A stretch of 64,000 nt of DNA from the NCBI RefSeq assembly GCF_018613065.1, contig NZ_JAGGQW010000044.1:1-64000 (forward strand), read 5' to 3'. The stretch comes from Bacillus sp. ISL-7. GTDB taxonomy: Bacteria; Bacillota; Bacilli; Bacillales_B; DSM-18226. Every line of letters begins with the position of its first letter. The first letter of the stretch is position 1. The translations under genes and the position numbers were made by a program. The notes below the pieces were generated by a model. The model saw only the letters and a program-made list of their open reading frames with translations. It was not told the DNA's origin and did not search any database. Below, one piece after another: positions 1 to 64,000 of the stretch.

Positions 1-36
1 TGTCTAATATGTATTCTCCTTTATTTTTTAGGCTTT

Positions 37-255
37 TTATAATTTAGGTCTTGATAAGACGGTTCCTATTGGAATGTTCAAATCTAATAGCTCAGGAAAA
101 CGGTTAGTGACATCGGTTTTATGGCGAGTATAAAGCTTTTTATCTTCTATATAGGAATAGACAAGTCGGAACCCGTCCATTTTTGGCTCCGAAACATAAT
201 CATCATGATTGAAGGGTTCATCTGTTTTATGAAGTAACATTGGGCTAATAAACAT
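37..255 (-). pseudogene. N-terminal fragment of an ATP-dependent DNA ligase
   Basis: This reads as the first 72 residues of a LigD-like ATP-dependent DNA ligase, which seals nicks through a lysine-AMP intermediate. The hallmark is EPKMDGFR at residues 23-30, the KxDGxR adenylation motif with Lys25 as the expected nucleophile, followed by a TRHKTDVTNRFPEL stretch. The start is ATG at 255, preceded by AGAGGTG; a longer frame upstream has no ribosome binding site. The frame stops right after the IGTVL segment, where intact ligases continue with DGE and about 200 more residues, so the gene is truncated and presumably inactive. No Ku gene is visible beside it. Family assignment rests on motif I and its surroundings. 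Confidence 0.7.
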
Positions 256-446
256 ATTTTTCACCTCTATTCTATGATACTGCGGAATTGGTTTACAGAA
301 ATTAGGTGGTTGTTGGAAGGTTACTTTTCGGTGGGTGACGGGGCAAGCACTGGAATAGAAATGGACACAGGGATAACTGTGTTTATCGTTGTTAACTGTT
401 ATATGATCAGAAATTCTCAACGCATTACCTTGATGTCTAATAACAT

Positions 447-716
447 CTAATGTCTATTTGGATTAGTTTTTGTCATATACATTGATCTCATTAATTTATG
501 AAGTTCATCCGAACCTCTACTTTTTATAACTGACGTTGCATATTCTCTTTCAATGTTTAAATTCTGTGTTACCTTCACAATACTGTTTGTTAATGCGTAT
601 TCCTTAATGATTTGTTTTTCTAAAGTATCTGACTGATACGATTCAACCAGATTAATAAATTGCTGTAATCTTTTTACCTCTTCTTTTGCCCTATCAACGG
701 TAATTAACTTTGCCAT
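447..716 (-). CDS. Small conserved protein of unknown function, 89 aa
   Basis: I do not recognise the family. The start is taken as ATG at 716 because AAGGAGGAGAT lies 4-5 bases upstream; a longer frame from 749 would run through that ribosome binding site. The protein opens with MAKLITVDRAKEEVKRLQQF and is mostly charged and helical by eye (VKRLQQFINLVESYQ, EKQIIKEYAL). Its middle, NSIVKVTQNLNIEREY, could be a small helix-turn-helix, but this is a guess. It lies just upstream of the ligase fragment on the same strand, so the two may be remains of one phage- or plasmid-derived unit. Confidence 0.6.
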   Translation of the reverse strand: MAKLITVDRAKEEVKRLQQFINLVESYQSDTLEKQIIKEYALTNSIVKVTQNLNIEREYATSVIKSRGSDELHKLMRSMYMTKTNPNRH

Positions 717-749
717 AATATCTCCTCCTTCAATGGAGATATTCGACAA

Positions 750-1194
750 AAGTTTACTTCAGCCTATTATTAGTTGTTAATGTTTTGTGACATTATAAAA
801 ATCACCCTCGAAAGGATGCTTTTTTAACTAAATCTTTTGGATATTATTGGGGGAGATGGTTTTTTGATTTATTGACTTTTGAAAAGAAATAAATTATTGC
901 AATCAAAATGAGTGAGGCTAATTCCATTAACGGGTGCATTAGTAAAAAAGGACAGTAAAAGAATAATCTATAAGCAGTACAAGGGACAGCCAGTCAATTA
1001 TGCTGTCTTTTTGTATGAATTCTGCTTGAAGTTCTCTATAAAAAGTCACACGATCCGTGAGCTTAATCTATGAATTCTAGACCCTTTGATGTGGTATGGA
1101 TTTTCAGTAGTATCAGGAAATAACCTATTTCTAAATACCTAGTACCAAATTACTGAATAAATGGTAAAATATTTATAATTGAGGAGGAGAGACA
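750..1194. other. Intergenic region with a dispersed-repeat copy
   Basis: No gene is visible here. Positions 921-943 carry a copy of the TTAACGGGTGCATTAGT dispersed repeat, followed by a hairpin with GACAGC (985-990) pairing with GCTGTC (1002-1007) and a run of T, a possible rightward terminator. The rest is AT-rich and leads into the ribosome binding site of the hydrolase gene at 1195. Confidence 0.5.
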
Positions 1195-2037
1195 ATGAAA
1201 TCAAAAATTATTAAAATAATAACAGCAGTATCTTTATTGGTAGGCCTTTTATATGGGGTTTCAACAACCGAAGCTGCAACAAAGGATATGAAAGTCCACT
1301 TTATTAATGTGGGACAAGGTGATTCAATTTACATTAAGACTGCTGCTGGTGAAGACATCATAATCGATGGTGGAAATAAAGACGGTAGCGATGTTGTAGC
1401 GTATTTAAAAAAGGAAAAAGTGGGCGACATTGAAGTGATGATTTCCACTCACCCAGATGCTGATCATATCGGTGGATTGGATGAGGTCTTAAAAGCATTT
1501 AAGGTGAAATCGGTGTATGCTCCAAAAGTGAGTCATACCTCTATTGCTTACAAAGAATTTTTAACAGCTGTTAAGCGTGAGGGTGTTAAAATTAAGACAG
1601 CCCAAAAGGGAGTCAAATTACCATTAAAAGGTGTCACAGCAACCTTTGTTGCACCAGTCAAAACATATTCTAATAGTGATTTGAATGACTGGAGTGCTGT
1701 TTTACGCCTTGTTTACGGTACAAAATCTTTCCTATTTACAGGTGATGCGGAAGTAAAATCTGAAACAGATATGATTAATTCCAAGCAAACATTAAAAGCT
1801 GATGTACTAAAAGTAGGTCATCATGGTGCTAAAACCTCGACTAGTTCTGCGTTCCTAAAAGCTGTAAAACCAACTTATGCAGTTATAAGTGTGGGCAAAA
1901 ATAGTTACGGACATCCTACAAGTACGGTTGTAAACCGATTAAATTCATTAAAAGTAAAAACATATCGGACCGATAAAAGTGGACATATTATTTTTACTAC
2001 CAATGGTTCAAAAATTAGTGTAAAGACGGTGAAATAA
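1195..2037 (+). CDS. Secreted ComEC-like metallo-beta-lactamase-fold hydrolase
   Basis: The protein has 280 residues, with a signal peptide at 1-28 (positively charged KSKIIK, hydrophobic core, probable cleavage near TEAAT). The mature part is a metallo-beta-lactamase domain of the type found at the C-terminus of the competence protein ComEC: the INVGQGDSIYI strand (37-47), the HPDADHIGG metal motif (His86, Asp88, Asp90, His91), the FTGDAE segment, VGHHGAKTSTS, and SVGKNSYGHP near the C-terminus. Such domains are known or predicted phosphodiesterases or nucleases; the stand-alone secreted form probably acts outside the membrane on nucleic acid or another phosphodiester (inference). GAGGAGA precedes the ATG. 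The DUF3006 gene begins one base after its stop. Confidence 0.88.
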   Translation: MKSKIIKIITAVSLLVGLLYGVSTTEAATKDMKVHFINVGQGDSIYIKTAAGEDIIIDGGNKDGSDVVAYLKKEKVGDIEVMISTHPDADHIGGLDEVLKAFKVKSVYAPKVSHTSIAYKEFLTAVKREGVKIKTAQKGVKLPLKGVTATFVAPVKTYSNSDLNDWSAVLRLVYGTKSFLFTGDAEVKSETDMINSKQTLKADVLKVGHHGAKTSTSSAFLKAVKPTYAVISVGKNSYGHPTSTVVNRLNSLKVKTYRTDKSGHIIFTTNGSKISVKTVK

Positions 2038-2038
2038 T

Positions 2039-2254
2039 TTGGTTAAAGGAATCATTGACCGGTTTGAAGGGAAATATGCAGTTGTAGAAATAGATGGGAA
2101 AACTAAGGATTTTCCTAAAGCAATTTTTCCTAAGAGTGCAGCTGTTGGGGATGTTGTTGAAATTAACGGAGAAAAAGTCAAAGTTTTAAAAGAAGAAACT
2201 GAAAAGCTAAGGCAAGAGATTGATGAACTTATGGATGATGTGTGGGAAGATTAA
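2039..2254 (+). CDS. DUF3006 domain protein
   Basis: This 71-residue protein matches the small DUF3006 family: it begins VKGIIDRFEGKYAVVEID and has a beta-rich core followed by an acidic helix (EETEKLRQEIDELMDD). The start is TTG at 2039, one base after the stop of the hydrolase gene, with GGTGA in the hydrolase 3' end as the likely ribosome binding site. DUF3006 genes are commonly found directly after ComEC-like hydrolase genes in Bacillus, so they probably work together; the molecular role is unknown. The unit is closed by a strong terminator. Confidence 0.85.
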   Translation: MVKGIIDRFEGKYAVVEIDGKTKDFPKAIFPKSAAVGDVVEINGEKVKVLKEETEKLRQEIDELMDDVWED

Positions 2255-2259
2255 ATGGT

Positions 2260-2296
2260 GAAGCCCTCTCGATAAAAGAGAAGGGCTTCTTTTTTG
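2260..2296 (+). terminator. Rho-independent terminator of the hydrolase/DUF3006 unit
   Basis: GAAGCCCTCTC pairs with GAGAAGGGCTTC across a short GATAAAA loop and is followed by six T. Confidence 0.9.
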
Positions 2297-2340
2297 CTTT
2301 AATGAAAAGGTATTTTTTGAACTATGGTAAATTTCTTCTT

Positions 2341-2366
2341 CAACTAACGTGGCAGGTTACTTTAAG
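2341..2366. repeat. Half copy of the dispersed intergenic repeat
   Basis: CAACTAACGTGGCAGGTTAC matches the right half (ACTAACGTATGCAGGTTAG) of the dispersed repeat seen at 2901-2990 and elsewhere in the window. Confidence 0.45.
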
Positions 2367-2430
2367 AATGATTATAATTGAATAAAGAACTTAACTCAGA
2401 GGTGTTGCTGTTTCTTAATTAAGGAGGTAT

Positions 2431-2865
2431 ATGATGAAGTTTTTTATAAAGTTAAATATTATTAGTGCCTTATACGCTATAGCGTTGTTTATAGCAATCG
2501 AACTCATAATAAATGTATCTCATATTAGTATGTTAACTGGCTGGGAATGGGATAATGTTTACATTGTAATTGCTGCTATTAATGTTATTGGACTTCTACT
2601 TTCGACAATTTTATTCATTTACTTAACAAAAAAATGGACTATAAGTAGAAAATACAGCTATTTGTCACTCCTTTTGTGGGTACCATATTTTATTCTTTTT
2701 TTCTCTTTTTTCTCTGTTGTTTTTCCTATTAATGTAGGAGTAACACTATTTCCGAGATTTAGCCTTCTGATTTATGGGTCTGTCATTCTGTATCCAGTTT
2801 ACATATTATTTATTAATCTATATGCTTCACCTCTAATTACAGATTATGAGGAAATAAGGCATTAA
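2431..2865 (+). CDS. Integral membrane protein of unknown function
   Basis: The protein has 144 residues and four clear hydrophobic segments (about 7-28, 44-64, 76-97 and 111-130), with short charged loops between them. TTAAGGAGGT lies before the ATG pair at 2431/2434; either could be the start. I do not recognise a family. It stands alone between two dispersed-repeat copies and is transcribed in the same direction as the CBO0543-like gene that follows. Confidence 0.65.
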   Translation: MMKFFIKLNIISALYAIALFIAIELIINVSHISMLTGWEWDNVYIVIAAINVIGLLLSTILFIYLTKKWTISRKYSYLSLLLWVPYFILFFSFFSVVFPINVGVTLFPRFSLLIYGSVILYPVYILFINLYASPLITDYEEIRH

Positions 2866-2900
2866 TAATGCAGGTCACTTTTTGCAACTTATTCATCTCG

Positions 2901-2990
2901 CTTATTGAATTAAAGGGTGCTTTAGTTTAACAAAGAGTCGTAGCTGCGGCTCTTTTTCTTGTTCCACTAACGTATGCAGGTTAGCTTAAG
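2901..2990. repeat. Dispersed intergenic repeat with internal terminator hairpin
   Basis: A complete copy: left half TTGAATTAAAGGGTGCTTTA, a hairpin AGAGTCG-TAGCTG-CGGCTCT followed by five T, then right half CACTAACGTATGCAGGTTAG. The same arrangement recurs at 3590-3665 and, in part, in many other gaps. Confidence 0.7.
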
Positions 2991-3066
2991 AAGGTGTTCC
3001 CTTCTCTTAAGGCATAAGAATACTAATAAATTCAAATAATATTATTAATGTATATCGTATTGGGAA

Positions 3067-3570
3067 GTGATTAAAATTCATATAGCAATAGCAATATGGG
3101 CTATTTTGGCTGCTATGTATTGGGGGGATTGGAAAAATTTCAAACATTACTATCCAACGATAATTTTCGTTATTGCTGGCGATTTTTTATATAAAATCTT
3201 TGCACTTAATAATTATCATTTATGGAAAATCCAAAAAGACTATATTATAAATCATATTACGACTTACCTTTTGTACGTTTTAATAACCTTTTCATTGTCC
3301 ACTTTTATCTTCTTATCAACTTATCCCACCCCATTAAAAAAACAAATAGTTCATATTTTGAAATGGGTCTTTATTTATAGTGTAGTCGAATGGATTGGTT
3401 GGAAATTTGGGCGGATTACTTATTATAACGGGTGGAGTATTTGGTGGTCGATTTTTTTTAACGTCAATATGTTAATAATGATGCGAATTCATTATGTTAA
3501 TTTCTTGTGGGCTATTACATTAAGTATTTTATTTACATTTTTTTACTTGTTTGCCTTCAATTATATATAA
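3067..3570 (+). CDS. CBO0543-family membrane protein
   Basis: This 167-residue membrane protein has about five hydrophobic segments. It is paralogous to the protein at 35158-35682: both share the WGDWKNFKHYYPT / FGKWKEFNRYYPT segment near the N-terminus, a GD motif just after it, and a C-terminal G-x-I-T-x-x-N/H-N-G-W-x-x-WW signature (here ITYYNGWSIWW, about residues 117-127). These features fit the CBO0543 family, whose function is unknown. The start is taken as GTG at 3067, because it places the N-terminus level with the paralogue; the ribosome binding site is weak. It sits between two complete dispersed-repeat copies. Confidence 0.72.
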   Translation: MIKIHIAIAIWAILAAMYWGDWKNFKHYYPTIIFVIAGDFLYKIFALNNYHLWKIQKDYIINHITTYLLYVLITFSLSTFIFLSTYPTPLKKQIVHILKWVFIYSVVEWIGWKFGRITYYNGWSIWWSIFFNVNMLIMMRIHYVNFLWAITLSILFTFFYLFAFNYI

Positions 3571-3589
3571 AATCGAACATAGAAATTCT

Positions 3590-3665
3590 TGAACTAAAGG
3601 GTGCTTTACTTGAATAAAGAGTAAAGCACTTTTTCTTATTGAAGTAACGGATGCAGGTTAGCATT
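3590..3665. repeat. Dispersed intergenic repeat with internal terminator hairpin
   Basis: Left half GAACTAAAGGGTGCTTTACT, a hairpin with GTGCTTTAC (3601-3609) pairing with GTAAAGCAC (3621-3629) and a T-run, then right half GAAGTAACGGATGCAGGTTA. The hairpin would end transcription of the membrane-protein gene upstream. Confidence 0.7.
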
Positions 3666-3768
3666 CCTGTAGATCGTTAAATATCAGGTTTGAAAAAAAT
3701 AGAGCCCCTCAGTAAGATACGAGTATAGAGTCCAATCTAACTCAGAGTCTAAAGGAGGAAGCCCTAAT

Positions 3769-5043
3769 ATGAATTTTAAAATGCAAGACAAACAAAATCA
3801 ACTAATTGAAAGAATTTCCGATACACATCTTATTGTTGGTGTTGATATTGCTCAACAACTACACGTTGCAAGAGCAGTTAACTTCCGTGGAATTGTAGTT
3901 GGAGATCCTCTTATATTTGAAAATAATGAAGAGGGGTTCATTAAACTATTAAACTGGATTCATGATTTAAAAAGATTAAAAAACTTAGATGCAGCAATAG
4001 TAGGTATGGAGCCTACAGGCCATTACTGGATTAACCTATCAAAATGGTTATACAACCAAAACATTGAGGTAGTAACAGTCAATCCTCACTTAGTAAAAAG
4101 GAATAAAGAGAATCGAGATAATACCCAATCTAAGAGTGATAAAAAAGATGCGCTCGTTATCGCAGATATGGTCAAAAACGGATACTATTCCTTTATCCGC
4201 CCTTCCTCAGAATCATTTGAGAAACTTAGAGTTCTAATGTCTAACCGTGATGTGATTGTAAAACGTCTCGTCATGTCTATAAATCAAATAAATCGATGGG
4301 TGGATGTTGTCTTTCCAGAGTTACGACAAGTGTTTAACGATGTTTCGTGCAAAGGTTCAATCGCAACCCTTCGTTTATTTCCAACTCCAGATGAAATATC
4401 TTCAATGGAGTCACTAGATGTCATGAGGGGATGGAAGTCATTAATGAAAAGACAACCAGGACCTAAAAAAGCTCAATTACTGATCAATCTAGCAAAATCT
4501 TCTATTGGAACTGGGCAAGCACTTGATGCTTATAAATTCCATCTAGAACAATTATTAGAAGAATATGACCTCGCTGTAATACAACTCGAAAGAGTTGAAC
4601 AACAAGTTAAAGAAGTTCTCAATAAAATACCATTTGCAAAAAAACTACTTACGATTAAAGGAATCAGTGAAATTTCATTAGCTGGGATACTAGGTGAGTC
4701 AGGAGATTTAAGTGGATTCTCCCACGGAAACTCTCTATTACGTCATGCAGGATTACATCTATCTGAAGCAAGTTCAGGCAAATGGAAAGGTCAGATCGTC
4801 ATTTCGAAGCGTGGAAGATCAAGACTCCGACGCTTCCTCTACTTAGCAACTATGAGCCTTGTGATGAATAACCCTGAATTTAAAGCGGTCCATTCCCATA
4901 ATGTGAAGGTTAAAAAGATAAAGAAAATGAAATCAATCATGAAACTGATAGGAAAACTAGCAAGGATTTTTGTAGGAATAGCACGGCGAAACGAGTCTTA
5001 CTGTCCAAGTAAACTCCAAGTATTAATCCCTTTAGCAGCATAG
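3769..5043 (+). CDS. IS110-family transposase
   Basis: A full-length (424 aa) IS110-type recombinase with an N-terminal RuvC-like DEDD domain and C-terminal Tnp_20 domain. Visible acidic residues are Asp26 (GVDIAQQ), Glu81 (GMEPTGHYW) and Asp124/Asp127 (SKSDKKDALVIADM). The C-terminal part carries IKGISEISLAGILGE and SSGKWKG, where the family's catalytic serine lies. The enzyme moves the element through a noncoding guide RNA encoded at the element end. AAAGGAGGAAGCCC precedes the ATG. The frame is intact, so the element may still be active; no mismatch to the family is obvious. Confidence 0.93.
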   Translation: MNFKMQDKQNQLIERISDTHLIVGVDIAQQLHVARAVNFRGIVVGDPLIFENNEEGFIKLLNWIHDLKRLKNLDAAIVGMEPTGHYWINLSKWLYNQNIEVVTVNPHLVKRNKENRDNTQSKSDKKDALVIADMVKNGYYSFIRPSSESFEKLRVLMSNRDVIVKRLVMSINQINRWVDVVFPELRQVFNDVSCKGSIATLRLFPTPDEISSMESLDVMRGWKSLMKRQPGPKKAQLLINLAKSSIGTGQALDAYKFHLEQLLEEYDLAVIQLERVEQQVKEVLNKIPFAKKLLTIKGISEISLAGILGESGDLSGFSHGNSLLRHAGLHLSEASSGKWKGQIVISKRGRSRLRRFLYLATMSLVMNNPEFKAVHSHNVKVKKIKKMKSIMKLIGKLARIFVGIARRNESYCPSKLQVLIPLAA

Positions 5044-5099
5044 AAATAAATCATTAGTAATATATAATCATCATCTAAAACAGTTAACTTTAATTTTTG

Positions 5100-5339
5100 A
5101 ATGTTGCCTTATTCGTAGGATTTCAAATATGTACGGAGTACCAGGTTTATTGAACAAAAGGGCATTGTGACCCATCAGGTTAGCATAACTGGCCTCCACC
5201 CCTTGGACAGGCATGACGAAGGAATGAGAGGGCGATTGACCCGTTGAGACATGGGAGGGAAAGCCTCCAGGGGCGGCGTGGAGATGTACATTATATGGAA
5301 AAATATGGAGTAGTAGCTAACTCCTTTATTTAACTATGC
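5100..5339 (+). ncRNA. Candidate IS110 bridge RNA region
   Basis: The 240 bases after the transposase are G+C-richer than the surroundings and full of short inverted stretches (GGCATTGTGACCC, GCCTCCACCCC...GGGAGGGAAAGCCTCC, CCAGGGGCGGCGTGG). IS1111-type IS110 elements encode their bridge RNA on this side of the transposase. The last 80 bases are repeated at 36592-36671. That this segment is transcribed and folds as a bridge RNA is inference from family knowledge. Confidence 0.45.
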
Positions 5340-5683
5340 CTTCACGAAGCCAAATGATCTGAATTCATTCCAATTACCCGTCAATCTATTTATAGGGGTT
5401 ATGAAATCCTGCGAATAAGTGAGCATTTAAGAGATATTCGTATCAAACTGAGGGAGTGCAATAAGTTCATTAATGTTTTTAGCCGATTGAGCAAGGGGAG
5501 TCGGATCATGAAGTAAATAAACACAATCAGCCCTTCTAAAATGGCCGCCTAATCGGTAGCAAGAGTTTGTAGTGAATTCAGAGATCTATGTTGCTATTAC
5601 AAAGACGATGAGCCGAAAGACCTCTAGTTTTTTTCGTTTAAGAAACATTTTGCAATCAACAGCTTACTGGCTTACTGACTACA
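5340..5683. other. Gene-free DNA between IS110 and the PHA operon
   Basis: I see no supported gene. A 62-codon open frame at 5572-5760 lacks a ribosome binding site and runs across the PHA operon terminator, so it is not called. Confidence 0.4.
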
Positions 5684-5717
5684 TAAAAAAAACGTCCAAG
5701 AGATTCCTCTTGGACTT
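5684..5717 (-). terminator. Terminator of the phaRBC operon
   Basis: GTCCAAGAG (5694-5702) pairs with CTCTTGGAC (5707-5715). On the minus strand the stem is followed by a run of eight T (plus-strand A-run 5685-5692), so it ends leftward transcription about 70 bases after phaC. Confidence 0.88.
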
Positions 5718-5786
5718 TCGGCGTAAACAGAAGAAGGAACTAATTTCTGTACTCCACTAATTAGTTTACAAATCCTAAAATCTTTG

Positions 5787-6869
5787 TTAATCTGACCGTT
5801 GTTCCAGCCAATCTCCTATTGTTGGATAAGTGACTTTTGATGCTTTAGAGCCAAATGCTACAGATACGTGTCCGGTTGGAAGAGAAATATACGTTTTATC
5901 CTTGCTGGATATTACGTCCATTAACGCTTCCACCTGGTGCGGCTGGGCAATATGGTCTCTTTCAGCAGACAGGTTGAGTACATTAGCGGTGATGCTGCTT
6001 AAGTTGACCTTGCGCCCGCGAATTTCGAGTGCACCTTTAATCAGCTTATTTTGCTGGTAAAAATCCCGGACCCACTGACGGAAGGCTTCACCTGGGAATG
6101 CAATCCCGTCGCCTACCCATTTTTGCATGAGTTTCCAGCTTTTAATAAATTCTTCGTTGTTAGCGCGATCCACCAGACTAACATACGGTCCGTAAAAGTT
6201 GGTCATTGGCTTTAACATTTTGTTTCCAAAATCGATCATTTCGGGTGGAATAACGCCCAATGTATCGACAACCTTGTCGATGTCAAAATACCGCTTATCA
6301 AGGAAAGAACCAAATAAGCCTGTGTCTTCAAAATCAAATGGGCTTGTCATAAATATGGCATTGCGAATCGGCAATTCAGGATGAAGAGCAGTAAAAATGG
6401 AAGTCATAGTGCCGCCCATGCAGTAACCTAGGATTGAGACTTCATCCGCCTGGGATGTCCGCAATACTTTACGAACTGCACGTGGAATGTAGTCCATAAT
6501 GTAATCATCCAGTTTCATATTTCTGTCTTCCTTGCCAGGTGTACCCCAGTCAAGAAGATACACATCAAAACCGCGGTTAACCAGATATTCAACCAAACTG
6601 AATCCTCTTGTTAAATCTAGGATATACGGTTTATTAATTAATGCATAAACCATTAGAAGTGGAATTTTATGTTTTTTTGGTTGATCGGATGTGTAGCGGT
6701 ATAATGTCGCTTTGTTTTTTGTCCAAATGACTTCTTTTGGTGTTGGCCCTACTTCTGGTTCGGCATCCTTTGTTAATACTTCAGCTGCTCTTTTTATTTT
6801 TGCATAATAATTTTGGTATTGCTCCGGCATAGCTGCAGAAATCTGTTCTTCTATAGTTGGGATTCTCAT
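5787..6869 (-). CDS. phaC: Class IV PHA synthase catalytic subunit PhaC
   Basis: PhaC joins (R)-3-hydroxyacyl-CoA units into polyhydroxyalkanoate at the granule surface; in Bacillus it needs PhaR as its partner (class IV synthase). The 360-residue length is typical of the class. The alpha/beta-hydrolase fold carries the lipase-like box GYCMGG with nucleophile Cys150, Asp305 in SAERDH and His334 in PTGHVS, the expected Cys-Asp-His triad. LLDWGTPG (105-112) is the usual conserved stretch. It is the last gene of the leftward phaR-phaB-phaC operon, 66 bases after phaB, with GAAAGGTGTGAGG before the ATG and a terminator downstream. Confidence 0.96.
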   Translation of the reverse strand: MRIPTIEEQISAAMPEQYQNYYAKIKRAAEVLTKDAEPEVGPTPKEVIWTKNKATLYRYTSDQPKKHKIPLLMVYALINKPYILDLTRGFSLVEYLVNRGFDVYLLDWGTPGKEDRNMKLDDYIMDYIPRAVRKVLRTSQADEVSILGYCMGGTMTSIFTALHPELPIRNAIFMTSPFDFEDTGLFGSFLDKRYFDIDKVVDTLGVIPPEMIDFGNKMLKPMTNFYGPYVSLVDRANNEEFIKSWKLMQKWVGDGIAFPGEAFRQWVRDFYQQNKLIKGALEIRGRKVNLSSITANVLNLSAERDHIAQPHQVEALMDVISSKDKTYISLPTGHVSVAFGSKASKVTYPTIGDWLEQRSD

Positions 6870-6935
6870 GATTCCTCACACCTTTCAAAGTAATGCGAAT
6901 CGAATGGTGTATCCTAACGATAGGGAATGATCTCG

Positions 6936-7679
6936 CTACATATACAGCCCGCCGTTAATATTTAACTGCTGCCCAGTGATATAATCACCATCTTTACATA
7001 GGTAAATAACTCCTTTTGCGATTTCATCTGGCTGACCAAATCGGCGTTGCGGAACCTTAGCGACTATTGATTCGCGAATATTTTCCGGAATGGCTTTAAC
7101 CATCTCTGTGTCTATAAATCCCGGGGCTATCGCATTAACCGTTACACCGCTTTTTGCAAGCTCCAGAGCAAGAGATTTTGTGTAACCAATCATTCCGGCT
7201 TTTGCTGCAGCATAATTGGTCTGCCCAAAGCCGCCAGCCTGGCCGATAATAGACGATATGTTGATGATGCGGCCCGCATCTGATTCAAGCAAATGCTGCA
7301 AAGCAAAAGAGGTTGTATTGTAAACGCTGTTTAAATTCACGTCAATAACTGTTCTCCAGTCTTCTTCACTAAGTTTTTTGAAGGACTTGTCTCTTGTGAT
7401 CCCTGCATTATTAACAAGGATATCTAGTCTGCCAAAATGATTAACGGTTTCTCTTATTAATTTTTCAGCATCCGATAATTTTGAAACGTCTGCTTGCACG
7501 GCATAAGCTTCGCTGCCGATTTCGTTTATTTCTGCGACCACCTTTTCTGCCAGCTCATTGCGGCTGTTATAGTTGATGACTACTTTTACGCCGTTCCTTG
7601 CTAATTCCATGGAAATCGCTGCACCGATTCCTCTGCTCCCACCAGTGACAATCGCAACTTTGTTATTTAAATCTGCCAT
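6936..7679 (-). CDS. phaB: Acetoacetyl-CoA reductase PhaB
   Basis: PhaB reduces acetoacetyl-CoA with NADPH to (R)-3-hydroxybutyryl-CoA, the monomer for PhaC. This 247-residue short-chain dehydrogenase shows the cofactor motif TGGSRGIG (12-19), NNAG (90-93), the catalytic serine in INISS (about 142), YAAAK with Tyr156 and Lys160, and the C-terminal YITGQQLNINGGLYM typical of 3-oxoacyl reductases and PhaB. On sequence alone it could be taken for FabG; its place between phaR and phaC settles it. It starts 48 bases after phaR. Confidence 0.95.
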   Translation of the reverse strand: MADLNNKVAIVTGGSRGIGAAISMELARNGVKVVINYNSRNELAEKVVAEINEIGSEAYAVQADVSKLSDAEKLIRETVNHFGRLDILVNNAGITRDKSFKKLSEEDWRTVIDVNLNSVYNTTSFALQHLLESDAGRIINISSIIGQAGGFGQTNYAAAKAGMIGYTKSLALELAKSGVTVNAIAPGFIDTEMVKAIPENIRESIVAKVPQRRFGQPDEIAKGVIYLCKDGDYITGQQLNINGGLYM

Positions 7680-7727
7680 TTACACCAACCCCTTTATATA
7701 AGTTGTTGTATTAAATGTTAAAGAATT

Positions 7728-8354
7728 TTACAGGCTGTTTTGCTCATCCTTGTTACTTGCTGCTCTTTTGTTATTGGCAGCTACTTTGTTCTTTGCTGTT
7801 CTCCTGTTTTTTGCAGCCGCGGTGACTTTTGTCACTTCTTTGTTATTAGCAGCCGTGGTAATCTTTGCTGCTTCCTTGTTATCCTCAGCGGCGTTGACCT
7901 CTGCAGCTTCGTTGACCTCTGCAGCTTTGTTGATATCTGCAGCTTTTTTATTATTTACTTCGATTAGAGAATTTACTTGAGTAATGATTTGGTTAAGTTT
8001 AGCATCTAGACTTTTTAGTTCTTTTCCAAAATCTTTAATTTCAGTTCGCAGTTCTCCTTGGTTTAGTTGTTTAGCTCTCGTTTCTTCCCAAAGCTCTTCT
8101 AAGTCATCAACTTTTGTATCCACATTGACGATAAGGGACGAGATTTTTGCAATGTCCGTACGGGTTGGGACATTCATCTGCTCAAAATAACGTTCGGTTG
8201 TTTCATTTAACATTTTTTGGAACATAAGATTCATATCCAAGATCTGCCCCATGGCCTGTGATGGAAATTGTTCTTTCATTTTTTCATCGATTAAGGTACT
8301 GGACTGGTTAAAATAGTTTTTCCACATTTCAAACATGTCTAAGTTTTGAGTCAT
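7728..8354 (-). CDS. phaR: PHA synthase subunit PhaR with long Ala/Lys/Asn tail
   Basis: PhaR is the regulatory subunit that PhaC requires in class IV synthases. The first 130 or so residues look like the family: FEMWKNYFNQSSTLIDEKM, a helix with MGQILDMNLMFQKMLNETTERYFEQ, then a coiled-coil-like FGKELKSLDAKLNQI. From about residue 135 to 208 the sequence turns into a low-complexity Ala/Lys/Asn/Glu stretch (KAAEVNEAAEVNAAEDN, ANNKRAASNK) that looks histone-like and makes the protein long for PhaR. Frames antisense to this tail are artefacts of its composition. It is the first gene of the operon, with GGAGGCGACAATTAA before the ATG. Confidence 0.93.
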   Translation of the reverse strand: MTQNLDMFEMWKNYFNQSSTLIDEKMKEQFPSQAMGQILDMNLMFQKMLNETTERYFEQMNVPTRTDIAKISSLIVNVDTKVDDLEELWEETRAKQLNQGELRTEIKDFGKELKSLDAKLNQIITQVNSLIEVNNKKAADINKAAEVNEAAEVNAAEDNKEAAKITTAANNKEVTKVTAAAKNRRTAKNKVAANNKRAASNKDEQNSL

Positions 8355-8469
8355 TTAATTGTCGCCTCCACTATTTCCAATTTTGCTAACACTTATGGTA
8401 CCCAATAAATTTTAAATAAAGATAGGGTAAAGATATGAAGAAAAAGTAAATACTTTAAATAATAATTAT

Positions 8470-8498
8470 TTGACAAATTTCTCACATAGGTGTAATTT
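8470..8498 (+). promoter_or_regulatory. Probable phaP promoter
   Basis: TTGACA at 8470-8475 and TAATTT at 8493-8498 with a 17-base spacer, about 40 bases before the phaP start. The divergent phaR promoter must lie in the same 180-base gap, but I cannot fix its boxes. Confidence 0.5.
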
Positions 8499-8536
8499 AC
8501 ATATAGTGTTATTTATTATTGAGGAGGTATTTTATA

Positions 8537-9049
8537 ATGGAAGTAAACAATGAGTTCGTTTCTAATTTTGGTGAATCACTAGTAAACATTTGGACAAACA
8601 GTTTGGACAAGGTGTCCGCTTCTCAAAAAGAAGTAGAAAATCTTTTACTTCAAGCATTTACAACTCAAAAAGAATCATTGGAGAAAATTACTGGTGACCT
8701 TGGCTTAATCCAAGAACAACAGAAAAAATTAATTACAGAAGTTCGCGATTACGTAAAGCAAAATGTTGAAACAGTTTATGGTGAACAAACAAGCCAGTCT
8801 TTCGAAAAGTGGAATGCTCAACTGGATGAAATTAACAACCGCGTTCAACAGTTAACTTCTACTCCAAATAAAGAAAGCTTAAATTTATTAAATCAGTCAC
8901 AAGAGCAGTTCCAACAATCGATTAAAAATAGTATCGAACAGCAAAAAAAGATTCGTGAAGAGGCTTTAAATCAATTTAAATCTGCACAAAAAGGATTTAT
9001 GGATTTATTTGAATCTAACACAAAAATGGCATTTAATTTGTTTAAGTAG
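8537..9049 (+). CDS. phaP: Phasin PhaP (PHA granule-coating protein)
   Basis: Phasins coat PHA granules and keep them from merging. The protein has 170 residues, a usual size for the Bacillus phasin, has almost no cysteine, and is a long amphipathic and coiled-coil helix set (FGESLVNIWTNSLDKVSASQ, QKKLITEVRDYVKQ, QFQQSIKNSIEQQKKIREEA). The start is ATG at 8537 after GAGGAGGT; an upstream TTG at 8519 would place the ribosome binding site inside the gene. It is divergent from phaR, as in other Bacillus PHA clusters. A terminator follows at once, so it is probably transcribed alone at high level. Confidence 0.9.
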   Translation: MEVNNEFVSNFGESLVNIWTNSLDKVSASQKEVENLLLQAFTTQKESLEKITGDLGLIQEQQKKLITEVRDYVKQNVETVYGEQTSQSFEKWNAQLDEINNRVQQLTSTPNKESLNLLNQSQEQFQQSIKNSIEQQKKIREEALNQFKSAQKGFMDLFESNTKMAFNLFK

Positions 9050-9076
9050 AACAGCGATTTCGCTGTTCTTTTTTCT
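9050..9076 (+). terminator. Terminator of phaP
   Basis: AACAGCGA pairs with CGCTGTT across TTT and is followed by six or more T. Confidence 0.88.
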
Positions 9077-9112
9077 ATATACAATTTTCTATATACAATT
9101 TTCTATATACAA
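9071..9112. repeat. Triple 14-bp tandem repeat
   Basis: TTTTCTATATACAA occurs three times head to tail (9071, 9085, 9099). It starts inside the T-run of the phaP terminator. The following 260 bases up to the thiolase gene hold no gene. Confidence 0.9.
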
Positions 9113-9375
9113 TTTATATCCTACCACTAAAGGACAATCTGTAACGAAAAGGATCTCCTAAAAAGCTTATCTAATGTTTTTCCCCACAACCACAGTATTT
9201 TCCAAATACCAACAACTTTTAGTCTGCCTTTTGCATATTTCGTTTTGGATAAAGACAGGATATCAATTGGAAAGAAAAAATTTCAAGTTACCTATATTCT
9301 TAATTCCTTTTAAAAATGATTTAACAGTTATTTTAAATGATTAAAAATAAATGACTTTTAAAGGAGAGACTTAAC

Positions 9376-10563
9376 ATGAATCAAACAGAAGTGGTTATCG
9401 TCAGTTCGGTAAGAACAGCAATTGGAAGCTTTAGTGGAAGTTTAAAAAGTGTTCCGGCAACAACATTAGGTGGAATAGTTATCAAAGGAGCCATTGAAAA
9501 AGCTGGGATCAATGTTACTCAAGTGGATGAAGTCATTATGGGGAATGTCTTACAAGCAGGACTTGGGCAAAACCCAGCAAGACAAGCTGCCATTGCTGCT
9601 GGTTTGCCTCATGAGGTATCCGCGCTAACGATTAATAAGGTATGCGGTTCAGGACTGAAAGCGGTTCATCTAGCAACACAAGCTATTCTTTCAGGGGATG
9701 CAGAAGTGGTAGTTGCCGGAGGAATGGAAAATATGAGCCAGTCTCCTTTCTTGCTTAGAGGGGCTCGCGATGGATTCAAGTTGGGAGATCAGAAATTGGT
9801 GGACAGCATGATTCACGATGGACTATGGTGTGCCTTCAATAATTATCATATGGGTATTACAGCTGAAAACCTTTCTGCAAAATATGAAATTTCTCGTGAA
9901 GAACAAGATGAATTCTCTTCATGGAGCCAGCAAAAGGCTCAAGCTGCGATCGAATCGAATCGCTTTGCAGATGAAATTGTTCCTGTTGAAGTGCCGGGCC
10001 GTAAAGGACAAGTAACAGTATTCGCCGAAGACGAATTTCTTCGTGCTGGAACAACTGCAGAAGGGTTGGGAAAGCTTCGCCCAGCCTTTAACAAAGAAGG
10101 ATCTGTCACAGCTGGAAATGCTTCTGGAATAAACGATGGGGCAGCAGCATTTGTCATCATGAGTCGTAAAAAAGCAGATGAATTAGGAATTAAACCGTTA
10201 GTTACCGTAAAAGCGAATGCAGGTGGTGGCGTGGATCCAAGCATTATGGGAATCGGCCCGGTTACAGCTGTAAAAAAGGTTCTAAAAAAGGCTTCTTTAA
10301 CATTACAAGATATGGATTTAATTGAAGCGAACGAAGCTTTTGCCGCTCAATCAATTGCAGTGGATCGTGAACTTCACTTTGATAAAGAAAAATTAAATGT
10401 AAATGGCGGCGCAATTGCGTTAGGTCATCCAATTGGTGCCAGTGGAGCACGCATTTTAGTTACTCTCATTCACGAAATGCTAAAACGTGATAGCCGCATG
10501 GGATTAGCAACACTTTGTATTGGCGGTGGCCAAGGAGTAGCAACCATTGTGGAACGTAATTAA
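9376..10563 (+). CDS. phaA: Acetyl-CoA acetyltransferase (thiolase)
   Basis: This biosynthetic-type thiolase condenses two acetyl-CoA into acetoacetyl-CoA, the substrate of PhaB. The 395-residue length is normal. Catalytic residues are visible: Cys90 in [11 protein letters not shown], His351 in [10 protein letters not shown] and Cys381 in [23 protein letters not shown] precedes the ATG. The gene lies 326 bases after phaP on the same strand; a thiolase within the PHA locus completes the route from acetyl-CoA to polymer. The symbol phaA is given from context; sequence alone would also allow a general atoB/thl-type enzyme. Confidence 0.92.
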
Positions 10564-10950
10564 AATATAATTCAACAATTTGATTTTTTTCAATGCTGGC
10601 CTCCTAATATCCCTATTTCTTTTTTTATATGCCTTAAAGAGTAAACGCTAATATTGTTTAAGTGGCATGACCTTCACACCAGACGCACTGATTTTTAATT
10701 TTCTTGCAGTAACCGATGAGTAGTTTATCTAAGAATATTATAAATAAAAATTCAGATATCAATGACATTACTGTAACGAAGGATGGTCAAATGACTTCCA
10801 TCTCGGTGTAGTATGGAACTATCCTTTGAAATATGAGAATATTAAACTTTATTTGTTTTGAAATTGTAAATAATTAAAGTTAATAAAACTCATTTGAAGT
10901 TGATGTGGCGGGGATTAATTTATTCTAGCATTCAGGAATAAAATCATAGA
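10564..10950. other. Gene-free DNA after the thiolase gene
   Basis: AT-rich, with no supported gene. A 31-codon frame starting at 10716 ends at 10811 but lacks a ribosome binding site. The DNA leads into the tRNA-like fragment. Confidence 0.4.
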
Positions 10951-10959
10951 AGACAAGTT

Positions 10960-11027
10960 CAGTCTTCAAAACTGTTTGAGACCTGCGTGCCAGGTCTGGT
11001 GGGTTCGATTCCCACGCAGTCCCGCCA
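10960..11027 (+). pseudogene. 3' part of a tRNA-Sec-like gene (anticodon TCA)
   Basis: Visible from the anticodon arm onward: CAGT-CTTCAAA-ACTG with TCA at 10966-10968, a long variable arm AGACCTG-CGTGC-CAGGTCT, a T arm GTGGG-TTCGATT-CCCAC, then an 8-base acceptor strand GCAGTCCC, discriminator G and an encoded CCA. The 8-nt acceptor plus long variable arm and UCA anticodon match bacterial selenocysteine tRNA. No matching 5' acceptor strand (GGGACTGC) or D arm lies at the right distance upstream, so only the 3' part is present. Such 3' fragments are typical of attachment sites of elements that integrate into tRNA genes. Confidence 0.6.
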
Positions 11028-11157
11028 ACCTTGATATATAAGGGTTTTTGAGGGTTATATGAGAAGTTAAATAGAGTAGAAAGTTGCTGGCCAACAACTG
11101 AAAACATTACCTTAGGTCACATTTTGGTAACATTGCTTTTTAAATAATTTACATAGG

Positions 11158-11285
11158 TTATTTATTGAGCTGCTCAAACTGCTGGGCAGCTTCTTTTTGC
11201 ATATTTGGTAACACATGAGTATACGTGTCCATCGTGATTCCGATTGTCGAATGACCTAATCGTTCAGAAACGACTTTAGGGATTC
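11158..11285 (-). pseudogene. C-terminal remnant of a tyrosine integrase
   Basis: The minus strand encodes GIPKVVSERLGHSTIGITM, then DTYTHVLPNMQKEAAQQF, and a stop. This is the conserved end of phage/ICE tyrosine integrases: the GHS histidine and the nucleophile tyrosine in DTYTHV. The rest of the gene is missing; the frame is cut where aminotransferase sequence begins on the other strand. It lies 130 bases from the tRNA fragment, the normal place of an integrase beside its attachment site. Confidence 0.8.
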
Positions 11286-11784
11286 CAACAGCTGTCTACG
11301 GTTTCAGTGAAGAACTAGCTCAGCGAATCCGTAAGTACGATAGACATTGAAGGAGCCGATGTCGGCGGAAATTGGAGGTACTCTAGCAGGGAATGCCCTA
11401 TCAATGGCTACCATGCGTGCCACCTTGGAAAATGTGCTTACTGCGGAAGCATATGATCGAAACATTGCTCTAACCAAACGTTTTTGTGATGGTGTGGAGT
11501 CAGTGATTAAAGAACATAACCTCCCGTGTATTGTTAAACATCTTGGTTGCCGTACAGAGTATTGGTTCCGTGACACTCCACCAAAAAACGGTGGGGAAGC
11601 CGCTGCAACATCTGATTATGAACTGGATCGCTACATGCACCTGTATGCTCTAAATCGAGGAATTTTAATGACTCCTTTCCACAACATGGCACTGATTTCT
11701 TCCCAGACAACTGTTGAGGATATCAATCATCATACAAAGGTATTCCGTGAAAGTGTAGAATCACTTCATGGAGCAGGAGTATAA
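11276..11784 (+). pseudogene. Broken class III aminotransferase (C-terminal half)
   Basis: The DNA encodes GIPTAVYGFSEELAQRIRKYD, then DIEGADVGG in a second frame, then GGTLAGNALSMATMRATLENV onward in a third. This reads as the C-terminal half of a PLP-dependent class III aminotransferase (glutamate-1-semialdehyde aminotransferase-like group) carrying two single-base insertions, near 11340 and 11371. The 5' half with the PLP lysine is absent, cut at the integrase remnant. The last 145 codons are open to a normal stop at 11784. It is not functional as it stands. Confidence 0.75.
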
Positions 11785-11901
11785 ATTATCTATGAAAAAA
11801 TGGCAGCCCGCCTACTTCATGTCTGAACTATTTAGCATGATTCGTAAAATAAACATTGAGGTGGAAAGATAAAAATGGGAAGACATTAGATGAGTTGAAA
11901 A

Positions 11902-11935
11902 GAAAGCAGTTATAAAAAGCTGCTTTCTTTTTCCA
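11902..11935 (+). terminator. Terminator after the aminotransferase remnant
   Basis: GAAAGCAG (11902-11909) pairs with CTGCTTTC (11920-11927) and is followed by a T-rich run. It lies between convergent genes, so it may also serve the Lrp gene. Confidence 0.7.
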
Positions 11936-11959
11936 TTTTTCATACCCATTGCACCAGGT

Positions 11960-12418
11960 TTACTTTTTTACTTCCTTAACGTCATGTGGAGTGATGCAGC
12001 GAAATGAGACGGGTGATGATAAAACGATTGATGTATTTACATTTCCGTAAGGAGTTAGCCGGTCAATAAGCCTGCTCAGATGATCCATCCCTGTAACGGC
12101 AGCCTTAAGTAAATAGCTAACTGAGCCGGTTAACCGATGACATTCAACGATGTCAGGGTCAACGATAATCCGCTTCTCAAATTCTGTATAAGATAATACC
12201 TTGAGTTCACTTACCTGAATATAAACGATTACATCCCGTCCAATGGCTTCGAGGGATACCCGGGCACTGAATCCTTCAATAATTTCCCTATCTTGAAGCC
12301 TTTTTAAACGCTCAGTAATGCTTGGACGACTAAGGGATAATTTCTTCGATAATTCACTTAAAGTCATCCGTCCGTCCATTTGAAGAAGTTCAAGCAGACG
12401 AATATCTAATTGGTCCAT
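11960..12418 (-). CDS. Lrp/AsnC-family transcriptional regulator
   Basis: The 152 residues have the standard build: an N-terminal winged helix-turn-helix (LDIRLLELLQMDGRMTLSEL...SRPSITERLKRL, residues 3-45) and a C-terminal RAM/AsnC ligand-binding domain (DVIVYIQV, IVECHRLTGSVSYLLKAAV). Family members bind amino acids and control their metabolism as multimers. It lies divergently from the phenylalanine dehydrogenase operon across a 477-base gap, so it is the likely amino-acid-responsive regulator of that operon (inference). AAAGGAGAATAATTCT precedes the ATG. Confidence 0.88.
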   Translation of the reverse strand: MDQLDIRLLELLQMDGRMTLSELSKKLSLSRPSITERLKRLQDREIIEGFSARVSLEAIGRDVIVYIQVSELKVLSYTEFEKRIIVDPDIVECHRLTGSVSYLLKAAVTGMDHLSRLIDRLTPYGNVNTSIVLSSPVSFRCITPHDVKEVKK

Positions 12419-12895
12419 AGAATTATTCTCCTTTTAAAAATGAAGTTAAATATTGAAAAACTTATGCAAAATATAATGCTTATCACCAAAATTTATGCAT
12501 TTTGATATGTTTTTCAATTATATTATAGCTTAATATTAAATAGAAGCATAATCTTTCTAATTTTTAAACAAATAAAAAGATTATGTATTATCTCAAATCA
12601 GGGTAATTTCAATGAACTCGATCATTGTTTATGGAAGGTGCTGATTAATTTGTCCGCATCAACAGCAGAAGGGTTTGTTGTAACGATATCTACTGCCAAG
12701 CTTCTATTTAATAAAATGTAATCGCTACCAAAGCGGAAAAGCTAGGTACCTAGAGATGGTCATTCGAGAAGAAAGAGTCAAGCAAGTCGTCGAAAATGAA
12801 ACTTCTTCATCATTAACACAGGAAAAGAAGTTGTTTTTTCTCTTTTTTTAAAATGTTTTTCTACTATAATCACAGTGCTAATGGAGGTAATTTAA
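12419..12895. other. Divergent regulatory gap with a decayed coding remnant
   Basis: It holds the promoters of the Lrp gene (leftward) and the dehydrogenase operon (rightward; a TATAAT box lies at 12865-12870, with no good -35 box). Minus-strand DNA around 12625-12705 can be read as DIVTTNPSAVDADKLISTF and a stop, which looks like the tail of a lost gene that I cannot identify. Confidence 0.4.
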
Positions 12896-14035
12896 ATGAA
12901 CGTGTTAGAACACTCTGTACAAAAAACTGAATCAGTTATTGAAAAAATGCATGAGCATGAGCAAATTGTTTTTTGCAATGACCCGACAACAGGGTTGAAA
13001 GCGATTATCGCCATCCATAATACAACACTCGGACCTGCATTGGGGGGCTGCCGTATGCGCCCGTATCGTACAATGGATGAGGCCTTGGAAGATGTACTCC
13101 GTTTATCTAAAGGGATGACATATAAATGCGCTGCTGCCGATGTCGATTTCGGTGGAGGAAAAGCGGTAATCTTCGGTGATCCTGCAACGGATAAAACACC
13201 AGCTATGTTTAGAGCTTTCGGTCAGTTTGTTGATTCTTTAAACGGACGTTTTTACACAGGAACAGATATGGGTACTTCAATGGATGACTTTATCCATGCC
13301 TCAAAAGAGACAAATTGCATCGTAGGAATTCCTGAAGCATACGGAGGCGGCGGTGATTCATCCATTCCGACTGCGCTTGGAGTCATTTATGGTATAAAAG
13401 CAACGAATAAAGTCGTTTTTGGCACAGATGATCTTTCCGGAAAGACCTTCACTATCCAAGGTCTTGGAAAAGTAGGGTTCAAAGTAGCCGAACAATTGCT
13501 TGAATCCGGAGCTGATTTATACGTAAGTGATATTAATGAAGAAGCCATAAAAGCCATTCAAGAACGTGCAAAACAATTAGGAAGCATTGCTCGTGTAGTA
13601 AGCGGAAATGATGTGTATTCTGCAGAAGCAGATGTATTTGTTCCTTGTGCTTTTGGTGGAATTATTAACGATGAAACAATCGAACTGTTAAAAGTAAAAG
13701 CAGTGGCTGGTTCGGCAAATAATCAGCTTCTTACTGAGAAACACGGAGAAGTACTAAAACAAAAAGGAATTTTATATGCTCCAGATTACATTGTAAATGC
13801 TGGCGGTCTAATTCAAGTAGCAGATGAACTATACGGCTACAATAAAGAGCGTGTATTATCGAAAACAAGATCCATTTACACATCGTTATTGGAAGTGTAC
13901 AGACAGGCAGGGTTGGATGATATCACGACCATTAAAGCGGCAAACCGACTATGTGAAAAACGAATAGAAGACCGAAAAAAGCATAATAGCTTTTTCACTC
14001 ATACCAAACGTTCTAAATGGGATATTCGTAAATAA
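12896..14035 (+). CDS. Phenylalanine dehydrogenase (Leu/Phe/Val dehydrogenase family)
   Basis: It catalyses NAD-dependent oxidative deamination of an amino acid to its 2-oxo acid. The 379-residue protein has the catalytic lysines Lys77 (GMTYKCAA) and Lys89 (FGGGKAVI), a Rossmann motif GLGKVG (189-194), and [12 protein letters not shown] at the cofactor/substrate site. [11 protein letters not shown] (150-160) and the length beyond 370 fit the Bacillus/Lysinibacillus phenylalanine dehydrogenases I recall, rather than leucine dehydrogenases (which have GNPSPVTA). It heads an operon with 2-oxoacid dehydrogenase genes, so the likely product, phenylpyruvate, would be passed to the complex. GGAGGTAATTTAA precedes the ATG. 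Confidence 0.85.
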
Positions 14036-14060
14036 TAATTTCTGTTTATGAGGTGATGAC

Positions 14061-15128
14061 ATGTTAACGGAATTTCCAATATTTCAAATTGTCGATGAAA
14101 TCGGCCAATTAATAAATGAGGATTACAAAGATAAAATAACCGAAGATCTTGTTAAAAAATTCTACTATAATATGGTTCGCATTCGTACCTTTGATCGAAA
14201 AGCCATTAGTTTGCAACGTCAAGGAAGACTTGGTACGTATGCTCCGTTTGAGGGTCAGGAAGCTTCTCAAGTTGGAAGTGCACTGGCGCTTGAAAAAGAT
14301 GACTGGGTATTCCCTACCTATCGTGACCATGGTGCCACGTTAACGTTTGGAGCCGGCATGGCCCGTACATATTTATATTGGAATGGGCGTGTGGAGGGAT
14401 GCGTGTCTGAAGAAGGGAAAAAGATTTTCCCACCAGCCGTTCCCATTGCAACACAAATCCCGCATGCAGCAGGGGCTGCTATGGCGGAAAAAAGAAAAGG
14501 TACGAAAAATGCAGCGATTGCCTATTTTGGAGACGGTGCCACTTCAGAGGGCGATTTCCATGAAGGATTGAATTTTGCCAGTGTGTTTAAAGCTCCAGTT
14601 ATCTTCTTTAATCAAAATAACGGCTTTGCGATTTCAGTGCCGATTAAAAAACAAATGAATTCCAAAACGATTGCCCAAAAAGCACTCGCTTATGATATGC
14701 CGGGTGTCCGTGTCGATGGAAACGATATTTTTGCTGTGTATTTCCAAACGATGGAAGGGCTAGACCGTGCCCGTCAAGGACTAGGCCCAACTTTAATTGA
14801 AGCAATGACATGGAGATATGGTGCTCATACAACGGCAGATGACCCGACTAAATATCGCGATCAGTCCCAAAGTGACACAATTCGAGAAAATCGAGATCCT
14901 CTTCTTCGTGTAGAACGCTTTATGAAAGCAAACAACTTCTGGGATGCAGAATGGGTGATGAAGGTCAAAGAAGAAACCGCAACCGAAGTAGAACAAGCAG
15001 TAAAAGATATGGAAAGCTATCCAAAACCAAATATTAATGATTTATTCGATAATGTATTTGAAAAGCCGACTTGGACGATTGCGAAACAAAAAGAAGAATA
15101 TTTTCAATTGATCGGGAGGGAAGCCTGA
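14061..15128 (+). CDS. 2-oxoacid dehydrogenase E1 component, alpha subunit
   Basis: E1alpha/E1beta decarboxylate a 2-oxo acid with thiamine diphosphate and pass the acyl group to the lipoyl arm of E2. This 355-residue subunit has the ThDP motif GDGATSEGDFHEGLNF ending in QNN (157-187), YRDHG (87-91) and the phosphorylation-loop-like RYGAHTTADDPTKYR. It resembles PdhA most, but its operon neighbours (phenylalanine dehydrogenase upstream, amino acid permease downstream) point to aryl or branched 2-oxo acids as substrate (inference). It starts 25 bases after the dehydrogenase, with GAGGTGATGAC before the ATG, and overlaps E1beta by one base. Confidence 0.92.
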   Translation: MLTEFPIFQIVDEIGQLINEDYKDKITEDLVKKFYYNMVRIRTFDRKAISLQRQGRLGTYAPFEGQEASQVGSALALEKDDWVFPTYRDHGATLTFGAGMARTYLYWNGRVEGCVSEEGKKIFPPAVPIATQIPHAAGAAMAEKRKGTKNAAIAYFGDGATSEGDFHEGLNFASVFKAPVIFFNQNNGFAISVPIKKQMNSKTIAQKALAYDMPGVRVDGNDIFAVYFQTMEGLDRARQGLGPTLIEAMTWRYGAHTTADDPTKYRDQSQSDTIRENRDPLLRVERFMKANNFWDAEWVMKVKEETATEVEQAVKDMESYPKPNINDLFDNVFEKPTWTIAKQKEEYFQLIGREA

Positions 15129-16150
15129 TGATTTTAAGTGTAGACAGACCGGCAGATGACCAAACTACAAAAACTAACGAGCTAACACTCGTTCAAGCCG
15201 TAACAGATGGGTTGCGCACGATTTTAAAAGAGGATGAGCGAGTCCTTCTGCTTGGTGAAGATATCGGTAAAAACGGTGGCGTATTCCGTGCTACCGAGGG
15301 TTTGCAAGAAGAATTTGGGGAAGATCGCGTTATTGATACGCCACTGAGCGAAGCAGGGATTATCGGAACCTCTATCGGAATGGCTGTCAATGGATTTAAA
15401 CCCGTAGCGGAGATGCAGTTTCTTGGTTTTATTTATCCGGCGTATGAGCAGATCATGACACATGTATCACGCATTCGTATGCGTACGATGGGAAGCTATA
15501 CAGTTCCAATGGTCATCCGTGCTCCATACGGTGCAGGCATCCGTGCTCCGGAAGTTCATTCAGACAGTGTGGAAGCATTGTTTACTCATATGCCCGGAAT
15601 AAAAGTTGTTTGCCCTTCATCTGCATACGATGCAAAGGGTCTGATCATCGCAGCTATCGAAGATCCGGATCCCGTCATATTTTTAGAGTCTATGAGAATC
15701 TACCGTGCTAACCGTGAAGAGGTTCCGGAAGGAAAATATATAGTTGAAATCGGAAAAGGGAAAAGGCTCAAAGAAGGAGATGACGTTTCTGTTTTTGCAT
15801 GGGGTGCGATGGTACCGGTAGCCATGAAAGCAGCGGAACAGGCCGAAAAGTACGGCATTACCTGTGATGTAATTGATTTGCGGACCCTTTATCCTCTTGA
15901 TAAGGACATTATTGCAGAATCTGTTCAAAAAACAGGACGTGCGGTTATTGTTCATGAAGCCCATGCAACAGGCGGAGTGGGTAATGATATTGTTTCCATT
16001 ATAAATGATACATCATTTTTGTATATAAAATCTCCGATTGAGCGCGTGACAGGTTTTGATGTACCGGTACCATTATTTGCGCTGGAAGAACATTATTTAC
16101 CTACACCAAAGCGGGTATTCAACGCAATCGAAAAAGTTGTGCATTTTTAG
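15128..16150 (+). CDS. 2-oxoacid dehydrogenase E1 component, beta subunit
   Basis: The partner of E1alpha. The 340 residues show the transketolase-like Pyr domain (LLGEDIGKNGGVFRATEGLQ, DTPLSEAGIIGTSIGMA, AEMQFLGFIYPA) and the C-terminal domain (VIDLRTLYPLD, HEAHATGGVGNDI). The start is the ATG in TGATG at 15128, overlapping the E1alpha stop by one base, with GGGAGG upstream; a longer frame from 15071 lies inside E1alpha. Overlap suggests translational coupling and equal amounts of both subunits. Confidence 0.93.
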   Translation: MILSVDRPADDQTTKTNELTLVQAVTDGLRTILKEDERVLLLGEDIGKNGGVFRATEGLQEEFGEDRVIDTPLSEAGIIGTSIGMAVNGFKPVAEMQFLGFIYPAYEQIMTHVSRIRMRTMGSYTVPMVIRAPYGAGIRAPEVHSDSVEALFTHMPGIKVVCPSSAYDAKGLIIAAIEDPDPVIFLESMRIYRANREEVPEGKYIVEIGKGKRLKEGDDVSVFAWGAMVPVAMKAAEQAEKYGITCDVIDLRTLYPLDKDIIAESVQKTGRAVIVHEAHATGGVGNDIVSIINDTSFLYIKSPIERVTGFDVPVPLFALEEHYLPTPKRVFNAIEKVVHF

Positions 16151-16162
16151 GAGGGGAAAACA

Positions 16163-17449
16163 TTGGTTGAAGTAAAACTACATGATATTGGTGAAGGGAT
16201 GACAGAGGGAGAAATTATTCACTATTTCGTAAAAGTGGGGGATATGGTCAAGGTGGACCAGCCTCTTGTAGAGGTACAAACGGATAAAATGGTGGCTGAG
16301 CTTCCTTCCCCAGCTTCAGGGAAAATAAAGGAAATTGTTGTGGACCATGGTAATACGGTCTCCGTTGGTACTACTCTTCTGGTACTGGAAACAGAAGGAG
16401 CAAAAGCGGTAGAAACAGAAAAGAAACAAGCAGAAGCAGCTTCTAAAAAGGCAGAGGCGTTACAATCACAACTGCAGCAAACAGATGTGATCGAGCAAAA
16501 AGGAGAAAAAAAATTCATCATTGCGGCGCCTTACACAAGAAAAATTGCACGGGAGTTTCGTGTAGATATTAACGAAATTACAGGTACTGGAACATTTGGG
16601 CGCATCACTGTGGAAGATATATACAACTTTGTTAAAAAACGTGATAAAATCCAATCTCCTAAGGAAATGAAAGCGCCTTCCGCCGAAGTGACTGAAGCAA
16701 AAACAGAACCTAAACAAGAGATTCAAAAGCAGGAAGTTCTGAACATAAATGAATCTAATGCAGAAGTAATTCCGTTTAGAGGCCGTCGGAAGCAAATTGC
16801 AAAGAAAATGACCCTATCACTTTATACGATTCCTCATGTGACACATTTTGAAGAAGCAGATCTAACTGAGCTGCTCACCTATCGAAACGATTTAAAAGAA
16901 ATGAATATCAATGTTTCGGCTGTTGCTTTCTTTATCAAAGCGATCGCAGTGGCATTAAAACAATTCCCTGTATTCAATGCCAAGCTTGATGAAGAAAACG
17001 AAGTAATCCGTTTAGAAAAGGAATATAACATTGGAATTGCCACGGATACAGAAAATGGTTTAATTGTACCTATCATTCATCATGCTGACCAATTATCTGT
17101 TCGTCAAATTCATGACAAATTGAGAGAGTTAACGAAAAAAGCGCAAGAGGATAAGCTGACGTCGGCTGAATTAAAAGGAGGAACATTTACCATCAGTAAT
17201 GTCGGTCCATTAGGAAGTATCGGCGCTACTCCGATTATTAATCATCCGGAAACAGGGTTAATTGCCTTCCATAAGACGAAAAAAATGCCTGTTGTTATGG
17301 AAAACGATGAGATTGCGATTCGCTCGATCATGACCATGTCGATGGCGTTTGACCACCGCGTTGCAGACGGTGCTACAGCAGTAGCCTTTACGAACCGCTT
17401 TAAACAATTAATTGAAAACCCTAAGTTGTGGCCAATAGAACTTGCATAG
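16163..17449 (+). CDS. Dihydrolipoyl acyltransferase (E2) of a 2-oxoacid dehydrogenase complex
   Basis: E2 forms the core of the complex and moves the acyl group from E1 to CoA. The 428 residues hold one lipoyl domain (1-77, lipoylated Lys42 in TDKM), an Ala/Glu/Lys linker, a peripheral-subunit-binding domain (about 118-156, APYTRKIAREF...GTFGRITVEDI), a second linker, and the catalytic domain with DHRVADG (His398, Asp402). The start is TTG at 16163 after GGAGGGG. No dihydrolipoamide dehydrogenase (E3) gene follows, so the complex must borrow E3 from another locus. The 381 bases downstream are gene-free. Confidence 0.93.
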   Translation: MVEVKLHDIGEGMTEGEIIHYFVKVGDMVKVDQPLVEVQTDKMVAELPSPASGKIKEIVVDHGNTVSVGTTLLVLETEGAKAVETEKKQAEAASKKAEALQSQLQQTDVIEQKGEKKFIIAAPYTRKIAREFRVDINEITGTGTFGRITVEDIYNFVKKRDKIQSPKEMKAPSAEVTEAKTEPKQEIQKQEVLNINESNAEVIPFRGRRKQIAKKMTLSLYTIPHVTHFEEADLTELLTYRNDLKEMNINVSAVAFFIKAIAVALKQFPVFNAKLDEENEVIRLEKEYNIGIATDTENGLIVPIIHHADQLSVRQIHDKLRELTKKAQEDKLTSAELKGGTFTISNVGPLGSIGATPIINHPETGLIAFHKTKKMPVVMENDEIAIRSIMTMSMAFDHRVADGATAVAFTNRFKQLIENPKLWPIELA

Positions 17450-17830
17450 TAACCAATAAATCCACTAAACTCCAAGAATATAACTAGTAAGTCCCGTCAA
17501 GCTCAGGGACAATAGGACACCAAATTAGGAAGACTACTCCACATCATTTTGGTAAAGTATTTTCATTGCCAATAGATTGGTTGAAGTCTTCCTATCTCAA
17601 AAAGCAGATAAGATGTGGAAACAGATCTACGAAAATAAATCGGACCTCACCAGAGGCTTGGGTGGTAGAAAGAAATTTCCAAAAAAGAACAACAGCAAAA
17701 TTTGTAAGCGTTTGCTTTAAAGGATTTTTCCGGTTGGACAAGTTCGTTACCATCCAGGAAACCCGTTGATAGTTCATTTTGATCTTGTCGTTCTGGTATA
17801 TTAATTAAAAGAGTTTAGGAGGACTAATTA
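17450..17830. other. Gene-free DNA between E2 and the permease
   Basis: No supported gene. An open frame around 17566-17769 and its antisense shadow have no ribosome binding site; the DNA may be decayed coding sequence. The last 30 bases hold the permease ribosome binding site. Confidence 0.35.
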
Positions 17831-19207
17831 ATGAAAGATGCATCATTGCAAAAGAAGTTGTTGCCGCGGCATATAAGTATGATGGCAATGGGAGGAGCAA
17901 TAGGGACAGGGATTTTTAAAGGTAGTGCAGAAACCGTATCATTAGCAGGACCAGGTGTTATCTTTACATATGTGTTCGCAGGACTATTGCTTCTTGTTGT
18001 TATGGGAGCTATAGCAGAAATGGCCATCGTCTATCCGAACACAAATATGAAAGGCTTTGTTCAGAAAGCATTTGGTAAGCGCGCTTCCTTTGTTATAGGC
18101 TGGATGTATTGTTTCATGTGGCTGGCCGTATGTGTCATCGAGATTGTCGTGGCAGGCAGCTTCTTGCAATACTGGTTTCCATCCATTCCTCTTTGGGAAT
18201 TAAGTTTAGGCTGTGCCGCTTTAGTTATTGGAATTAACATGATGAATGTTAAAAATTATGGGGAATTTGAATTTTGGTTTGCAGGCATTAAAATCACCAT
18301 GATTATCGTATTTATCATAATAGGAGCAGGTATTTTATTTGGAGTCATCCCGAGCAATCAATCCAACTATCTTCACAATTTTACAGAGCAAGGCGGTTTT
18401 TTCCCGAAAGGGTGGATGTCAATCTTTTCAGCTCTGTTTATTGTTATGTTTTCTTATGGAGGTTCTGAATTAATAGGATTAACAGTAACAGAAGTAAAAG
18501 ATGCAGAACGGATTTTACCTAAGGTGATTAAAAGTTTTGTTTGGAGAATTATTTTGTTTTACACGCTGCCAATTCTGGTCATTTGCGGTTTAATTCCTTG
18601 GAATGAAATTGGCATCAGTCATGCGAGTCCGTTTGTCCAGGTGTTATCCATGGCCGGCCTGAAGGGGGCAGCTCACCTTATGAACTTTATTTTAATTACA
18701 GCTGTCTTATCTGCAGCCAACTCCGGTATATACGGTTGTACACGGATGCTTCATTCCCTAGCGGTTGAAGGGGAAGCTCCAAAGTCTTTCTCTTTTGTAT
18801 CAAAAAAGGGTGTTCCATTATACAGTTTAATATTAACAGCAATTATATTAGTCGGCGGCTCCATGATTGCCTTTGTTGCGCAGGAAAAGGTATTTACTTT
18901 ATTAATGGCGGTTCCGGGTTTTGTCGTATCGTTGGTCTGGATTGGTATTTGTCTAGCACATTTAAAACTTCGCAATTCCTATCCTAAAGAACCAAGCTTT
19001 AAATTGTGGGGCTTCCCATATGTAACTGCGATTACAGTCGTTACGTTAAGCATCATATCAGTAATATTTTTGTTAGATGAACAGAATCGAGTGAGTATTA
19101 TTACTTGTCTCGTTGTTTTAGCGGTGCTATTTTTGATTTCCATCTTTAAGTTTAAAAATGTGGATGAAAAAGATACCAAGATAGTAAAACAGAATAAAGT
19201 AGTATAG
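17831..19207 (+). CDS. Amino acid permease (APC superfamily)
   Basis: A 458-residue, 12-helix transporter of the amino acid-polyamine-organocation family. The first helix contains MAMGGAIGTGIFKGS (residues 18-32), the unwound Gly-rich substrate-binding segment of the AroP/GabP/ProY group; the FSYGGSELIGLTVTE region (helix 6) is also typical. It probably imports an amino acid by proton symport. Because it follows the phenylalanine dehydrogenase/E1/E2 operon in the same direction, an aromatic or branched amino acid is the likely substrate (inference). TTTAGGAGGACTAATTA precedes the ATG and a strong terminator follows. Confidence 0.9.
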   Translation: MKDASLQKKLLPRHISMMAMGGAIGTGIFKGSAETVSLAGPGVIFTYVFAGLLLLVVMGAIAEMAIVYPNTNMKGFVQKAFGKRASFVIGWMYCFMWLAVCVIEIVVAGSFLQYWFPSIPLWELSLGCAALVIGINMMNVKNYGEFEFWFAGIKITMIIVFIIIGAGILFGVIPSNQSNYLHNFTEQGGFFPKGWMSIFSALFIVMFSYGGSELIGLTVTEVKDAERILPKVIKSFVWRIILFYTLPILVICGLIPWNEIGISHASPFVQVLSMAGLKGAAHLMNFILITAVLSAANSGIYGCTRMLHSLAVEGEAPKSFSFVSKKGVPLYSLILTAIILVGGSMIAFVAQEKVFTLLMAVPGFVVSLVWIGICLAHLKLRNSYPKEPSFKLWGFPYVTAITVVTLSIISVIFLLDEQNRVSIITCLVVLAVLFLISIFKFKNVDEKDTKIVKQNKVV

Positions 19208-19243
19208 TCATATCCATATTTAAGAGAATAGATAAACAATTAA

Positions 19244-19282
19244 AAAAATGATATGGGCCATAATGGCTCATATCATTTTTTA
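19244..19282 (+). terminator. Terminator after the permease gene
   Basis: AAATGATATG-GCC pairs with GGC-CATATCATTT around ATAAT, with A and T runs on both sides, so it can work in both directions. Confidence 0.9.
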
Positions 19283-19295
19283 CATTTATAAATAC

Positions 19296-19397
19296 TTAAA
19301 CTTCTGTTTCAACAAAGGACTGATTTTTACGATAAACCATTGCTTCCATGGTAGCGATCAATTCTTTGTTGCTATATACACGAATGTTATACCATAG
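19296..19397 (-). pseudogene. C-terminal remnant of a hotdog-fold thioesterase-like gene
   Basis: The minus strand encodes WYNIRVYSNKELIATMEAM, then VYRKNQSFVETEV and a stop. The NKELIATMEAMVYRK pattern resembles the last strand of PaaI-like/4HBT thioesterases. Only 33 codons remain; the frame ends at 19397, where unrelated DNA starts. The assignment is tentative. Confidence 0.4.
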
Positions 19398-19629
19398 CGA
19401 TGCCGGAAATGATGATTTCAAGGGTGCTGAAAGGGAAGCATGCCAGGATTACATGTATTTCACAAAAAAGGCATTTGTTGTGGAAAATATCATTCGGTCT
19501 CGGATTGGATTTGTTCCAGTACGAATCACTGATAAATATTTAGCCATCTATCTAGCAAACATCGAAAAGGATAAAAAAGGTTCAATGGTAATTCGAATCC
19601 AACGCCAGGAGTTAAAACCCTTAATTTAG
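19398..19629 (+). other. Unidentified coding-like fragment
   Basis: An open frame ends at 19629 with FTKKAFVVENIIRSRIGFVPV and RITDKYLAIYLANIEKDK. It has no proper start; its upstream part belongs to the thioesterase remnant on the other strand. It looks like the tail of a gene fused here by rearrangement. I cannot name it. Confidence 0.35.
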
Positions 19630-19846
19630 CGTAAATCTAAATGAAAATAATGTTGGAAAAGGATCTTATTGATTAAACTTTGTTTTAGTTTCCTATAGGG
19701 AGCATCAAATTTTGAATAGAAATCAGGTCAACCGTTAAGTGGTCGAGAGGAGAGGTAAGGGACGAAAACGGGTACCCACAAGTGTACTAAAAGCGGATGG
19801 TTGACGATAAAATGAGGATTGTTATGTATAAGATATCAATCAACTA

Positions 19847-20131
19847 TTATCCTTTTCTCCCTTTTCTAACTCCCAATTGAAAAACACCCACACTGTATGA
19901 TACGAACCCGAATATAATCATAATAACTTTCTTATGCAATTTCCACAGCAAGGCCACATTAGATGTAAGAGTTCCTTTTGTATGTAAATAATAGAGATAA
20001 ACAATTAGCAGTGATAGGAAAATAAGAAAGAGAACCTTAAGAAAACGTAAGAAATTTAAATTTTCAAGAGAAGATGTTATCTTTATGTTGTTTTTTGAAG
20101 AAGATCTTTTATTTGTTTTTGTTTCGGCCAT
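19847..20131 (-). CDS. Small membrane protein, 94 aa, unknown function
   Basis: A Lys/Ser-rich N-terminal segment (1-27) is followed by two hydrophobic segments (about 28-47 and 66-84) and a short basic tail (VRKGRKG). GGGAGAGGAAAATTT precedes the ATG at 20131. The pattern is that of a small two-helix membrane protein with both ends on the cytoplasmic side. No family is recognised, and no neighbour gives a hint. Confidence 0.55.
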   Translation of the reverse strand: MAETKTNKRSSSKNNIKITSSLENLNFLRFLKVLFLIFLSLLIVYLYYLHTKGTLTSNVALLWKLHKKVIMIIFGFVSYSVGVFQLGVRKGRKG

Positions 20132-20450
20132 AAATTTTCCTCTCCCATACTATAATTGAAATTTAATACTTAATTTTATGTTAAATAATTGAAAAAATAG
20201 TTATAAACTATATGACGGTTTTCCAATCAGTCGTGATTATTTTGATTATAGAAATTTCTGTTATTTTCATCAAGCTCTATTATAGGAAAAATTATTCTAG
20301 GTCGAGACTTTAGTATTGTTCCTTTTAACAATAATATCAAAATATGTTTAAACATATATGATAAAATATACTATATAATATTATTTAAATTATATTTTAC
20401 TTATAAAAATATTAAAAACAATATTAATGTTTTTAATATATGAGTTAATT
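20132..20450. other. AT-rich gene-free DNA
   Basis: Very AT-rich, with no supported gene. It ends near the presumed left border of the IS1182-family element. Confidence 0.4.
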
Positions 20451-21990
20451 TCATAATTGTTTTTTTGAATTTTTAAGCTGGCCGAATTTTCAATGCTATG
20501 TTTTTAAAAATTAGGCAGCCAATCTCATTTCTTTCATTTGTTTGTTAATTCGATCTACAGCCAGTTTTGTTGAGTTGTACACAAGAGTAATTAAATCAAA
20601 ATGAACTTTTGCCTTTTTTCCAGTTCGGTATCGAACATTTTTTAATTGGAAGAACTCTTTTAAATACGCATTCACTCGTTCAACCGCAGTTCTTTGTTTA
20701 TAAAGTTTTTTCCAAGCTTCAGAACCTCGTCCGGGTGCTGAATATCCTCGAATATCGGTATCAATCTTCATTTTATAGACCTTCTGGCATAGAGAATCAT
20801 TGGATAATGGGCAGGTTTCACACTCTTTTGGTCTTACGTACTTCAATGAGCGATACTTTTCATCATAATTTTCGTATCGATAAGAATGTTCTCTCACACA
20901 TGTCGGGGCAAAATGCTCATCAAAGCCAATCATTTCACCTTCATTGCGCTTATTATAGGCGATGATTCCATAAGCTTTCATATTCAGAAGTTGTTGATAG
21001 ATTGGCACATAGTCATAACCAGCGTCCATAAGACCATAACGAATGGGTAGAGAAGGAAGCCTTTCCTGGATCCCTTTTAGGAGAGGAATGGCTGCTTTTC
21101 CATCGTTCAAACTAGCAGAAGTCATCATGGATTGTAAGATATACTGACTGTTTGTTCCCACTGCTAGATGTGCCTTGAAGCCGAACCAAAAGGTATTTTT
21201 ACCTTCGCTATTTTTCTTAATACCCCAATTGGGCTCCAACGGAGCCTCAGTTCGTAAGGTTTCTAAGCTAATGGGCAATTGGTCTTCTATCGTCTTTTTG
21301 TAAATTGATTTTTGATTTTCTCTTTCCTGTACTTCTAATTGAAAGGCTTCTTGTTCAGCCTTTGGTTTGCGTCCACGCTTTTTTGGTTCATGCTTTGGCT
21401 TCTTCTCTTGTGGAGTGGAACGGTCTCTAGACTCAAAGTGAGTCGCATCTATTGCCACATCCTCATCACAAACAAAACCTTCTTGAATGGCTTGAAGGAG
21501 TAAAGAATCCTGAACCGATTCAAAGGCAGTAGAATCACTTAATTTAGAAGTAAGACGAGAAAAGGATGCTTCACGGAATTCGATCTGAAAATAGAAAGCC
21601 ACAATCCAAACGAAACATAAAATCCTGAGTAAGACGTTTAATTAGATCTTTAATTGTTGGTATTCTTTCCAGAATACGAGCTACCTGTGCATAAATCATG
21701 GCAGGATAATTAAGTTCTGTCGGTGCACCGTAAACAGACTTTTCATTAACTGCAAATAATAATGGTTCAATGTGAGGAGTAGAAAAAACTGCTTCAAAAC
21801 GTTTAGATGGTTCCAATTCATAAAAATTCTGCATGTCAAACAGGCTTCCTTGTCGTATAATAGACATGGGAGTCAACCTCATTCCATTCTTGATTTTGTT
21901 TGTTTGGTCACTTACATTATACAAGAATTTGGGGAGGTACTCCTTTTTTTAACGCTTGGGAGACAAGGGATTGGAAATATGAAATTCATT
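20450..21990 (-). mobile_element. IS1182-family element, first copy (frameshifted)
   Basis: Limits are approximate. The right border is placed near 21990 because similarity to the second copy (42225-42880) fades after GACAAGGGATTGGAA. Near the left end AATTTCATA (about 20447-20455) matches the reverse complement of the right flank, a weak inverted repeat. The single transposase gene is broken by a 2-base deletion. Confidence 0.65.
20511..21924 (-). pseudogene. IS1182-family DDE transposase, frameshifted
   Basis: The N-terminal 117 codons (to LDCGFLFSDRIP) and C-terminal part (from EASFSRLTSKL) lie in different frames. The second copy in this window has GCTTCGGACGG at the junction where this copy has GCTTCACGG, showing a 2-base deletion near 21573. 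Typical parts are present: IAIDATHFESRDRS (first catalytic Asp), KKRGRKPKAEQEA, YGLMDAGYDYVPIY (second Asp), and ERVNAYLKEFFQLKNVRYR with the Glu near the end. It would be a transposase of about 470 residues if repaired. Confidence 0.85.
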
Positions 21991-22437
21991 CATATAACTA
22001 TTTTATAATGTCTTCCACCAGTAGAGTTAAAAAGTAAAGAGAAAATACATCAATAGCAAGTAATTAAACGTTTTGAATGACTTACATATATTGATATAAA
22101 TAAATTGATTGAGTTTTCAAACATACACTGGATCCATTTTATTCGAATTAAGATTTTGGGCTTATAGAGAAGGTATTGACGCTGTATTGCAAACTGGTAT
22201 GCAATTCGTTAGATCAAAAGCGGCATTATCTCTTAGAGCACACTACGCTAAGATGAATCAACGATATAAACACCGATCTTCGAACCGAACCTTTTATATG
22301 AGCCTACTAAAAAATTATTTGCCAAAAGGACCCGAATGCTGAATCAAATAAGTGCTGAATCTTACAAAAAATTCATACTTATATAATGTTGGTCCCTTGA
22401 ATAGTGTAGCAAATAATTACATCAATAGATTAAGGGG
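21991..22437. other. Decayed DNA between two IS remnants
   Basis: It contains an open stretch at 22109-22342 (RFWAYREGIDAVLQTGMQFV) that looks like real protein but lacks a start signal and recognisable family. No intact gene. Confidence 0.35.
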
Positions 22438-22644
22438 TTATACATGGAAAAGAGCAAGCTTCAGCCTTTTTTCCATGTTCTTTTCGTCTCTTTTGTTTCG
22501 TTCATATTCTACCAATATATTTAGGAAAGAAAGATAACTGACTTCTTCTTTTTCGGCTTTTGCAAGTATAGCAGGAAGCTCCTTTGAAACTTCCGAAAGG
22601 CGGAGAGATATCAGGGCATCCTGAAGTTGTCTGATCTGGTTCAT
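22438..22644 (-). pseudogene. istB N-terminal fragment (IS21 helper ATPase)
   Basis: MNQIRQLQDALISLRLSEVS, then KELPAILAKAEKEEVSYLSF and LVEYERNKRDEKNMEKRL: this is the N-terminal helical domain of IstB, the AAA+ helper of IS21 transposition. The ATPase core is missing; the frame ends at 22438. The ATG overlaps the stop of the upstream istA remnant (ATGA), the usual coupling in IS21. Confidence 0.8.
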
Positions 22645-22795
22645 TTGATTCCCTTCATAATGGTGACATACTGGTCAAAAGGTCGCTGTTTTGCCTCTAC
22701 ATTCAATAATGGAAACTCCTCTACATCTGTAGATGTTGGTTTATATTCAGCGGTAGCGCTTGGACTGTTCATCTTAACCTGGCGCTGGCGTTTTC
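22641..22795 (-). pseudogene. istA C-terminal fragment (IS21 transposase)
   Basis: The minus strand reads RQRQVKMNSPSATAEYKP, a short linker, then VEAKQRPFDQYVTIMKGIK and a stop overlapping the istB start. This fits the very end of an IS21 IstA transposase. Upstream the frame is closed, so the rest was lost, probably in the rearrangement that brought in the IS6 element. Confidence 0.6.
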
Positions 22796-22905
22796 AATCT
22801 ATTCCTAGTTTCGATAAGAATTTCGTTCATAGGCTTGCTCCCTTCAAAAATTCAACATAATAGATTAATATTCTACTTTTCTTTCGAATATGAAGCACTT
22901 TTTCG

Positions 22906-23766
22906 GGTTCTGGTGCAAAAAGTTTTACACAATTACAAGTAATCTCTAAATCTTGGACATACTGGTACTATTACTCTAGAAAAGGACGTGATCAGTATGG
23001 AAAAGCAAAATTTATTTAAGTGGAAACATTATCAGCCAGACATTATTTTGTTAACAGTAAGATGGTACCTACGGTACAACTTAAGCTTTCGTAACATAGT
23101 GGAGATGATGGAGGAACGTGGCTTATTCATTGCTCACACAACGATTATGCGTTGGGTACATCAATATGGTCCTGAGTTGGATAAGAGAATCCGTCGCCAT
23201 CTCAGGCAAACGAATGACTCATGGAGAGTCGATGAGACCTATATCAAGATAAAAGGGGAATGGATGTACCTGTATCGTGCAGTAGATTCCGAAGGAAACA
23301 CCATTGATTTTTATCTTAGAAAAAATAGAAATGCCCAATCAGCAAAGTGCTTTTTCAAAAAAGCCTTGGCTTCTTCGCATGTATCCTCTCCCCGTATGAT
23401 CACAGTTGATAAGAATCCAGCGTATCCTGTTGCGATTCAAGAATTACAAGAAGAAAAAAGCATGCCTTCAGGCACGCAAATAAGACAACAGAAGTACTTA
23501 AATAATATCATTGAGCAAGATCATCGCTTTATAAAGAAGCGAGTTCGTTCTATGCTAGGATTGAAATCGTTTCGAACTGCCAAAAAGATATTGAGTGGTA
23601 TGGATGCGATGCATATGCTTCAAAAGAAGCAAGTTTTGTTACGGGAGAAGTCTGTCAAAAACCAGAAAGAATTTATACATCAGTTGTTTGGACTTACAGC
23701 ATAAGATAGGATTCCAAAAGGAATCTATTCATTTTTTCAAACTTTTATTGTATTTGCACCAGAACC
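22906..23766 (+). mobile_element. IS6-family insertion sequence
   Basis: A complete 861-bp element bounded by perfect 14-bp inverted repeats GGTTCTGGTGCAAA (22906-22919) and TTTGCACCAGAACC (23753-23766), with one transposase gene. The 8 bases on either side differ, so there is no target duplication; this suggests deletion or recombination next to the element, which is common for IS6. Confidence 0.92.
22997..23704 (+). CDS. IS6-family transposase
   Basis: An intact DDE transposase of about 235 residues. Counting from the GTG at 22988, the triad is Asp82 (WRVDETYIKI), Asp141 (TVDKNPAYP) and Glu176 (IIEQDHRFIK). The N-terminal helix-turn-helix (LSFRNIVEMMEERG) is also seen. The ATG at 22997 is preferred, since AAAAGGA lies 10 bases upstream. 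IS6 enzymes make cointegrates, which could explain the rearranged DNA around it. Confidence 0.92.
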   Translation: MEKQNLFKWKHYQPDIILLTVRWYLRYNLSFRNIVEMMEERGLFIAHTTIMRWVHQYGPELDKRIRRHLRQTNDSWRVDETYIKIKGEWMYLYRAVDSEGNTIDFYLRKNRNAQSAKCFFKKALASSHVSSPRMITVDKNPAYPVAIQELQEEKSMPSGTQIRQQKYLNNIIEQDHRFIKKRVRSMLGLKSFRTAKKILSGMDAMHMLQKKQVLLREKSVKNQKEFIHQLFGLTA

Positions 23767-24067
23767 ATTTTTTGTAACAACAACTTAAAAATGGTAATTT
23801 AAATAGGGATTTGCTCCTAAAAAGTGTTGTAACTTTTGGCAAACTAAAATCTATTATTAGGGAAGAATTTTTTTTCTCTTTCCTACTGTAATCCATACCC
23901 GTTCAAAAAAGTACATTTTTTCGAACAGGTATTTTTTGTTCAAAAATGGCCGATTTCAACGTTCGTAAAACTAAAAAAATAATTTACGGACGGTCACTGT
24001 TTTTATTATATTTTTACGAACGTTTTATAGTAGAATAAGAGAAATAAGAATTGAAGTGAGGGACAAG
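23767..24067. other. Gene-free DNA with resolvase-site-like repeats
   Basis: GTTCGTAAA (23961-23969), TTTACGGAC (about 23983) and TTTACGAAC (24013-24021) lie before the resolvase remnant. The same TTTACGAAC motif, direct and inverted, stands before the intact resolvase at 54420. The segment also has an imperfect inverted repeat around 23900-23935 (CGTTCAAAAAA / TTTTTTCGAAC). Confidence 0.5.
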
Positions 24068-24238
24068 AGTGGAATGACATTACGAAAAACATCCAGGCCG
24101 ACATTGTGGTACTGGATATGCCTTTATTGGATACCACTCAATTTAAAGATAGTCTTTGTATAAAACTCTCCTTTTTTGTGCAGCTGCTAGCTTCTTCAGA
24201 AGCTGAAAACGTTAATGTATCAACGATGTGTAAACGAT
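24068..24238 (+). pseudogene. Remnant of a serine resolvase
   Basis: EWNDITKNIQADIVVLDMPL, then LDTTQFKDSL: this matches residues about 81-110 of the intact resolvase at 54420 (EWTDITKNKKADIVVLDMPL). After a break the frame gives LLASSEAENVN, like the helix E region. The catalytic N-terminus and the DNA-binding end are gone. Confidence 0.75.
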
Positions 24239-24250
24239 AAAAAACGAACA

Positions 24251-24286
24251 AAAACCAAGCCCTTAAGTATCAAGGGATTGGCTTTT
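24251..24286. terminator. Bidirectional terminator
   Basis: AAAACCAAGCCCTT pairs with AAGGGATTGGCTTTTT. The A-run and T-run on the two sides allow use by the resolvase remnant (rightward) and the membrane-protein gene (leftward). Confidence 0.8.
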
Positions 24287-24362
24287 TCTGTTTCCTGAAA
24301 TCATCATTATGTTAATTTGAATGTCAATGCGATATACAAGTTTCTAATATTTTGTTCAATAA

Positions 24363-24851
24363 TTATGTATGACGCTTTCGTAGTAACTTTAATTGCCAAG
24401 GTAACCAAAAACCAAAAACAATAATGAATACAGGGATAGACCACAGAGTATGCCATCCTTTTAACTTCATATATCCTATTTGAACAAGCATCCATTCAGA
24501 AAAGAAGGACACGATCGTAAAAAGGGTAACATATATCCATTTCTTTTCTTGTTTAAAATAGTTAAGAAATATTGTAGCGTAACAGGAAGGGATGATACCC
24601 ATACTTATCAAATCACCAATTCCTTCTTGCTTTGGGTCACGACCTAGATCAAATACATCTAAGTAATTTAACATAAGGAACACATCTATTACTATTGCTA
24701 CATAGCCAGTCGTACCAAAGATAAAATAAATTTCTCTCCAACTTAATCGTTTCGGCATGAAAATTATATAAATCAAAGCGACAGTACCTAGAGTAATTGG
24801 AAACCATATACCTTTTGCTGACAAATCTAAGTTTTGTGTAATTCCTTCCAT
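24363..24851 (-). CDS. Membrane protein, probably CBO0543-like
   Basis: 162 residues with five hydrophobic segments (about 17-31, 42-62, 84-99, 106-126 and 134-152). The C-terminal part YMKLKGWHTLWSIPVFIIVF recalls the NGW-WW signature of the CBO0543 proteins in this window, and the general size and topology agree, but the match is weak. AAAGGAGACATATT precedes the ATG. It lies downstream of a broken DUF3231 gene on the same strand. Confidence 0.6.
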   Translation of the reverse strand: MEGITQNLDLSAKGIWFPITLGTVALIYIIFMPKRLSWREIYFIFGTTGYVAIVIDVFLMLNYLDVFDLGRDPKQEGIGDLISMGIIPSCYATIFLNYFKQEKKWIYVTLFTIVSFFSEWMLVQIGYMKLKGWHTLWSIPVFIIVFGFWLPWQLKLLRKRHT

Positions 24852-25060
24852 AATATGTCTCCTTTATTATTATAAAAAAACAGACATTAATATTTCGTTC
24901 TATCTATTGCTGATTGAATATGACCATAAAAGCTTAACATTATTACTTCGTTAAAGTTTGATTGAATGTTAATCAAGAATTCTAAAGAATGGAAAGCTTG
25001 GTAATGCACTGCTGCAAAGGACCCTTGCAAGTTGATCTATTTTCGTCATTTTATCTCCTT

Positions 25061-26068
25061 CTAAGTATTAGCTAGTTTATCATGATCCACTACTTTTGGA
25101 GGTTGTTCCATCCACCCATTATCGATCATTATGTTTGCAGCGTCTTCTATAAATTTTAGGACTTCACCTAAAATTCGGAGGTAATTGGTAGATAAATCAC
25201 GTCTGGAACTTGTTGACAAACTTGTCCCGTAATATCCAATGGCGCCTGCGGCTAGTGCATTTACATGAAACATCATTAGTTTATCGGAAAAAGGGGAAAC
25301 GGTTGAGTCTAATACTTGGTTATCCCAAGACACAGAAGCTGGAAGGGAATTTTTCATTTAAAACGGAACTATAAATTTCAATATGCTTTGAAGCAATTTC
25401 TTTTCCTCTTGAGAAAAAGTTACCCACTTCTTTTGACTTTGCCACTTGACTGAAGCCAATGAATGTTGACATAGCTAACACATTTCTTTGAATATTAGCA
25501 TAAAGATTCGTTACTTCTAACGTAGTAAGTGATCTACGTTCTCCAAACCATCCAGCTAAAAAGTTTTGTTTTCGAATAAAATCGACTTTTTCAGGAGTCG
25601 TAACATATGGCGCTCGTATATAGAGACCTTTAGATAGTATAAAACATTTCCTGTGTTTTTGAGAAGTTTCTTTGAACCATCAATACATTCTGAAAAATAA
25701 TCAAATACATCAGAACGTGTTGATAATGTCAACGAGATGCTGTAAGCGTTTAACCCTATTGAACTCCATTGTTGTAGATAATAAAGAAAGTAAGAATCCG
25801 AAAATAATCGTGGAGCTGTAATATCAACATCTTCTTCTTTAAATCCATATGGAATGGGAATTTTCTCACCGTTAAAGATTAATGTAAGTTTTTTTATGTG
25901 TGCCTGTGCTAACTCCAATGCATATTCGACTACAGGACGAATCTCAGGATCCTCTGCTTTTTCCAAAAAGTATTTAAGTACACAAATGGATAGGCTATCA
26001 TTCATGTAGGCAGACCACAGCTGTGAAATTTCAGCAGACGTTAGTTTAATGTAATTTTCACTATGCAT
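25061..26068 (-). pseudogene. Broken DUF3231 gene
   Basis: The N-terminal part (YIKLTSAEISQLWSAYMNDS onward) and C-terminal part (SPFSDKLMMFHVNALAAGAI ... NGWMEQPP) match the ends of the two intact DUF3231 proteins at 52853 and 58321. Two frameshifts break it: near 25640 (after GNVL, where SKGLYIRAPY continues in another frame) and near 25355. The start is placed at 26068 because GGAGGAAGA lies 8 bases upstream. The full protein would have had about 335 residues. Confidence 0.85.
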
Positions 26069-26086
26069 AAGAGATTCTTCCTCCAT

Positions 26087-26787
26087 TAACTTGAAATGAA
26101 ATCCTCATGTTATCTTTCCTAATCATGTAAATAAATATTTATCGTATTATGAATTCGCATATGATGAGAGAAAAGTCTTGGCCACTTTTAAATTTAAAAA
26201 GGTTTATGATTTCATGGAAAAGTAAAAATGAATATTTCTTCATTTTAGTTTAATGATGACAACATCAAGCTAGTGATTAAACTAAGCATATAATATACAT
26301 TATATTCATCTAAACTATTAAAATCCTTGTTATACTCGTCATGTAATGTTGATTTATGGTTCAATTTGGGATGATTTTTGGAGATTAAAGTATTTGTCCT
26401 TTTTCTGAAGATTAACAATAAAATATTCCAACATGACCATCGCATCTTACCTTATATGCTGAGTTTCATAAAACCCTTACTACCTATCGGAAATGTTTCC
26501 GGCAATTAATTGATTTATGTTTTGGCAGTATGTTTATTAATCATTTTGAATTATTTTATTTAGAAAATCCTGTATAATCTTTAATATTTATACATTTTTT
26601 CGATCTTTGCTTATTGTGTTAACGAAGCAGGTTTGTTTAATAAGAATTTTTAGAAGGGAGTGCTGGTAAACAGGCTTTTTTTTTCTGGTTTGGAGCAGGA
26701 AATGCATTTTTGTCTACTTTTCCCAAGGTAAAAGGGAATACTGTTGTTTAGAGTATAACCGAAGTTTAAGAAAGGAAGATAAACAAC
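26087..26787. other. AT-rich gene-free DNA with a repeat half-copy
   Basis: No supported gene in 700 bases. GTTAACGAAGCAGGTTTG at about 26619-26636 resembles the right half of the dispersed repeat. The last part carries the SulP ribosome binding site AAAGGAAG. Confidence 0.4.
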
Positions 26788-28236
26788 TTGGAGCAACTTT
26801 CTTATAAACAATCATGGTTCGGTAATCTAAAGGGAGACATTCTTTCGGGAATAGTAGTTGCACTTGCATTGATTCCTGAAGCCATTGCTTTTTCCATCAT
26901 AGCTGGTGTTGATCCAATGGTTGGATTATATGCCTCTTTTACCATTGCGGTTGTTATTTCATTTGTTGGTGGAAGACCTGGAATGATTTCTGCTGCTACA
27001 GGGGCAATGGCCTTAGTTTTTACTGAATTAATAAGGGAACATGGACTTCAATATCTTTTAGCTGCCACGATATTATGCGGTGTCTTTCAAATAATATTTG
27101 GAATATTTAAATTGTCTCGATATATGAAATTTATCCCACGATCAGTTATGGTTGGTTTTGTTAATGCTTTAGCAATTTTGATTTTTATGGCTCAATTGCA
27201 ACACTTTGTCGGAGAGTCGTGGATTATCTATGTATTAGTCGGAGCGACTTTAGCCATTATTTATTTGTTTCCGTATATCACTAAGGCCATTCCCTCCACT
27301 CTCGTAGCTATAGTAGCAATTACAACTTTAGTGATCATTATGAAGATTGATGTGAGAACTGTAGGTGATATGGGAGCCATTTCACAAACATTACCTACAT
27401 TTTTAATTCCTCAAATCCCAATTACATTGGATACCTTAATGATTATTCTACCTTATTCACTGGCACTTTCAGTTGTCGGCTTGATAGAATCGCTTTTAAC
27501 AGCCTCCATTGTCGATGATATGACGGATTCAGGAAGTAATAAAAATGCTGAGTGTAAAGGTCAGGGAATGGCCAACATTGTGGTTGGTTTTTTTGGCGGA
27601 ATGGCTGGATGTGCAATGATTGGCCAATCTGTTATTAATGTTAAGTCAGGTGGAAGGGGCAGACTTTCGACTTTTATTGCAGGTGTCTTTTTGATGTTTT
27701 TAATTGTCGTTTTGGGGAAAATCGTTGTACAGATTCCGATGGTGGCATTGGCTGGTGTCATGATTATGGTATCCATTAGTACATTTGATTGGAATTCTAT
27801 ACGAACACTCCACATACTTCCAAGAAGTGATGCAATCGTGATGATTGTCACTGTCCTAACAGTCGTTTTGACAGATAATCTAGCTATCGGTGTTATTACA
27901 GGTATTTTACTTAGTGCCATCTTTTTTGTGTCTAAGATTTCTAAAATTAGTGTAAAAAGTGAAAAGGAAGGGAATAAAAGAACATATCGTGTTAATGGGG
28001 AACTATTTTTTGCATCTGTGACGGAGCTTTTAACGAAATTTGATTACAAGGAAAATATCAGAATTGTTGAGATAAATTTAAGCCGTTCCCATGTATGGGA
28101 TGACTCAGCAGTGGCAGCAGTCGATAAGATTGTTTCAAAATTTGAAGAAAATAATATTATGGTAAATGTAACAGGATTAAACGAGGATAGTACAGAATTA
28201 GTAAATAAGTTAGCTAATAAACTGGGAACACATTAA
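26788..28236 (+). CDS. SulP-family anion transporter with STAS domain
   Basis: The 482-residue protein has the SulP membrane domain (about 1-380, 10 or more helices): [20 protein letters not shown] near the N-terminus, [14 protein letters not shown], then a C-terminal cytoplasmic STAS domain (about 390-480) including the [13 protein letters not shown] segment. SulP proteins carry sulfate, bicarbonate or other anions, usually driven by Na+ or H+. The start is TTG at 26788. A universal stress protein gene follows 15 bases later, a frequent pairing. A close paralogue lies at 30337, so this is a local duplication. Confidence 0.92.
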
Positions 28237-28251
28237 GGGAGGTTATGGGGA

Positions 28252-28671
28252 ATGTACAAAAAAATTGCATTAGCGACAGATGGTTCAGCACACTCAAAAA
28301 GAGCAGCAGAAAATGCGATCAATATCGCTAAATGTAGTCCTAATTCCAAAATCGAAGTCTTATATGTTGTTGATCCAGATAGAGTGAAATCTGATGTGCT
28401 TAGTAATTGGAATTCGGCTGATATTGGGGACAGCCGTAAAAGCCGAATGAGGGAAGTAGAAAGAATGGCAAAAGAATCGGATGTCTCTTATGATATTAAG
28501 ATTTTACATGGCGAGCCAGGTCCTGTCATTGTTGATTATGTTAATAAAAATAAGTTTGAAATCGTTATCATAGGAAGCAGGGGACTTAACGCACTTCAAG
28601 AATTTGTTTTGGGCAGTGTAAGTCATAAAGTGGCTAAACGTGCAAATTGTCCCGTATTAATAGTTAAATAA
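28252..28671 (+). CDS. Universal stress protein (UspA family)
   Basis: A single-domain Usp of 139 residues. It begins KKIALATDGSAHSKRAAENA and ends with the ATP-binding signature IIGSRGLNALQEFVLGSVS followed by CPVLIVK, so it is of the ATP-binding type. Family members act as stress-linked nucleotide sensors; coupling with SulP transporters suggests control of, or response to, anion transport (inference). GGGAGGTTATGGGGA precedes the ATG, 15 bases after the SulP gene. Confidence 0.92.
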   Translation: MYKKIALATDGSAHSKRAAENAINIAKCSPNSKIEVLYVVDPDRVKSDVLSNWNSADIGDSRKSRMREVERMAKESDVSYDIKILHGEPGPVIVDYVNKNKFEIVIIGSRGLNALQEFVLGSVSHKVAKRANCPVLIVK

Positions 28672-28686
28672 ATAAACAAAGTAAAA

Positions 28687-28718
28687 ACAGAACGGTTACA
28701 ATACCATTCTGTTTTTTT
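28687..28718. terminator. Bidirectional terminator between usp and MFS genes
   Basis: ACAGAA-C-GGT pairs with ACC-A-TTCTGT and is followed by seven T; an A-run lies on the other side. Confidence 0.85.
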
Positions 28719-28729
28719 AATTTTTTAAT

Positions 28730-30019
28730 CTAATTGACCTTTGCAGCATTCTTAATTAAAAACTTCTGTTTATCAGGTTTCTTTGCGATAGCTGCACTTA
28801 CGAGCCCGATAATTGGAAAAAACATTAGTAAAAGTAAACTTTCGTTGTAACTATGGAATTTGTCAAAACCTATTCCTAATGGCAAAGGTCCACATGCAGA
28901 ACCAATAACCATTACCATCATCGCAACCCCGCTAATACTTCCCAGATATTTTCTGCCAAAATAATTGGACCAAACGATATTAAGTGTAATTCGTTCCACT
29001 CCGCCGCCAATTCCCCATATTACCCCGAATAGTATTCCTAAAGTGGCACTATTCACTTTGGTTAACAGAAATAAAGTTAGCACTTCCAAAACAAAAACAA
29101 AGATTAACAATCGATTGGTACTTACTCTTTCTAATATAAACCCTGATATAAACGAAATTGGGAAGCCTATAATAGCCATTAGACTTAAAACGGTAGCCGC
29201 CAGTTGGGGTGATAATTGATTCTGGCCGAAAATGGACAATAAGTGAAAAGTTATCCCTGTATTAACGAGTGCAGGAATACCGACACAAATTAATATCGCC
29301 CAAAAAGTCCTAGTCCTCATGGCTTCTTGTAATGTCCAATCATCATCTTGAACGGTTATTGTTTTATCGCTGTGATTATTATTTTTAGAAACAATGATCG
29401 GTTTTCCGTCTGGGTGCAAGCCAATATCTTCTGGACGATTTCGTACTATAAAAAAGGCAAGAGGTGCAAATAGAACAATTAATAACACTCCCCATATTTG
29501 CCAAGTCGTTTGCCAGCTCGTTAATTTAATTAGCCATGCATTAGCGACTGGGAAAAATGCCGCACTCGCAACACTACCTAATGCCATAAAACTCATGGCA
29601 CGACCACGCTTTTGAATGAACCATTGGGGAACAAGGGTATTTGGAATAAGTGTCATGCTTCCTTGACCAAATAATCGAATTAAAAAGAATCCAATGGCCA
29701 TCATCCATGTATTTACGACAAAGCTATTAAAAAAACACGCCAACCCAAGTAATAGGCTAACAATCACCATCATTTTTCTTTGACCTAATTTATCCACCAA
29801 GCGACCCATGAACATCATAAGTATGCCTGAACATAATGTGGCAAAAGAATAAAGACTAGAGATCTCCGAACGAGTCCATCCAAAACTTTTTATGTATTCA
29901 TCAATAAAAACAGAATTGGAATATGTCTGACCAGGACCTGAAAAAAAACTACCTAACCCAGCTATACACACGATGACCCATCCATAATAAAACGTTTGCC
30001 TCTTATTTTCACTAATCAA
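28730..30019 (-). CDS. MFS transporter, OFA/monocarboxylate-like
   Basis: A 429-residue, 12-helix major facilitator. The loop after helix 2 has GRLVDKLGQRKMM, the MFS signature; YYGWVIVCIAGLGSFFSGPG at the N-terminus and the RPEDIGLHPDG linker before helix 7 are typical of the OFA/MCT-like group that moves organic acids such as oxalate, formate or related anions. The substrate cannot be told from sequence. The start is TTG at 30019, with AAGGGAGTGG 6 bases upstream. It converges on the usp gene. Confidence 0.85.
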   Translation of the reverse strand: MISENKRQTFYYGWVIVCIAGLGSFFSGPGQTYSNSVFIDEYIKSFGWTRSEISSLYSFATLCSGILMMFMGRLVDKLGQRKMMVIVSLLLGLACFFNSFVVNTWMMAIGFFLIRLFGQGSMTLIPNTLVPQWFIQKRGRAMSFMALGSVASAAFFPVANAWLIKLTSWQTTWQIWGVLLIVLFAPLAFFIVRNRPEDIGLHPDGKPIIVSKNNNHSDKTITVQDDDWTLQEAMRTRTFWAILICVGIPALVNTGITFHLLSIFGQNQLSPQLAATVLSLMAIIGFPISFISGFILERVSTNRLLIFVFVLEVLTLFLLTKVNSATLGILFGVIWGIGGGVERITLNIVWSNYFGRKYLGSISGVAMMVMVIGSACGPLPLGIGFDKFHSYNESLLLLMFFPIIGLVSAAIAKKPDKQKFLIKNAAKVN

Positions 30020-30336
30020 ATGATAGCCACTCCCTTCTTTAAATAATTGGTTAAACGCACAAATCCCGGCTAATAAATTTCAAGTTACTCAATTGAATTA
30101 TACTATAAACCAAAGGTCCCTATATCTTCCAAAAAAATTCTTTCAACACTATAAGTTACCCCGGAAAAGGTAGAAAAACATCGTATAACAAAGGAAGCTT
30201 CTCTTGTGTCCGCTTTCATGGCGTTTCACAAATTTGCCACAATCCTTTATACTTTGTTTTGTTAACAACGGACCCGACTTTCATGAGAGTTGAAAGTCAA
30301 TAAAAAAAAACAAAAGAAAAGGGAGAGGTGCTAAGT
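30020..30336. other. Divergent promoter region
   Basis: No gene. GACTTTC (30276-30282) and GAAAGTC (30292-30298) form an inverted repeat just upstream of the second SulP gene, a possible operator or stem. The promoters of the MFS (leftward) and SulP (rightward) genes must lie here. Confidence 0.4.
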
Positions 30337-31815
30337 TTGAATTTAAGTACAATTAAATATTCATGGTTTGGAAACGTCAAGGGAGATGTGTTAGCAGGTA
30401 TTGTTGTTGCTCTTGCTTTAATTCCAGAAGCAATTGCATTCTCAATCATTGCAGGTGTGGATCCGATGGTGGGACTGTACGCTTCCTTCTGTATTGCCGT
30501 TACTATTGCTTTTGTGGGTGGACGACCTGGAATGATTTCAGCTGCCACGGGTGCAACTGCTTTATTAATGGTAACATTGGTTAAAGACCACGGTTTGCAA
30601 TATTTACTGGCTGCAACCATCCTAACTGGTGTTTTACAAATAATCATGGGAGCTTTAAAACTAGGTCGTTTGATGAAATTTGTCCCTAGATCGGTAATGA
30701 CTGGATTTGTTAATGCCCTTGCGATATTAATCTTTTCAGCTCAATTAGTCCAATTTAAAGGGGCATCTTGGCAAATGTATGCGATGGTAGCAGGAGCACT
30801 TGCCATTATCTACATCTTACCTCGTTTTACTAAAGCTGTACCTTCACCATTAGTTGCGATTATTGTTATTACAGCAATCTCAATATTTACGGGAAGTGAT
30901 GTTCGTACAGTTGGGGACATGGGTGAATTGACTTCGAAATTACCTATATTTTTAATTCCTGACATTCCGTTTAACTTTGAGACTTTGCAAATCATTTTTC
31001 CTTATTCCTTGTCTATTGCATTGGTAGGACTAGTGGAAACACTTTTAACTGCTTCTATTGTAGATGACATGACAGATACAGAAAGTGATAAAAATAAGGA
31101 AGCACGTGGTCAGGGTATCGCTAATATCGTCTCAGGATTATTTGGCGGAATGGCTGGATGTGCGATGATTGGTCAGTCTGTCATCAATGTTAAATCTGGT
31201 GGTAGAGGACGTTTATCTACATTTGTTGCAGGTGCTTTTTTATTGACACTAATCATGTTGCTTAAAGGGTTCCTGGTACAAATTCCAATGGCAGCCTTAG
31301 TCGGAGTTATGTTCATGGTTTCAATTGGAACATTTGATTGGTCCTGCCTAAAAACATTAAAAAAGGTACCAGTTACTGATACGATTGTTATGATCGTGAC
31401 TGTTGTTACAGTGGTTAAAACTGACAACCTATCTATGGGTGTTTTAGTCGGAGTAATTTTAAGTGCCATTTTCTTCGCAGCAAAGATTTCAAAAGTAACT
31501 GTAACAAGTCTGTCATCAAAAGGTTCTCACAAGAAGGTTTATCATGTATCTGGACAACTCTTCTTTGCTTCTGTAACAGACTTTGTTAACAGCTTTGATT
31601 ATAAAGAAGCTGTGAGTGAGATTGATATAGATTTGTCCAATGCTCACCTTTGGGATGACTCAGCTGTTGGTGCCATTGATAAAGTGGTTATCAAGTACCA
31701 TCAAAATGGGGTTAAGGTGAATCTTAAAGGACTAAATACAGAAAGTAATAAACTAATTGATAAAATAGCGGTTCATAACAAGCCAGGTGGGCTTGAGAAA
31801 GTTGCTAGTCACTAA
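30337..31815 (+). CDS. SulP-family anion transporter with STAS domain (paralogue)
   Basis: 492 residues, closely similar to the SulP protein at 26788 along its whole length ([54 protein letters not shown], and the STAS segment [13 protein letters not shown]). The start is taken as TTG at 30337, because GGGAGAGGTG lies 6 bases upstream and the N-terminus then lines up with the paralogue; the frame is open from a GTG at 30328. It probably carries the same class of anion. It stands as a single gene before a very strong terminator. Confidence 0.92.
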
Positions 31816-31844
31816 TATATCGTAAATCATTTTTCAATTGGAGG

Positions 31845-31891
31845 AGCCTGTCACCAGGGGATATTTATACCCTGGTGACAGGCTTTTTTGC
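31845..31891 (+). terminator. Strong terminator after the second SulP gene
   Basis: AGCCTGTCACCAGGG (31845-31859) pairs perfectly with CCCTGGTGACAGGCT (31870-31884), then six T. The 15-bp perfect stem is longer than usual for this region. Confidence 0.92.
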
Positions 31892-31942
31892 ATTTTTTTA
31901 TGTTTTATACAAATTCTAATAAGATGGAAAGGCGGTATTAAA

Positions 31943-33047
31943 ATGTTAATACTTCAATTAGCCATTATTTTAATTGCATCTAAAATTGCTGGGAGTTTAA
32001 GTGTAAGATTGGGGCAGCCATCAGTGCTTGGAAAACTCCTTATTGGGATTGTATTAGGACCATCAATATTAGGCTTGGTGACAGAAACAGAAACCTTAGC
32101 AGAATTCAGTCAGATCGGTGTTATACTTTTGATGTTTATAGCTGGGTTAGAAACGGATATAGATGAATTTAAACGAACTGGAAAAGCATCTACCTATGTA
32201 GGCCTTGGCGGTATTATCGTTCCACTTGTTTTAGGATCTTTTGCTGGACTGATGTTAAATCTTACATCCGTACAATCCTGGTTTTTAGGGTTATTGCTTT
32301 CTGCTACAAGTGTAAGTATCTCCGTTCAAGCATTGAAAGAGATGGGACATTTAAAAACTCGTGAAGGAACGACCATCTTAGGGGCCGCCGTTATTGATGA
32401 TGTGGTGGTAGTTATAGCTTTGGCATTTTTAATGAGTTTTGCAGGTGGAGATGTCAACTTAACCACAGTAATTTTAAAGAAATTTTTATTTTTCGCAGGA
32501 GCCATTATTGTTGGTTGGAAAATCGTTCCTTTGTTTATGAAAAGATTAGCTATTTTAAAGGTAACGGAAACTGTTGTTTCATCTGCTTTAATCATCTGTT
32601 TTATTTTTGCATATTTAGCAGAGTACACAGGTGTCGCTGCAATAATTGGAGCGTATATCGCTGGCGTAGCCATAAGCTTAACTGACTTTAAGCACGAGGT
32701 ATTCGAAAAGATAGAAACCATTAGTTACTCGATATTTGTCCCTGTTTTCTTTACATCCATTGGAGTAACTGCTCATTTTGGCTATTTTGACTAAACTAAT
32801 TGGTGCATCCATTGGTGCGAAGGTTGCTAGGTTCTCTTGGAACAGTTCGTTCGGCATTGGGGCAGCTATGGTATCTCGTGGTGAAGTTGCATTAATCATT
32901 GCAGCTATTGGTTTAGAAACAAAACTGTTGAGTCAAGAAATGTTTGCAGTAATTGTTGTTGTCGTACTTATTACAACGATAGTAACTCCTCCAATGATGA
33001 AGATGTTTTTTAATAAGAATTCACAAAAAGAGCTGTCCAATAACTAA
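31943..33047 (+). pseudogene. Na+/H+ antiporter (CPA2 family) with internal deletion and frameshift
   Basis: The N-terminal 284 codons (LGQPSVLGKLLIGIVLGPSI, GVILLMFIAGLETDIDEFK, GAAVIDDVVVVIALAFLMS with its two Asp) are those of a KefB/NapA-type cation/proton antiporter. The frame ends at 32794 just after FTSIGVTAHFGYF. The C-terminal part (LTKLIGASIGAKVARFSWNS, SRGEVALIIAAIGLET) continues in another frame up to 33047. Intact relatives have roughly 20 extra residues between these two blocks, so about 60 bases plus a frame were lost near 32780. The start is ATG at 31943 after AAAGGCGGT. Confidence 0.8.
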
Positions 33048-33055
33048 AATAACAA

Positions 33056-33087
33056 AAGCACGCTGAATTTCTCAGCGTGCTTTTTCA
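33056..33087. terminator. Bidirectional terminator between antiporter and RNase J genes
   Basis: AAGCACGCTGA pairs with TCAGCGTGCTT, 11 bp perfect, with a T-run after it and A-rich DNA before it; it serves the two convergent genes. Confidence 0.9.
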
Positions 33088-33110
33088 AATTCCACCATTA
33101 CATACCATTA

Positions 33111-34781
33111 CTAATTGACATCCATAATTATTGGAAGGATCATAGGCCGTCTTCCTGTTTCTTTATAAATTAACGGCTCAACATAATTTAAAATTTCCTT
33201 TTTTATGTTTCCCCACTGAAGTCTTTCTGCTTCAAGAGATGTTATAGTAGCTGTGTGTGCGGCATCCTTAATTTTTCCTAATAATTCTTCAGATTCTCTC
33301 ATAAAGACAAATCCTCTTGTAATGATTTCAGGTCCCCTAATAATGGTCTTATTCTTAAAGTCAATGGCTATAACCGCCATTAAAATACCTGATTCTGATA
33401 GTTTTTTACGATCCCTAAGTACAATCTCCCCAATATCACCTATTCCTTCACCATCAACGTAAACTGGATCTGCAGGGACACTGCCAGTCAATTTGGCAGT
33501 CGTTTCATTGACTTCGAGTATATGCCCATTATCCATTATAAATGAATTGCTGAAAGGCACATCGCATTCCTGTGCTAACTCTACATGTCTTTTTAACATA
33601 CGGTATTCCCCGTGAATGGGTACAAAAAACTTAGGTTTCATCAATCGAAGCATGAGTTTTAGTTCTTCTTGGGCACCGTGACCTGATGTATGAATTTCAG
33701 TGAGCCTGTGATGGATTACATTCGCACCTGCACGACTTAATTGGTCAATAATTTTGTTGATACTAGTTGTGTTACCTGGTATAGGGGAGGATGAAAAAAT
33801 CACAGTATCTTCTTTCTTTATTGATAGTCTGGGGTGTTTTTTATTTGCAATTCTTGATAAAGCAGCAAAAGGTTCTCCCTGGCTTCCCGTGCAGATAACC
33901 AGTATTTGATCATCAGGATATTGGTTAATTTCAGTTTCATCAATTAATGTGTTATCTGGAATGGTTAGATAGCCAAGCTCTTGGCCTATTCTAACCGCTT
34001 TTACAAGACTTCTTCCAAGGACAGCAATTTTTCGTTTATTAATAATTGCGGCATCAATTGCTTGTTTAAACCGATACATATTGGAGGCAAAAGTAGCAAA
34101 AATGATCCGCCCAGAAATATGATTAAAAAGGTCGTGTATTGTTTGACTTATTTTTCTTTCAGACATTGAAAATCCAGGTATTTCACTATTTGTACTATCT
34201 GAAAGTAGGCAGACAACTCCTTCATTACCGATAGCAGCCATTTTAGAAATGTTTGATGGATGACCTAAAGGAGTTAAATCAAACTTAAAATCTCCTGTAT
34301 GAACTACATTACCTTTTGGAGTTCTGACAACAATACCGTAAGAATCAGGTATGCTATGGGTTGTTCTAAAAAAATCTACTGCAACATTCATAAAAGCAAT
34401 AGTTTTATCTTCTTCGATTTCATATAGTCTCGCTTTATCCAATAAGCCATGTTCTTTTAGCTTTTCTTTTATTAATTCAATAGCCAATTTTCCTGCATAG
34501 ATGGGGATGTTTATTTCCTTTAATAAAAAGGGGATACCACCAATATGATCTTCATGACCATGTGTAACGAATAAACCTTTTATTTTATCCTCATTTTCAA
34601 TCAAATAAGAATAATCTGGGATGACGTAATCAATGCCAAACAACTCATCTCCAGGGAATTTAATACCTGCGTCCACCAGAATAATTTCATTTTGGTATTG
34701 AATAACATAAGTATTCTTACCGATTTCACCTAAACCACCAAGTGCAAAAACTTCAATGTTATTATTTTTTAAAATCGCCAT
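33111..34781 (-). CDS. Ribonuclease J family enzyme
   Basis: A 556-residue metallo-beta-lactamase/beta-CASP ribonuclease: VFALGGLGEIGKNTYV at the N-terminus, THGHEDHIGG (73-82, metal ligands), VHTGDFKFD, the beta-CASP part with LLSDSTNSEIPGF and ICTGSQGEPFAALSRIA, and HTSGHGAQEELKLML, all matching RNase J. These enzymes degrade and mature mRNA with endo- and 5' exonuclease activity. Bacillus genomes normally have rnjA and rnjB elsewhere; the context here (transporters, no RNA genes) suggests an extra paralogue, though I cannot exclude that it is one of the two. GGAGTGGGTTA precedes the ATG. Confidence 0.92.
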   Translation of the reverse strand: MAILKNNNIEVFALGGLGEIGKNTYVIQYQNEIILVDAGIKFPGDELFGIDYVIPDYSYLIENEDKIKGLFVTHGHEDHIGGIPFLLKEINIPIYAGKLAIELIKEKLKEHGLLDKARLYEIEEDKTIAFMNVAVDFFRTTHSIPDSYGIVVRTPKGNVVHTGDFKFDLTPLGHPSNISKMAAIGNEGVVCLLSDSTNSEIPGFSMSERKISQTIHDLFNHISGRIIFATFASNMYRFKQAIDAAIINKRKIAVLGRSLVKAVRIGQELGYLTIPDNTLIDETEINQYPDDQILVICTGSQGEPFAALSRIANKKHPRLSIKKEDTVIFSSSPIPGNTTSINKIIDQLSRAGANVIHHRLTEIHTSGHGAQEELKLMLRLMKPKFFVPIHGEYRMLKRHVELAQECDVPFSNSFIMDNGHILEVNETTAKLTGSVPADPVYVDGEGIGDIGEIVLRDRKKLSESGILMAVIAIDFKNKTIIRGPEIITRGFVFMRESEELLGKIKDAAHTATITSLEAERLQWGNIKKEILNYVEPLIYKETGRRPMILPIIMDVN

Positions 34782-35157
34782 TAACCCACTCCGTTCATAA
34801 TAAACTGTTACTTTAATTCTAACACAGAATTGGGTCTTGCTAAATTTCTTCTATACGTATATTTTTTAATAATAATCCTAATGTGAATAAATTCACTTAA
34901 ACTAACGGGTGCAAGAGTAAAATATGGAGATCGCTGCGGCGGTCTTTTATGTTTGTTGTGCTAGGGAAGTTAGTTGTACTAGATTATCTTTCGGAGGTAG
35001 TCATATAACTAAACAAACTTGTTAAGTATGTTCTTGGTTTAAGTGCTAGTGGCAGTTTAATCGGATAGAAAAAAGGGGAAATCTGTATATTTTTTTATAC
35101 GAAGTTAAAACTAGTGGGAATACAAAAAATGGAAATTAAATAAAAGGAATTAACTTT
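34782..35157. other. Intergenic region with a dispersed-repeat copy
   Basis: Positions 34894-34950 hold CTTAAACTAACGGGTGCAAG, then a hairpin around GATCGCTGCGGCGGTC before TTTTATG, a copy of the dispersed repeat. The remainder is AT-rich, has no gene and ends in AAAGGAATTAACTTT, the ribosome binding site for the next gene. Confidence 0.55.
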
Positions 35158-35682
35158 ATGAATTTTATCTTCGCTATAATTTATGTTTACATAGGGTGGA
35201 AATTTGGGAAATGGAAAGAATTCAATAGGTATTACCCAACACTATTGTACCTAATAATTGGTGATTTACTCTCTCAGTATTTATTATTTAATCATACTAT
35301 GTGGATGTTTCATCCTTATGGAAAAATCGATGAATTACTATTTAATAATCATACATTAATTGCTTTGACAAAAATGGTTATACAATATCCAGTTACTATC
35401 GCTATTTTTCTTGGAAGGATGACATCCAGTAAAAAGCAACAATTATTTTCAATTGTTTTATGGTCTGGAATTTATTCGGTTAATACACTAATAGCTTATT
35501 TTTTTGGTGTAATCACTTTACATAATGGTTGGAACTGTTGGTGGGATTGTGCTTTTAATGTAATGTTGTTTTCGATGTTATTTATACATTACAAAAAACC
35601 AATTTTAGCGTGGATACTTACTGTTTCGATTATATTGGGATTGTGGTGGATTTTTGATGTTCCTTTTTCTGTTCTTAAATAA
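35158..35682 (+). CDS. CBO0543-family membrane protein
   Basis: A 174-residue protein with about five hydrophobic segments, paralogous to 3067-3570. Common features are IGWKFGKWKEFNRYYPTLLY near the N-terminus, the following IIGD, and ITLHNGWNCWWDCAFNV near the C-terminus. The function of the family is unknown. It is a single gene, preceded and followed by dispersed-repeat copies, exactly as its paralogue is. Confidence 0.75.
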   Translation: MNFIFAIIYVYIGWKFGKWKEFNRYYPTLLYLIIGDLLSQYLLFNHTMWMFHPYGKIDELLFNNHTLIALTKMVIQYPVTIAIFLGRMTSSKKQQLFSIVLWSGIYSVNTLIAYFFGVITLHNGWNCWWDCAFNVMLFSMLFIHYKKPILAWILTVSIILGLWWIFDVPFSVLK

Positions 35683-35760
35683 CATTTCATTATAATTTAA
35701 TATTGCTTTAATAAGTGCGATTCTTCAAGATGAAGGTCGCCTTTTGTTTTTTTCATAAAC

Positions 35761-35812
35761 GAGATTGTGAAATATTACACTTAAACTATCGGGTGCAAGA
35801 GTTAAAGAAGAT
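35761..35812. repeat. Dispersed intergenic repeat, left half
   Basis: GAGATTGTGAAATATTACAC followed by TTAAACTATCGGGTGCAAGA. The GATTGTGAA lead-in is shared with the copies at 47151, 59496 and 60942. Confidence 0.6.
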
Positions 35813-35839
35813 CAGGAACAGTGGAACAATATAATTGAC

Positions 35840-35880
35840 AAGTAAAACCACTTGGGTTATTCCAAGTGGTTTTACTTTGA
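35840..35880. terminator. Bidirectional terminator
   Basis: AAGTAAAACCACTTGG (35840-35855) pairs with CCAAGTGGTTTTACTT (35862-35877), a perfect 16-bp stem. It ends the lipoprotein gene on the minus strand. Confidence 0.88.
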
Positions 35881-35898
35881 TGCATATGTTTGCTTTAT

Positions 35899-36372
35899 CT
35901 ATTTAAACGATTTAGCGGTCTCAATTAAATCCACTTTGGACAATTTCTTATTAGATTGTTCAGTATAATATATTAAAGTATATTCTAAATCTCCATCTTT
36001 CCATCTTAAAGTCTGTTCTTCTTTACTTGCAATATATTGTCCTTTTCTTTCTCCAATTTTGACTTCTTCAGATTTTGAATTAGAATGACCTTCTTTACCT
36101 TTTACTACCAAAAGCTCCAAGTGATTGTTATTTCCCTTCCCATTGGTAAAAAAGTCAAATGTTTTTATGTCTGTTTGGTCTGGAAGTGAATCAAATGAAG
36201 CTTTCACATTTTCGAATGGTAATTTTGTTGGCAATTTAGGTTGGAATCCGTAGCCTTTGACTTTTTCTTTTAATTTTGAATTATCAAACGCATATAAGTT
36301 GGAGCTGTTAGAACTGCATCCTGCAAACAATAGAAGAACAAAAGTTAATAATATTAATAATTTCTTTTTCAA
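35899..36372 (-). CDS. Lipoprotein of unknown function
   Basis: 157 residues. A lipoprotein signal peptide is clear: KKKLLILLTFVLLLFAGCS with the lipidated Cys19. The rest is a compact beta-rich domain (GYGFQPKLPTKLPFENV, EEVKIGERKGQYIA, TLRWKDGDLEYTLIYYT) that resembles DUF4367-like extracytoplasmic domains, though I cannot confirm it. It would sit on the outer face of the cytoplasmic membrane. The start is TTG at 36372 after GGGGGAG. Confidence 0.72.
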   Translation of the reverse strand: MKKKLLILLTFVLLLFAGCSSNSSNLYAFDNSKLKEKVKGYGFQPKLPTKLPFENVKASFDSLPDQTDIKTFDFFTNGKGNNNHLELLVVKGKEGHSNSKSEEVKIGERKGQYIASKEEQTLRWKDGDLEYTLIYYTEQSNKKLSKVDLIETAKSFK

Positions 36373-36591
36373 ATTTTCTCCCCCAATATATATTAATCTC
36401 TAAATATACTTTAGCATAAAATTCCAGTTGTATTTGTGCTTTTTAAAATAATTTATAAATAACACAGCAATTAGTACCCAATTTCCCATAATGACAATAG
36501 CTATTGTAAACTTGTTAATTCCTATGATATTTTTTTACAATGTTTGCTAAAAATGGTGTTACATCAATGAAAAAAGCATACTTCGCACTTC

Positions 36592-36671
36592 AAAGCCTCC
36601 AGGGGCGGCGTGGAGATGTACATTATATGGAAAAATATGGAGTAGTAGCTAACTCCTTTATTTAACTATGC
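36592..36671 (+). repeat. Solitary right end of an IS110-family element
   Basis: These 80 bases are identical to 5260-5339, the right end of the IS110 element at 3690-5339. No transposase is near. The copy stops exactly where the acyl-CoA dehydrogenase coding sequence starts (36672), so an IS110 inserted into that gene and the rest of the element and the gene's 5' part were later lost. Confidence 0.9.
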
Positions 36672-37082
36672 GCCAATACCCATTCGCCCAATAGTATTAA
36701 GGGTCCAATCGCTCAGCTGCCAAACGTGCAGGCTTTATTAGGTGAGATGGACTTGGAATTATACAAAGCAAGATTTGCCCTATATGGTACGGCAGAGGCT
36801 TACATTGATGAGGATCGTAATAAGGATATTACGAACGAAGCGCTTGTAGCCAAACATATTGTGACAAATTCAGCGATTACAGTTGTCGACAAAGCCATGC
36901 GATTAGTCGGAGCAAAAAGCTTACAGCTGACAAATCCACTGCAGCGTTATTACCGAGATGTTCGGGCAGGCCTACATAATCCGCCTATGGATGATCTAAC
37001 CATTTCAAAATTAGCTCAAACAGCTATTCATCAATATGAATCTAAGGGAGGAAAAGACAATGAAAATGAAAAAAGTTTTTAA
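36672..37082 (+). pseudogene. C-terminal fragment of an acyl-CoA dehydrogenase-family enzyme
   Basis: Open from the IS110 border: HSPNSIKGPIAQLPNVQALL, then AEAYIDEDR, AKHIVTNSAITVVDKAMRLV, and RYYRDVRAGLHNPPMDD near the end. This is the C-terminal helical domain of an SfnB/DszC-type flavin acyl-CoA dehydrogenase homologue. The 5' two thirds are missing. The end overlaps the start of the binding-protein gene by 23 bases, so the genes formed one operon. Such enzymes next to amino acid-type ABC transporters often handle organosulfur compounds (inference). Confidence 0.85.
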
Positions 37083-37932
37083 AATCGCCGCTACAGGAAT
37101 AGCTTTAGTAACTCTAATAGCAGGTTGCGGCTCAAATACAACAACCGGCGCAAAATCGGATTCAGGAGATGCTGGGAAAGAAGTTAGAAAAGTAAAAGTA
37201 GCGTTTGATCAAGGCGGTAAACCAATAGGATACGTAGATGAAAAGGGAAACCCAACTGGATATGAAATTGAAGTCATGAAATTAGTTGATAAGGCACTGC
37301 CAGAATACGAATTCCAATATGTGCCAACATCAAGTGAAGACTTATTGATAGGGGTTCAACAAGGCAAATATCAAGTAGGTGTAAAAAATGCCTGGTTTAC
37401 AGAGGAAAGAACGAAGAGTTATATTTTCCCTAAAGAATTCCTCGGACTTAGCGGCGTTGGCCTTTTGTTAAAAAAGGAAAATGAAGATATAAAAGATTTA
37501 TCAGATTTTGCTAAAGCTAATCTTTCTTTAGCTCCTATTGCTGCAAGTAATGCTCAATATACCATTGTGGATGAATATAACCAAGCCAATCCAGACAATA
37601 AAGTTAACCTGGAAGCCGGAGATGCATTCTCAGTGGATGTCGTTCAATGGGTAAATGAAGGACGTGTAGATGGAGGCATTTATTTGGGAGCAACGTATGA
37701 AAAGCAAGTTCTTGCAAAGGATGGTCCTTATCATAATTTAGCAAATGACCTTGTTTATAATGAGTTTGCGGTTGTCAAAACGTGGCCATTATTCAACAAA
37801 AAAGAACAAGAATTTGCAGATGCCTACGATCAAGCCATCAAGAAAATAAAAGAGGAAAAGAAGACAAACAAACTGATGGTTAAGTTCTATAATACTGATT
37901 TATTTAAACTATTGGATACTGTAAAAAGGTAA
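37060..37932 (+). CDS. Amino acid-type ABC transporter substrate-binding lipoprotein
   Basis: 290 residues: lipoprotein signal with lipobox ALVTLIAGCGSN (Cys23), then a family 3 solute-binding domain (VAFDQGGKPIGYVDEKGNP, GYEIEVMKLVDKALPEYEF, IGVQQGKYQVGVKNAWFTEE). It captures a polar or sulfur-containing amino acid outside the membrane for the permease. The start is ATG at 37060 with AAGGGAGGAAAA upstream. The protein resembles the TcyJ/TcyK cystine group in general build; the substrate is not certain. Its old promoter was probably lost with the upstream dehydrogenase. Confidence 0.87.
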   Translation: MKMKKVFKIAATGIALVTLIAGCGSNTTTGAKSDSGDAGKEVRKVKVAFDQGGKPIGYVDEKGNPTGYEIEVMKLVDKALPEYEFQYVPTSSEDLLIGVQQGKYQVGVKNAWFTEERTKSYIFPKEFLGLSGVGLLLKKENEDIKDLSDFAKANLSLAPIAASNAQYTIVDEYNQANPDNKVNLEAGDAFSVDVVQWVNEGRVDGGIYLGATYEKQVLAKDGPYHNLANDLVYNEFAVVKTWPLFNKKEQEFADAYDQAIKKIKEEKKTNKLMVKFYNTDLFKLLDTVKR

Positions 37933-37953
37933 CCATCTAAAAAGAGGTGGAAT

Positions 37954-38661
37954 ATGCAAACGTATTTTGATAGTGCCTACATTTGGGGAGCATTGCCACA
38001 ACTTCTTTCGTTTTTACACGTAACCTTTATGGTTGCAGGTCTATCGGTTTTGTTCGGTACGATTCTAGGATTTATCTTAGCCGTAATGAAACTCGGAACG
38101 AGTACGGCTGCCAGAAAAATCGCCAATGGGTATACCACCATTTTAAGGTGTACCCCCTCTATTGTTCTTTTATTTTTAGTGTATTACGGGCTTCCGGCAA
38201 TAGCCAGTAACTTTGGTATAGACCTTAATCATCTTCACACTTCGATTTATGTTGTGATTACCTTTTCGCTGCAATTTGGGGCCATCATGTCTGAGGTGAT
38301 GAGAACGGCTTATGAAGCGATCGACCGGGGGCAATATGAGGCAGCGGTTAGTGTCGGGCTTAGTCCTGCCCAGGCATTTCGGAGAATTCTGTTGCCGCAA
38401 GCATTTGTTGTCGCATTGCCCAATTTCGGCAACAGCCTCCTTGAATTAATGAAAGAAGGATCATTAGCGTATACCATTGGTTTGGTTGATATTATGGGAA
38501 AAGCAAGTCTTATTATTTCAAATAACTATAATTCTCATTCGTTAGAAATTTATCTTGCCTTATCTCTTATATACTGGGTTTTATCCATTTTGATTGAACA
38601 GTTCTTTTCAAAGTTAGAAAAGATTTTTAGTAAAGGTAAACTGGTTATAAAAACGACATAG
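37954..38661 (+). CDS. Amino acid ABC transporter permease
   Basis: A 235-residue permease of the His/Glu/Gln/Arg type with five or more helices. The EAA loop (YEAAVSVGLSPAQAFRRILLPQA, near the middle of the second half) is intact and would contact an ATPase. AAAGAGGTGGAAT precedes the ATG, 21 bases after the binding-protein gene. No ATPase gene is present; the next permease gene is truncated, so this transporter cannot work from this locus alone. Confidence 0.9.
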   Translation: MQTYFDSAYIWGALPQLLSFLHVTFMVAGLSVLFGTILGFILAVMKLGTSTAARKIANGYTTILRCTPSIVLLFLVYYGLPAIASNFGIDLNHLHTSIYVVITFSLQFGAIMSEVMRTAYEAIDRGQYEAAVSVGLSPAQAFRRILLPQAFVVALPNFGNSLLELMKEGSLAYTIGLVDIMGKASLIISNNYNSHSLEIYLALSLIYWVLSILIEQFFSKLEKIFSKGKLVIKTT

Positions 38662-38672
38662 GGGGTGACAGC

Positions 38673-39014
38673 ATGTCGGTCGGATTGGATGTTCCATTTT
38701 TAGTAAAAACCTTTTTTGTTGCATTATCTGGAGTGCCTATAGCCTTACTCATTACGATTGTCTCCTTACTCATTGCTCTGCCTTTAGGATTTTTGCTCGC
38801 CTTATCGCGGATTAATCGAATTCCAGTGATAAGCCAGTTGGCACGAGTCTCTGTTTCGTTTGTGAGAGGGACTCCTGTCATTGTTCAAATTTTTATTATT
38901 TTTACAAGTGTTCCTCTACTATTGGCTCCCATATTCGAGAAATATCATGTTAAAACGAGTATCTCATTCTTTTTCTTGACATGGGATTTTTATTTAAATA
39001 CAATATTTCTATAA
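38673..39014 (+). pseudogene. Truncated second ABC permease
   Basis: The first 100 or so residues are a normal amino acid ABC permease start (PIALLITIVSLLIALPLGFL, SFVRGTPVIVQIFIIF). After EKYHVKTSISFFFL the similarity stops, and the sequence runs into the promoter of the arsR-type gene. The EAA loop and the ATPase gene expected downstream are absent, so a deletion or insertion joined this operon to the ArsR module near 38970. Confidence 0.82.
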
Positions 39015-39025
39015 ATACTGAAATA
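38976..39025 (+). promoter_or_regulatory. Promoter and operator of the ArsR-type gene
   Basis: TTGACA (38976-38981) and TACAAT (38999-39004) are 17 bases apart, close to consensus. A 22-base operator follows at 39004-39025 (TATTTC...GAAATA with TATAAATACT inside); it is the exact reverse complement of the operator at 39350-39371. The position right after the -10 box fits autorepression. Confidence 0.85.
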
Positions 39026-39056
39026 AGTATTTATATTTTTTGGAAGGGGGTCATCC

Positions 39057-39323
39057 TTGGTGAATGATGATATTGCAGTAAAAGTCTATAAGGCACTGGG
39101 TGAAACAACACGTTTACAAATTGTTAAAGTTTTAGCAAAACAACCGGAATTAGCTTGCCATGAAATGAAAAATCAAATAAAAGTGTCGGCCAATTCAACT
39201 TTGACACATCATTTAAAACCATTACTCGATTGCGGATTGCTTTCCGTTCGCAAAGAGGGAACCTTCCGATATTATAGTTTACAACGAGAAATCCTTGAAC
39301 AATACGCTCCCGCTTTACTTTAA
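39057..39323 (+). CDS. ArsR-family transcriptional repressor
   Basis: 88 residues with a winged helix-turn-helix: KALGETTRLQIVKVLAKQPE, ACHEMKNQIKVSANSTLTHH, LKPLLDCGLLSVRKEGTFRYYSL. There is one cysteine in ELACHEM (about 34) and one in LLDCGLL, but no CxC metal-binding motif, so the signal may be an electrophile or organic compound rather than a metal (inference, in line with the neighbouring reductase). The start is TTG at 39057 or GTG at 39060; GGAAGGGGGT is upstream. It probably controls itself and the next two genes through shared operators. Confidence 0.87.
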   Translation: MVNDDIAVKVYKALGETTRLQIVKVLAKQPELACHEMKNQIKVSANSTLTHHLKPLLDCGLLSVRKEGTFRYYSLQREILEQYAPALL

Positions 39324-39349
39324 ACAGAAAGCGGAAAATTTTTAATCTA

Positions 39350-39371
39350 TATTTCAGTATTTATAGAAATA
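39350..39371 (+). promoter_or_regulatory. Operator before the OYE gene
   Basis: A 22-base near-palindrome, TATTTCAG-TATTTATAGAAATA, equal to the reverse complement of the operator at 39004 and one base different from that at 40567. It lies 33 bases before the reductase start. Confidence 0.85.
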
Positions 39372-39403
39372 CCGAATAATAGAATTGAATGGGGGAAAAT
39401 TAT

Positions 39404-40498
39404 ATGAGTCAACTTAGCAAAGATTATAATGGGAATCTGAAAAATGGTTTAGAAAGTAAACTTTTTGAACCTATAAAAATGGGAGCATGGAATTTACGCT
39501 CTCGTACGGCGATGGCTCCTTTAACAAGATGTTTTGCTGATGATCAAACTGGCGTAGTTGGAGATGATGTGGTGGAATATTATCGAAAACGTGCTGCTGA
39601 CGGAATCGGATTAATTATTTCAGAAGGAACAGTAATTAGTCCTAGAGGAAAAGGCTATCCTGGAATTCCTGGAATTTATTCTGAGGAACAAATTAAAGGG
39701 TGGAAAAAAGTAACTGATGCTGTGCATAAAGAAGGCGGTACGATGATTGCACAAATTTGGCATGTAGGACGCTTATCACATCATGAACTTGCAGGTAACT
39801 TGCCACCTCAAGCCCCATCGGCCATTCCTGCTGAAGGATTAGTATCTCGTTTTCGTAAGCCATATGATATCCCTGAAGAGATGACAATTGCGAATATAAG
39901 GGAAGTTGTAAGTCAATATGCGCAGGCGGCAAAAAATACAATCGAAGCTGGATTTGATGGGGTAGAAATTCATGCTGCACACGGATATTTAATCGATCAA
40001 TTTAATTCAGAAATAACGAATCATCGCACTGATCAATATGGAGGTAATCTGGCACAAAGATTAACATTCATGAAAGAAGTAATAAGAGCAGTTATAGATG
40101 CCATTGGTACTGAGAGAACGATGATTCGATTTTCTGCTCATAAAGCTGATGTTCCAAACTATATGTGGGAAGATCCAGAAACGGCCATTCGTACATTTGT
40201 TGAAGCATTTAATGAAGTTGGCGCTACTTTACTACATCCATCAATCATGCAATTTAATAGAGTTCTTGCTGATGGAAAAACAATGCATCAATTAGTACGC
40301 AAATATTGGGACGGACTGATTGTTGGGGTAGGCAGTCTAGATCCGGAAATGGCTGAACAAGCTTTAGAAGAAGGGACAATTGACGTTGCAGCATTTGGAC
40401 GTCCATTAATTTCAAATCCCAACTTTCTTCATCGTTTGAAAAATGGTGAAGAATTAGAAGAATACGATGCAAAGAAACATCTAAATATTTTAGTATAA
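39404..40498 (+). CDS. NADH:flavin oxidoreductase, old yellow enzyme family (ene-reductase)
   Basis: A 364-residue FMN TIM-barrel enzyme. Features: FEPIKMGAWNLRSRTAMAPL (start of barrel), QIWHVGRLSHHELAG, HAAHGYLIDQFNSEITNHRTDQYGG with the HxxH-like His and the conserved Tyr region, and AAFGRPLISNPNF at the FMN phosphate site. It reduces activated C=C bonds of alpha,beta-unsaturated carbonyls or nitro compounds with NAD(P)H, a detoxification role like NemA. The start is ATG at 39404 after GGGGGAAAATTAT. Its operator links it to the ArsR-type repressor. Confidence 0.92.
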   Translation: MSQLSKDYNGNLKNGLESKLFEPIKMGAWNLRSRTAMAPLTRCFADDQTGVVGDDVVEYYRKRAADGIGLIISEGTVISPRGKGYPGIPGIYSEEQIKGWKKVTDAVHKEGGTMIAQIWHVGRLSHHELAGNLPPQAPSAIPAEGLVSRFRKPYDIPEEMTIANIREVVSQYAQAAKNTIEAGFDGVEIHAAHGYLIDQFNSEITNHRTDQYGGNLAQRLTFMKEVIRAVIDAIGTERTMIRFSAHKADVPNYMWEDPETAIRTFVEAFNEVGATLLHPSIMQFNRVLADGKTMHQLVRKYWDGLIVGVGSLDPEMAEQALEEGTIDVAAFGRPLISNPNFLHRLKNGEELEEYDAKKHLNILV

Positions 40499-40527
40499 AT
40501 AGTTAATCCATATGAAAATGGAAAAAT

Positions 40528-40558
40528 AGAGGAAGCTTTTGATTGAGCTTCTTTTTAT
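40528..40558 (+). terminator. Terminator after the OYE gene
   Basis: GAAGCT (40532-40537) pairs with AGCTTC (40546-40551), then TTTTTA. The stem is short. Confidence 0.6.
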
Positions 40559-40566
40559 CAATTTGG

Positions 40567-40588
40567 TATTTCGGTATTTATAGAAATA
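40567..40588 (+). promoter_or_regulatory. Operator before the MFS efflux gene
   Basis: TATTTCGG-TATTTATAGAAATA differs by one base from the operator at 39350. It lies 38 bases before the MFS start, so the efflux gene has its own regulated promoter in spite of following the reductase gene. Confidence 0.85.
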
Positions 40589-40625
40589 TTAAATTAATGT
40601 AAAAAAATGGAGAGGGAGATTATAC

Positions 40626-41816
40626 ATGTCAAATAACGGGAAGATTTATATTTTAGCAATGATTAGTTTTTTAGTCGGTACATCCCAATATATCATTACA
40701 GGTATTTTAGATAAAATGGCAGATGCTTTAAGTATTTCTATTGAAGCTGCTGGTCAACTTATTACCGTTTATTCGCTAGCTTATGCCATAGGTACACCTA
40801 TTCTAATGGCATTATTGGCTAAAATGGAAAGACGTAGGTTACTTATTTATTCTTTGAGTTTCTTTATACTAGGGAATATACTCTCAGTAATCATGCCTGG
40901 TTATGGCTTGTTTATGATTGCTCGAATTATTATGGCTTTAAGTACAGGGGTAGCAGTTGTTACTGTTTTAAGTTTAGCAGCAAAAATTGCACCTGCAGAT
41001 AAAAAAGCAAGTTCAATTGCAACTGTTGTTATGGGATTTACAACTTCGTTAATAATTGGTGTACCTATTGGTAGATTTATTACATCTGCTTATGGGTGGA
41101 AATTTGTCTTTCTTGGTGTTGCTCTTTTAGTGTTTATTGCAATATTTATCATTTTAAATTCAATCCCACGAATAATGGGGGATGAACCAATTCCTTTAAC
41201 TAAACAAATTGTAATGTTGAAAAGACCTAAAATTACTCTAGGTTTATCAATAACGTTCTTCTTAATGGCAGGATATGGAGTTGTATTTACTTATTTATCT
41301 CCTTATCTTATCAATACTGTTGGAATGAGTGATCACCTTTTAAGTATAGCTTTACTTGCTCTTGGAATCGCTAGCTTATTTGGATCTAAATTCGGAGGCT
41401 TCAGTGCAGATAGATGGGGTATAGTGATTACCTTAAAAAGTGGATTAGTACTTAATATTGTTTCGATGATCTTGCTTTCATTCGTATCAAATTCTTTAAT
41501 CGCAGTTTTTATGATTCTTATCATTTGGTCATTTGCAGGGTGGTCTTCAGGTGCTACACAACAATATAATTTAGCAACAATTCATCCAGAATCTTCTGAT
41601 GTCTTACTAGGTCTGAATCAGTCAATGATGCAATTAGGATTCGCAGTTGGGGCAGGTCTAGGAGGGATAGTAGTAGGGCAATTATCAGTATCATCGATCA
41701 CTTGGTTTGGAGCTTTAGGAGTTGTGTTTGCTCTAGTTACAACCTTTGGCTTATCACGTTTCTTGATTCGTGAAAATGTAGTTAATCAAAGTTTTAGAGC
41801 TCATAAAAGAGCGTAA
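40626..41816 (+). CDS. MFS drug/metabolite efflux transporter
   Basis: A 396-residue, 12-helix major facilitator of the DHA1 (AraJ/Bcr-like) group: SQYIITGILDKMADALSISI with the helix 1 acidic residue, AGQLITVYSLAYAIGTPIL, KMERRRLLIYSL (loop 2-3), and FTTSLIIGVPIGRFI (motif C-like, antiporter type). Proton-driven export of a small molecule is likely. AGAGGGAGATTATAC precedes the ATG. Together with the repressor and the ene-reductase it forms an inducible detoxification unit (inference from shared operators). Confidence 0.9.
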   Translation: MSNNGKIYILAMISFLVGTSQYIITGILDKMADALSISIEAAGQLITVYSLAYAIGTPILMALLAKMERRRLLIYSLSFFILGNILSVIMPGYGLFMIARIIMALSTGVAVVTVLSLAAKIAPADKKASSIATVVMGFTTSLIIGVPIGRFITSAYGWKFVFLGVALLVFIAIFIILNSIPRIMGDEPIPLTKQIVMLKRPKITLGLSITFFLMAGYGVVFTYLSPYLINTVGMSDHLLSIALLALGIASLFGSKFGGFSADRWGIVITLKSGLVLNIVSMILLSFVSNSLIAVFMILIIWSFAGWSSGATQQYNLATIHPESSDVLLGLNQSMMQLGFAVGAGLGGIVVGQLSVSSITWFGALGVVFALVTTFGLSRFLIRENVVNQSFRAHKRA

Positions 41817-41852
41817 TCTAATTTCGAATAAATGAACTTACTCCTGTACAAA

Positions 41853-42158
41853 TATGTAAAATCACTACTGGAGCGTTGTAACGTTCAATTGATCGGCATG
41901 GAAATATCAAGGAAAGGTTGAGTGATAAATCCGTATCTCATTATAAAGAAATATATAGGAGAACTTGGGATGGATGCAAACGACTTTGCAGCACATAGTT
42001 TAAGAAGTGGATTATCAACAAGCGTAGCAATGATGGGAATGACAGAAATAGCAATTATGAAACAAACAGGTCATAAAACTAGGGAAATGGTTGATCGATA
42101 TGTTCAGGCTGGTCTACGTTATAAAAACAATGTAAGCAGCATTTTAAAAAACTTATAA
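41853..42158 (+). pseudogene. C-terminal remnant of a tyrosine recombinase
   Basis: From 41853 the DNA is a diverged copy of 43684-43989, the end of the intact recombinase. The readable part, KKYIGELGMDANDFAAHSLR and MKQTGHKTREMVDRYVQAGL, keeps the HxxR, His and Tyr motifs. The 5' part is missing and the start of the fragment has small indels. The about 65 bases after the stop also match those after the intact gene, up to the point where the IS1182 copy begins at about 42225. Confidence 0.88.
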
Positions 42159-42224
42159 CTTCCAATTTTCAGTGTGTTGGAGATTTCGAAATTATCTTTT
42201 CTATTATGTACAACTACCCACCTA

Positions 42225-42814
42225 AATTGAAAGGCTTCTTGTTCAGCCTTTGGTTTGCGTCCACGCTTTTTTGGTTCATGATTAGGCTTTTTCTCTTGTG
42301 GAGTAGAACGGTCTCTAGACTCAAAATGAGTCGCATCTATAGCCACAGCCTCATCACAAACAAACCCTTCTTGAATGGCTTGAAGAAGTAAAGAATTCTG
42401 AACCGATTCAAGGGCAGTAGAATCACTTAATTTAGAAGTAAGACGAGAAAAGGAAGCTTCGGACGGAATTCGATCCGAAAATAGAAAGCCACAATCCAAA
42501 CGAAACATAAAATCCTGAGTAAGGCGTTTAATTAGATCTTTAATTGTTGGTATTCTTTCAAGAATACGAGCTACCAGTGCATAAATCATGGCAGGATAAT
42601 TAAGTTCTGTCGGTGCACCGTAAACTGACTTTTTATTAACTGCAAATAATAATGGTTCCATGTGAAGAGTTGAAAAAACTGCCTCAAAACGTTTAGATGG
42701 TTCCAAATTATAAAAATCCTGCATGTCAAACAGGCTTCCTTGTCGTATAATAGACATGGGAGTCAACCTCATTTCCATTCTTGTTTTTGTACGTTTGGTC
42801 ACTACATTATACAA
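42225..42814 (-). pseudogene. IS1182-family transposase, 3'-truncated second copy
   Basis: The first about 190 codons of the transposase are intact and continuous (LDCGFLFSDRIPSEASFSRL shows the frame that is broken in the first copy). It ends after KPKAEQEAFQ, where the recombinase-flanking DNA begins, so all of the C-terminal catalytic part is lost. The upstream end (GGGGAGGTACTCC, GGACAAGGGATTGG, to about 42880) matches the first copy. Confidence 0.88.
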
Positions 42815-42973
42815 GAATTTGGGGAGGTACTCCTTTTTTCATGCCCTGAAACGCTTGGGGGACAAGGGATTGGAATTATGAAATTTATTCAAATGTTAAC
42901 ATTTTAGACTGGTTCACTGCTAACTTGTGAATTTAAATCATGGATTTTCACTCTATTTTGTTTACGAAAATGC

Positions 42974-43006
42974 TAAGTTCCGATAATATATAGTTATCGG
43001 AACTTA
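42974..43006. promoter_or_regulatory. Lox-like palindrome before the recombinase gene
   Basis: TAAGTTCCGATAA (42974-42986), a 7-base spacer TATATAG, then TTATCGGAACTTA (42994-43006): perfect 13-bp arms. This is the layout of a tyrosine-recombinase core site (two 11-13 bp arms around a 6-8 bp overlap). It ends 35 bases before the recombinase ATG. It could also be an operator or an mRNA stem; a terminator is unlikely, as no T-run follows. Confidence 0.6.
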
Positions 43007-43041
43007 AAACCGGAAAAAACAGCCGTTAAGGAGGTTCGATT

Positions 43042-43989
43042 ATGTTAACTGAAAGTGGGAAATTTCTTCAGATTGACAAAGAAAAACTGGAAAAAATTAA
43101 ATTCTACATACAAAACTCTAAAAGTAAGAACACCCAGAGAAGTTACGCGTCGGACTGGAAGCATTTCACAGAGTGGTGTGAGTTGAATGGGCGAGATCCT
43201 CTTCCGGCATCTGCTGGCACGCTTTGCCTTTATTTATCGGAATTGGCAACGACACATAAATATTCGACCATACGAAGACGAGTTTCTTCTATTAATATGG
43301 CGCATAAATTCAAACATCATCTTCCACCTTCCAAGGAAGTTGAGGTTCAAGCCTTATTGGAAGGAATTAAAAGAGAGATCGGTACTCGGCAAGAACCGAA
43401 AAAGGCGTTGATGCTACAGGTCCTTCCGGCCTTAATCGATAAGATTGACACATCGACTCTTATTGGAATACGAGATAAAACTATTCTTTTATTAGGTTTT
43501 GCCCTGGCAAGCCGACGTTCAGAATTGGTATCTATTAATATAGAAGATTTAGAAATCAACGACCTTGGGATGGACGTAAGAGTTCGCGAAACTAAAACGA
43601 AAAATGATGATTTTATAAAAGGCGTTGTTTATACGTACAATGAATATTGTCCAGTTAAAGCAACTAAAGAATGGATTAAAATAAGTAAAATCAATACAGG
43701 AGCGTTATTTCGTTCCATTGATCGACATGGAAATATCAAGGAACGGTTGAGTGATAAATCCGTAGCACTAATCATAAAGAAATATATCGGGGAACTTGGG
43801 ATGGATGAAAATGATTTTGCAGCACATAGTTTGAGAAGCGGACTGTCGACAAGTGCTGCTATGATGGGCATGACGGAAATTGCGATTATGAAACAAACTG
43901 GACATAAAACTAGGGAAATGGTTGATCGCTACGTTCAGGCAGGTCTACGATATAAAAATAACGCCAGTAGCATTTTGAAAAATTTATAA
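43042..43989 (+). CDS. Tyrosine recombinase (phage integrase family)
   Basis: An intact 315-residue site-specific recombinase. The N-terminal part (about 15-110) is a SAM-like core-binding domain (KNTQRSYASDWKHFTEWCEL). The catalytic domain has Arg158/159 (ALASRRSELVSI), His262-Arg265 (AAHSLRSGLS), His288 (QTGHKTRE) and the nucleophile Tyr297 (MVDRYVQA). AAGGAGGTTCGATT precedes the ATG. A lox-like palindrome lies just upstream, and a decayed second copy of its 3' end is found at 41853, so the gene has been duplicated or has moved. The kind of element it serves is unknown. Confidence 0.92.
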   Translation: MLTESGKFLQIDKEKLEKIKFYIQNSKSKNTQRSYASDWKHFTEWCELNGRDPLPASAGTLCLYLSELATTHKYSTIRRRVSSINMAHKFKHHLPPSKEVEVQALLEGIKREIGTRQEPKKALMLQVLPALIDKIDTSTLIGIRDKTILLLGFALASRRSELVSINIEDLEINDLGMDVRVRETKTKNDDFIKGVVYTYNEYCPVKATKEWIKISKINTGALFRSIDRHGNIKERLSDKSVALIIKKYIGELGMDENDFAAHSLRSGLSTSAAMMGMTEIAIMKQTGHKTREMVDRYVQAGLRYKNNASSILKNL

Positions 43990-44438
43990 TTTACAATTTT
44001 TAGTGTGTTGGAGATTTACATTTAAACGAAATTATCTTTTCTTTTATGTACAACAACCCACATAATTTCGTTACATGCTAATTATTAGAAAATTAATGCA
44101 ATTGGAATTAGTGGAAGGAAAATGGCAAGTTTCATAACCAATCAATTTAGGAAAAAAGAGGTATCTGTTCCCGGGAAAATTGGTAGATTATTCGTTTATG
44201 CGGTGCTAGTAACATTCAATTTGTCACATTCTATAATCTCACCAAAAGCTATTATTAATGGTTTGTTTTAGGACTATGTTTATAAGTTTGTTGGGTCGAT
44301 TAGAAAAACTTATGAGATAAAAGTAATTACTTGGGTTTTTCATGCACGCCTGTTTCTAATTTTTTTAGTTTACACATTTATTTACTGCGAAAGCTTTATC
44401 CCCAGTTCAAATCCGGGTATTGCCTTCGTTTGATAAAT
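43990..44438. other. Gene-poor DNA between recombinase and tRNA-Leu
   Basis: The first 65 bases resemble those after the recombinase remnant at 42160 (TTAGTGTGTTGGAGATTT, AAATTATCTTTTCT, ATGTACAAC), which may mark an element end. A 49-codon frame at 44122-44271 (ATG after GTGGAAGGAAA, hydrophobic middle) could encode a small peptide, but the evidence is weak. Confidence 0.4.
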
Positions 44439-44521
44439 GCTGGTGTGGCGGAATTGGTCAGACACGCACGACTCAAAATCGTGTTCCGTGAGGAGTATCG
44501 GTTCGACCCCGATCACCGGTA
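44439..44521 (+). tRNA. tRNA-Leu (anticodon CAA)
   Basis: Acceptor GCTGGTG pairs with CACCGGT (two G-U pairs), the D arm holds TGGCGGAATTGGTCAGAC, the anticodon arm is CACGA-CTCAAAA-TCGTG with CAA, a variable arm TTCCGTGAGGAG follows, and the T arm is ATCGG-TTCGACC-CCGAT. The long variable arm and CAA anticodon give leucine. CCA is not encoded (TCA follows the discriminator). An integrase gene lies 160 bases downstream. Confidence 0.85.
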
Positions 44522-44679
44522 TCAATTTGTTTACGAAAGAAAAACGAGAATGCTCGTCATATCAACGTTTTAAGTGTTCCTGCTACGGTAGGGACGCTTT
44601 TTTCGTTGCCCTAAAAACCGTCTACGAATAAGTTCAAATCTGACGCACCTGTTAATACGCAGTGGAGGTCGAAGGATCG

Positions 44680-45675
44680 ATGAGCAGGAGAAAAAACGAG
44701 TTAAATCCACGGGAAATACGGATTATGGAAACAAAGGTGAAGACTTACGTAGAGTCGTTTGCCGCTGCATTGGATTTATTTCTAAAAGACTGTGAGGTAC
44801 GTAATTTACGTCCACATACCATTCGTTACTATCAAAATGAAATCCACGCATGATTGAATCAACTAAGGGAGCAAGGGATTAACGTTGAAACGTTGTCGCC
44901 CGTACTTGTTACACAGGAACATATAAAAGAAAATGTAATTGCATATATGCGTCATCAAAAGGGTTTACGAATAGTGACGATTAATACACGATTACGAGCA
45001 TTACGGGCGTTCTTTAACTACTTGCATAAGGCAAAGCACATACCTCAAAATCCATTTGAAGACATCACTTTGTTAAAAGATAGAAAGACAGTAATAGCTA
45101 CATTTTCGAAGGAACAACTCAATAAACTATTTAAACAACCTGATTTAAAGACTTTTACTGGAGTACGTGATTACACGATACTAATGCTGTTACTGGAAAC
45201 TGGTATACGTGCTAGCGAATTGGTAGGCATATCGATTGAGGACATTCTATGGGAAGATGATTTAATCATAATTAGACAATCTAAAAGTTATCGTCAACGA
45301 CAAGTACCTATTACGAAACCTATGAGGCAACAACTGAAGAAGTATATCATTATACGAGGTAGTATTGAGACGAATGCTTTGTTTGTCACAGTCGATAGCA
45401 ATCCGTTGTCTAAACGTGGCCTTCAGAATCAGATAAAGAAGTATGGAAATGAAGCTGGAATTAAAGGAGTTCGATGCAGTCCTCATACATTTCGTCATAC
45501 GTTTGCCAAATTGTCGGTGCAGAACGGTGCGAACATATTTGAGTTGCAAGCAATCTTAGGACATACTTCGTTTGAGATAGTTAAGACATACGTTAACCTT
45601 TTCGGGAATGACGTAAGAGATCGGCATAGGGAATTTTCACCGTTAAGGATCTTGGATAACTTAATCAACCCTTGA
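44680..45675 (+). pseudogene. Tyrosine recombinase/integrase with one in-frame stop
   Basis: Residues 1-58 (SRRKNELNPREIRIMETKVK, LRPHTIRYYQNEIHA) are followed by TGA at 44851-44853; the same frame then continues for 273 codons: the rest of the core-binding domain, ETGIRASELVGISIEDI with the first Arg, PHTFRHTFAKLSVQNG (HxxR) and ILGHTSFEIVKTYVNLF (His, Tyr). Everything else is intact, so a single Trp-to-stop type change is likely. It lies next to a tRNA-Leu, a usual setting for an integrase. The start is ATG at 44680 (GGAGGTCGAAGG upstream). Confidence 0.85.
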
Positions 45676-46029
45676 CTGATAAAAGTAGAAATTTACGCTA
45701 TACGAATAGGATTTGTCTTCAACTTATTTTCCGCCATTGGCATATGAATATGGTGCGTAGTAACGTTCAAAAAACGAACTAGGACGTGCAGAATCAGCAC
45801 AGCCCTCATTCACCGTTGAATTACGATTTTAGTAAGCCCGATAGCATTACGTCACCTTAACGGGTGGCGTTTTTTCTTGTTAAACTAACGTAAGCAGTTT
45901 AGTGCAATAAAATGCTAATGGACAAGTTTTGATTAGTTTTTTTGTTGAGGAAAATATATTTTATTCCCATAATGGGAAACTTATCTTTGAACGATAGATT
46001 AAAAACTAACGGTTAAAGGAGCAAATATT
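45676..46029. other. Intergenic region with a dispersed-repeat copy
   Basis: Positions 45849-45903 hold the repeat: ACGTCACC-TTAAC-GGGTGGCGT forms a terminator-like hairpin followed by TTTTTTC, then TTAAACTAACGTAAGCAGTT. No gene is seen. AAAGGAGCAAATATT at the end is the ribosome binding site of the next gene. Confidence 0.6.
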
Positions 46030-46515
46030 ATGTTTAAAAATAAAAAAATGGCATTCGCTTTAGGGATGCTAATCATTCCATGGCTATCTGTACCCTTTCT
46101 TGGAAAAAAATCATTTTTCAGGTTTTTACCTGTAGCAAGTTTTACTAATTTAATCATAAGTGTGTTCAGTGTCATTGCTAATAAGAGAAAATGGTGGATA
46201 AATAAAAATCCTCTTTCTCCTGGTTTGGTTGATTTTACATATATATTGGGTCCTTTTTTTGTAGCCACGCTATGGATATTTAAACTGACATACGGGAATT
46301 TTTTTAAATATTTCATTACAAATGCAGTATTGGATGTTATTTGTGCTTATCCTTTTGCGGAAGTATGGGAAAAAGTAGGAGTATTTAAATTTAAAAAATC
46401 AAGTCATACTATTTGGTATTTGTTTTGTATTTCTTTAGCAGTTATTATTTATGGGTTTCAGAAAATAGTGGAAAAGTCGATAAGGGAAACAAAAGGTCCT
46501 GAAGCAAAATTATAA
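46030..46515 (+). CDS. Integral membrane protein of unknown function
   Basis: 161 residues with about four hydrophobic segments (about 8-24, 36-50, 70-90, 122-141) and a basic, charged C-terminus (KIVEKSIRETKGPEAKL). No family is recognised; it lacks the NGW-WW signature of CBO0543 proteins, although size and the FPFAEVWEKVGVFKFKKSS-like loop are reminiscent. It is followed 41 bases later by another membrane-protein gene, so the two are probably co-transcribed. Confidence 0.65.
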   Translation: MFKNKKMAFALGMLIIPWLSVPFLGKKSFFRFLPVASFTNLIISVFSVIANKRKWWINKNPLSPGLVDFTYILGPFFVATLWIFKLTYGNFFKYFITNAVLDVICAYPFAEVWEKVGVFKFKKSSHTIWYLFCISLAVIIYGFQKIVEKSIRETKGPEAKL

Positions 46516-46556
46516 GGTAAAGCATCATATATACCGATATTAAAGGTTGATAATTA

Positions 46557-47012
46557 ATGAAAAAGACAACTAAATTGGAAGCAATACTTTGGAGCGTTGC
46601 TTTTCCAGGTTTTGGACAGCTTTTAAATGGGCACCTTATTAAAGGAATTATGTTTATCGTTTTGGAATTCACCATTAATGTGAACAGTTTTTTTAACCAA
46701 GCTATTATGTTTAGTTTTCTTGGGAAAATAAAAGAAGCTGAAAGAGTGGTTGAACACCAATGGCTTATGTTTTACCCTTGTGTTTATATGTTTGCCATGT
46801 ATGATGCTTATAAATTTGCGGAAGGGGAAAATCCTCGCTTATCGTTTATCCCATTTGCTTTTGGAGCCTATTTTGTAACAATAGGTCTTATGTACTCACC
46901 TAATAAGATTTTTGGCATACCATTTGGTCCAATTTGGCTTCCAATGATGTCTCTTATTCCAGGGTTAGGAATCGGATTTATCGTTCGTCATATTATGATG
47001 AAAATTGGTTGA
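46557..47012 (+). CDS. Integral membrane protein, TM2-like start
   Basis: 151 residues, four or five hydrophobic segments. The N-terminal AFPGFGQLLNGHLIKGIMFI is like the glycine-rich turn of TM2-domain proteins (PGLGQ...G...KG). The middle contains MFAMYDAYKFAEGENP, and the C-terminus SLIPGLGIGFIVRHIMMKIG. Function unknown. The ribosome binding site is weak (AAAGGTTGATAATTA). Confidence 0.62.
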   Translation: MKKTTKLEAILWSVAFPGFGQLLNGHLIKGIMFIVLEFTINVNSFFNQAIMFSFLGKIKEAERVVEHQWLMFYPCVYMFAMYDAYKFAEGENPRLSFIPFAFGAYFVTIGLMYSPNKIFGIPFGPIWLPMMSLIPGLGIGFIVRHIMMKIG

Positions 47013-47150
47013 AAACACAAAGTTATAGTGAGAGACCTTCCTAAAAGGAGGGTAGGAATCTTTTTGCCAAAATTTTGACCCGAAATTACTGTATTTTTAG
47101 TATTATCTAATACTTAAGGTGCTCCGCAACAATATTTTATGATGAGGGTA

Positions 47151-47200
47151 AAGATTGTGAAATAATATACTTAAACTATAGGGGGCTTTAATTGAATAAG
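47151..47200. repeat. Dispersed intergenic repeat, left half
   Basis: AAGATTGTGAAATAATATAC, then TTAAACTATAGGGGGCTTTA. It ends shortly before the LexA-box promoter. Confidence 0.55.
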
Positions 47201-47247
47201 AAAGTTAAAGACTGCTGAAAAAGTGGTCTTTTATTTTTTTTACAATT

Positions 47248-47269
47248 AGAACGTTTGTTCGTATATAAT
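47248..47269 (+). promoter_or_regulatory. LexA (DinR) box and -10 box
   Basis: GAAC-GTTT-GTTC at 47249-47260 is a perfect match to the Bacillus LexA site GAAC-N4-GTTC, directly followed by TATAAT at 47264-47269. Binding here would block the promoter until DNA damage. Confidence 0.85.
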
Positions 47270-47291
47270 AATTACGAAGGAGATGACCGAA

Positions 47292-47630
47292 ATGGCAGTA
47301 CGTGATCGTGGTAAATTAAAATGGCAGCCTGCGTCCTTTTTACCGTTAGCGTTCGAGATGCAACGTGAGATGTTTAAGGATCAGGAACGACAGGCTATGC
47401 CGATATTAGATGAATATCAAGTACAGGAATTTGATGATCGGATATGTTACGCAATGGAATCTAATAGCGCAGTACAGCTAACGGTATGGGATGACGGATT
47501 TACGCATGAGATTACTGGTCGAATTCATTACGTCGACCAGATAACAAAGCAGCTTCGGGTTAAGGTAAAGTCTGGAGATTTTGAAAGAATTGCATTCGAA
47601 GATGTAGTCGGAGTGGTTGTTATCAGTTAA
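47292..47630 (+). CDS. YolD-like protein, LexA-controlled
   Basis: 112 residues. RDRGKLKWQPASFLPLAFEM, YQVQEFDDRICYAM and the beta-strand end (VWDDGFTHEITGRIHYVD, IAFEDVVGVVVI) match the YolD-like family, small proteins usually found beside UvrX/YqjW-type translesion polymerases in Bacillus and SPbeta-like phages. No polymerase gene is here. The start is ATG at 47292, 9 bases after AAGGAG; an ATG at 47283 touches the ribosome binding site. The perfect LexA box upstream makes it a probable SOS gene. Confidence 0.87.
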   Translation: MAVRDRGKLKWQPASFLPLAFEMQREMFKDQERQAMPILDEYQVQEFDDRICYAMESNSAVQLTVWDDGFTHEITGRIHYVDQITKQLRVKVKSGDFERIAFEDVVGVVVIS

Positions 47631-47707
47631 TCAAATAAGTTCCCTTGAAATCATCTCAATAGTGTAAAATTAAGGATAAAATTAAAACACAATATGGAGG
47701 CAAATAA

Positions 47708-48541
47708 ATGGCTGAAGAAAGAGAACATAAAAATGCTCGTCGTGTTTGGTTAGTACCAGCTAATCCAAATGAATATGACATAGCAAGTGCATTTATTCGT
47801 TATGAAACGTTAGACTGGAAACGCTCCGTTAATTATGAAAATGGAGATATTTTATTTATTTACGTTTCAGGTAAAATCCAAAAGGTTCAATATAAAGTTG
47901 AAGTAATACAAGGGCTCGTACGAACTAATGATACTTATCATAATAAAACATTTTGGGTTGATGAAAGTAAATTTGAGCAATCGAAAGAATGGAATTATAC
48001 TCGTATTCGTTTAGTAGATGAGGTTGATACTACTGAATTAACACTTGCTAAATTAAGAGAATATGGTTTGAAGGGAAATATTCAAGGTCCCATGAAACTT
48101 ACTGGGGAACTTAGGGATTATGTCATGTCGTTCTTTGAAAAGGATTTAACAGATGGTTATTATCCAGAAGAAGTTCCTGAAACTTTAGAAGAAGGTATGC
48201 GCAAATCTGTAATGGTCAATATATATGAACGTAATCCTATTGCTCGGAAGCGATGTATGGATCATTATGGGGTCAAATGTCAAATTTGTGATCTAAATTT
48301 TGAAGATACATTTGGAGAAGTAGGTAAAGATTTTATTCATGTTCATCACATAATACCACTACACGAAATTCAACAGGACTATATTGTAGATCCAATAAAT
48401 GATCTAATCCCGGTTTGTCCGAACTGCCATGCGATGCTACATCGTAAGGAAAATGGCGTGTATTTGATGATAGGACAATTAAAAGAACGAATTATAAGTA
48501 ATAGAAAACCCGTACAGATTAATAGTTTAGTTAGTTCTTAA
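47708..48541 (+). CDS. HNH endonuclease with EVE-like N-terminal domain
   Basis: 277 residues. Residues about 10-115 (RRVWLVPANPNEYDIASAFI, NGDILFIYVSGKIQKVQYKV) look like a PUA/EVE-type modified-base reader; residues 185-250 are an HNH nuclease with zinc ligands Cys191/Cys194 and Cys237/Cys240 and the catalytic HVHHIIPL (His213/214) plus PVCPNCHAMLH. This domain pair fits a modification-dependent (type IV-like) restriction enzyme, which would cut DNA carrying modified bases; the EVE call is by pattern only. CAATATGGAGGCAAATAA precedes the ATG. It follows the SOS-type YolD gene by 77 bases but probably has its own promoter. Confidence 0.8.
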   Translation: MAEEREHKNARRVWLVPANPNEYDIASAFIRYETLDWKRSVNYENGDILFIYVSGKIQKVQYKVEVIQGLVRTNDTYHNKTFWVDESKFEQSKEWNYTRIRLVDEVDTTELTLAKLREYGLKGNIQGPMKLTGELRDYVMSFFEKDLTDGYYPEEVPETLEEGMRKSVMVNIYERNPIARKRCMDHYGVKCQICDLNFEDTFGEVGKDFIHVHHIIPLHEIQQDYIVDPINDLIPVCPNCHAMLHRKENGVYLMIGQLKERIISNRKPVQINSLVSS

Positions 48542-48659
48542 CTGCCCCGAATAATTTCTTCTTAAAGGAGATTTGATGAACCAGCCAGAACTGTAAATGC
48601 TGATAAAGTGAAACAAAAGGGCCTAGGTATATTACCGGGGCTTTTCGTTTTGTATATCG

Positions 48660-48830
48660 CTAAATTTTAATTGCTGTTGTAGCTTTCAGTAACGCAGATT
48701 CTTCGGTATCACCCTGTCTTTTTACGGTCCTCTTCTGTTTGTAATCGGATATAATCACCTCAAACTTACCGTCTGTTCTTTTGTACGTTAAAACTGTTAT
48801 TTTTCCTCTTTGTATAATTTTACCACTCAT
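48660..48830 (-). CDS. Small basic protein, 56 aa
   Basis: The frame starts with ATG at 48830 after GGTGAGGCGATACGTTG and encodes MSGKIIQRGKITVLTYKRTD, then GKFEVIISDYKQKRTVKRQG and a short helix-like end (EESALLKATTAIKI). Beta-strand-like and basic; phage-type small proteins look like this. Function unknown. Its codon pattern and ribosome binding site make it credible in spite of its size. Confidence 0.5.
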   Translation of the reverse strand: MSGKIIQRGKITVLTYKRTDGKFEVIISDYKQKRTVKRQGDTEESALLKATTAIKI

Positions 48831-49153
48831 CAACGTATCGCCTCACCCTTCTATCTTTATTAATTCGGTTGCAGTCTACTGTTACCTCTGTACAATTACG
48901 TATGTTTTGTGAATTCGTCAATCCACGCACAATAACTACCCTTTCATTACTTTTTTTCGCTATAAAATCGCTATCGCCAATAGCCTACTAAAATATCATA
49001 AGGAACTAAAAGCGTATACCAAACGGTAGGCGCATTTTTTTTATTTATTTTTAAGTTTTTCGTTACGATGGGCCGAATGGGCCGGACTGTACATATGAAG
49101 AACAACAAAAAAGAGTGGTTAAAGTTTCAGTTTCAGTAAATTGTCGTAATAGC
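48831..49153. other. Gene-free DNA
   Basis: Nothing convincing on either strand. Around 49095-49125 ATATGAAGAACAACAAAAAA resembles the end of the tandem repeat that follows (a third, decayed copy). Confidence 0.4.
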
Positions 49154-49350
49154 AGTTCTCAAATTAATTTTGTTTAAGGCGTTACAAAACGGATTTTGAA
49201 CCAGATTTAATGTATGAAGAACATCAAAGGAGGTTGGCTAAAGCCCCAATAAAATTAGAGCACTACTAGTAGTTCTCAAATTAATTTTGTTTAAGGCGTT
49301 ACAAAAACGATTTTGAACCAGATTTAATGTATGAAGAACAACAAAGGAGG
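49154..49350. repeat. Tandem duplication before the HTH gene
   Basis: Two 80-base copies (49154-49233 and 49271-49350), almost identical, 117 bases apart. Each runs from AGTTCTCAAATTAATTTTG to a ribosome binding site AAAGGAGG. In the second copy this is the ribosome binding site of the HTH gene; in the first it is followed by no gene. Each copy includes TTTAAGGCGTTACAAAA. Confidence 0.85.
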
Positions 49351-49359
49351 TGAGCAACG

Positions 49360-49581
49360 ATGGTTACATCTGCAACAATCAGAATCGTTAGGGCGTATTT
49401 GAACCTAACACAAGGTGAATTAGCACAACGGATTGGTGTAAGTGCTGGTTCGGTATCATCGGTTGAGAACGGAACGAGCAGAGTTACTTCTGAATTCGCT
49501 AAGAAGTTCAAACGAGCTGTTGGAATTACGGATGCCGTGTTAATCGACATTCAATATTTGCAGACAGTGATAGCTGAATAA
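49360..49581 (+). CDS. Small Xre-type helix-turn-helix protein
   Basis: 73 residues, almost entirely one HTH_3 domain: RIVRAYLNLTQGELAQRIGV (helices 1-2), SAGSVSSVENGTSRVTSEFA (recognition helix and following turn), then a short C-terminal helix. It is a likely phage-type repressor or activator. AAGGAGGTGAGCAACG precedes the ATG; this ribosome binding site is part of the duplicated 80-base unit upstream. It is the first gene of a rightward phage-like cluster. Confidence 0.85.
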   Translation: MVTSATIRIVRAYLNLTQGELAQRIGVSAGSVSSVENGTSRVTSEFAKKFKRAVGITDAVLIDIQYLQTVIAE

Positions 49582-49643
49582 TGGAGTCATAGAATTCAAG
49601 TTTACTATCAATATTACAAATTTAATTTATGGAGGAATATAAA

Positions 49644-50387
49644 ATGACTAACGAACTAACAATTTTAAATTTTGGATTAAATGAAATAAGAACAGTTGCT
49701 ATTGATGGGGAGGTTTGGTTTGTGGCAAAAGACGTTACCACTGTATTGGATATTAAAAATCCAAGGACTTCCCTTGCATTGCTAGATGAAGATGAAAAGG
49801 GAGTACACAGTATGGACACCCTTGGCGGAAAGCAAGAACTCACGATCATTAATGAAGCCGGTCTTTATACATTAATTTTAAAAAGTCGTAAGCCTGAAGC
49901 AAAAGCCTTCAAGCGATGGATTACCCACGAAGTAATCCCAACGATTCGCCAGCACGGTGCGTACTTCACTGATAATGTTCTAGCTAAAACGTTAGATGAT
50001 CCAAATTACATGTTAGGTTTATTGACAAACTTGGCAGAAGAACGAAATAAAAGGATATTAGCCGATCACACGATAGCATTGCAAGCACCAAAAGTAGAGG
50101 CATATGATTCGTTCCTAAGTGGATTGAATACAATGACCATAACTGAGGCAGGTAAATGTTTAGGTATGAGCGGAATTAAGCTGTATGAGATTTTAAGGAG
50201 AGAAGGTATTCTTCTTAAATCTCCATACAATGCCCCTGCACAGGAATATCTAGACAAAGGTTACTTTAAGGTAATCTTAAAAAGAAATGATATGCCTTAC
50301 CCCGCTAATGTCCGTCAAACAAGAGTAACAGCTGCGGGAGTTGACTTTTTATTTAAGATTTTAAATCGTTATGGATTGATTGCTTAA
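49644..50387 (+). CDS. Phage antirepressor (BRO-N and KilAC domains)
   Basis: 247 residues. The N-terminal BRO-N domain (about 1-105) has NEIRTVAIDGEVWFVAKDVT, NEAGLYTLILKSRKPEAKAF and RWITHEVIPTIRQHG; the C-terminal KilAC/ANT domain (about 130-247) has MTITEAGKCLGMSGIKLYEI and VTAAGVDFLFKIL. Antirepressors counter the phage repressor during induction. The start is ATG at 49644 with GGAGGAATATAAA upstream. The gene lies 62 bases after the HTH gene. Confidence 0.92.
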   Translation: MTNELTILNFGLNEIRTVAIDGEVWFVAKDVTTVLDIKNPRTSLALLDEDEKGVHSMDTLGGKQELTIINEAGLYTLILKSRKPEAKAFKRWITHEVIPTIRQHGAYFTDNVLAKTLDDPNYMLGLLTNLAEERNKRILADHTIALQAPKVEAYDSFLSGLNTMTITEAGKCLGMSGIKLYEILRREGILLKSPYNAPAQEYLDKGYFKVILKRNDMPYPANVRQTRVTAAGVDFLFKILNRYGLIA

Positions 50388-50470
50388 GGGGAAAAAACCA
50401 TGATGAGATTGTCATTACGGCAGTCTCCTTTTTTTAGCAATTAATATATTAAATTCTGGAGGAAGAAATA

Positions 50471-51724
50471 ATGAGTAAAATTGTTAAGGTGATCGATAGT
50501 ATGATGGGGACGGGTAAGACCAGTTACGCCATTCAGATGATGAAGGAGGCGGAAATTAACGAAAAGTTTATTTTTGTAACACCGTTCCTTGACGAGGTCC
50601 AACGTATTAAAAAAGAAGTCCATAATAGGGACTTCAAAGAACCTGATGCCAAGCACGGATCAGGAACAAAACTGGAGTCGTTAAAAAGACTAATATCGAA
50701 GGGTGAGGACATAGTAACGACACACGCCTTATTTGCTATGGCAGACGACGAATTAATTGAATTACTAAGTTGGTCTAATTACACATTAATTATGGATGAA
50801 GTCATGTCGGTTATTTGTCAGATACCTGTTCGAAAGGGCGATATACAAATGATGCTGAATGGTGGAGCGATAGAGGTTGATGAAAGCGGCAGAGTTACTT
50901 GGAAAGAACACCCAAAGTTTGACACAACGTTTAGCATTGTTCGAGATTATGCTATTGCAGGGAACTTGTACCTAGTAAACAACATTGCATTTGTTTGGAA
51001 CTTTCCGGCCAAGATTTTTAATCTGTTTGATAGGGTTTATATTATGACCTATATGTTCGACGGGCAATTGCAAAAGTATTATTACGACTTACACAATGTT
51101 CAGTACGATTATTATTTGGTTGTTAAAGAAAAAAATAGATACGAGCTGGGGCCATCATCCGATGTTCCGGAAGACCGATCGTACTTAAAGAACCTCATTC
51201 ATATATATGAAGGAAATTTGAATGAAATTGGTCATATTGATAACACATTGTCAAAAAGTTGGTTTATAAATAACCACAACAAAGTAAATGTGAAGTGCTT
51301 AAAGAACAATCTGTACAATTTTTTAAGGAATATCCATAAGGCTCCTGCCGATAAGATACTTTGGACAACGTTCAAAGATTATAAGAGAAAAATAGAAGGG
51401 AACGGCTTTAGGAAAGAAGAGCCTGAAAATACCTCTAAAGTGGACGTTGGACAAGCCTGTTTTATTCCGTTTAATTTGCGTGCTACCAACAAATATAGAC
51501 ATAAGGACGTATTGGCATTTTGTTTAAATCGATTTATACATCCAATTGAGGAACATTTTTTTGAACAGCACAATGTTAAAGTCGATGAAGACTTATTAGC
51601 TTTATCCGATTTATTACAGTGGATATTCCGATCTGCCGTAAGAGAGGGTAAACCCGTCCATATCTATATACCAAGTCGTAGAATGCGTGAATTACTGAAG
51701 AAGTGGTTAAATAACGAAATCTAA
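50471..51724 (+). CDS. Phage-type DNA helicase/ATPase
   Basis: 417 residues. A P-loop sits at the very N-terminus (DSMMGTGKTSYA, GTGKT 13-17), motif Ia at TTHALF (83-88), and a Walker B-type LIMDEVMS (107-113). The rest is less conserved; RSAVREGKPVHIYIPSRRMR at the end is like the last helicase motif region. It resembles replication helicases of Bacillus phages or the origin-binding-protein helicases, but I cannot say which. CTGGAGGAAGAAATA precedes the ATG. With the antirepressor it suggests a remnant or satellite of a phage early region. Confidence 0.78.
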   Translation: MSKIVKVIDSMMGTGKTSYAIQMMKEAEINEKFIFVTPFLDEVQRIKKEVHNRDFKEPDAKHGSGTKLESLKRLISKGEDIVTTHALFAMADDELIELLSWSNYTLIMDEVMSVICQIPVRKGDIQMMLNGGAIEVDESGRVTWKEHPKFDTTFSIVRDYAIAGNLYLVNNIAFVWNFPAKIFNLFDRVYIMTYMFDGQLQKYYYDLHNVQYDYYLVVKEKNRYELGPSSDVPEDRSYLKNLIHIYEGNLNEIGHIDNTLSKSWFINNHNKVNVKCLKNNLYNFLRNIHKAPADKILWTTFKDYKRKIEGNGFRKEEPENTSKVDVGQACFIPFNLRATNKYRHKDVLAFCLNRFIHPIEEHFFEQHNVKVDEDLLALSDLLQWIFRSAVREGKPVHIYIPSRRMRELLKKWLNNEI

Positions 51725-51741
51725 AACAGATGATACTTTAT

Positions 51742-51773
51742 AACCTGGGCGTTTTGCCTGGGTTTATTTTTTT
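51742..51773 (+). terminator. Terminator after the helicase gene
   Basis: AACCTGGGC pairs with GCCTGGGTT (two G-U pairs) across GTTTT, then a T-rich run. Confidence 0.75.
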
Positions 51774-51868
51774 GTATGCAACTAGTAATTTGTAAGGTAT
51801 AAATAAAGTAACAACCGTAGATTTGCAGAATCGAAACGAAATAAGAAACAAAGAAGGAGGGCGTAAAA

Positions 51869-52120
51869 ATGATCGTTGATTTAGCGCATCACAGGTGGCG
51901 GAAAAGATTATTGGATTCACGCAAAGAAGGAACGGTATATCAACTACTAGGTTTGGACGAGCATAGTGTTATGGACATTTTTTTTAGCTATAAAAACGGC
52001 AAGTGGTGTTTTAAGCCAGACTTATCGAAACCAGTTATAGAATTTGACGATGTAGATAAAGCAACAGAGTACATAATCTCGTTGGGTGTCGAAGAGTACG
52101 ATTCACAATTCGGTATTTAG
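51869..52120 (+). CDS. Small phage-type protein, 83 aa
   Basis: No family recognised. The sequence begins MIVDLAHHRWRKRLLDSRKE and ends with an acidic part (IEFDDVDKATEYIISLGVEE). The strong ribosome binding site AAGAAGGAGGGCGTAAAA supports it. It is the last gene before the long gene-free block and may belong to the phage-like cluster. Confidence 0.65.
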   Translation: MIVDLAHHRWRKRLLDSRKEGTVYQLLGLDEHSVMDIFFSYKNGKWCFKPDLSKPVIEFDDVDKATEYIISLGVEEYDSQFGI

Positions 52121-52852
52121 ACGGTATGACTTACGGGATGTGCATCTACTAATCTAGCAAGAGGACCATGCTAAAATCGTCTGAAAACCCAGTCGTATCA
52201 AGGGTTCAAGGCGTGTTGGTCTTAAAAGAAAGTATATGACGTAATAACCTTCGCCTGACGGCTCGGTGATGTAACTAAAGCATATTAGCTTCAGTAACAT
52301 CTATAAAATACTGACGGTGTAGTTTTAATAGAAGACTGCCTAAGCAGGATTCAACTGAGCGTCAGCGAAGTTTAAGACGTCTTACGATTAAATGTTAAGC
52401 CAAAAAGTAAAATTATTGTACAGGATTTTTGATTAGCATCTGATCCGACTCAGTGGCGGCTTCCATCGATTTATAGAAATACACTTGATGCAGCTTGACC
52501 GAAAATGGCGTTCCTGGAAACCTCGGGGTTTACGGATTAGCTGTTCAACAACCTTGATGTACCAAGCGTTTGGAAGGTATTTTTAATCGATTTGTAAAGT
52601 GAATTTGCTTGACAATATGACATTGAAACCGTCACTTTTCGGAAAACTTCGAGGAGGCGACTTAACTTACTTTATTACGATAAAGCGTTGTTAAAACTGG
52701 GTTTCGAGATATCTACCGTGCTTTAATACGCTGAAGGATATGACGTTAATCAATACCTACCAGAAATCCAGTGACAGTAACTAGACTAAATTGTCGTATC
52801 CCTAAATAAGAAAAGGCGACACCCTTATTGAAGTAACAGCCATAAACTTTAA
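52121..52852. other. 732-base block without any open reading frame
   Basis: No frame of useful length on either strand, yet base composition is not unusually AT-rich. Several short inverted stretches are visible (CCTGGAAACCTCGGGG; TGACGGCTCGGTGATG with CATCTATAAAATACTGACGGTG; GTTTAAGACGTCTTACG). A dispersed-repeat right half (CTTATTGAAGTAACAG) ends the block at about 52843. It could be a noncoding RNA, an origin or fully decayed DNA. Confidence 0.5.
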
Positions 52853-53872
52853 TTATTCGGTGTCTTTTGTTTGGGATAGTTTTTGTTTATCGGTAGTTCC
52901 AGGTGGTTGTTCTAGCCATTTGTTATCAATCAAGATGTTAACTCCATCCTTAGCATACTGAGCGACTTCTAGCGATAAGCGTTCATAATTTAGAAAAAGG
53001 TCTGTTCTTTGACTTGCCGCCGCTCCAGTTGCGTAATTTCCTGAACCAGTCGCACTTAACAATGCCATATGAGACATGGCTAATTTGTCTGAGAATGGCG
53101 GTGTAGTTGAATTTGTTATAGCAACATCTGATGAAATTGGTGGTTGTATATCATTGTCGAGTAGAGCTGCAGAAAAAATCTGCACATGCTTTTTTGAAAT
53201 ATCGTTACCTCTTAACATCCACTTTTGTATATTTTTTCTCGGTGATGTTTGAGCAAAACTAATAGAAAGATGACTACCTATTAGATTGGTTTGAATGTTC
53301 ATATAAAGATGAGATATTTCAACTGTATTTAAAGGGCGTTGCTTACTGAAAAGAGAAAAACCACTTAAATAACTTCTGCTATCTACGTAATCAGTCTTTG
53401 TTGGGTATGCAATATACGGTGCTCTTACAAACAATCCTTTAGAAAGTGCGACATCTGAACTTCTGTCGAATAAATCGGACGTTTCTTTTAGTCCTTCCAT
53501 AAAATAACCCCTTACATCTTTTCTTGCACTCATGGAAACGAGTCCACTATAAGCAAGTAACCCAACCTTTGCCATGTGGTTTATGTAAGTCAGCATAAAT
53601 GAATCAGTATATAGGGGAGGAGCATTTAAATTGACATCTTCGTTAGTAAATCCTGTTGGTAATGGCAAATCTTCTTCTTCGAAAAGATGAGTTAGTTTTT
53701 CTATATGAGAAACTGTAAGGTCATATGCAAACTGTATAATAGGCCTTATATCTGAGTCTTTAACATGTACTAGAAAATATCCAAGAATGCACTTAGCCAT
53801 ACTATCGTTCATATAGCCAGTCCAAGTACAAGCGATTTCTGATGATGTTAGGCTAATACGGTTTTCAGTCAT
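52853..53872 (-). CDS. DUF3231 family protein
   Basis: 339 residues, intact. Two similar helical halves are seen: ISLTSSEIACTWTGYMNDSM through FTNEDVNLNAPPLYTDSFML, and LNTVEISHLYMNIQTNLIGS through TPPFSDKLAMSHMALLSATG. This internal duplication is typical for DUF3231, found mainly in spore-forming Bacilli; function unknown. The C-terminus NKWLEQPP is shared with the other copies in this window. GAAGGAGTTCAGAAT precedes the ATG. It is a single gene pointing into the ORF-free block. Confidence 0.9.
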   Translation of the reverse strand: MTENRISLTSSEIACTWTGYMNDSMAKCILGYFLVHVKDSDIRPIIQFAYDLTVSHIEKLTHLFEEEDLPLPTGFTNEDVNLNAPPLYTDSFMLTYINHMAKVGLLAYSGLVSMSARKDVRGYFMEGLKETSDLFDRSSDVALSKGLFVRAPYIAYPTKTDYVDSRSYLSGFSLFSKQRPLNTVEISHLYMNIQTNLIGSHLSISFAQTSPRKNIQKWMLRGNDISKKHVQIFSAALLDNDIQPPISSDVAITNSTTPPFSDKLAMSHMALLSATGSGNYATGAAASQRTDLFLNYERLSLEVAQYAKDGVNILIDNKWLEQPPGTTDKQKLSQTKDTE

Positions 53873-54245
53873 ATTCTGAACTCCTTCAAAAATATATATT
53901 GGTATAATCTTTCCGAATAAACTTGTTTTTATGTAGCCTAAGATGACCTTGATAGTGTGGTCATCCAGTCATAAAATGCAAATAAGACGACCAATCCGCA
54001 AGTCATCCGTCCATCGAATATTTACCTACTGTAAACTACCGCTTGGAAATTTATTCGTATCTATTAAGTGCATTTTTGAATTGTACATTGTGATTTTCTA
54101 ATTTTGCGTAAGATACAACGCAAAAAGCATTAACTCTTTGACGTAATCAGGTGGTTTAACGCCGAATATAACTTCTAAAAAGATTTTAATTCTTCATCTT
54201 GACCTGCTATCGGCATAAAAGGTAATTAAATATATTCGTTTAGGT
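53873..54245. other. Gene-free DNA upstream of the resolvase region
   Basis: No gene. It must hold the promoter of the leftward DUF3231 gene. Confidence 0.4.
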
Positions 54246-54375
54246 ATACATTTACGAACACTCCGATCACATCCGTCAAACTCGCATTCTACTGTTTGCA
54301 ACATTGTTCGTAAAAGTGTAAAAAATACTTTATGAATATTCGTTTATTAACTATACATTTACGAACACCTTCGAT
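54246..54375 (+). promoter_or_regulatory. Putative res site / operator of the resolvase
   Basis: TATACATTTACGAACAC occurs twice in direct orientation (from 54246 and from 54352), and GTTCGTAAA (54305-54313) lies inverted between them. Spaced repeats just upstream of a serine resolvase gene are the classic res layout. The same TTTACGAAC motif occurs before the resolvase remnant at 24068. Confidence 0.65.
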
Positions 54376-54419
54376 ATACTGGAAACAATTACATCAGTGA
54401 TCGAGAGGAGTATGGAAAT

Positions 54420-55034
54420 ATGGATAATCGTAAATTCGGATACATTCGTGTTAGCAGTCGAGATCAGAACGAGGCACGTCAGCTGCAGTCTATGAAAGAA
54501 GTCGGCATAAGCGACAGGGACATTTTTATCGATAAGCAGAGTGGGAAAGATTTCAAACGGGAACAGTATCAGTCTTTAAAGCATCATTTAAGAGCTGGTG
54601 ATGTATTATACATTCATTCGTTAGACCGATTTGGACGTAACAAGGAAGAAATTTTACATGAATGGACAGACATTACTAAGAACAAGAAAGCGGATATCGT
54701 TGTTTTGGATATGCCTTTACTAGACACTACCAAGTTCCAGGATAGCCTAGGAACGTTTATTTCCGACCTTGTACTACAGATACTTTCGTGGTTAGCTGAA
54801 GACGAAAGAGAACGGATCAGGAAGCGTCAAAGAGAAGGGATTAATGTAGCTCAAAAAGATGGTATACGCTTTGGCCGACCTAAAGCTGAAATAACTGATG
54901 AATTCATTATGGTCTATAATGAGTGGAAAGAAGAGAGTATTACTGCAACAGAAGCAATGAAAAGAGCGGACATGAAGCGAACAACATTTTATAAATTAGT
55001 TAAGGAATACGAGGAGCAACGGGCGAGCCTATAG
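54420..55034 (+). CDS. Serine recombinase (resolvase/invertase)
   Basis: An intact 204-residue small serine recombinase. KFGYIRVSSRDQNEARQLQS carries the catalytic Ser12 and Arg10; GDVLYIHSLDRFGRNKEEIL is the conserved region before helix D; ILSWLAEDERERIRKRQREG is helix E; the C-terminus (ITATEAMKRADMKRTTFYKL) is the DNA-binding helix-turn-helix. It resolves cointegrates or plasmid dimers, or inverts DNA, at sites like the repeats just upstream. GATCGAGAGGAGTATGGAAAT precedes the start. Confidence 0.93.
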   Translation: MDNRKFGYIRVSSRDQNEARQLQSMKEVGISDRDIFIDKQSGKDFKREQYQSLKHHLRAGDVLYIHSLDRFGRNKEEILHEWTDITKNKKADIVVLDMPLLDTTKFQDSLGTFISDLVLQILSWLAEDERERIRKRQREGINVAQKDGIRFGRPKAEITDEFIMVYNEWKEESITATEAMKRADMKRTTFYKLVKEYEEQRASL

Positions 55035-55050
55035 ATGGTTCGCTTTTTGT
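55023..55050 (+). terminator. Terminator overlapping the resolvase stop
   Basis: GCGAGCC (55023-55029) pairs with GGTTCGC (55037-55043), then TTTTTG. Confidence 0.75.
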
Positions 55051-55071
55051 TTGTTTATTACGTTCAATACA

Positions 55072-55166
55072 GGGGCTACCCTATCACAAAATCAAGCACA
55101 TATAATAATGCTGTATGCCTCGTGTAACGTAGACATGGAAACGAAAAATCTGAATCTAAAACTCTT
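55072..55166 (+). repeat. Leader repeat, copy A
   Basis: GGGGCTACCCTATCACAAAA, then TATGCCTCGTGTAACGTAGA and ATGGAAACGAAAAATCTGAA. It lies 122 bases before the GMC oxidoreductase start. Copies B, C and D are at 57052, 57826 and 62819. Confidence 0.75.
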
Positions 55167-55287
55167 AATCATGCAAAAGGAACAATAAAAATGTACTGAT
55201 TAACTATAGAACTTGTCCATATCAAATAGAATGTTTTTTGCATTTACTAAATTTATAAGTATATTTCTATTTGAAAGGAATGAAATA

Positions 55288-56997
55288 GTGAAAAAAACAA
55301 TTTTTGATTATATAGTAATTGGTGCCGGAACGGCTGGAGGTGTAATTGCCAAAAAATTAACTGATGACAAAAGGACCTCTGTGCTTGTTCTTGAAGCGGG
55401 AACGAATATCCCTAATCCTAGTCCATCTATTGAGGAAGCAAACGCTTTAGCAAATGATAATAAACTCTCCTTTAACGCTCTTTCTCAAATAGAGGAGAAT
55501 ATAGGTCGTCAGCTTAAATTATGGAGTGGAAGAGTAATTGGTGGAAGTTCACAACATAACTTCATGGGTGCAGTACGAGGAAGTCGTAACCTTTATGATG
55601 AGTGGGCAAGTCTTGTAGGAAATCAATGGAGTTATGATAATATTCGTTCCTTATTTAAACAAAATGAAACCTACACAGGAAATACGCAAAGCCCAAACGA
55701 ACGTGGAAAAGATGGTCCAATTTTCGTTAGGCAACAAGTTATTCCGAATGATGGCCTTATCTATAATTTAGCTAAAGCAACGTCTGATGTGCTAGATATT
55801 CCAATTGTCGAAGATTATAATACAGGAATAAGAGATTGTACATTTTTCAAATTTCAACTTACCCAACAAAAGGTTGATGGAACATTTGTCCGTTCATCTA
55901 CTGCAACAGGATATTTAAATGCAAATATTGTCACACAAGGAAATGAGTTTGACCCTGATGAGTTTGGGATTGGTCGGAGAAAGTTAGTCATTTTAGCAAA
56001 AACGACCGTAAATAAAATACTATTTAAACAAAAGGAAAGGGATACCATTGCTGTTGGGGTTGAATATGTAAGAGACGGCATTACACAAAATTCATATGCT
56101 CGGAAAGGAATCATTGTCTCTGCAGGTAATTTCTCATCCGTTATTTTACAACGTTCAGGAATTGGTAGATCGATCGACTTGACTAAAGCGGGTATATCTA
56201 CATTGGTAGAGAGTCCGAATGTTGGTCATAATTTTCAAACTCAATATTATGCTGGGATGGGTATAGAAGTAGAAACTGGCCGACTCCTCCAAGTCTTGTC
56301 TTCTGACCCAAATGAGCCAATCGCACTAGGTGCTTTTAATAAGGAAAGAGGGCCAGGACGTCGACTTCAATATTTAGGTGTTCCAATTCCCTTGTTTGTA
56401 CCAATTCAAGATGTATTTATAAATAATTGGCAATTTAACCCATCAAAACCAAGCAATATTATGAGTATTGCGATTACCGACCTAAACCCTAATAGTAAAG
56501 GAAAGATAACGGTCGCACATAGTGATCCAGAAGCTTATCCTTCTATTAAGTTTAATCCATTAGAAAATCCTGATGATTTAAATTTTATGGTAGACCAATA
56601 TATTGAGACTTTTAAAATTATAATGAAGGCTCGTGAATTAGATCCTGAAGGTATTTATAAAGTTGTTTACCCTGCCGAAAGTATATTTCATTTAACTAAT
56701 GAGGAAGAAAAAAGAAGCCTGCTTGCTGATTATGTCAAGGCATCTTATACGAATCTAGCTCATTTTGGGGGACAATGTAAAATGGGTAGAAGCATTCAAG
56801 AAGGAGTAGTAGATGGTTTCCTAAATGTTTTTGGTACTAAAAATCTAAAAGTGGCTGATCTTTCTATTGCTCCTGTTTTACCAGATGGTAATCCTTCCTT
56901 GGCTGTTCAGATGATTGGATTAAATGCAGTACGATTTATTCTGGATTTTGAAAATGACCACCACCATGAAAGTAGTAGCGATGAAAGCAGCAGCTAA
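55288..56997 (+). CDS. GMC-family FAD oxidoreductase with His/Ser-rich tail
   Basis: 569 residues. FAD-binding YIVIGAGTAGGVIAKKL (8-24), LVLEAGTN, RVIGGSSQHNFMGAVRGSR (GMC signature region), ARKGIIVSAGNFSSVILQRS (second GMC signature), and the C-terminal AHFGGQCKMGRS and GNPSLAVQMIGLNAVRFIL all match glucose-methanol-choline oxidoreductases, which oxidise alcohols. It ends in an added tail NDHHHESSSDESSS, absent from usual family members; the next gene's product ends in nearly the same tail. The start is GTG at 55288 with GAAAGGAATG upstream; the longer frame from 55213 lacks a site. Substrate unknown. Confidence 0.88.
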   Translation: MKKTIFDYIVIGAGTAGGVIAKKLTDDKRTSVLVLEAGTNIPNPSPSIEEANALANDNKLSFNALSQIEENIGRQLKLWSGRVIGGSSQHNFMGAVRGSRNLYDEWASLVGNQWSYDNIRSLFKQNETYTGNTQSPNERGKDGPIFVRQQVIPNDGLIYNLAKATSDVLDIPIVEDYNTGIRDCTFFKFQLTQQKVDGTFVRSSTATGYLNANIVTQGNEFDPDEFGIGRRKLVILAKTTVNKILFKQKERDTIAVGVEYVRDGITQNSYARKGIIVSAGNFSSVILQRSGIGRSIDLTKAGISTLVESPNVGHNFQTQYYAGMGIEVETGRLLQVLSSDPNEPIALGAFNKERGPGRRLQYLGVPIPLFVPIQDVFINNWQFNPSKPSNIMSIAITDLNPNSKGKITVAHSDPEAYPSIKFNPLENPDDLNFMVDQYIETFKIIMKARELDPEGIYKVVYPAESIFHLTNEEEKRSLLADYVKASYTNLAHFGGQCKMGRSIQEGVVDGFLNVFGTKNLKVADLSIAPVLPDGNPSLAVQMIGLNAVRFILDFENDHHHESSSDESSS

Positions 56998-57012
56998 TAT
57001 TTGAACTACACG

Positions 57013-57048
57013 GAAAGATCGTTTCTACTTTTTAGAGCGGTCTTTCAT
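57013..57048 (+). terminator. Terminator after the GMC gene
   Basis: GATCGTTTCT pairs with AGAGCGGTC, flanked by AAA and TTT. The stem resembles the one after the next gene at 57790. Confidence 0.75.
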
Positions 57049-57051
57049 TTT

Positions 57052-57166
57052 GGACAAGGGTGCCACCCCATCACAAACAAAGCCCCCATGCCATATCGCC
57101 ACTTGCCTCACGTAACGCACACATGGAGACGAAAACTCCGAATCCCGAAAGTTCAGGAACATAAAA
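57052..57166 (+). repeat. Leader repeat, copy B
   Basis: GACAAGGGTGCCACCCCATC, ACAAACAAAGCCC, ATGCCATATCGCCACTTGCC, and ACATGGAGACGAAAACTCCG. It is best matched by copy C and lies about 105 bases before the beta-rich protein gene. Confidence 0.8.
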
Positions 57167-57270
57167 GTAACCCCTATAATTGGACAGACTGACTCCATAA
57201 TTTGTCCCTTTCAATTAGATTACCTTTTGCATTTACTATAAAGATTGAAGACTATTTTTTTCGAAAGGAT

Positions 57271-57771
57271 GTGGTTTTTATAGCGACTCTACGTACGGGA
57301 CCTTTTCTTATTCCTATCTTTACCCATCATCCACCTAGTCCCTGCAATATCGTGATCGTGACGCTAAGTAACCAGACAAATCGGACTCTCACAGCCACAG
57401 TACGAATCGACCAAGTTATTTTTCCACCGGGTCCGGCTGCTCCTCCGTCTCCTATATTGGTGCTGGCTCCACCATCTCCCTTCAGGTTAACTCCGAACAC
57501 AGCTGCGGGGTTTGCTGTACCGGTATTCACTCCTATTCCGATCACAGACACCACTGCCACAGTAGCAGGCGACCCACGTACTTTGATCGTAACTGTTAGC
57601 GGAGATGTTGAAGAATCAGGTGATCTCATTGAAGTCAGCGTCAAAGGCGGTTTCTCATCGGATGGCAGTTCACTGGATGTCTCAGAACCGACAATGTTCT
57701 TCCGTCATGAAGACTTTGTTGTAGTACATGACGATCACCATCATCACCACCATGATGAAAGCAGCAGCTAA
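57271..57771 (+). CDS. Beta-rich protein of unknown function with His6-DESSS tail
   Basis: About 166 residues from the GTG at 57271. The start is uncertain: GAAAGGAT lies right against it, and an ATA at 57280 is in frame at a better distance. The body is strand-rich, Thr/Pro/Val-rich with no charged helix (TLRTGPFLIPIFTHHPPSPC, VTLSNQTNRTLTATVRIDQV, a proline-rich PPGPAAPPSPILVLAPPSP, RTLIVTVSGDVEESGD), like an immunoglobulin-type sandwich. The end is VVVHDDHHHHHHDESSS, shared with the GMC enzyme upstream. The gene is clearly G+C-richer than its neighbours, a sign of separate origin. No family recognised; a spore-surface or extracellular role is only a guess. Confidence 0.7.
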   Translation: MVFIATLRTGPFLIPIFTHHPPSPCNIVIVTLSNQTNRTLTATVRIDQVIFPPGPAAPPSPILVLAPPSPFRLTPNTAAGFAVPVFTPIPITDTTATVAGDPRTLIVTVSGDVEESGDLIEVSVKGGFSSDGSSLDVSEPTMFFRHEDFVVVHDDHHHHHHDESSS

Positions 57772-57789
57772 CATTTGAATAAGCAGGTT

Positions 57790-57824
57790 AGACCGTTTCT
57801 AGCGTACAGAGCGGTCTTTTTTTG
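57790..57824 (+). terminator. Terminator after the beta-rich protein gene
   Basis: GACCG-TTTCT region pairs with AGAG-CGGTC, then seven T. Confidence 0.85.
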
Positions 57825-57825
57825 G

Positions 57826-57930
57826 GGGACAAGGAGGGCTACCCTATCACGAACAAAGCCCGGATGCCATATCGAACTATGCCTAGTGTAACGTACATAT
57901 GCAGGTCAAATCTCGAATCCTTGACGAGAT
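57826..57930 (+). repeat. Leader repeat, copy C
   Basis: GACAAGGAGGGCTACCCTAT, CACGAACAAAGCCC, GATGCCATATCGAACTATGC, GTGTAACGTACATATG, CTCGAATCCTTGACGAG. No rightward gene follows within 500 bases. Confidence 0.8.
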
Positions 57931-58287
57931 GGACAGGAAAGATACCCCTGTTTCCATAAAATCAGTCGGCTGAAATAGCCAAATCGATAAAAAAAATTTT
58001 TTCGGAATCAGAAATCTCGGGGGTGGTGTTAAACAAACGAGGTAGTTTAATCATATAAGTAATACTGTTATCACGCTGATAATATCAGATTAAATGCTAA
58101 AAAAATAGTACACTGGATTGATAATTTAATGTAGATAGAAAAGTAGAAAGTCGATTACTTAACTAAGGAAATCGGCTTTTTTATATCGTTGTCCTCCTCA
58201 CAAAAGGCAGATATTATACGAGCATTGTGAAATAATGTACTTAAACTAATGGAGCAGTTTAGTGGAAGAATGATTTTTTTTAAAATT
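57931..58287. other. Gene-free DNA with a dispersed-repeat left half
   Basis: ATTGTGAAATAATGTACTTA and AACTAATGGAGCAGTTTAG at 58224-58262 form a dispersed-repeat copy. No gene is supported; a short leftward frame at 58155-58358 crosses the terminator and is not called. Confidence 0.45.
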
Positions 58288-58320
58288 AAAATGCCCGACC
58301 GATTGGGAAGGGCATTTAAT
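58288..58320 (-). terminator. Terminator of the DUF3231 gene
   Basis: ATGCCC (58291-58296) pairs with GGGCAT (58310-58315); on the minus strand it is followed by a T-rich run. Confidence 0.7.
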
Positions 58321-59325
58321 TTATTTTTCTTTTGCAATTTCTGTTCTATTAGGTGCAAGTGGAGGTTGTTCTAACCATTTATTTTGCACCATAATATTAA
58401 ACCACTTTTTAGTAAGCATAAGATTTTGTAGAATGGTGCTTTCGTAAGTAGATACAAGGTCTGTTCGCATTGCAGATGCTAAACCTACCCCGTGATACGC
58501 TTGTGCAGCTTGGAATAAGAAACCAGTATGATACAACATTAACTTATCGGAAAAAGGAGAGTCTGTTGAAGTTGTAACTTCAGTCTCCCACGACTTAGGA
58601 ACTGGTAAATTATCCGTTTGCATAATTTTTGAAAAATCTTTTATTTGTTGATTAGCTATTTTTTCAGCATACTCGAAAAATTTTCTTCCTTCTTTTGTTT
58701 GTGTGACTTGACTAAATGCAATTGCAAGAGTTTTTGCCATAATACTTTTCTTTAGGTTGAAAGAAATACTTATGATTTCTGTCGCTGCTAACGTTCTACC
58801 CTTTCCGAAAAATCCATCTGTGAAATCTTGGCTGGAAACATATTCAGGGTTTTCAGCAGGATAAAATAAAGGGTCTCTCTGAAAACTTCCTTTTTCAAGC
58901 AATAAATCAATTGTTTGATGATACATCCTTTTCCCATCGTTATCGCACGAGTCGTAAAAAAACCTTAAGTCCTCTCTGACAGAAACAGCAAATGAAGTGG
59001 AGTGTCCTAGCAAACCGTGTAAAGTCATAATGTGTAAATAATTTAAGCAAAAAATATCAGTGAACAATCTCGGTTTACCTTTAAAAAGGTCGGATTCCGT
59101 AAATCCAATGGGAATAGGAAATTTCTCGTTCTCCAAAAAAGCAACCATTTGTTGCTTTTGCTTTTCGAAAGTCTTGATAGCATCCTTAAAAATTGCTTTT
59201 ATTGACTCGTCCTCAATAATAGAAATCATATATCTATTTACAATATCAACAGCTGTTCCATTTACATACTCTCCCCACAAAGTTCCTATTTCGGAAGATG
59301 TGAGTTTTAATTTATCCTTTTCCAT
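58321..59325 (-). CDS. DUF3231 family protein
   Basis: 334 residues, intact, with the same two-half build as the protein at 52853: LTSSEIGTLWGEYVNGTAVD and FTESDLFKGKPRLFTDIFCL in the first half, LAATEIISISFNLKKSIMAK and DSPFSDKLMLYHTGFLFQAA in the second, ending NKWLEQPP. AAGAGGTGGCAGA precedes the ATG. The two intact copies are diverged, so this is an old paralogous group rather than a fresh duplication. Function unknown; the family is restricted largely to endospore formers. Confidence 0.9.
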   Translation of the reverse strand: MEKDKLKLTSSEIGTLWGEYVNGTAVDIVNRYMISIIEDESIKAIFKDAIKTFEKQKQQMVAFLENEKFPIPIGFTESDLFKGKPRLFTDIFCLNYLHIMTLHGLLGHSTSFAVSVREDLRFFYDSCDNDGKRMYHQTIDLLLEKGSFQRDPLFYPAENPEYVSSQDFTDGFFGKGRTLAATEIISISFNLKKSIMAKTLAIAFSQVTQTKEGRKFFEYAEKIANQQIKDFSKIMQTDNLPVPKSWETEVTTSTDSPFSDKLMLYHTGFLFQAAQAYHGVGLASAMRTDLVSTYESTILQNLMLTKKWFNIMVQNKWLEQPPLAPNRTEIAKEK

Positions 59326-59801
59326 TCTGCCACCTCTTGGATATTATTTACCAATTTACCAAGAGATATGAATTTCTGATTTATAAAAAGATGACCAGTT
59401 TTAAGATTAGATGTAAAGTTTAATTTAGAATAATTAGCCGATTTTTCACTTGCGATTTTTCCAAGAATAATTTTACTTTACTTAAAATAATTTAAAGATT
59501 GTGAAGAATTACACTTAAACAAACGGGTGCTTTAGTTTAACAACAACAACAAAGAGAGGAACGCTAACATGGGGGAAGAAAAGCTATCGGAAGCATTTTT
59601 ATGCCTTCTTTATGGAGGAGAGAAAACAATGGTAAATTAGAAGTGTTAACTTGGCTTAAGCAATTTTTAATTCATGGGAGGTGTGAAAATAAACTTATGC
59701 GAGGTAACTTACAAAAGTATCTAAACCATTTACACCCCCATATGTCAATTACTACTTTTATACAATTAAAAAAGCCCGTCAAAATGACGAGCCCGTTTTT
59801 A
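59326..59801. other. Gene-free DNA with dispersed repeat and a short frame
   Basis: A dispersed-repeat left half lies at 59496-59541 (GATTGTGAAGAATTACACTT, AAACGGGTGCTTTAGTTTAA). A 23-codon frame at 59571 (GAGAGGAACGCTAAC before ATG) might encode a leader peptide, but this is weak. Near 59769-59800 a hairpin CGTCA-AAA-TGACG with flanking A and T runs may end the leftward gene that follows. Confidence 0.45.
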
Positions 59802-60458
59802 TTATCTAGGAATCCTAGAAACAAAAGACATGGTTTTTACCAGCTTCGTTCTAGCAGAATCCGAATACTGTTTCGAAACGTGTTTTCCATAGTAATAGTA
59901 AGAATCTCTTGCTTGATAAACCCACGTCTTATAATACTTCGTGGTAGGAGGCTTTAAGAAAGTATTGTAAGTGGCGGAACCTGCTCCGGCTGCCCAAGGA
60001 TTTTTGCTGATCATAGCAGGGATAACAGCGGCTCCAAATTGGTAAACCCACTCCGCCATTGTATCAATTACAGCAGATGTACCAGTAAAAGAATCGATTA
60101 ACGTGTATCCCATTTCTGATTCGCCAATGGCAATGTAGCTAGGCCCATCACCAGGATTGGTTACCTCTGTCATCGTACCTTCATTATATGTAGTTTGTGA
60201 ATCAACTTCCCCAGTAACTACATCGTACTCTGTTACAACAACGGAATTATCAACACCAGGTTCTTCATTCGTCGTTACATCCATAAGTGCGGCATCTTGT
60301 TCTGTAACAGGTTCGGTTGTGGTGGTTACCGTTGGCTCTTCCGGCGGTTGTGTAATACTTGGCCCTGTTGTTGCTGCATACGTGCTAAAAGGCACAGCTA
60401 CCAAGGAAACACACAAAGCGCACGACATGACAAGATTCTTGATTTTCACTTTCCTCAT
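59802..60458 (-). CDS. Secreted protein of unknown function
   Basis: 218 residues with a signal peptide (IKNLVMSCALCVSLVAVPFS, cleavage probably after TYA near 28). A Thr/Pro/Glu-rich linker (PPEEPTVTTTTEPVTEQD) is followed by a compact C-terminal part, rich in Tyr and Ala, with a possible membrane-seeking segment (WVYQFGAAVIPAMIS) and YYYYGKHVSKQYSDSARTK. No family recognised. GGGGGAATGAGGAAAGTG allows either ATG (60458) or GTG (60449) as start; the ATG is very close to the ribosome binding site. Confidence 0.65.
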   Translation of the reverse strand: MRKVKIKNLVMSCALCVSLVAVPFSTYAATTGPSITQPPEEPTVTTTTEPVTEQDAALMDVTTNEEPGVDNSVVVTEYDVVTGEVDSQTTYNEGTMTEVTNPGDGPSYIAIGESEMGYTLIDSFTGTSAVIDTMAEWVYQFGAAVIPAMISKNPWAAGAGSATYNTFLKPPTTKYYKTWVYQARDSYYYYGKHVSKQYSDSARTKLVKTMSFVSRIPR

Positions 60459-60590
60459 TCCCCCTATTTTGTTTATTTATGTAAAATATTGTTACTTCTG
60501 TAGTATATCTCTATTTTCAAAATATTGCTATAATAACAGTAGAGAATATACAAAATAGGAGAAATATAACAGACCTAGGAGGAAAGCCTT

Positions 60591-60812
60591 ATGAATACAA
60601 CCAAAAAACTATTTACGATATTCGCTATTATTTCAATAGTCGTTCTTATGTTAAATTCGGCAGGACCATTTGAAGGACAATTTAGAGTGATTGGCTTTAT
60701 CTTATTTACACTGCTTTGCTTAGGGATAGGTATTGAAAGCAGGAAATCTACATGGAAAGTAATTACTATTACTGTGTTTTGGATTGTATTTGGCCTTGTT
60801 CAAATGGTTTAA
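60591..60812 (+). CDS. Small membrane protein, 73 aa
   Basis: Three hydrophobic segments (about 7-24, 31-47 and 56-72) with short loops; a short KKL start and ESRKSTWK in the second loop give positive-inside topology. ACCTAGGAGGAAAGCCTT before the ATG is an excellent ribosome binding site. No family recognised. It is divergent from the secreted-protein gene. Confidence 0.62.
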   Translation: MNTTKKLFTIFAIISIVVLMLNSAGPFEGQFRVIGFILFTLLCLGIGIESRKSTWKVITITVFWIVFGLVQMV

Positions 60813-60829
60813 TGAGACCTTTATATAGA

Positions 60830-60930
60830 TGGCCCAGATACAACACCCGAAATGGAGGAGGTTGTTCTCCAGGGACCTCATTGAAGCCCAAGCACCCGTC
60901 CCGGGGCTCCCTGTTCCAGGGTTTTGTTGA
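60830..60930. other. Short G+C-rich block
   Basis: About 100 bases with far higher G+C than the surroundings, containing GGAGGAGGTTGTTCTCCAGG, AAGCACCCGTCCCGGGGCTC and CCTGTTCCAGGG. Several short self-complementary stretches (CCAGGGACC; GAGCCCCGGGACGGGTGC) suggest a fold. No gene covers it. A dispersed-repeat left half follows at 60942-60971. Confidence 0.5.
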
Positions 60931-61088
60931 TATAAATATGAGATTGTGAAGGATTGTACTTAAACTACTATGAAAATTTACTTCTGTAACATCGGAAAAA
61001 AGGCAATACTTAAGAAGAAGCAGCTCATTCATTTTTTAAAAAAGGAAGAGAGCTACAGTTTATTGATCTATTGTTAAAATGAGTTGGA

Positions 61089-62312
61089 TTAGGATGCTTC
61101 TGGTTCTTTAATTGATACGATATAACCAAAACTTTCAAGTCTTCTTAAGGAATGTCGAACAATAGATTGCTGTCTTTGTTTATCGAAGTAGTCTTCGCCT
61201 AAATCTACATACATTTCTTTACGGGTTAATAGATAATAAGCGATTCTTAACATCGCATGGGCTACTACTATTCCAGCTTTTTTCTTCCCTTTTCGTGATG
61301 CTGTAAGCCTATACAGTGCTCCGAGATAGTTTTTTGATGCTTTAACTGAATGAGCTGCTTCTATTAATGAAGATTTTAAATATTTATTTCCTTTTTTGGT
61401 TTTAGAAGATTTCCTTTTTCCGGCACTTTCGTTATGACCAGGAACTAGGCCCGCCCACGAACACATATGAGCTGCAGATGGAAATTGTTCTTTAATATTG
61501 TTTCCTAATTCAGCCATCATTTGTTCCGCCATTCGTGTAGCGATACCAGGGATGGAATCAAGTCGTTCTACATCTTCTTGATAAGAACTTAATCTTTGGG
61601 CTACTTCTTGATCCAACATTTCAATTTGCTCGGTAAGGAAATCAATGTGTTTTAAAATGGTTTTTAACATCAGACGTTGATGAGGATTAATATAACCATT
61701 AAGAGCCAGCTCAAGTTCTTCTTTCTTCTTTTTCAGTGTACGTCTAGCTAAGTTTGCTAGTTTCTCAGGATCATCTTCACCATCTGCGATTGAATTAAGC
61801 ATATCTTTTGCTGAAACCCCCATAATGTCAGAAACAACCGATCCTAGTTTGATGTTAGCACCTTCCAACACCTTTTGGATTCGATTGATTTGTCTTGCCC
61901 GTTCTTCAATAATACTCCGACGATAACGCACAAGTTCTCGTAACTCTCGTTGGTTTCGGTTTGGAATATAACTGGGTTTTAGTAGTCCGTGCCGAAGAAG
62001 CTGAGCAATCCACTCTGCATCCTTAACGTCGGTCTTGCGACCAGGGAGTGCCTTCATATGCTGGGCATTCACTACTAAAAACTCAATTCCTTTAGCTTCA
62101 AGTAGGTTAACGATGGGTTTCCAATATACACTTGTGCTTTCCATAGCCACATGGGTACATTTATGTTCCTTAATCCAATCAATTAATTGTAGTAAAAATA
62201 CTGTTTTAGTCGAAAAAGTTTTAATCTCCTTTCCTTCAGTTGTCATAATACATGCAGTAATATTGTCCTTATGGACATCCATTCCACATGCTCTTTCAAT
62301 GATTACATCCAT
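61089..62312 (-). CDS. IS110-family transposase (second element)
   Basis: 407 residues from ATG 62312 (GGAAAGGAAAATTTCA upstream; a longer frame from 62360 lacks a site). RuvC-like DEDD residues are in GMDVHKDNITA (Asp), VAMESTSVYWKP (Glu) and RKTDVKDAEWIAQLLRHGLL (two Asp). The Tnp_20 part has DSIPGIATRMAEQMMAELG and CSWAGLVPGHNESAGKRKSS with the likely catalytic serine. The protein differs clearly from the other IS110 transposase at 3769, so it is another subgroup (long noncoding end upstream rather than downstream). Intact and possibly active. Confidence 0.93.
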   Translation of the reverse strand: MDVIIERACGMDVHKDNITACIMTTEGKEIKTFSTKTVFLLQLIDWIKEHKCTHVAMESTSVYWKPIVNLLEAKGIEFLVVNAQHMKALPGRKTDVKDAEWIAQLLRHGLLKPSYIPNRNQRELRELVRYRRSIIEERARQINRIQKVLEGANIKLGSVVSDIMGVSAKDMLNSIADGEDDPEKLANLARRTLKKKKEELELALNGYINPHQRLMLKTILKHIDFLTEQIEMLDQEVAQRLSSYQEDVERLDSIPGIATRMAEQMMAELGNNIKEQFPSAAHMCSWAGLVPGHNESAGKRKSSKTKKGNKYLKSSLIEAAHSVKASKNYLGALYRLTASRKGKKKAGIVVAHAMLRIAYYLLTRKEMYVDLGEDYFDKQRQQSIVRHSLRRLESFGYIVSIKEPEAS

Positions 62313-62515
62313 TGAAATTTTCCTTTCCACGGCTACTATTTTTAGAGGCTGGTGCAACAACCAGAATAGGATTAATCTACTATGAGTGCTTCCCGTAAGG
62401 GAGCGACAGTCTGTGGTGCACCGTGGTCGTTGGAGTCAGACTAACGGATGGGCTCTAACGCACCATAGTTCATCGACCTTCCTCTCCCAGCCGTAGAATC
62501 AGTATTGACGGTTCT
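62313..62515 (-). ncRNA. Candidate bridge RNA region of the second IS110
   Basis: The 200 bases before the transposase are gene-free, richer in G+C and hold stems such as CTCCC-TTAC-GGGAG and the twice-occurring GGTGC blocks (GTGCACCGTGGT, ATGGTGCGTTAGAGCCC on the minus strand). In the IS110 subgroup the guide (bridge) RNA is encoded on this side. The element's outer ends are not fixed. Confidence 0.45.
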
Positions 62516-62818
62516 AATATATTTTCATTCTCTGTGGTGTAGCGATGATTTTTCCGCTGCATGGATGGCTATCGGGTGCTTTACTTTAACTAACGATGAT
62601 CGTCAAAGACGGTCATTTTTTGCTAGTTTACTCTTATCAAAAGCTAAGAAAAGCTATGACACGAATCGGGAAACGTGTTTTATCCACCAGTGAGTGATTG
62701 ACTCATATTTATGCCATGAGGCAGGTAAGACAATAGTACATAGACAAAACGTTAGATTACGTAGTCAAACGTATGATAACCGCAATAGGAACGTATATAG
62801 AATGAATCAATAGCGTAA
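62516..62818. other. Gene-free DNA with dispersed-repeat copy
   Basis: ATCGGGTGCTTTACTTTAAC (62571-62590) then a hairpin GATCGTC-AAA-GACGGTC and TTTTTT, a dispersed-repeat copy with its terminator stem. The rest shows no supported gene. Confidence 0.5.
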
Positions 62819-62915
62819 TGGGGGTACCGGATCACAAATGAGAAGGGTGTGCAATATTAACATGTGCCTGGTTATAGACGAACATGGACGTGGAATCTCG
62901 AACGTTGACGAGTTT
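62819..62915 (+). repeat. Leader repeat, copy D (diverged)
   Basis: GGGGGTACCGGATCACAAAT, then ATGTGCCTGGTTATAGACGA, ACATGGACG and ATCTCGAACGTTGACGAG. The layout matches copies A-C, with lower identity. It lies about 130 bases before the GIY-YIG gene. Confidence 0.6.
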
Positions 62916-63042
62916 CAAACTGCTTAATTCAATCGATTCAATTGAGGGTAGCGTTATAGTAAAGGAAGGAATTTTACTTAAAGATATAGAAAATAAAATA
63001 AGTATGTATTTATATTTATGACTGTTCAAGAGGTGAACGAGG

Positions 63043-63897
63043 GTGGACCTAAGAAATTTGATGCAATTCTATGGTTTAGACACTAGCAAAAAGATAAAAG
63101 TAGCACGTCATAAAGATGAAAAAAGGGGATATGATCTACGACACCTCTATCAAATCGGTCAATTCGAGATTTACCAAAGTTACCAGCAAGATCCGGATTT
63201 TCATGGCTGTGAGTATCTAATCTCGTTTCTTGGTACAGACAACAACCAAGCGATTTTTATCGGTGTCTACAAAGTTAAATCTATTAAAAAGGCTTCCGAA
63301 GTTCCTTTGTCTCATAATTTTATCTACCATGATATCTATAAACCTACCAGGAACTATTATTATGAGCTAGAAGAAATGCCTGGGTTCGAAGATCTAAAGG
63401 ACCGATTAGTTATTAATTGGAGCGGGGGAGCCATCAATTGGATACAGTGGCTGGATAAACGGGAAAAAGAAGTGGTACAGCTTTTACCGAAGGGATACGT
63501 TTTCCACTTTCCCGGTTATTTAAATTTTATCCTGACCCATGACCAGTTGAAAAAAATCATTGAGAATCCGGATGCCCATAAGGACTGGCATAAAATGCTT
63601 TCTGCTGTTGCAGGGATTTATTTAATCGTCGACACAACGAGCGGAAAACAATATATCGGCTCGGCCTCGGGTAAAGAAGGTCTCCTTGGTCGATTTAAGA
63701 CATATGCGAAAAGTGCAGATGGTGGGAACGTAGAATTGAAAAAACTGATTGTCGCCAATCCAATGCATGCAAAGATGCTTCAATTCACATTATTAGAAAC
63801 GCTTCCTCTCTCACTTACAGCTAAAGAAGTATTGGCACGAGAAGAGCTCTATAAAAAGAAGTTAGGAAGCCGTAAAAACGGACTGAATTTGAATTAA
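63043..63897 (+). CDS. GIY-YIG nuclease-domain protein
   Basis: 284 residues. The C-terminal part (about 188-284) is a GIY-YIG nuclease domain: AGIYLIVDTTSGKQYIGSAS (GIY 191-193, YIG 204-206), LLGRFKTYA with the catalytic Arg (about 217), and LAREELYKKKLGSRKNGLN with the conserved Glu and Asn. The N-terminal 185 residues (KIKVARHKDEKRGYDLRHLY, YYELEEMPGFEDLKDRLVIN) are of a type often fused to such nucleases in defence or phage genes; the role is unknown. The start is GTG at 63043, with GAGGTGAACGAGG upstream. It stands alone behind leader repeat D. Confidence 0.85.
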   Translation: MDLRNLMQFYGLDTSKKIKVARHKDEKRGYDLRHLYQIGQFEIYQSYQQDPDFHGCEYLISFLGTDNNQAIFIGVYKVKSIKKASEVPLSHNFIYHDIYKPTRNYYYELEEMPGFEDLKDRLVINWSGGAINWIQWLDKREKEVVQLLPKGYVFHFPGYLNFILTHDQLKKIIENPDAHKDWHKMLSAVAGIYLIVDTTSGKQYIGSASGKEGLLGRFKTYAKSADGGNVELKKLIVANPMHAKMLQFTLLETLPLSLTAKEVLAREELYKKKLGSRKNGLNLN

Positions 63898-63899
63898 AT

Positions 63900-63990
63900 G
63901 TGTTTGGTGCTTAAGTTTAAGAAAGAAAGGTCCTCAAAATGACGATCTTTTTCCTTTGGTCACTATTTAAATAACTAACGTACATTTCAA
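63900..63990. repeat. Dispersed intergenic repeat (diverged copy)
   Basis: GTTTGGTGCTTAAGTTTAAG, a hairpin around AAAGGTCCTCAAAATGACGATCTTTTT, then AATAACTAACGTAC near the window end. It may end transcription of the GIY-YIG gene. Confidence 0.5.
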
Positions 63991-64000
63991 ATTTACAGCT

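Follow-up and report, generated by a model that had tools for sequence, protein, structure and literature searches.

We know of no simple sequence code that tells how most spore-coat proteins find their layer. Among short signals, the BclA-type exosporium leader is N-terminal and places proteins on the spore surface, and the LPXTG and PEP-CTERM signals are C-terminal, occur on unrelated surface proteins and need a membrane helix with a basic end together with a transpeptidase or exosortase motif. The site of Fam20C kinases is S-x-E. Integron gene cassettes and Xer dif modules are single genes that lie between direct repeats in co-oriented arrays. The dif modules of Acinetobacter are treated in PMC12907356. 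According to PMC7821199, CotB of B. subtilis has a serine-rich C-terminal region that receives many phosphates from CotH, a distant relative of the Fam20C kinases, and the region of CotB that serves as CotH substrate is rich in Ser, Lys and Arg and not acidic. CotA is given as a spore outer-coat enzyme of B. subtilis in PMC4822991.

Two neighbouring genes, one for a GMC-family oxidoreductase and one for a beta-rich protein, end in a common tail in the window, by which we mean the whole 64-kb stretch of DNA that was analysed. We read this tail, with a probability of about 0.58, as a C-terminal tag that assigns unrelated proteins to the outer layers of the spore and has been passed between some genes as a 3' block of DNA. 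Like the CotH-phosphorylated regions of CotB and CotG (PMC7821199), the tails are serine-rich, predicted to be disordered and found on an outer-coat protein, C-terminally as in CotB; those regions are long and of the Ser/Lys/Arg type, whereas the tails are short, acidic and often His-rich (Asp/Glu/Ser/His) and occur on several unrelated proteins. With the BclA-type leader the tail has in common that it is a short shared signal, but it is C-terminal and of other sequence. It resembles LPXTG and PEP-CTERM as one C-terminal signal on unrelated proteins; however, neither a hydrophobic stretch nor a sorting motif was seen in the tails that were read by eye. Direct copies of a repeat, here called repeat E, appear to bound single genes in co-oriented arrays as in integron cassettes and Xer dif modules, whereas the conserved folded site of integron attC is absent from repeat E as judged by RNAalifold. 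Among open-licence PMC papers we found no description of repeat E or of a C-terminal acidic-serine/His tag on spore-coat enzymes. The features of the locus are as follows.

54420..55034, + strand: small serine recombinase (resolvase) gene, Pfam PF00239, heading the genes flanked by repeat E
55071..55174, + strand: first copy of repeat E, lying between the recombinase gene and the GMC gene and consisting of just the left ~100 bp
55177..55279, + strand: beta-type upstream region (TTGTCC...GCATTTACT...GAAAGGA) before the GMC gene; beta upstream HMM, E 1.5e-15
55288..56997, + strand: GMC-family oxidoreductase gene, Pfam PF00732 and PF05199; C-terminal tail DHHHESSSDESSS
56956..56997, + strand: end of the GMC gene, with the codons for the tail and the stop; its final 18 bases (56980-56997) are identical to the end of the beta gene
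56998..57055, + strand: shared non-coding DNA that follows the GMC stop and contains the terminator hairpin AGATCG...CGGTCT; beta-only non-coding HMM, E 2.1e-8
57056..57159, + strand: second copy of repeat E, separating the GMC gene from the beta gene and again limited to the left ~100 bp
57163..57287, + strand: upstream region of the beta gene; HMM E 3.8e-31, this copy being included in the model
57271..57771, + strand: gene of the beta-rich protein, 'VFIATLRTGPFLIP' family, predicted GTG start; tail HHHHHHDESSS
57772..57832, + strand: non-coding DNA behind the beta gene, including its terminator; reference copy of the 3' block
57833..58034, + strand: third copy of repeat E, downstream of the beta gene and of full length (~200 bp)

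The first of the two proteins, which ends in ..FENDHHHESSSDESSS, belongs to the GMC family, with Pfam matches to GMC_oxred_N (E 5.9e-26) and GMC_oxred_C (E 3.7e-30). The second ends in ..HDDHHHHHHDESSS, with its stop codon at 57769-57771, and most likely starts at GTG 57271 because this codon is served by the ribosome binding site GAAAGGA. It matched no family in Pfam or NCBIfam, and a fold search of its model against the PDB gave no match at E<=0.001. Since the all-beta model obtained with AlphaFold2 is of low confidence (mean pLDDT 60.5), the label 'beta-rich' holds weakly. The earlier note had assigned different folds to the two proteins; that the bodies are unrelated is borne out by an alignment score of 18 for the two reading frames, which was equalled in 488 of 500 shuffles, whereas the beta fold carries the reservation just given. 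Its statement that the gene bodies differ strongly in base composition was right, as the G+C content is 36.3% for the GMC body and 48.9% for the beta body (36.5% for the 64-kb window).

What the two genes do share is a complete frame, in the order repeat E, upstream region down to the ribosome binding site, unrelated body, tail, stop, terminator and again repeat E. Each part was compared by local alignment with 500 dinucleotide shuffles, none of which reached the observed score in any of the following cases: tail plus downstream DNA up to repeat E, score 71 (best shuffle 25); non-coding 3' part alone, 38 (24); about 110 bp upstream, 51 (34); and repeat E, 49 and 69 (24 and 28). The identity of the last 18 bases on which the earlier note was built could be verified (56980-56997 and 57754-57771), and the similarity does continue past the stop as it had said, but much farther than a little, since it includes the terminator, the repeat and some 100 bp upstream. 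Gene conversion confined to the last bases is ruled out, as homology spans both flanks. Read by eye, the tail of the GMC protein looks like that of the beta protein with its ESSS block doubled, attached behind a GMC-like stretch, DFEND.

A profile built on ten beta-gene upstream regions, with GMC genes excluded, has two matches in the 64-kb window, namely the beta gene that is part of the model and positions 55177-55279 before the GMC gene. It has no match in 12 other GMC loci (ten plus L001 and L002), which represent eleven distinct genes as L155 and L001 are the same gene. A profile of beta-gene 3' ends likewise matches the 3' end of the GMC gene in the window (E 2e-16). The GMC gene thus occupies the frame of a beta gene. 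Because the two frames are only ~73-79% alike, the event by which it came there is probably not recent.

The earlier note had treated homologues that normally lack the tail, and the lack of paired tails in any other genome, as pointing to a chance event. For the beta protein the tail is normally present, as reading by eye gave an [D/E/N/K]SS motif at the end of 11 of 15 homologues and at least three His in 11 of 15. For the GMC protein it is usually absent: among the best 120 of 493 homologues only two, the window protein and P0017, combine at least three His with [DE]SS, but P0017, at 86% identity, has retained its His/ESSD tail. A close GMC gene is present in 9 of 61 Neobacillus genomes; those of G009 and G046 lie away from the beta genes and end in ..RFIRDQQ, without the tail, and the beta genes of G026, G009 and G046 have repeat E on both sides and no adjoining GMC gene. 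A second case of paired tails was found in G052, where one of two GMC genes ends in DSDESSDHHQHHHYEESSDESSN and the NHL-repeat protein directly upstream of it in EESSDHHHHHPHHKESHNESSD. The refutation for which the earlier note had provided therefore does not apply.

The spread of the 3' block was followed with a model, R3, of tail codons plus terminator, made from 12 sequences of beta, GMC and NHL genes. Of the 61 Neobacillus genomes, 19 contain matches to it at E<=0.1, 27 altogether. Seventeen of the matches reach E<=1e-3, of which nine are training sequences and eight are new (L170, L173, L174, L175, L176, L177, L188 and L192); 14 of the 17 end an open reading frame with a tail of ESS/DESS type and one with a variant tail (NESNS), and of the remaining two L192 is a damaged beta gene, while L176 resembles a beta gene and has His residues without DESS. 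The new matches with tails are thus L170, L173, L174, L175, L177 and L188. At E > 0.01 a tailed frame ends at only one of ten matches (L189). The proteins that end at R3 matches comprise beta proteins, NHL propellers, GMC oxidoreductases, GDSL esterases (L173, L174, L188), a YVTN propeller (L175) and CotA-type multicopper oxidases (L177, L189), and Pfam backs at least one member of each tailed family except the beta family. The view of the earlier note that the tail is a module on different proteins therefore stands in so far as the tail recurs on unrelated families; in the window itself it is the whole gene frame that is common.

Since R3 includes tail codons, it is biased to tailed genes. 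As a control, a profile was made from the non-coding DNA after the stop codon of seven beta genes only and used to search 238 locus sequences, a non-random set. It detected NHL genes (L170, 1.5e-8; L034, 2e-5; L023, 2e-4), GMC genes (window, 2.1e-8; G052, 0.01) and GDSL genes (L173, 4e-5; L174, 3e-3), and did not match the 3' DNA of CotA genes among these 238 sequences. Two further matches at E < 0.01 are L025, where the preceding frame of 443 aa has no tail, and L012, which follows a beta-like frame that ends in HHHHNHRRK and has no DESS; of ten weaker matches (E 0.03-4), two are preceded by a tailed frame. At the level of sequence it can be taken as demonstrated that the 3' end of the beta, GMC, NHL and GDSL genes travelled as DNA, because homology runs on into the terminator.

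The link to the spore comes from CotA. L177, which is identical to a Neobacillus niacini protein, is a clear homologue of B. subtilis CotA (PDB 1gsk, E 4.9e-152 over residues 1-465 of 509), with its DESS tail outside the aligned region. The best 120 of 3938 CotA homologues were taken, and in 100 of them the conserved end of the copper site served as an anchor. Within these 100, [DE][ES]S[SD] occurs in the last 12 residues of 24, [D/E/N]-SS in the last 25 residues of 36, and at least four His after the anchor in 21. Examples are P0226 of Neobacillus sp. FSL H8-0543 (..DESSSDHGHHHHHDESSSD), P0194 of N. cucumis (..HHHDESSS) and P0184 of Peribacillus asahii (..QDESSSNHGHHHHS); DESSS tails on CotA extend to Peribacillus and Robertmurraya. 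CotA homologues with ESSS or DESSD ends thus carry a serine-rich stretch on a spore-coat protein. In a comparison set of 667 distinct C-termini the first motif was found nine times, seven of them on beta or GMC proteins, but this is an unequal control, as it consists of open reading frames of at least 90 aa, some of them surely spurious, from loci among which are those of the beta and GMC genes. Because the non-coding 3' DNA of CotA remained unmatched, the CotA tail may be convergent. Several observations count against a tag. Runs of acidic residues with serine, and of His, are of low complexity and can arise independently; most GMC relatives, and most of the anchored CotA homologues among the best 120 of 3938, have no tail; and at least three His in the last 40 residues were found in 6 of the 24 tailed CotA homologues.

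The tag that we propose would be a short run of Asp/Glu and Ser residues (DESS, ESSS), in many cases accompanied by a His cluster. It is probably disordered, lacks a hydrophobic anchor and is carried by CotA-type laccases, GMC oxidoreductases, GDSL esterases, NHL and YVTN propellers and the beta-rich protein. Judged from sequence, a function as spore tag is likely. In the window, a tandem copy of the beta gene between repeats E would have had its body exchanged, from start codon to tail, for that of a GMC oxidoreductase, as suggested by the shared gene frame. The incoming oxidoreductase would thereby have been placed under a beta-type promoter and been given a beta-type tail and terminator, and the shared upstream region would confer the timing of sporulation in the mother cell. 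The tail would hold the protein in the coat, most likely via electrostatic or phospho-serine contacts with the matrix, and the His clusters may bind metal and possibly add metal bridges. It may also serve for docking to a partner. By analogy with CotB, the serines may be phosphorylated by CotH-type kinases; the S-D-E within DESSDESS would fit the Fam20C site, and the CotH family (PF08757) is present in 58 of 61 Neobacillus genomes, a set that does not include the genome of the window itself. A more far-reaching version, to which we give somewhat less than even odds, is that a block of ~100 bp, with tail codons, stop, terminator and sometimes a sporulation promoter, is passed between genes of Neobacillus and relatives and turns their products instantly into outer-coat proteins, with one common coat receptor or kinase recognising the tail. 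If the tag reading is true, the tail common to CotA laccase and unrelated proteins would be a sequence code for placement in a coat layer, by which spore-surface proteins could be predicted from genome sequences and which might find use as a compact tag for display. The evidence at the DNA level points to a bacterial route to chimeric genes in which the body is changed and promoter, tag and terminator are kept.

Other explanations were considered for the same observations. Outer-coat proteins might simply evolve acidic-serine/His ends for reasons of charge, hydration or metal binding, with no exchange of DNA. The unmatched non-coding DNA behind CotA would agree with this, as would the fact that tails differ widely in length and order and that many GMC and CotA homologues bear other acidic tails. 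However, the homology of the untranslated terminators of beta, GMC, NHL and GDSL genes cannot stem from convergence of peptides; for the beta, GMC and NHL genes such an origin is already contradicted, and as a general explanation we regard it as distinctly improbable. The tail of the GMC protein might also be a functionless leftover, from a tandem duplication of the beta unit after which one of the two bodies gave way to a GMC gene. There seem to be beta paralogues in tandem, as the tags of P0002 (FB550_101785) and P0004 (FB550_101784) are consecutive; the four matches in G026 put beta genes at three places; and the units are flanked by copies of repeat E, which offer homology for recombination and are a plausible source of that used in the duplication behind the two frames. 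Such a history leaves unexplained the tails on NHL, GDSL, YVTN and CotA proteins elsewhere as well as the tailed pair in G052, and the tail retained by P0017 at 86% identity also speaks against a mere leftover, which makes this account unlikely as the whole story.

The dispersed repeat E, whose internal copies are ~105 bp and whose full length is ~200 bp, could also be the site of the serine resolvase, in which case the GMC and beta genes would be excisable or shuffled cassettes similar to those of integrons and the tail would be the 3' margin of a cassette. Among the 61 Neobacillus genomes, 10 have repeat E at E<=0.01, two of these (G051 and G056) only weakly. In agreement with a cassette system, resolvases 85-89% identical to that of the window adjoin arrays of repeat E in G001, G009 and G026, and the repeat starts 37 bp (window), 36 bp (G001) and 39 bp (G026) past the resolvase stop. 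All 22 adjacent pairs of repeats in the 12 loci with more than one copy are co-oriented (E-values up to 1e-4; among four weaker matches the orientation agrees in three and disagrees in one, L079:3659), and left and right flanks of the repeat combine freely among genomes when read by eye. Yet the resolvase has res-like repeats of its own upstream of its gene that are unlike repeat E, seven plasmid loci with related resolvases are devoid of repeat E, and a search beside the GMC genes in 12 loci yielded no copy of it. A conserved structure is absent: RNAalifold gave 0 pairs in 15 copies of ~105 nt, and 4 pairs with no compensatory change in 13 full copies. Plain RecA recombination between copies of the repeat would give the same patterns, and we think it improbable that a cassette mechanism lies behind the locus. 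A search of repeat E against plasmids and phages gave no match at E 1e-5. The idea that repeat E or the terminator block is a known RNA was dropped, as Rfam at the gathering threshold found only a tRNA in the window, and six matches in L038, L039, L040 and L079 (introns, riboswitch, tRNA) do not overlap repeat E. Another repeat, B, which follows some resolvases, was rejected as part of the same system; with 5 to at least 150 matches per genome in 10 genomes, its nearness to resolvases is not specific.

Returning to the tail as a possible tag, its repeated form was sought as a DNA pattern for DESSDESS in 13 genomes chosen for earlier matches. There were 10 matches, against 3 in a reversed control, and 9 of the 10 lie at most 36 residues from the end of a long open reading frame; the nine carriers are two CotA, two GDSL, one YVTN and one GMC protein, one unknown protein and two, L193 and L200, which we take to be CotB-like. 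The latter two match Pfam DUF6897, below the cut-off in L193 and above it in L200, and a plasmid search gave one relative, annotated as hypothetical protein. Across 397 genomes of the order, (DESS)2 gave 32 matches in 28 genomes (reversed control, 5). Of these 32, 29 were read, and an exact C-terminal DESSDESS was seen in one, the GMC protein of G001; the repeated DESS form is thus rare beyond the 13 genomes first searched and restricted to a lineage. Another of the 29, in G348, has a C-terminal DESC repeat.

The dispersed repeat E, which surrounds the genes of the GMC oxidoreductase and the beta-rich protein, is present in 10 of the 61 Neobacillus genomes, where its copies are grouped in clusters and share one orientation within a cluster. 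Some clusters are adjoined by a small serine recombinase, an arrangement that may be described as integron-like. The res-like repeats upstream of the resolvase gene (TATACATTTACGAACAC and its inverse) are unlike E. The features concerned lie in the window as follows:

43042-45675, two ORFs adjoining a tRNA gene, presumably tyrosine-recombinase-like
44439-44521, the tRNA gene
52853-53872, minus strand, DUF3231 gene
54236-54369, res-like repeats 5' of the resolvase gene
55071-55174, 57056-57159, 57833-58034 and 62818-62916, copies of E (0.1-0.2 kb)
58321-59325, minus strand, DUF3231 gene
34881, 35762, 47152, 58224, 59496 and 60940, copies of the separate repeat B

The two DUF3231 genes enclose the recombinase-E-GMC-E-beta-E segment. 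Since the tyrosine-recombinase-like ORFs lie beside a tRNA gene, their position suggests that the DNA downstream is an integrated island.

The upstream motif of the beta genes (TTGTCCCTTTCAA..GCATTTACTATA) was also found 5' of small ORFs, and it is possibly a class of sporulation promoter. Such ORFs start with MWSYLN in L024 (motif at 766-864 and 1479-1584) and L032, with MGCGCGG in L026 (1459-1566) and with MAPLLSGQF in L031 (1489-1568); L027 carries the motif at 1494-1572.

Repeat B is centred on a palindrome (GTGAA..ACTTAAACTAACGGGTGCTTTAGTTGAACAAG), occurs also in L126 (2891-14992), and gave from 5 to at least 150 matches per genome in a search of 10 genomes. Among the matches listed, its orientation is constant over long stretches, as in G059 C2, where all are plus at about 3.07-3.27 Mb and all minus at about 3.91-4.02 Mb. 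A DUF3231 gene in the window has B copies on either side. Within 60940-62360, a B copy seems truncated after ACTTAAACTA, near a transposase ORF (61089-62360) that we take to be IS110-like; it looks as if this element had inserted into the repeat.
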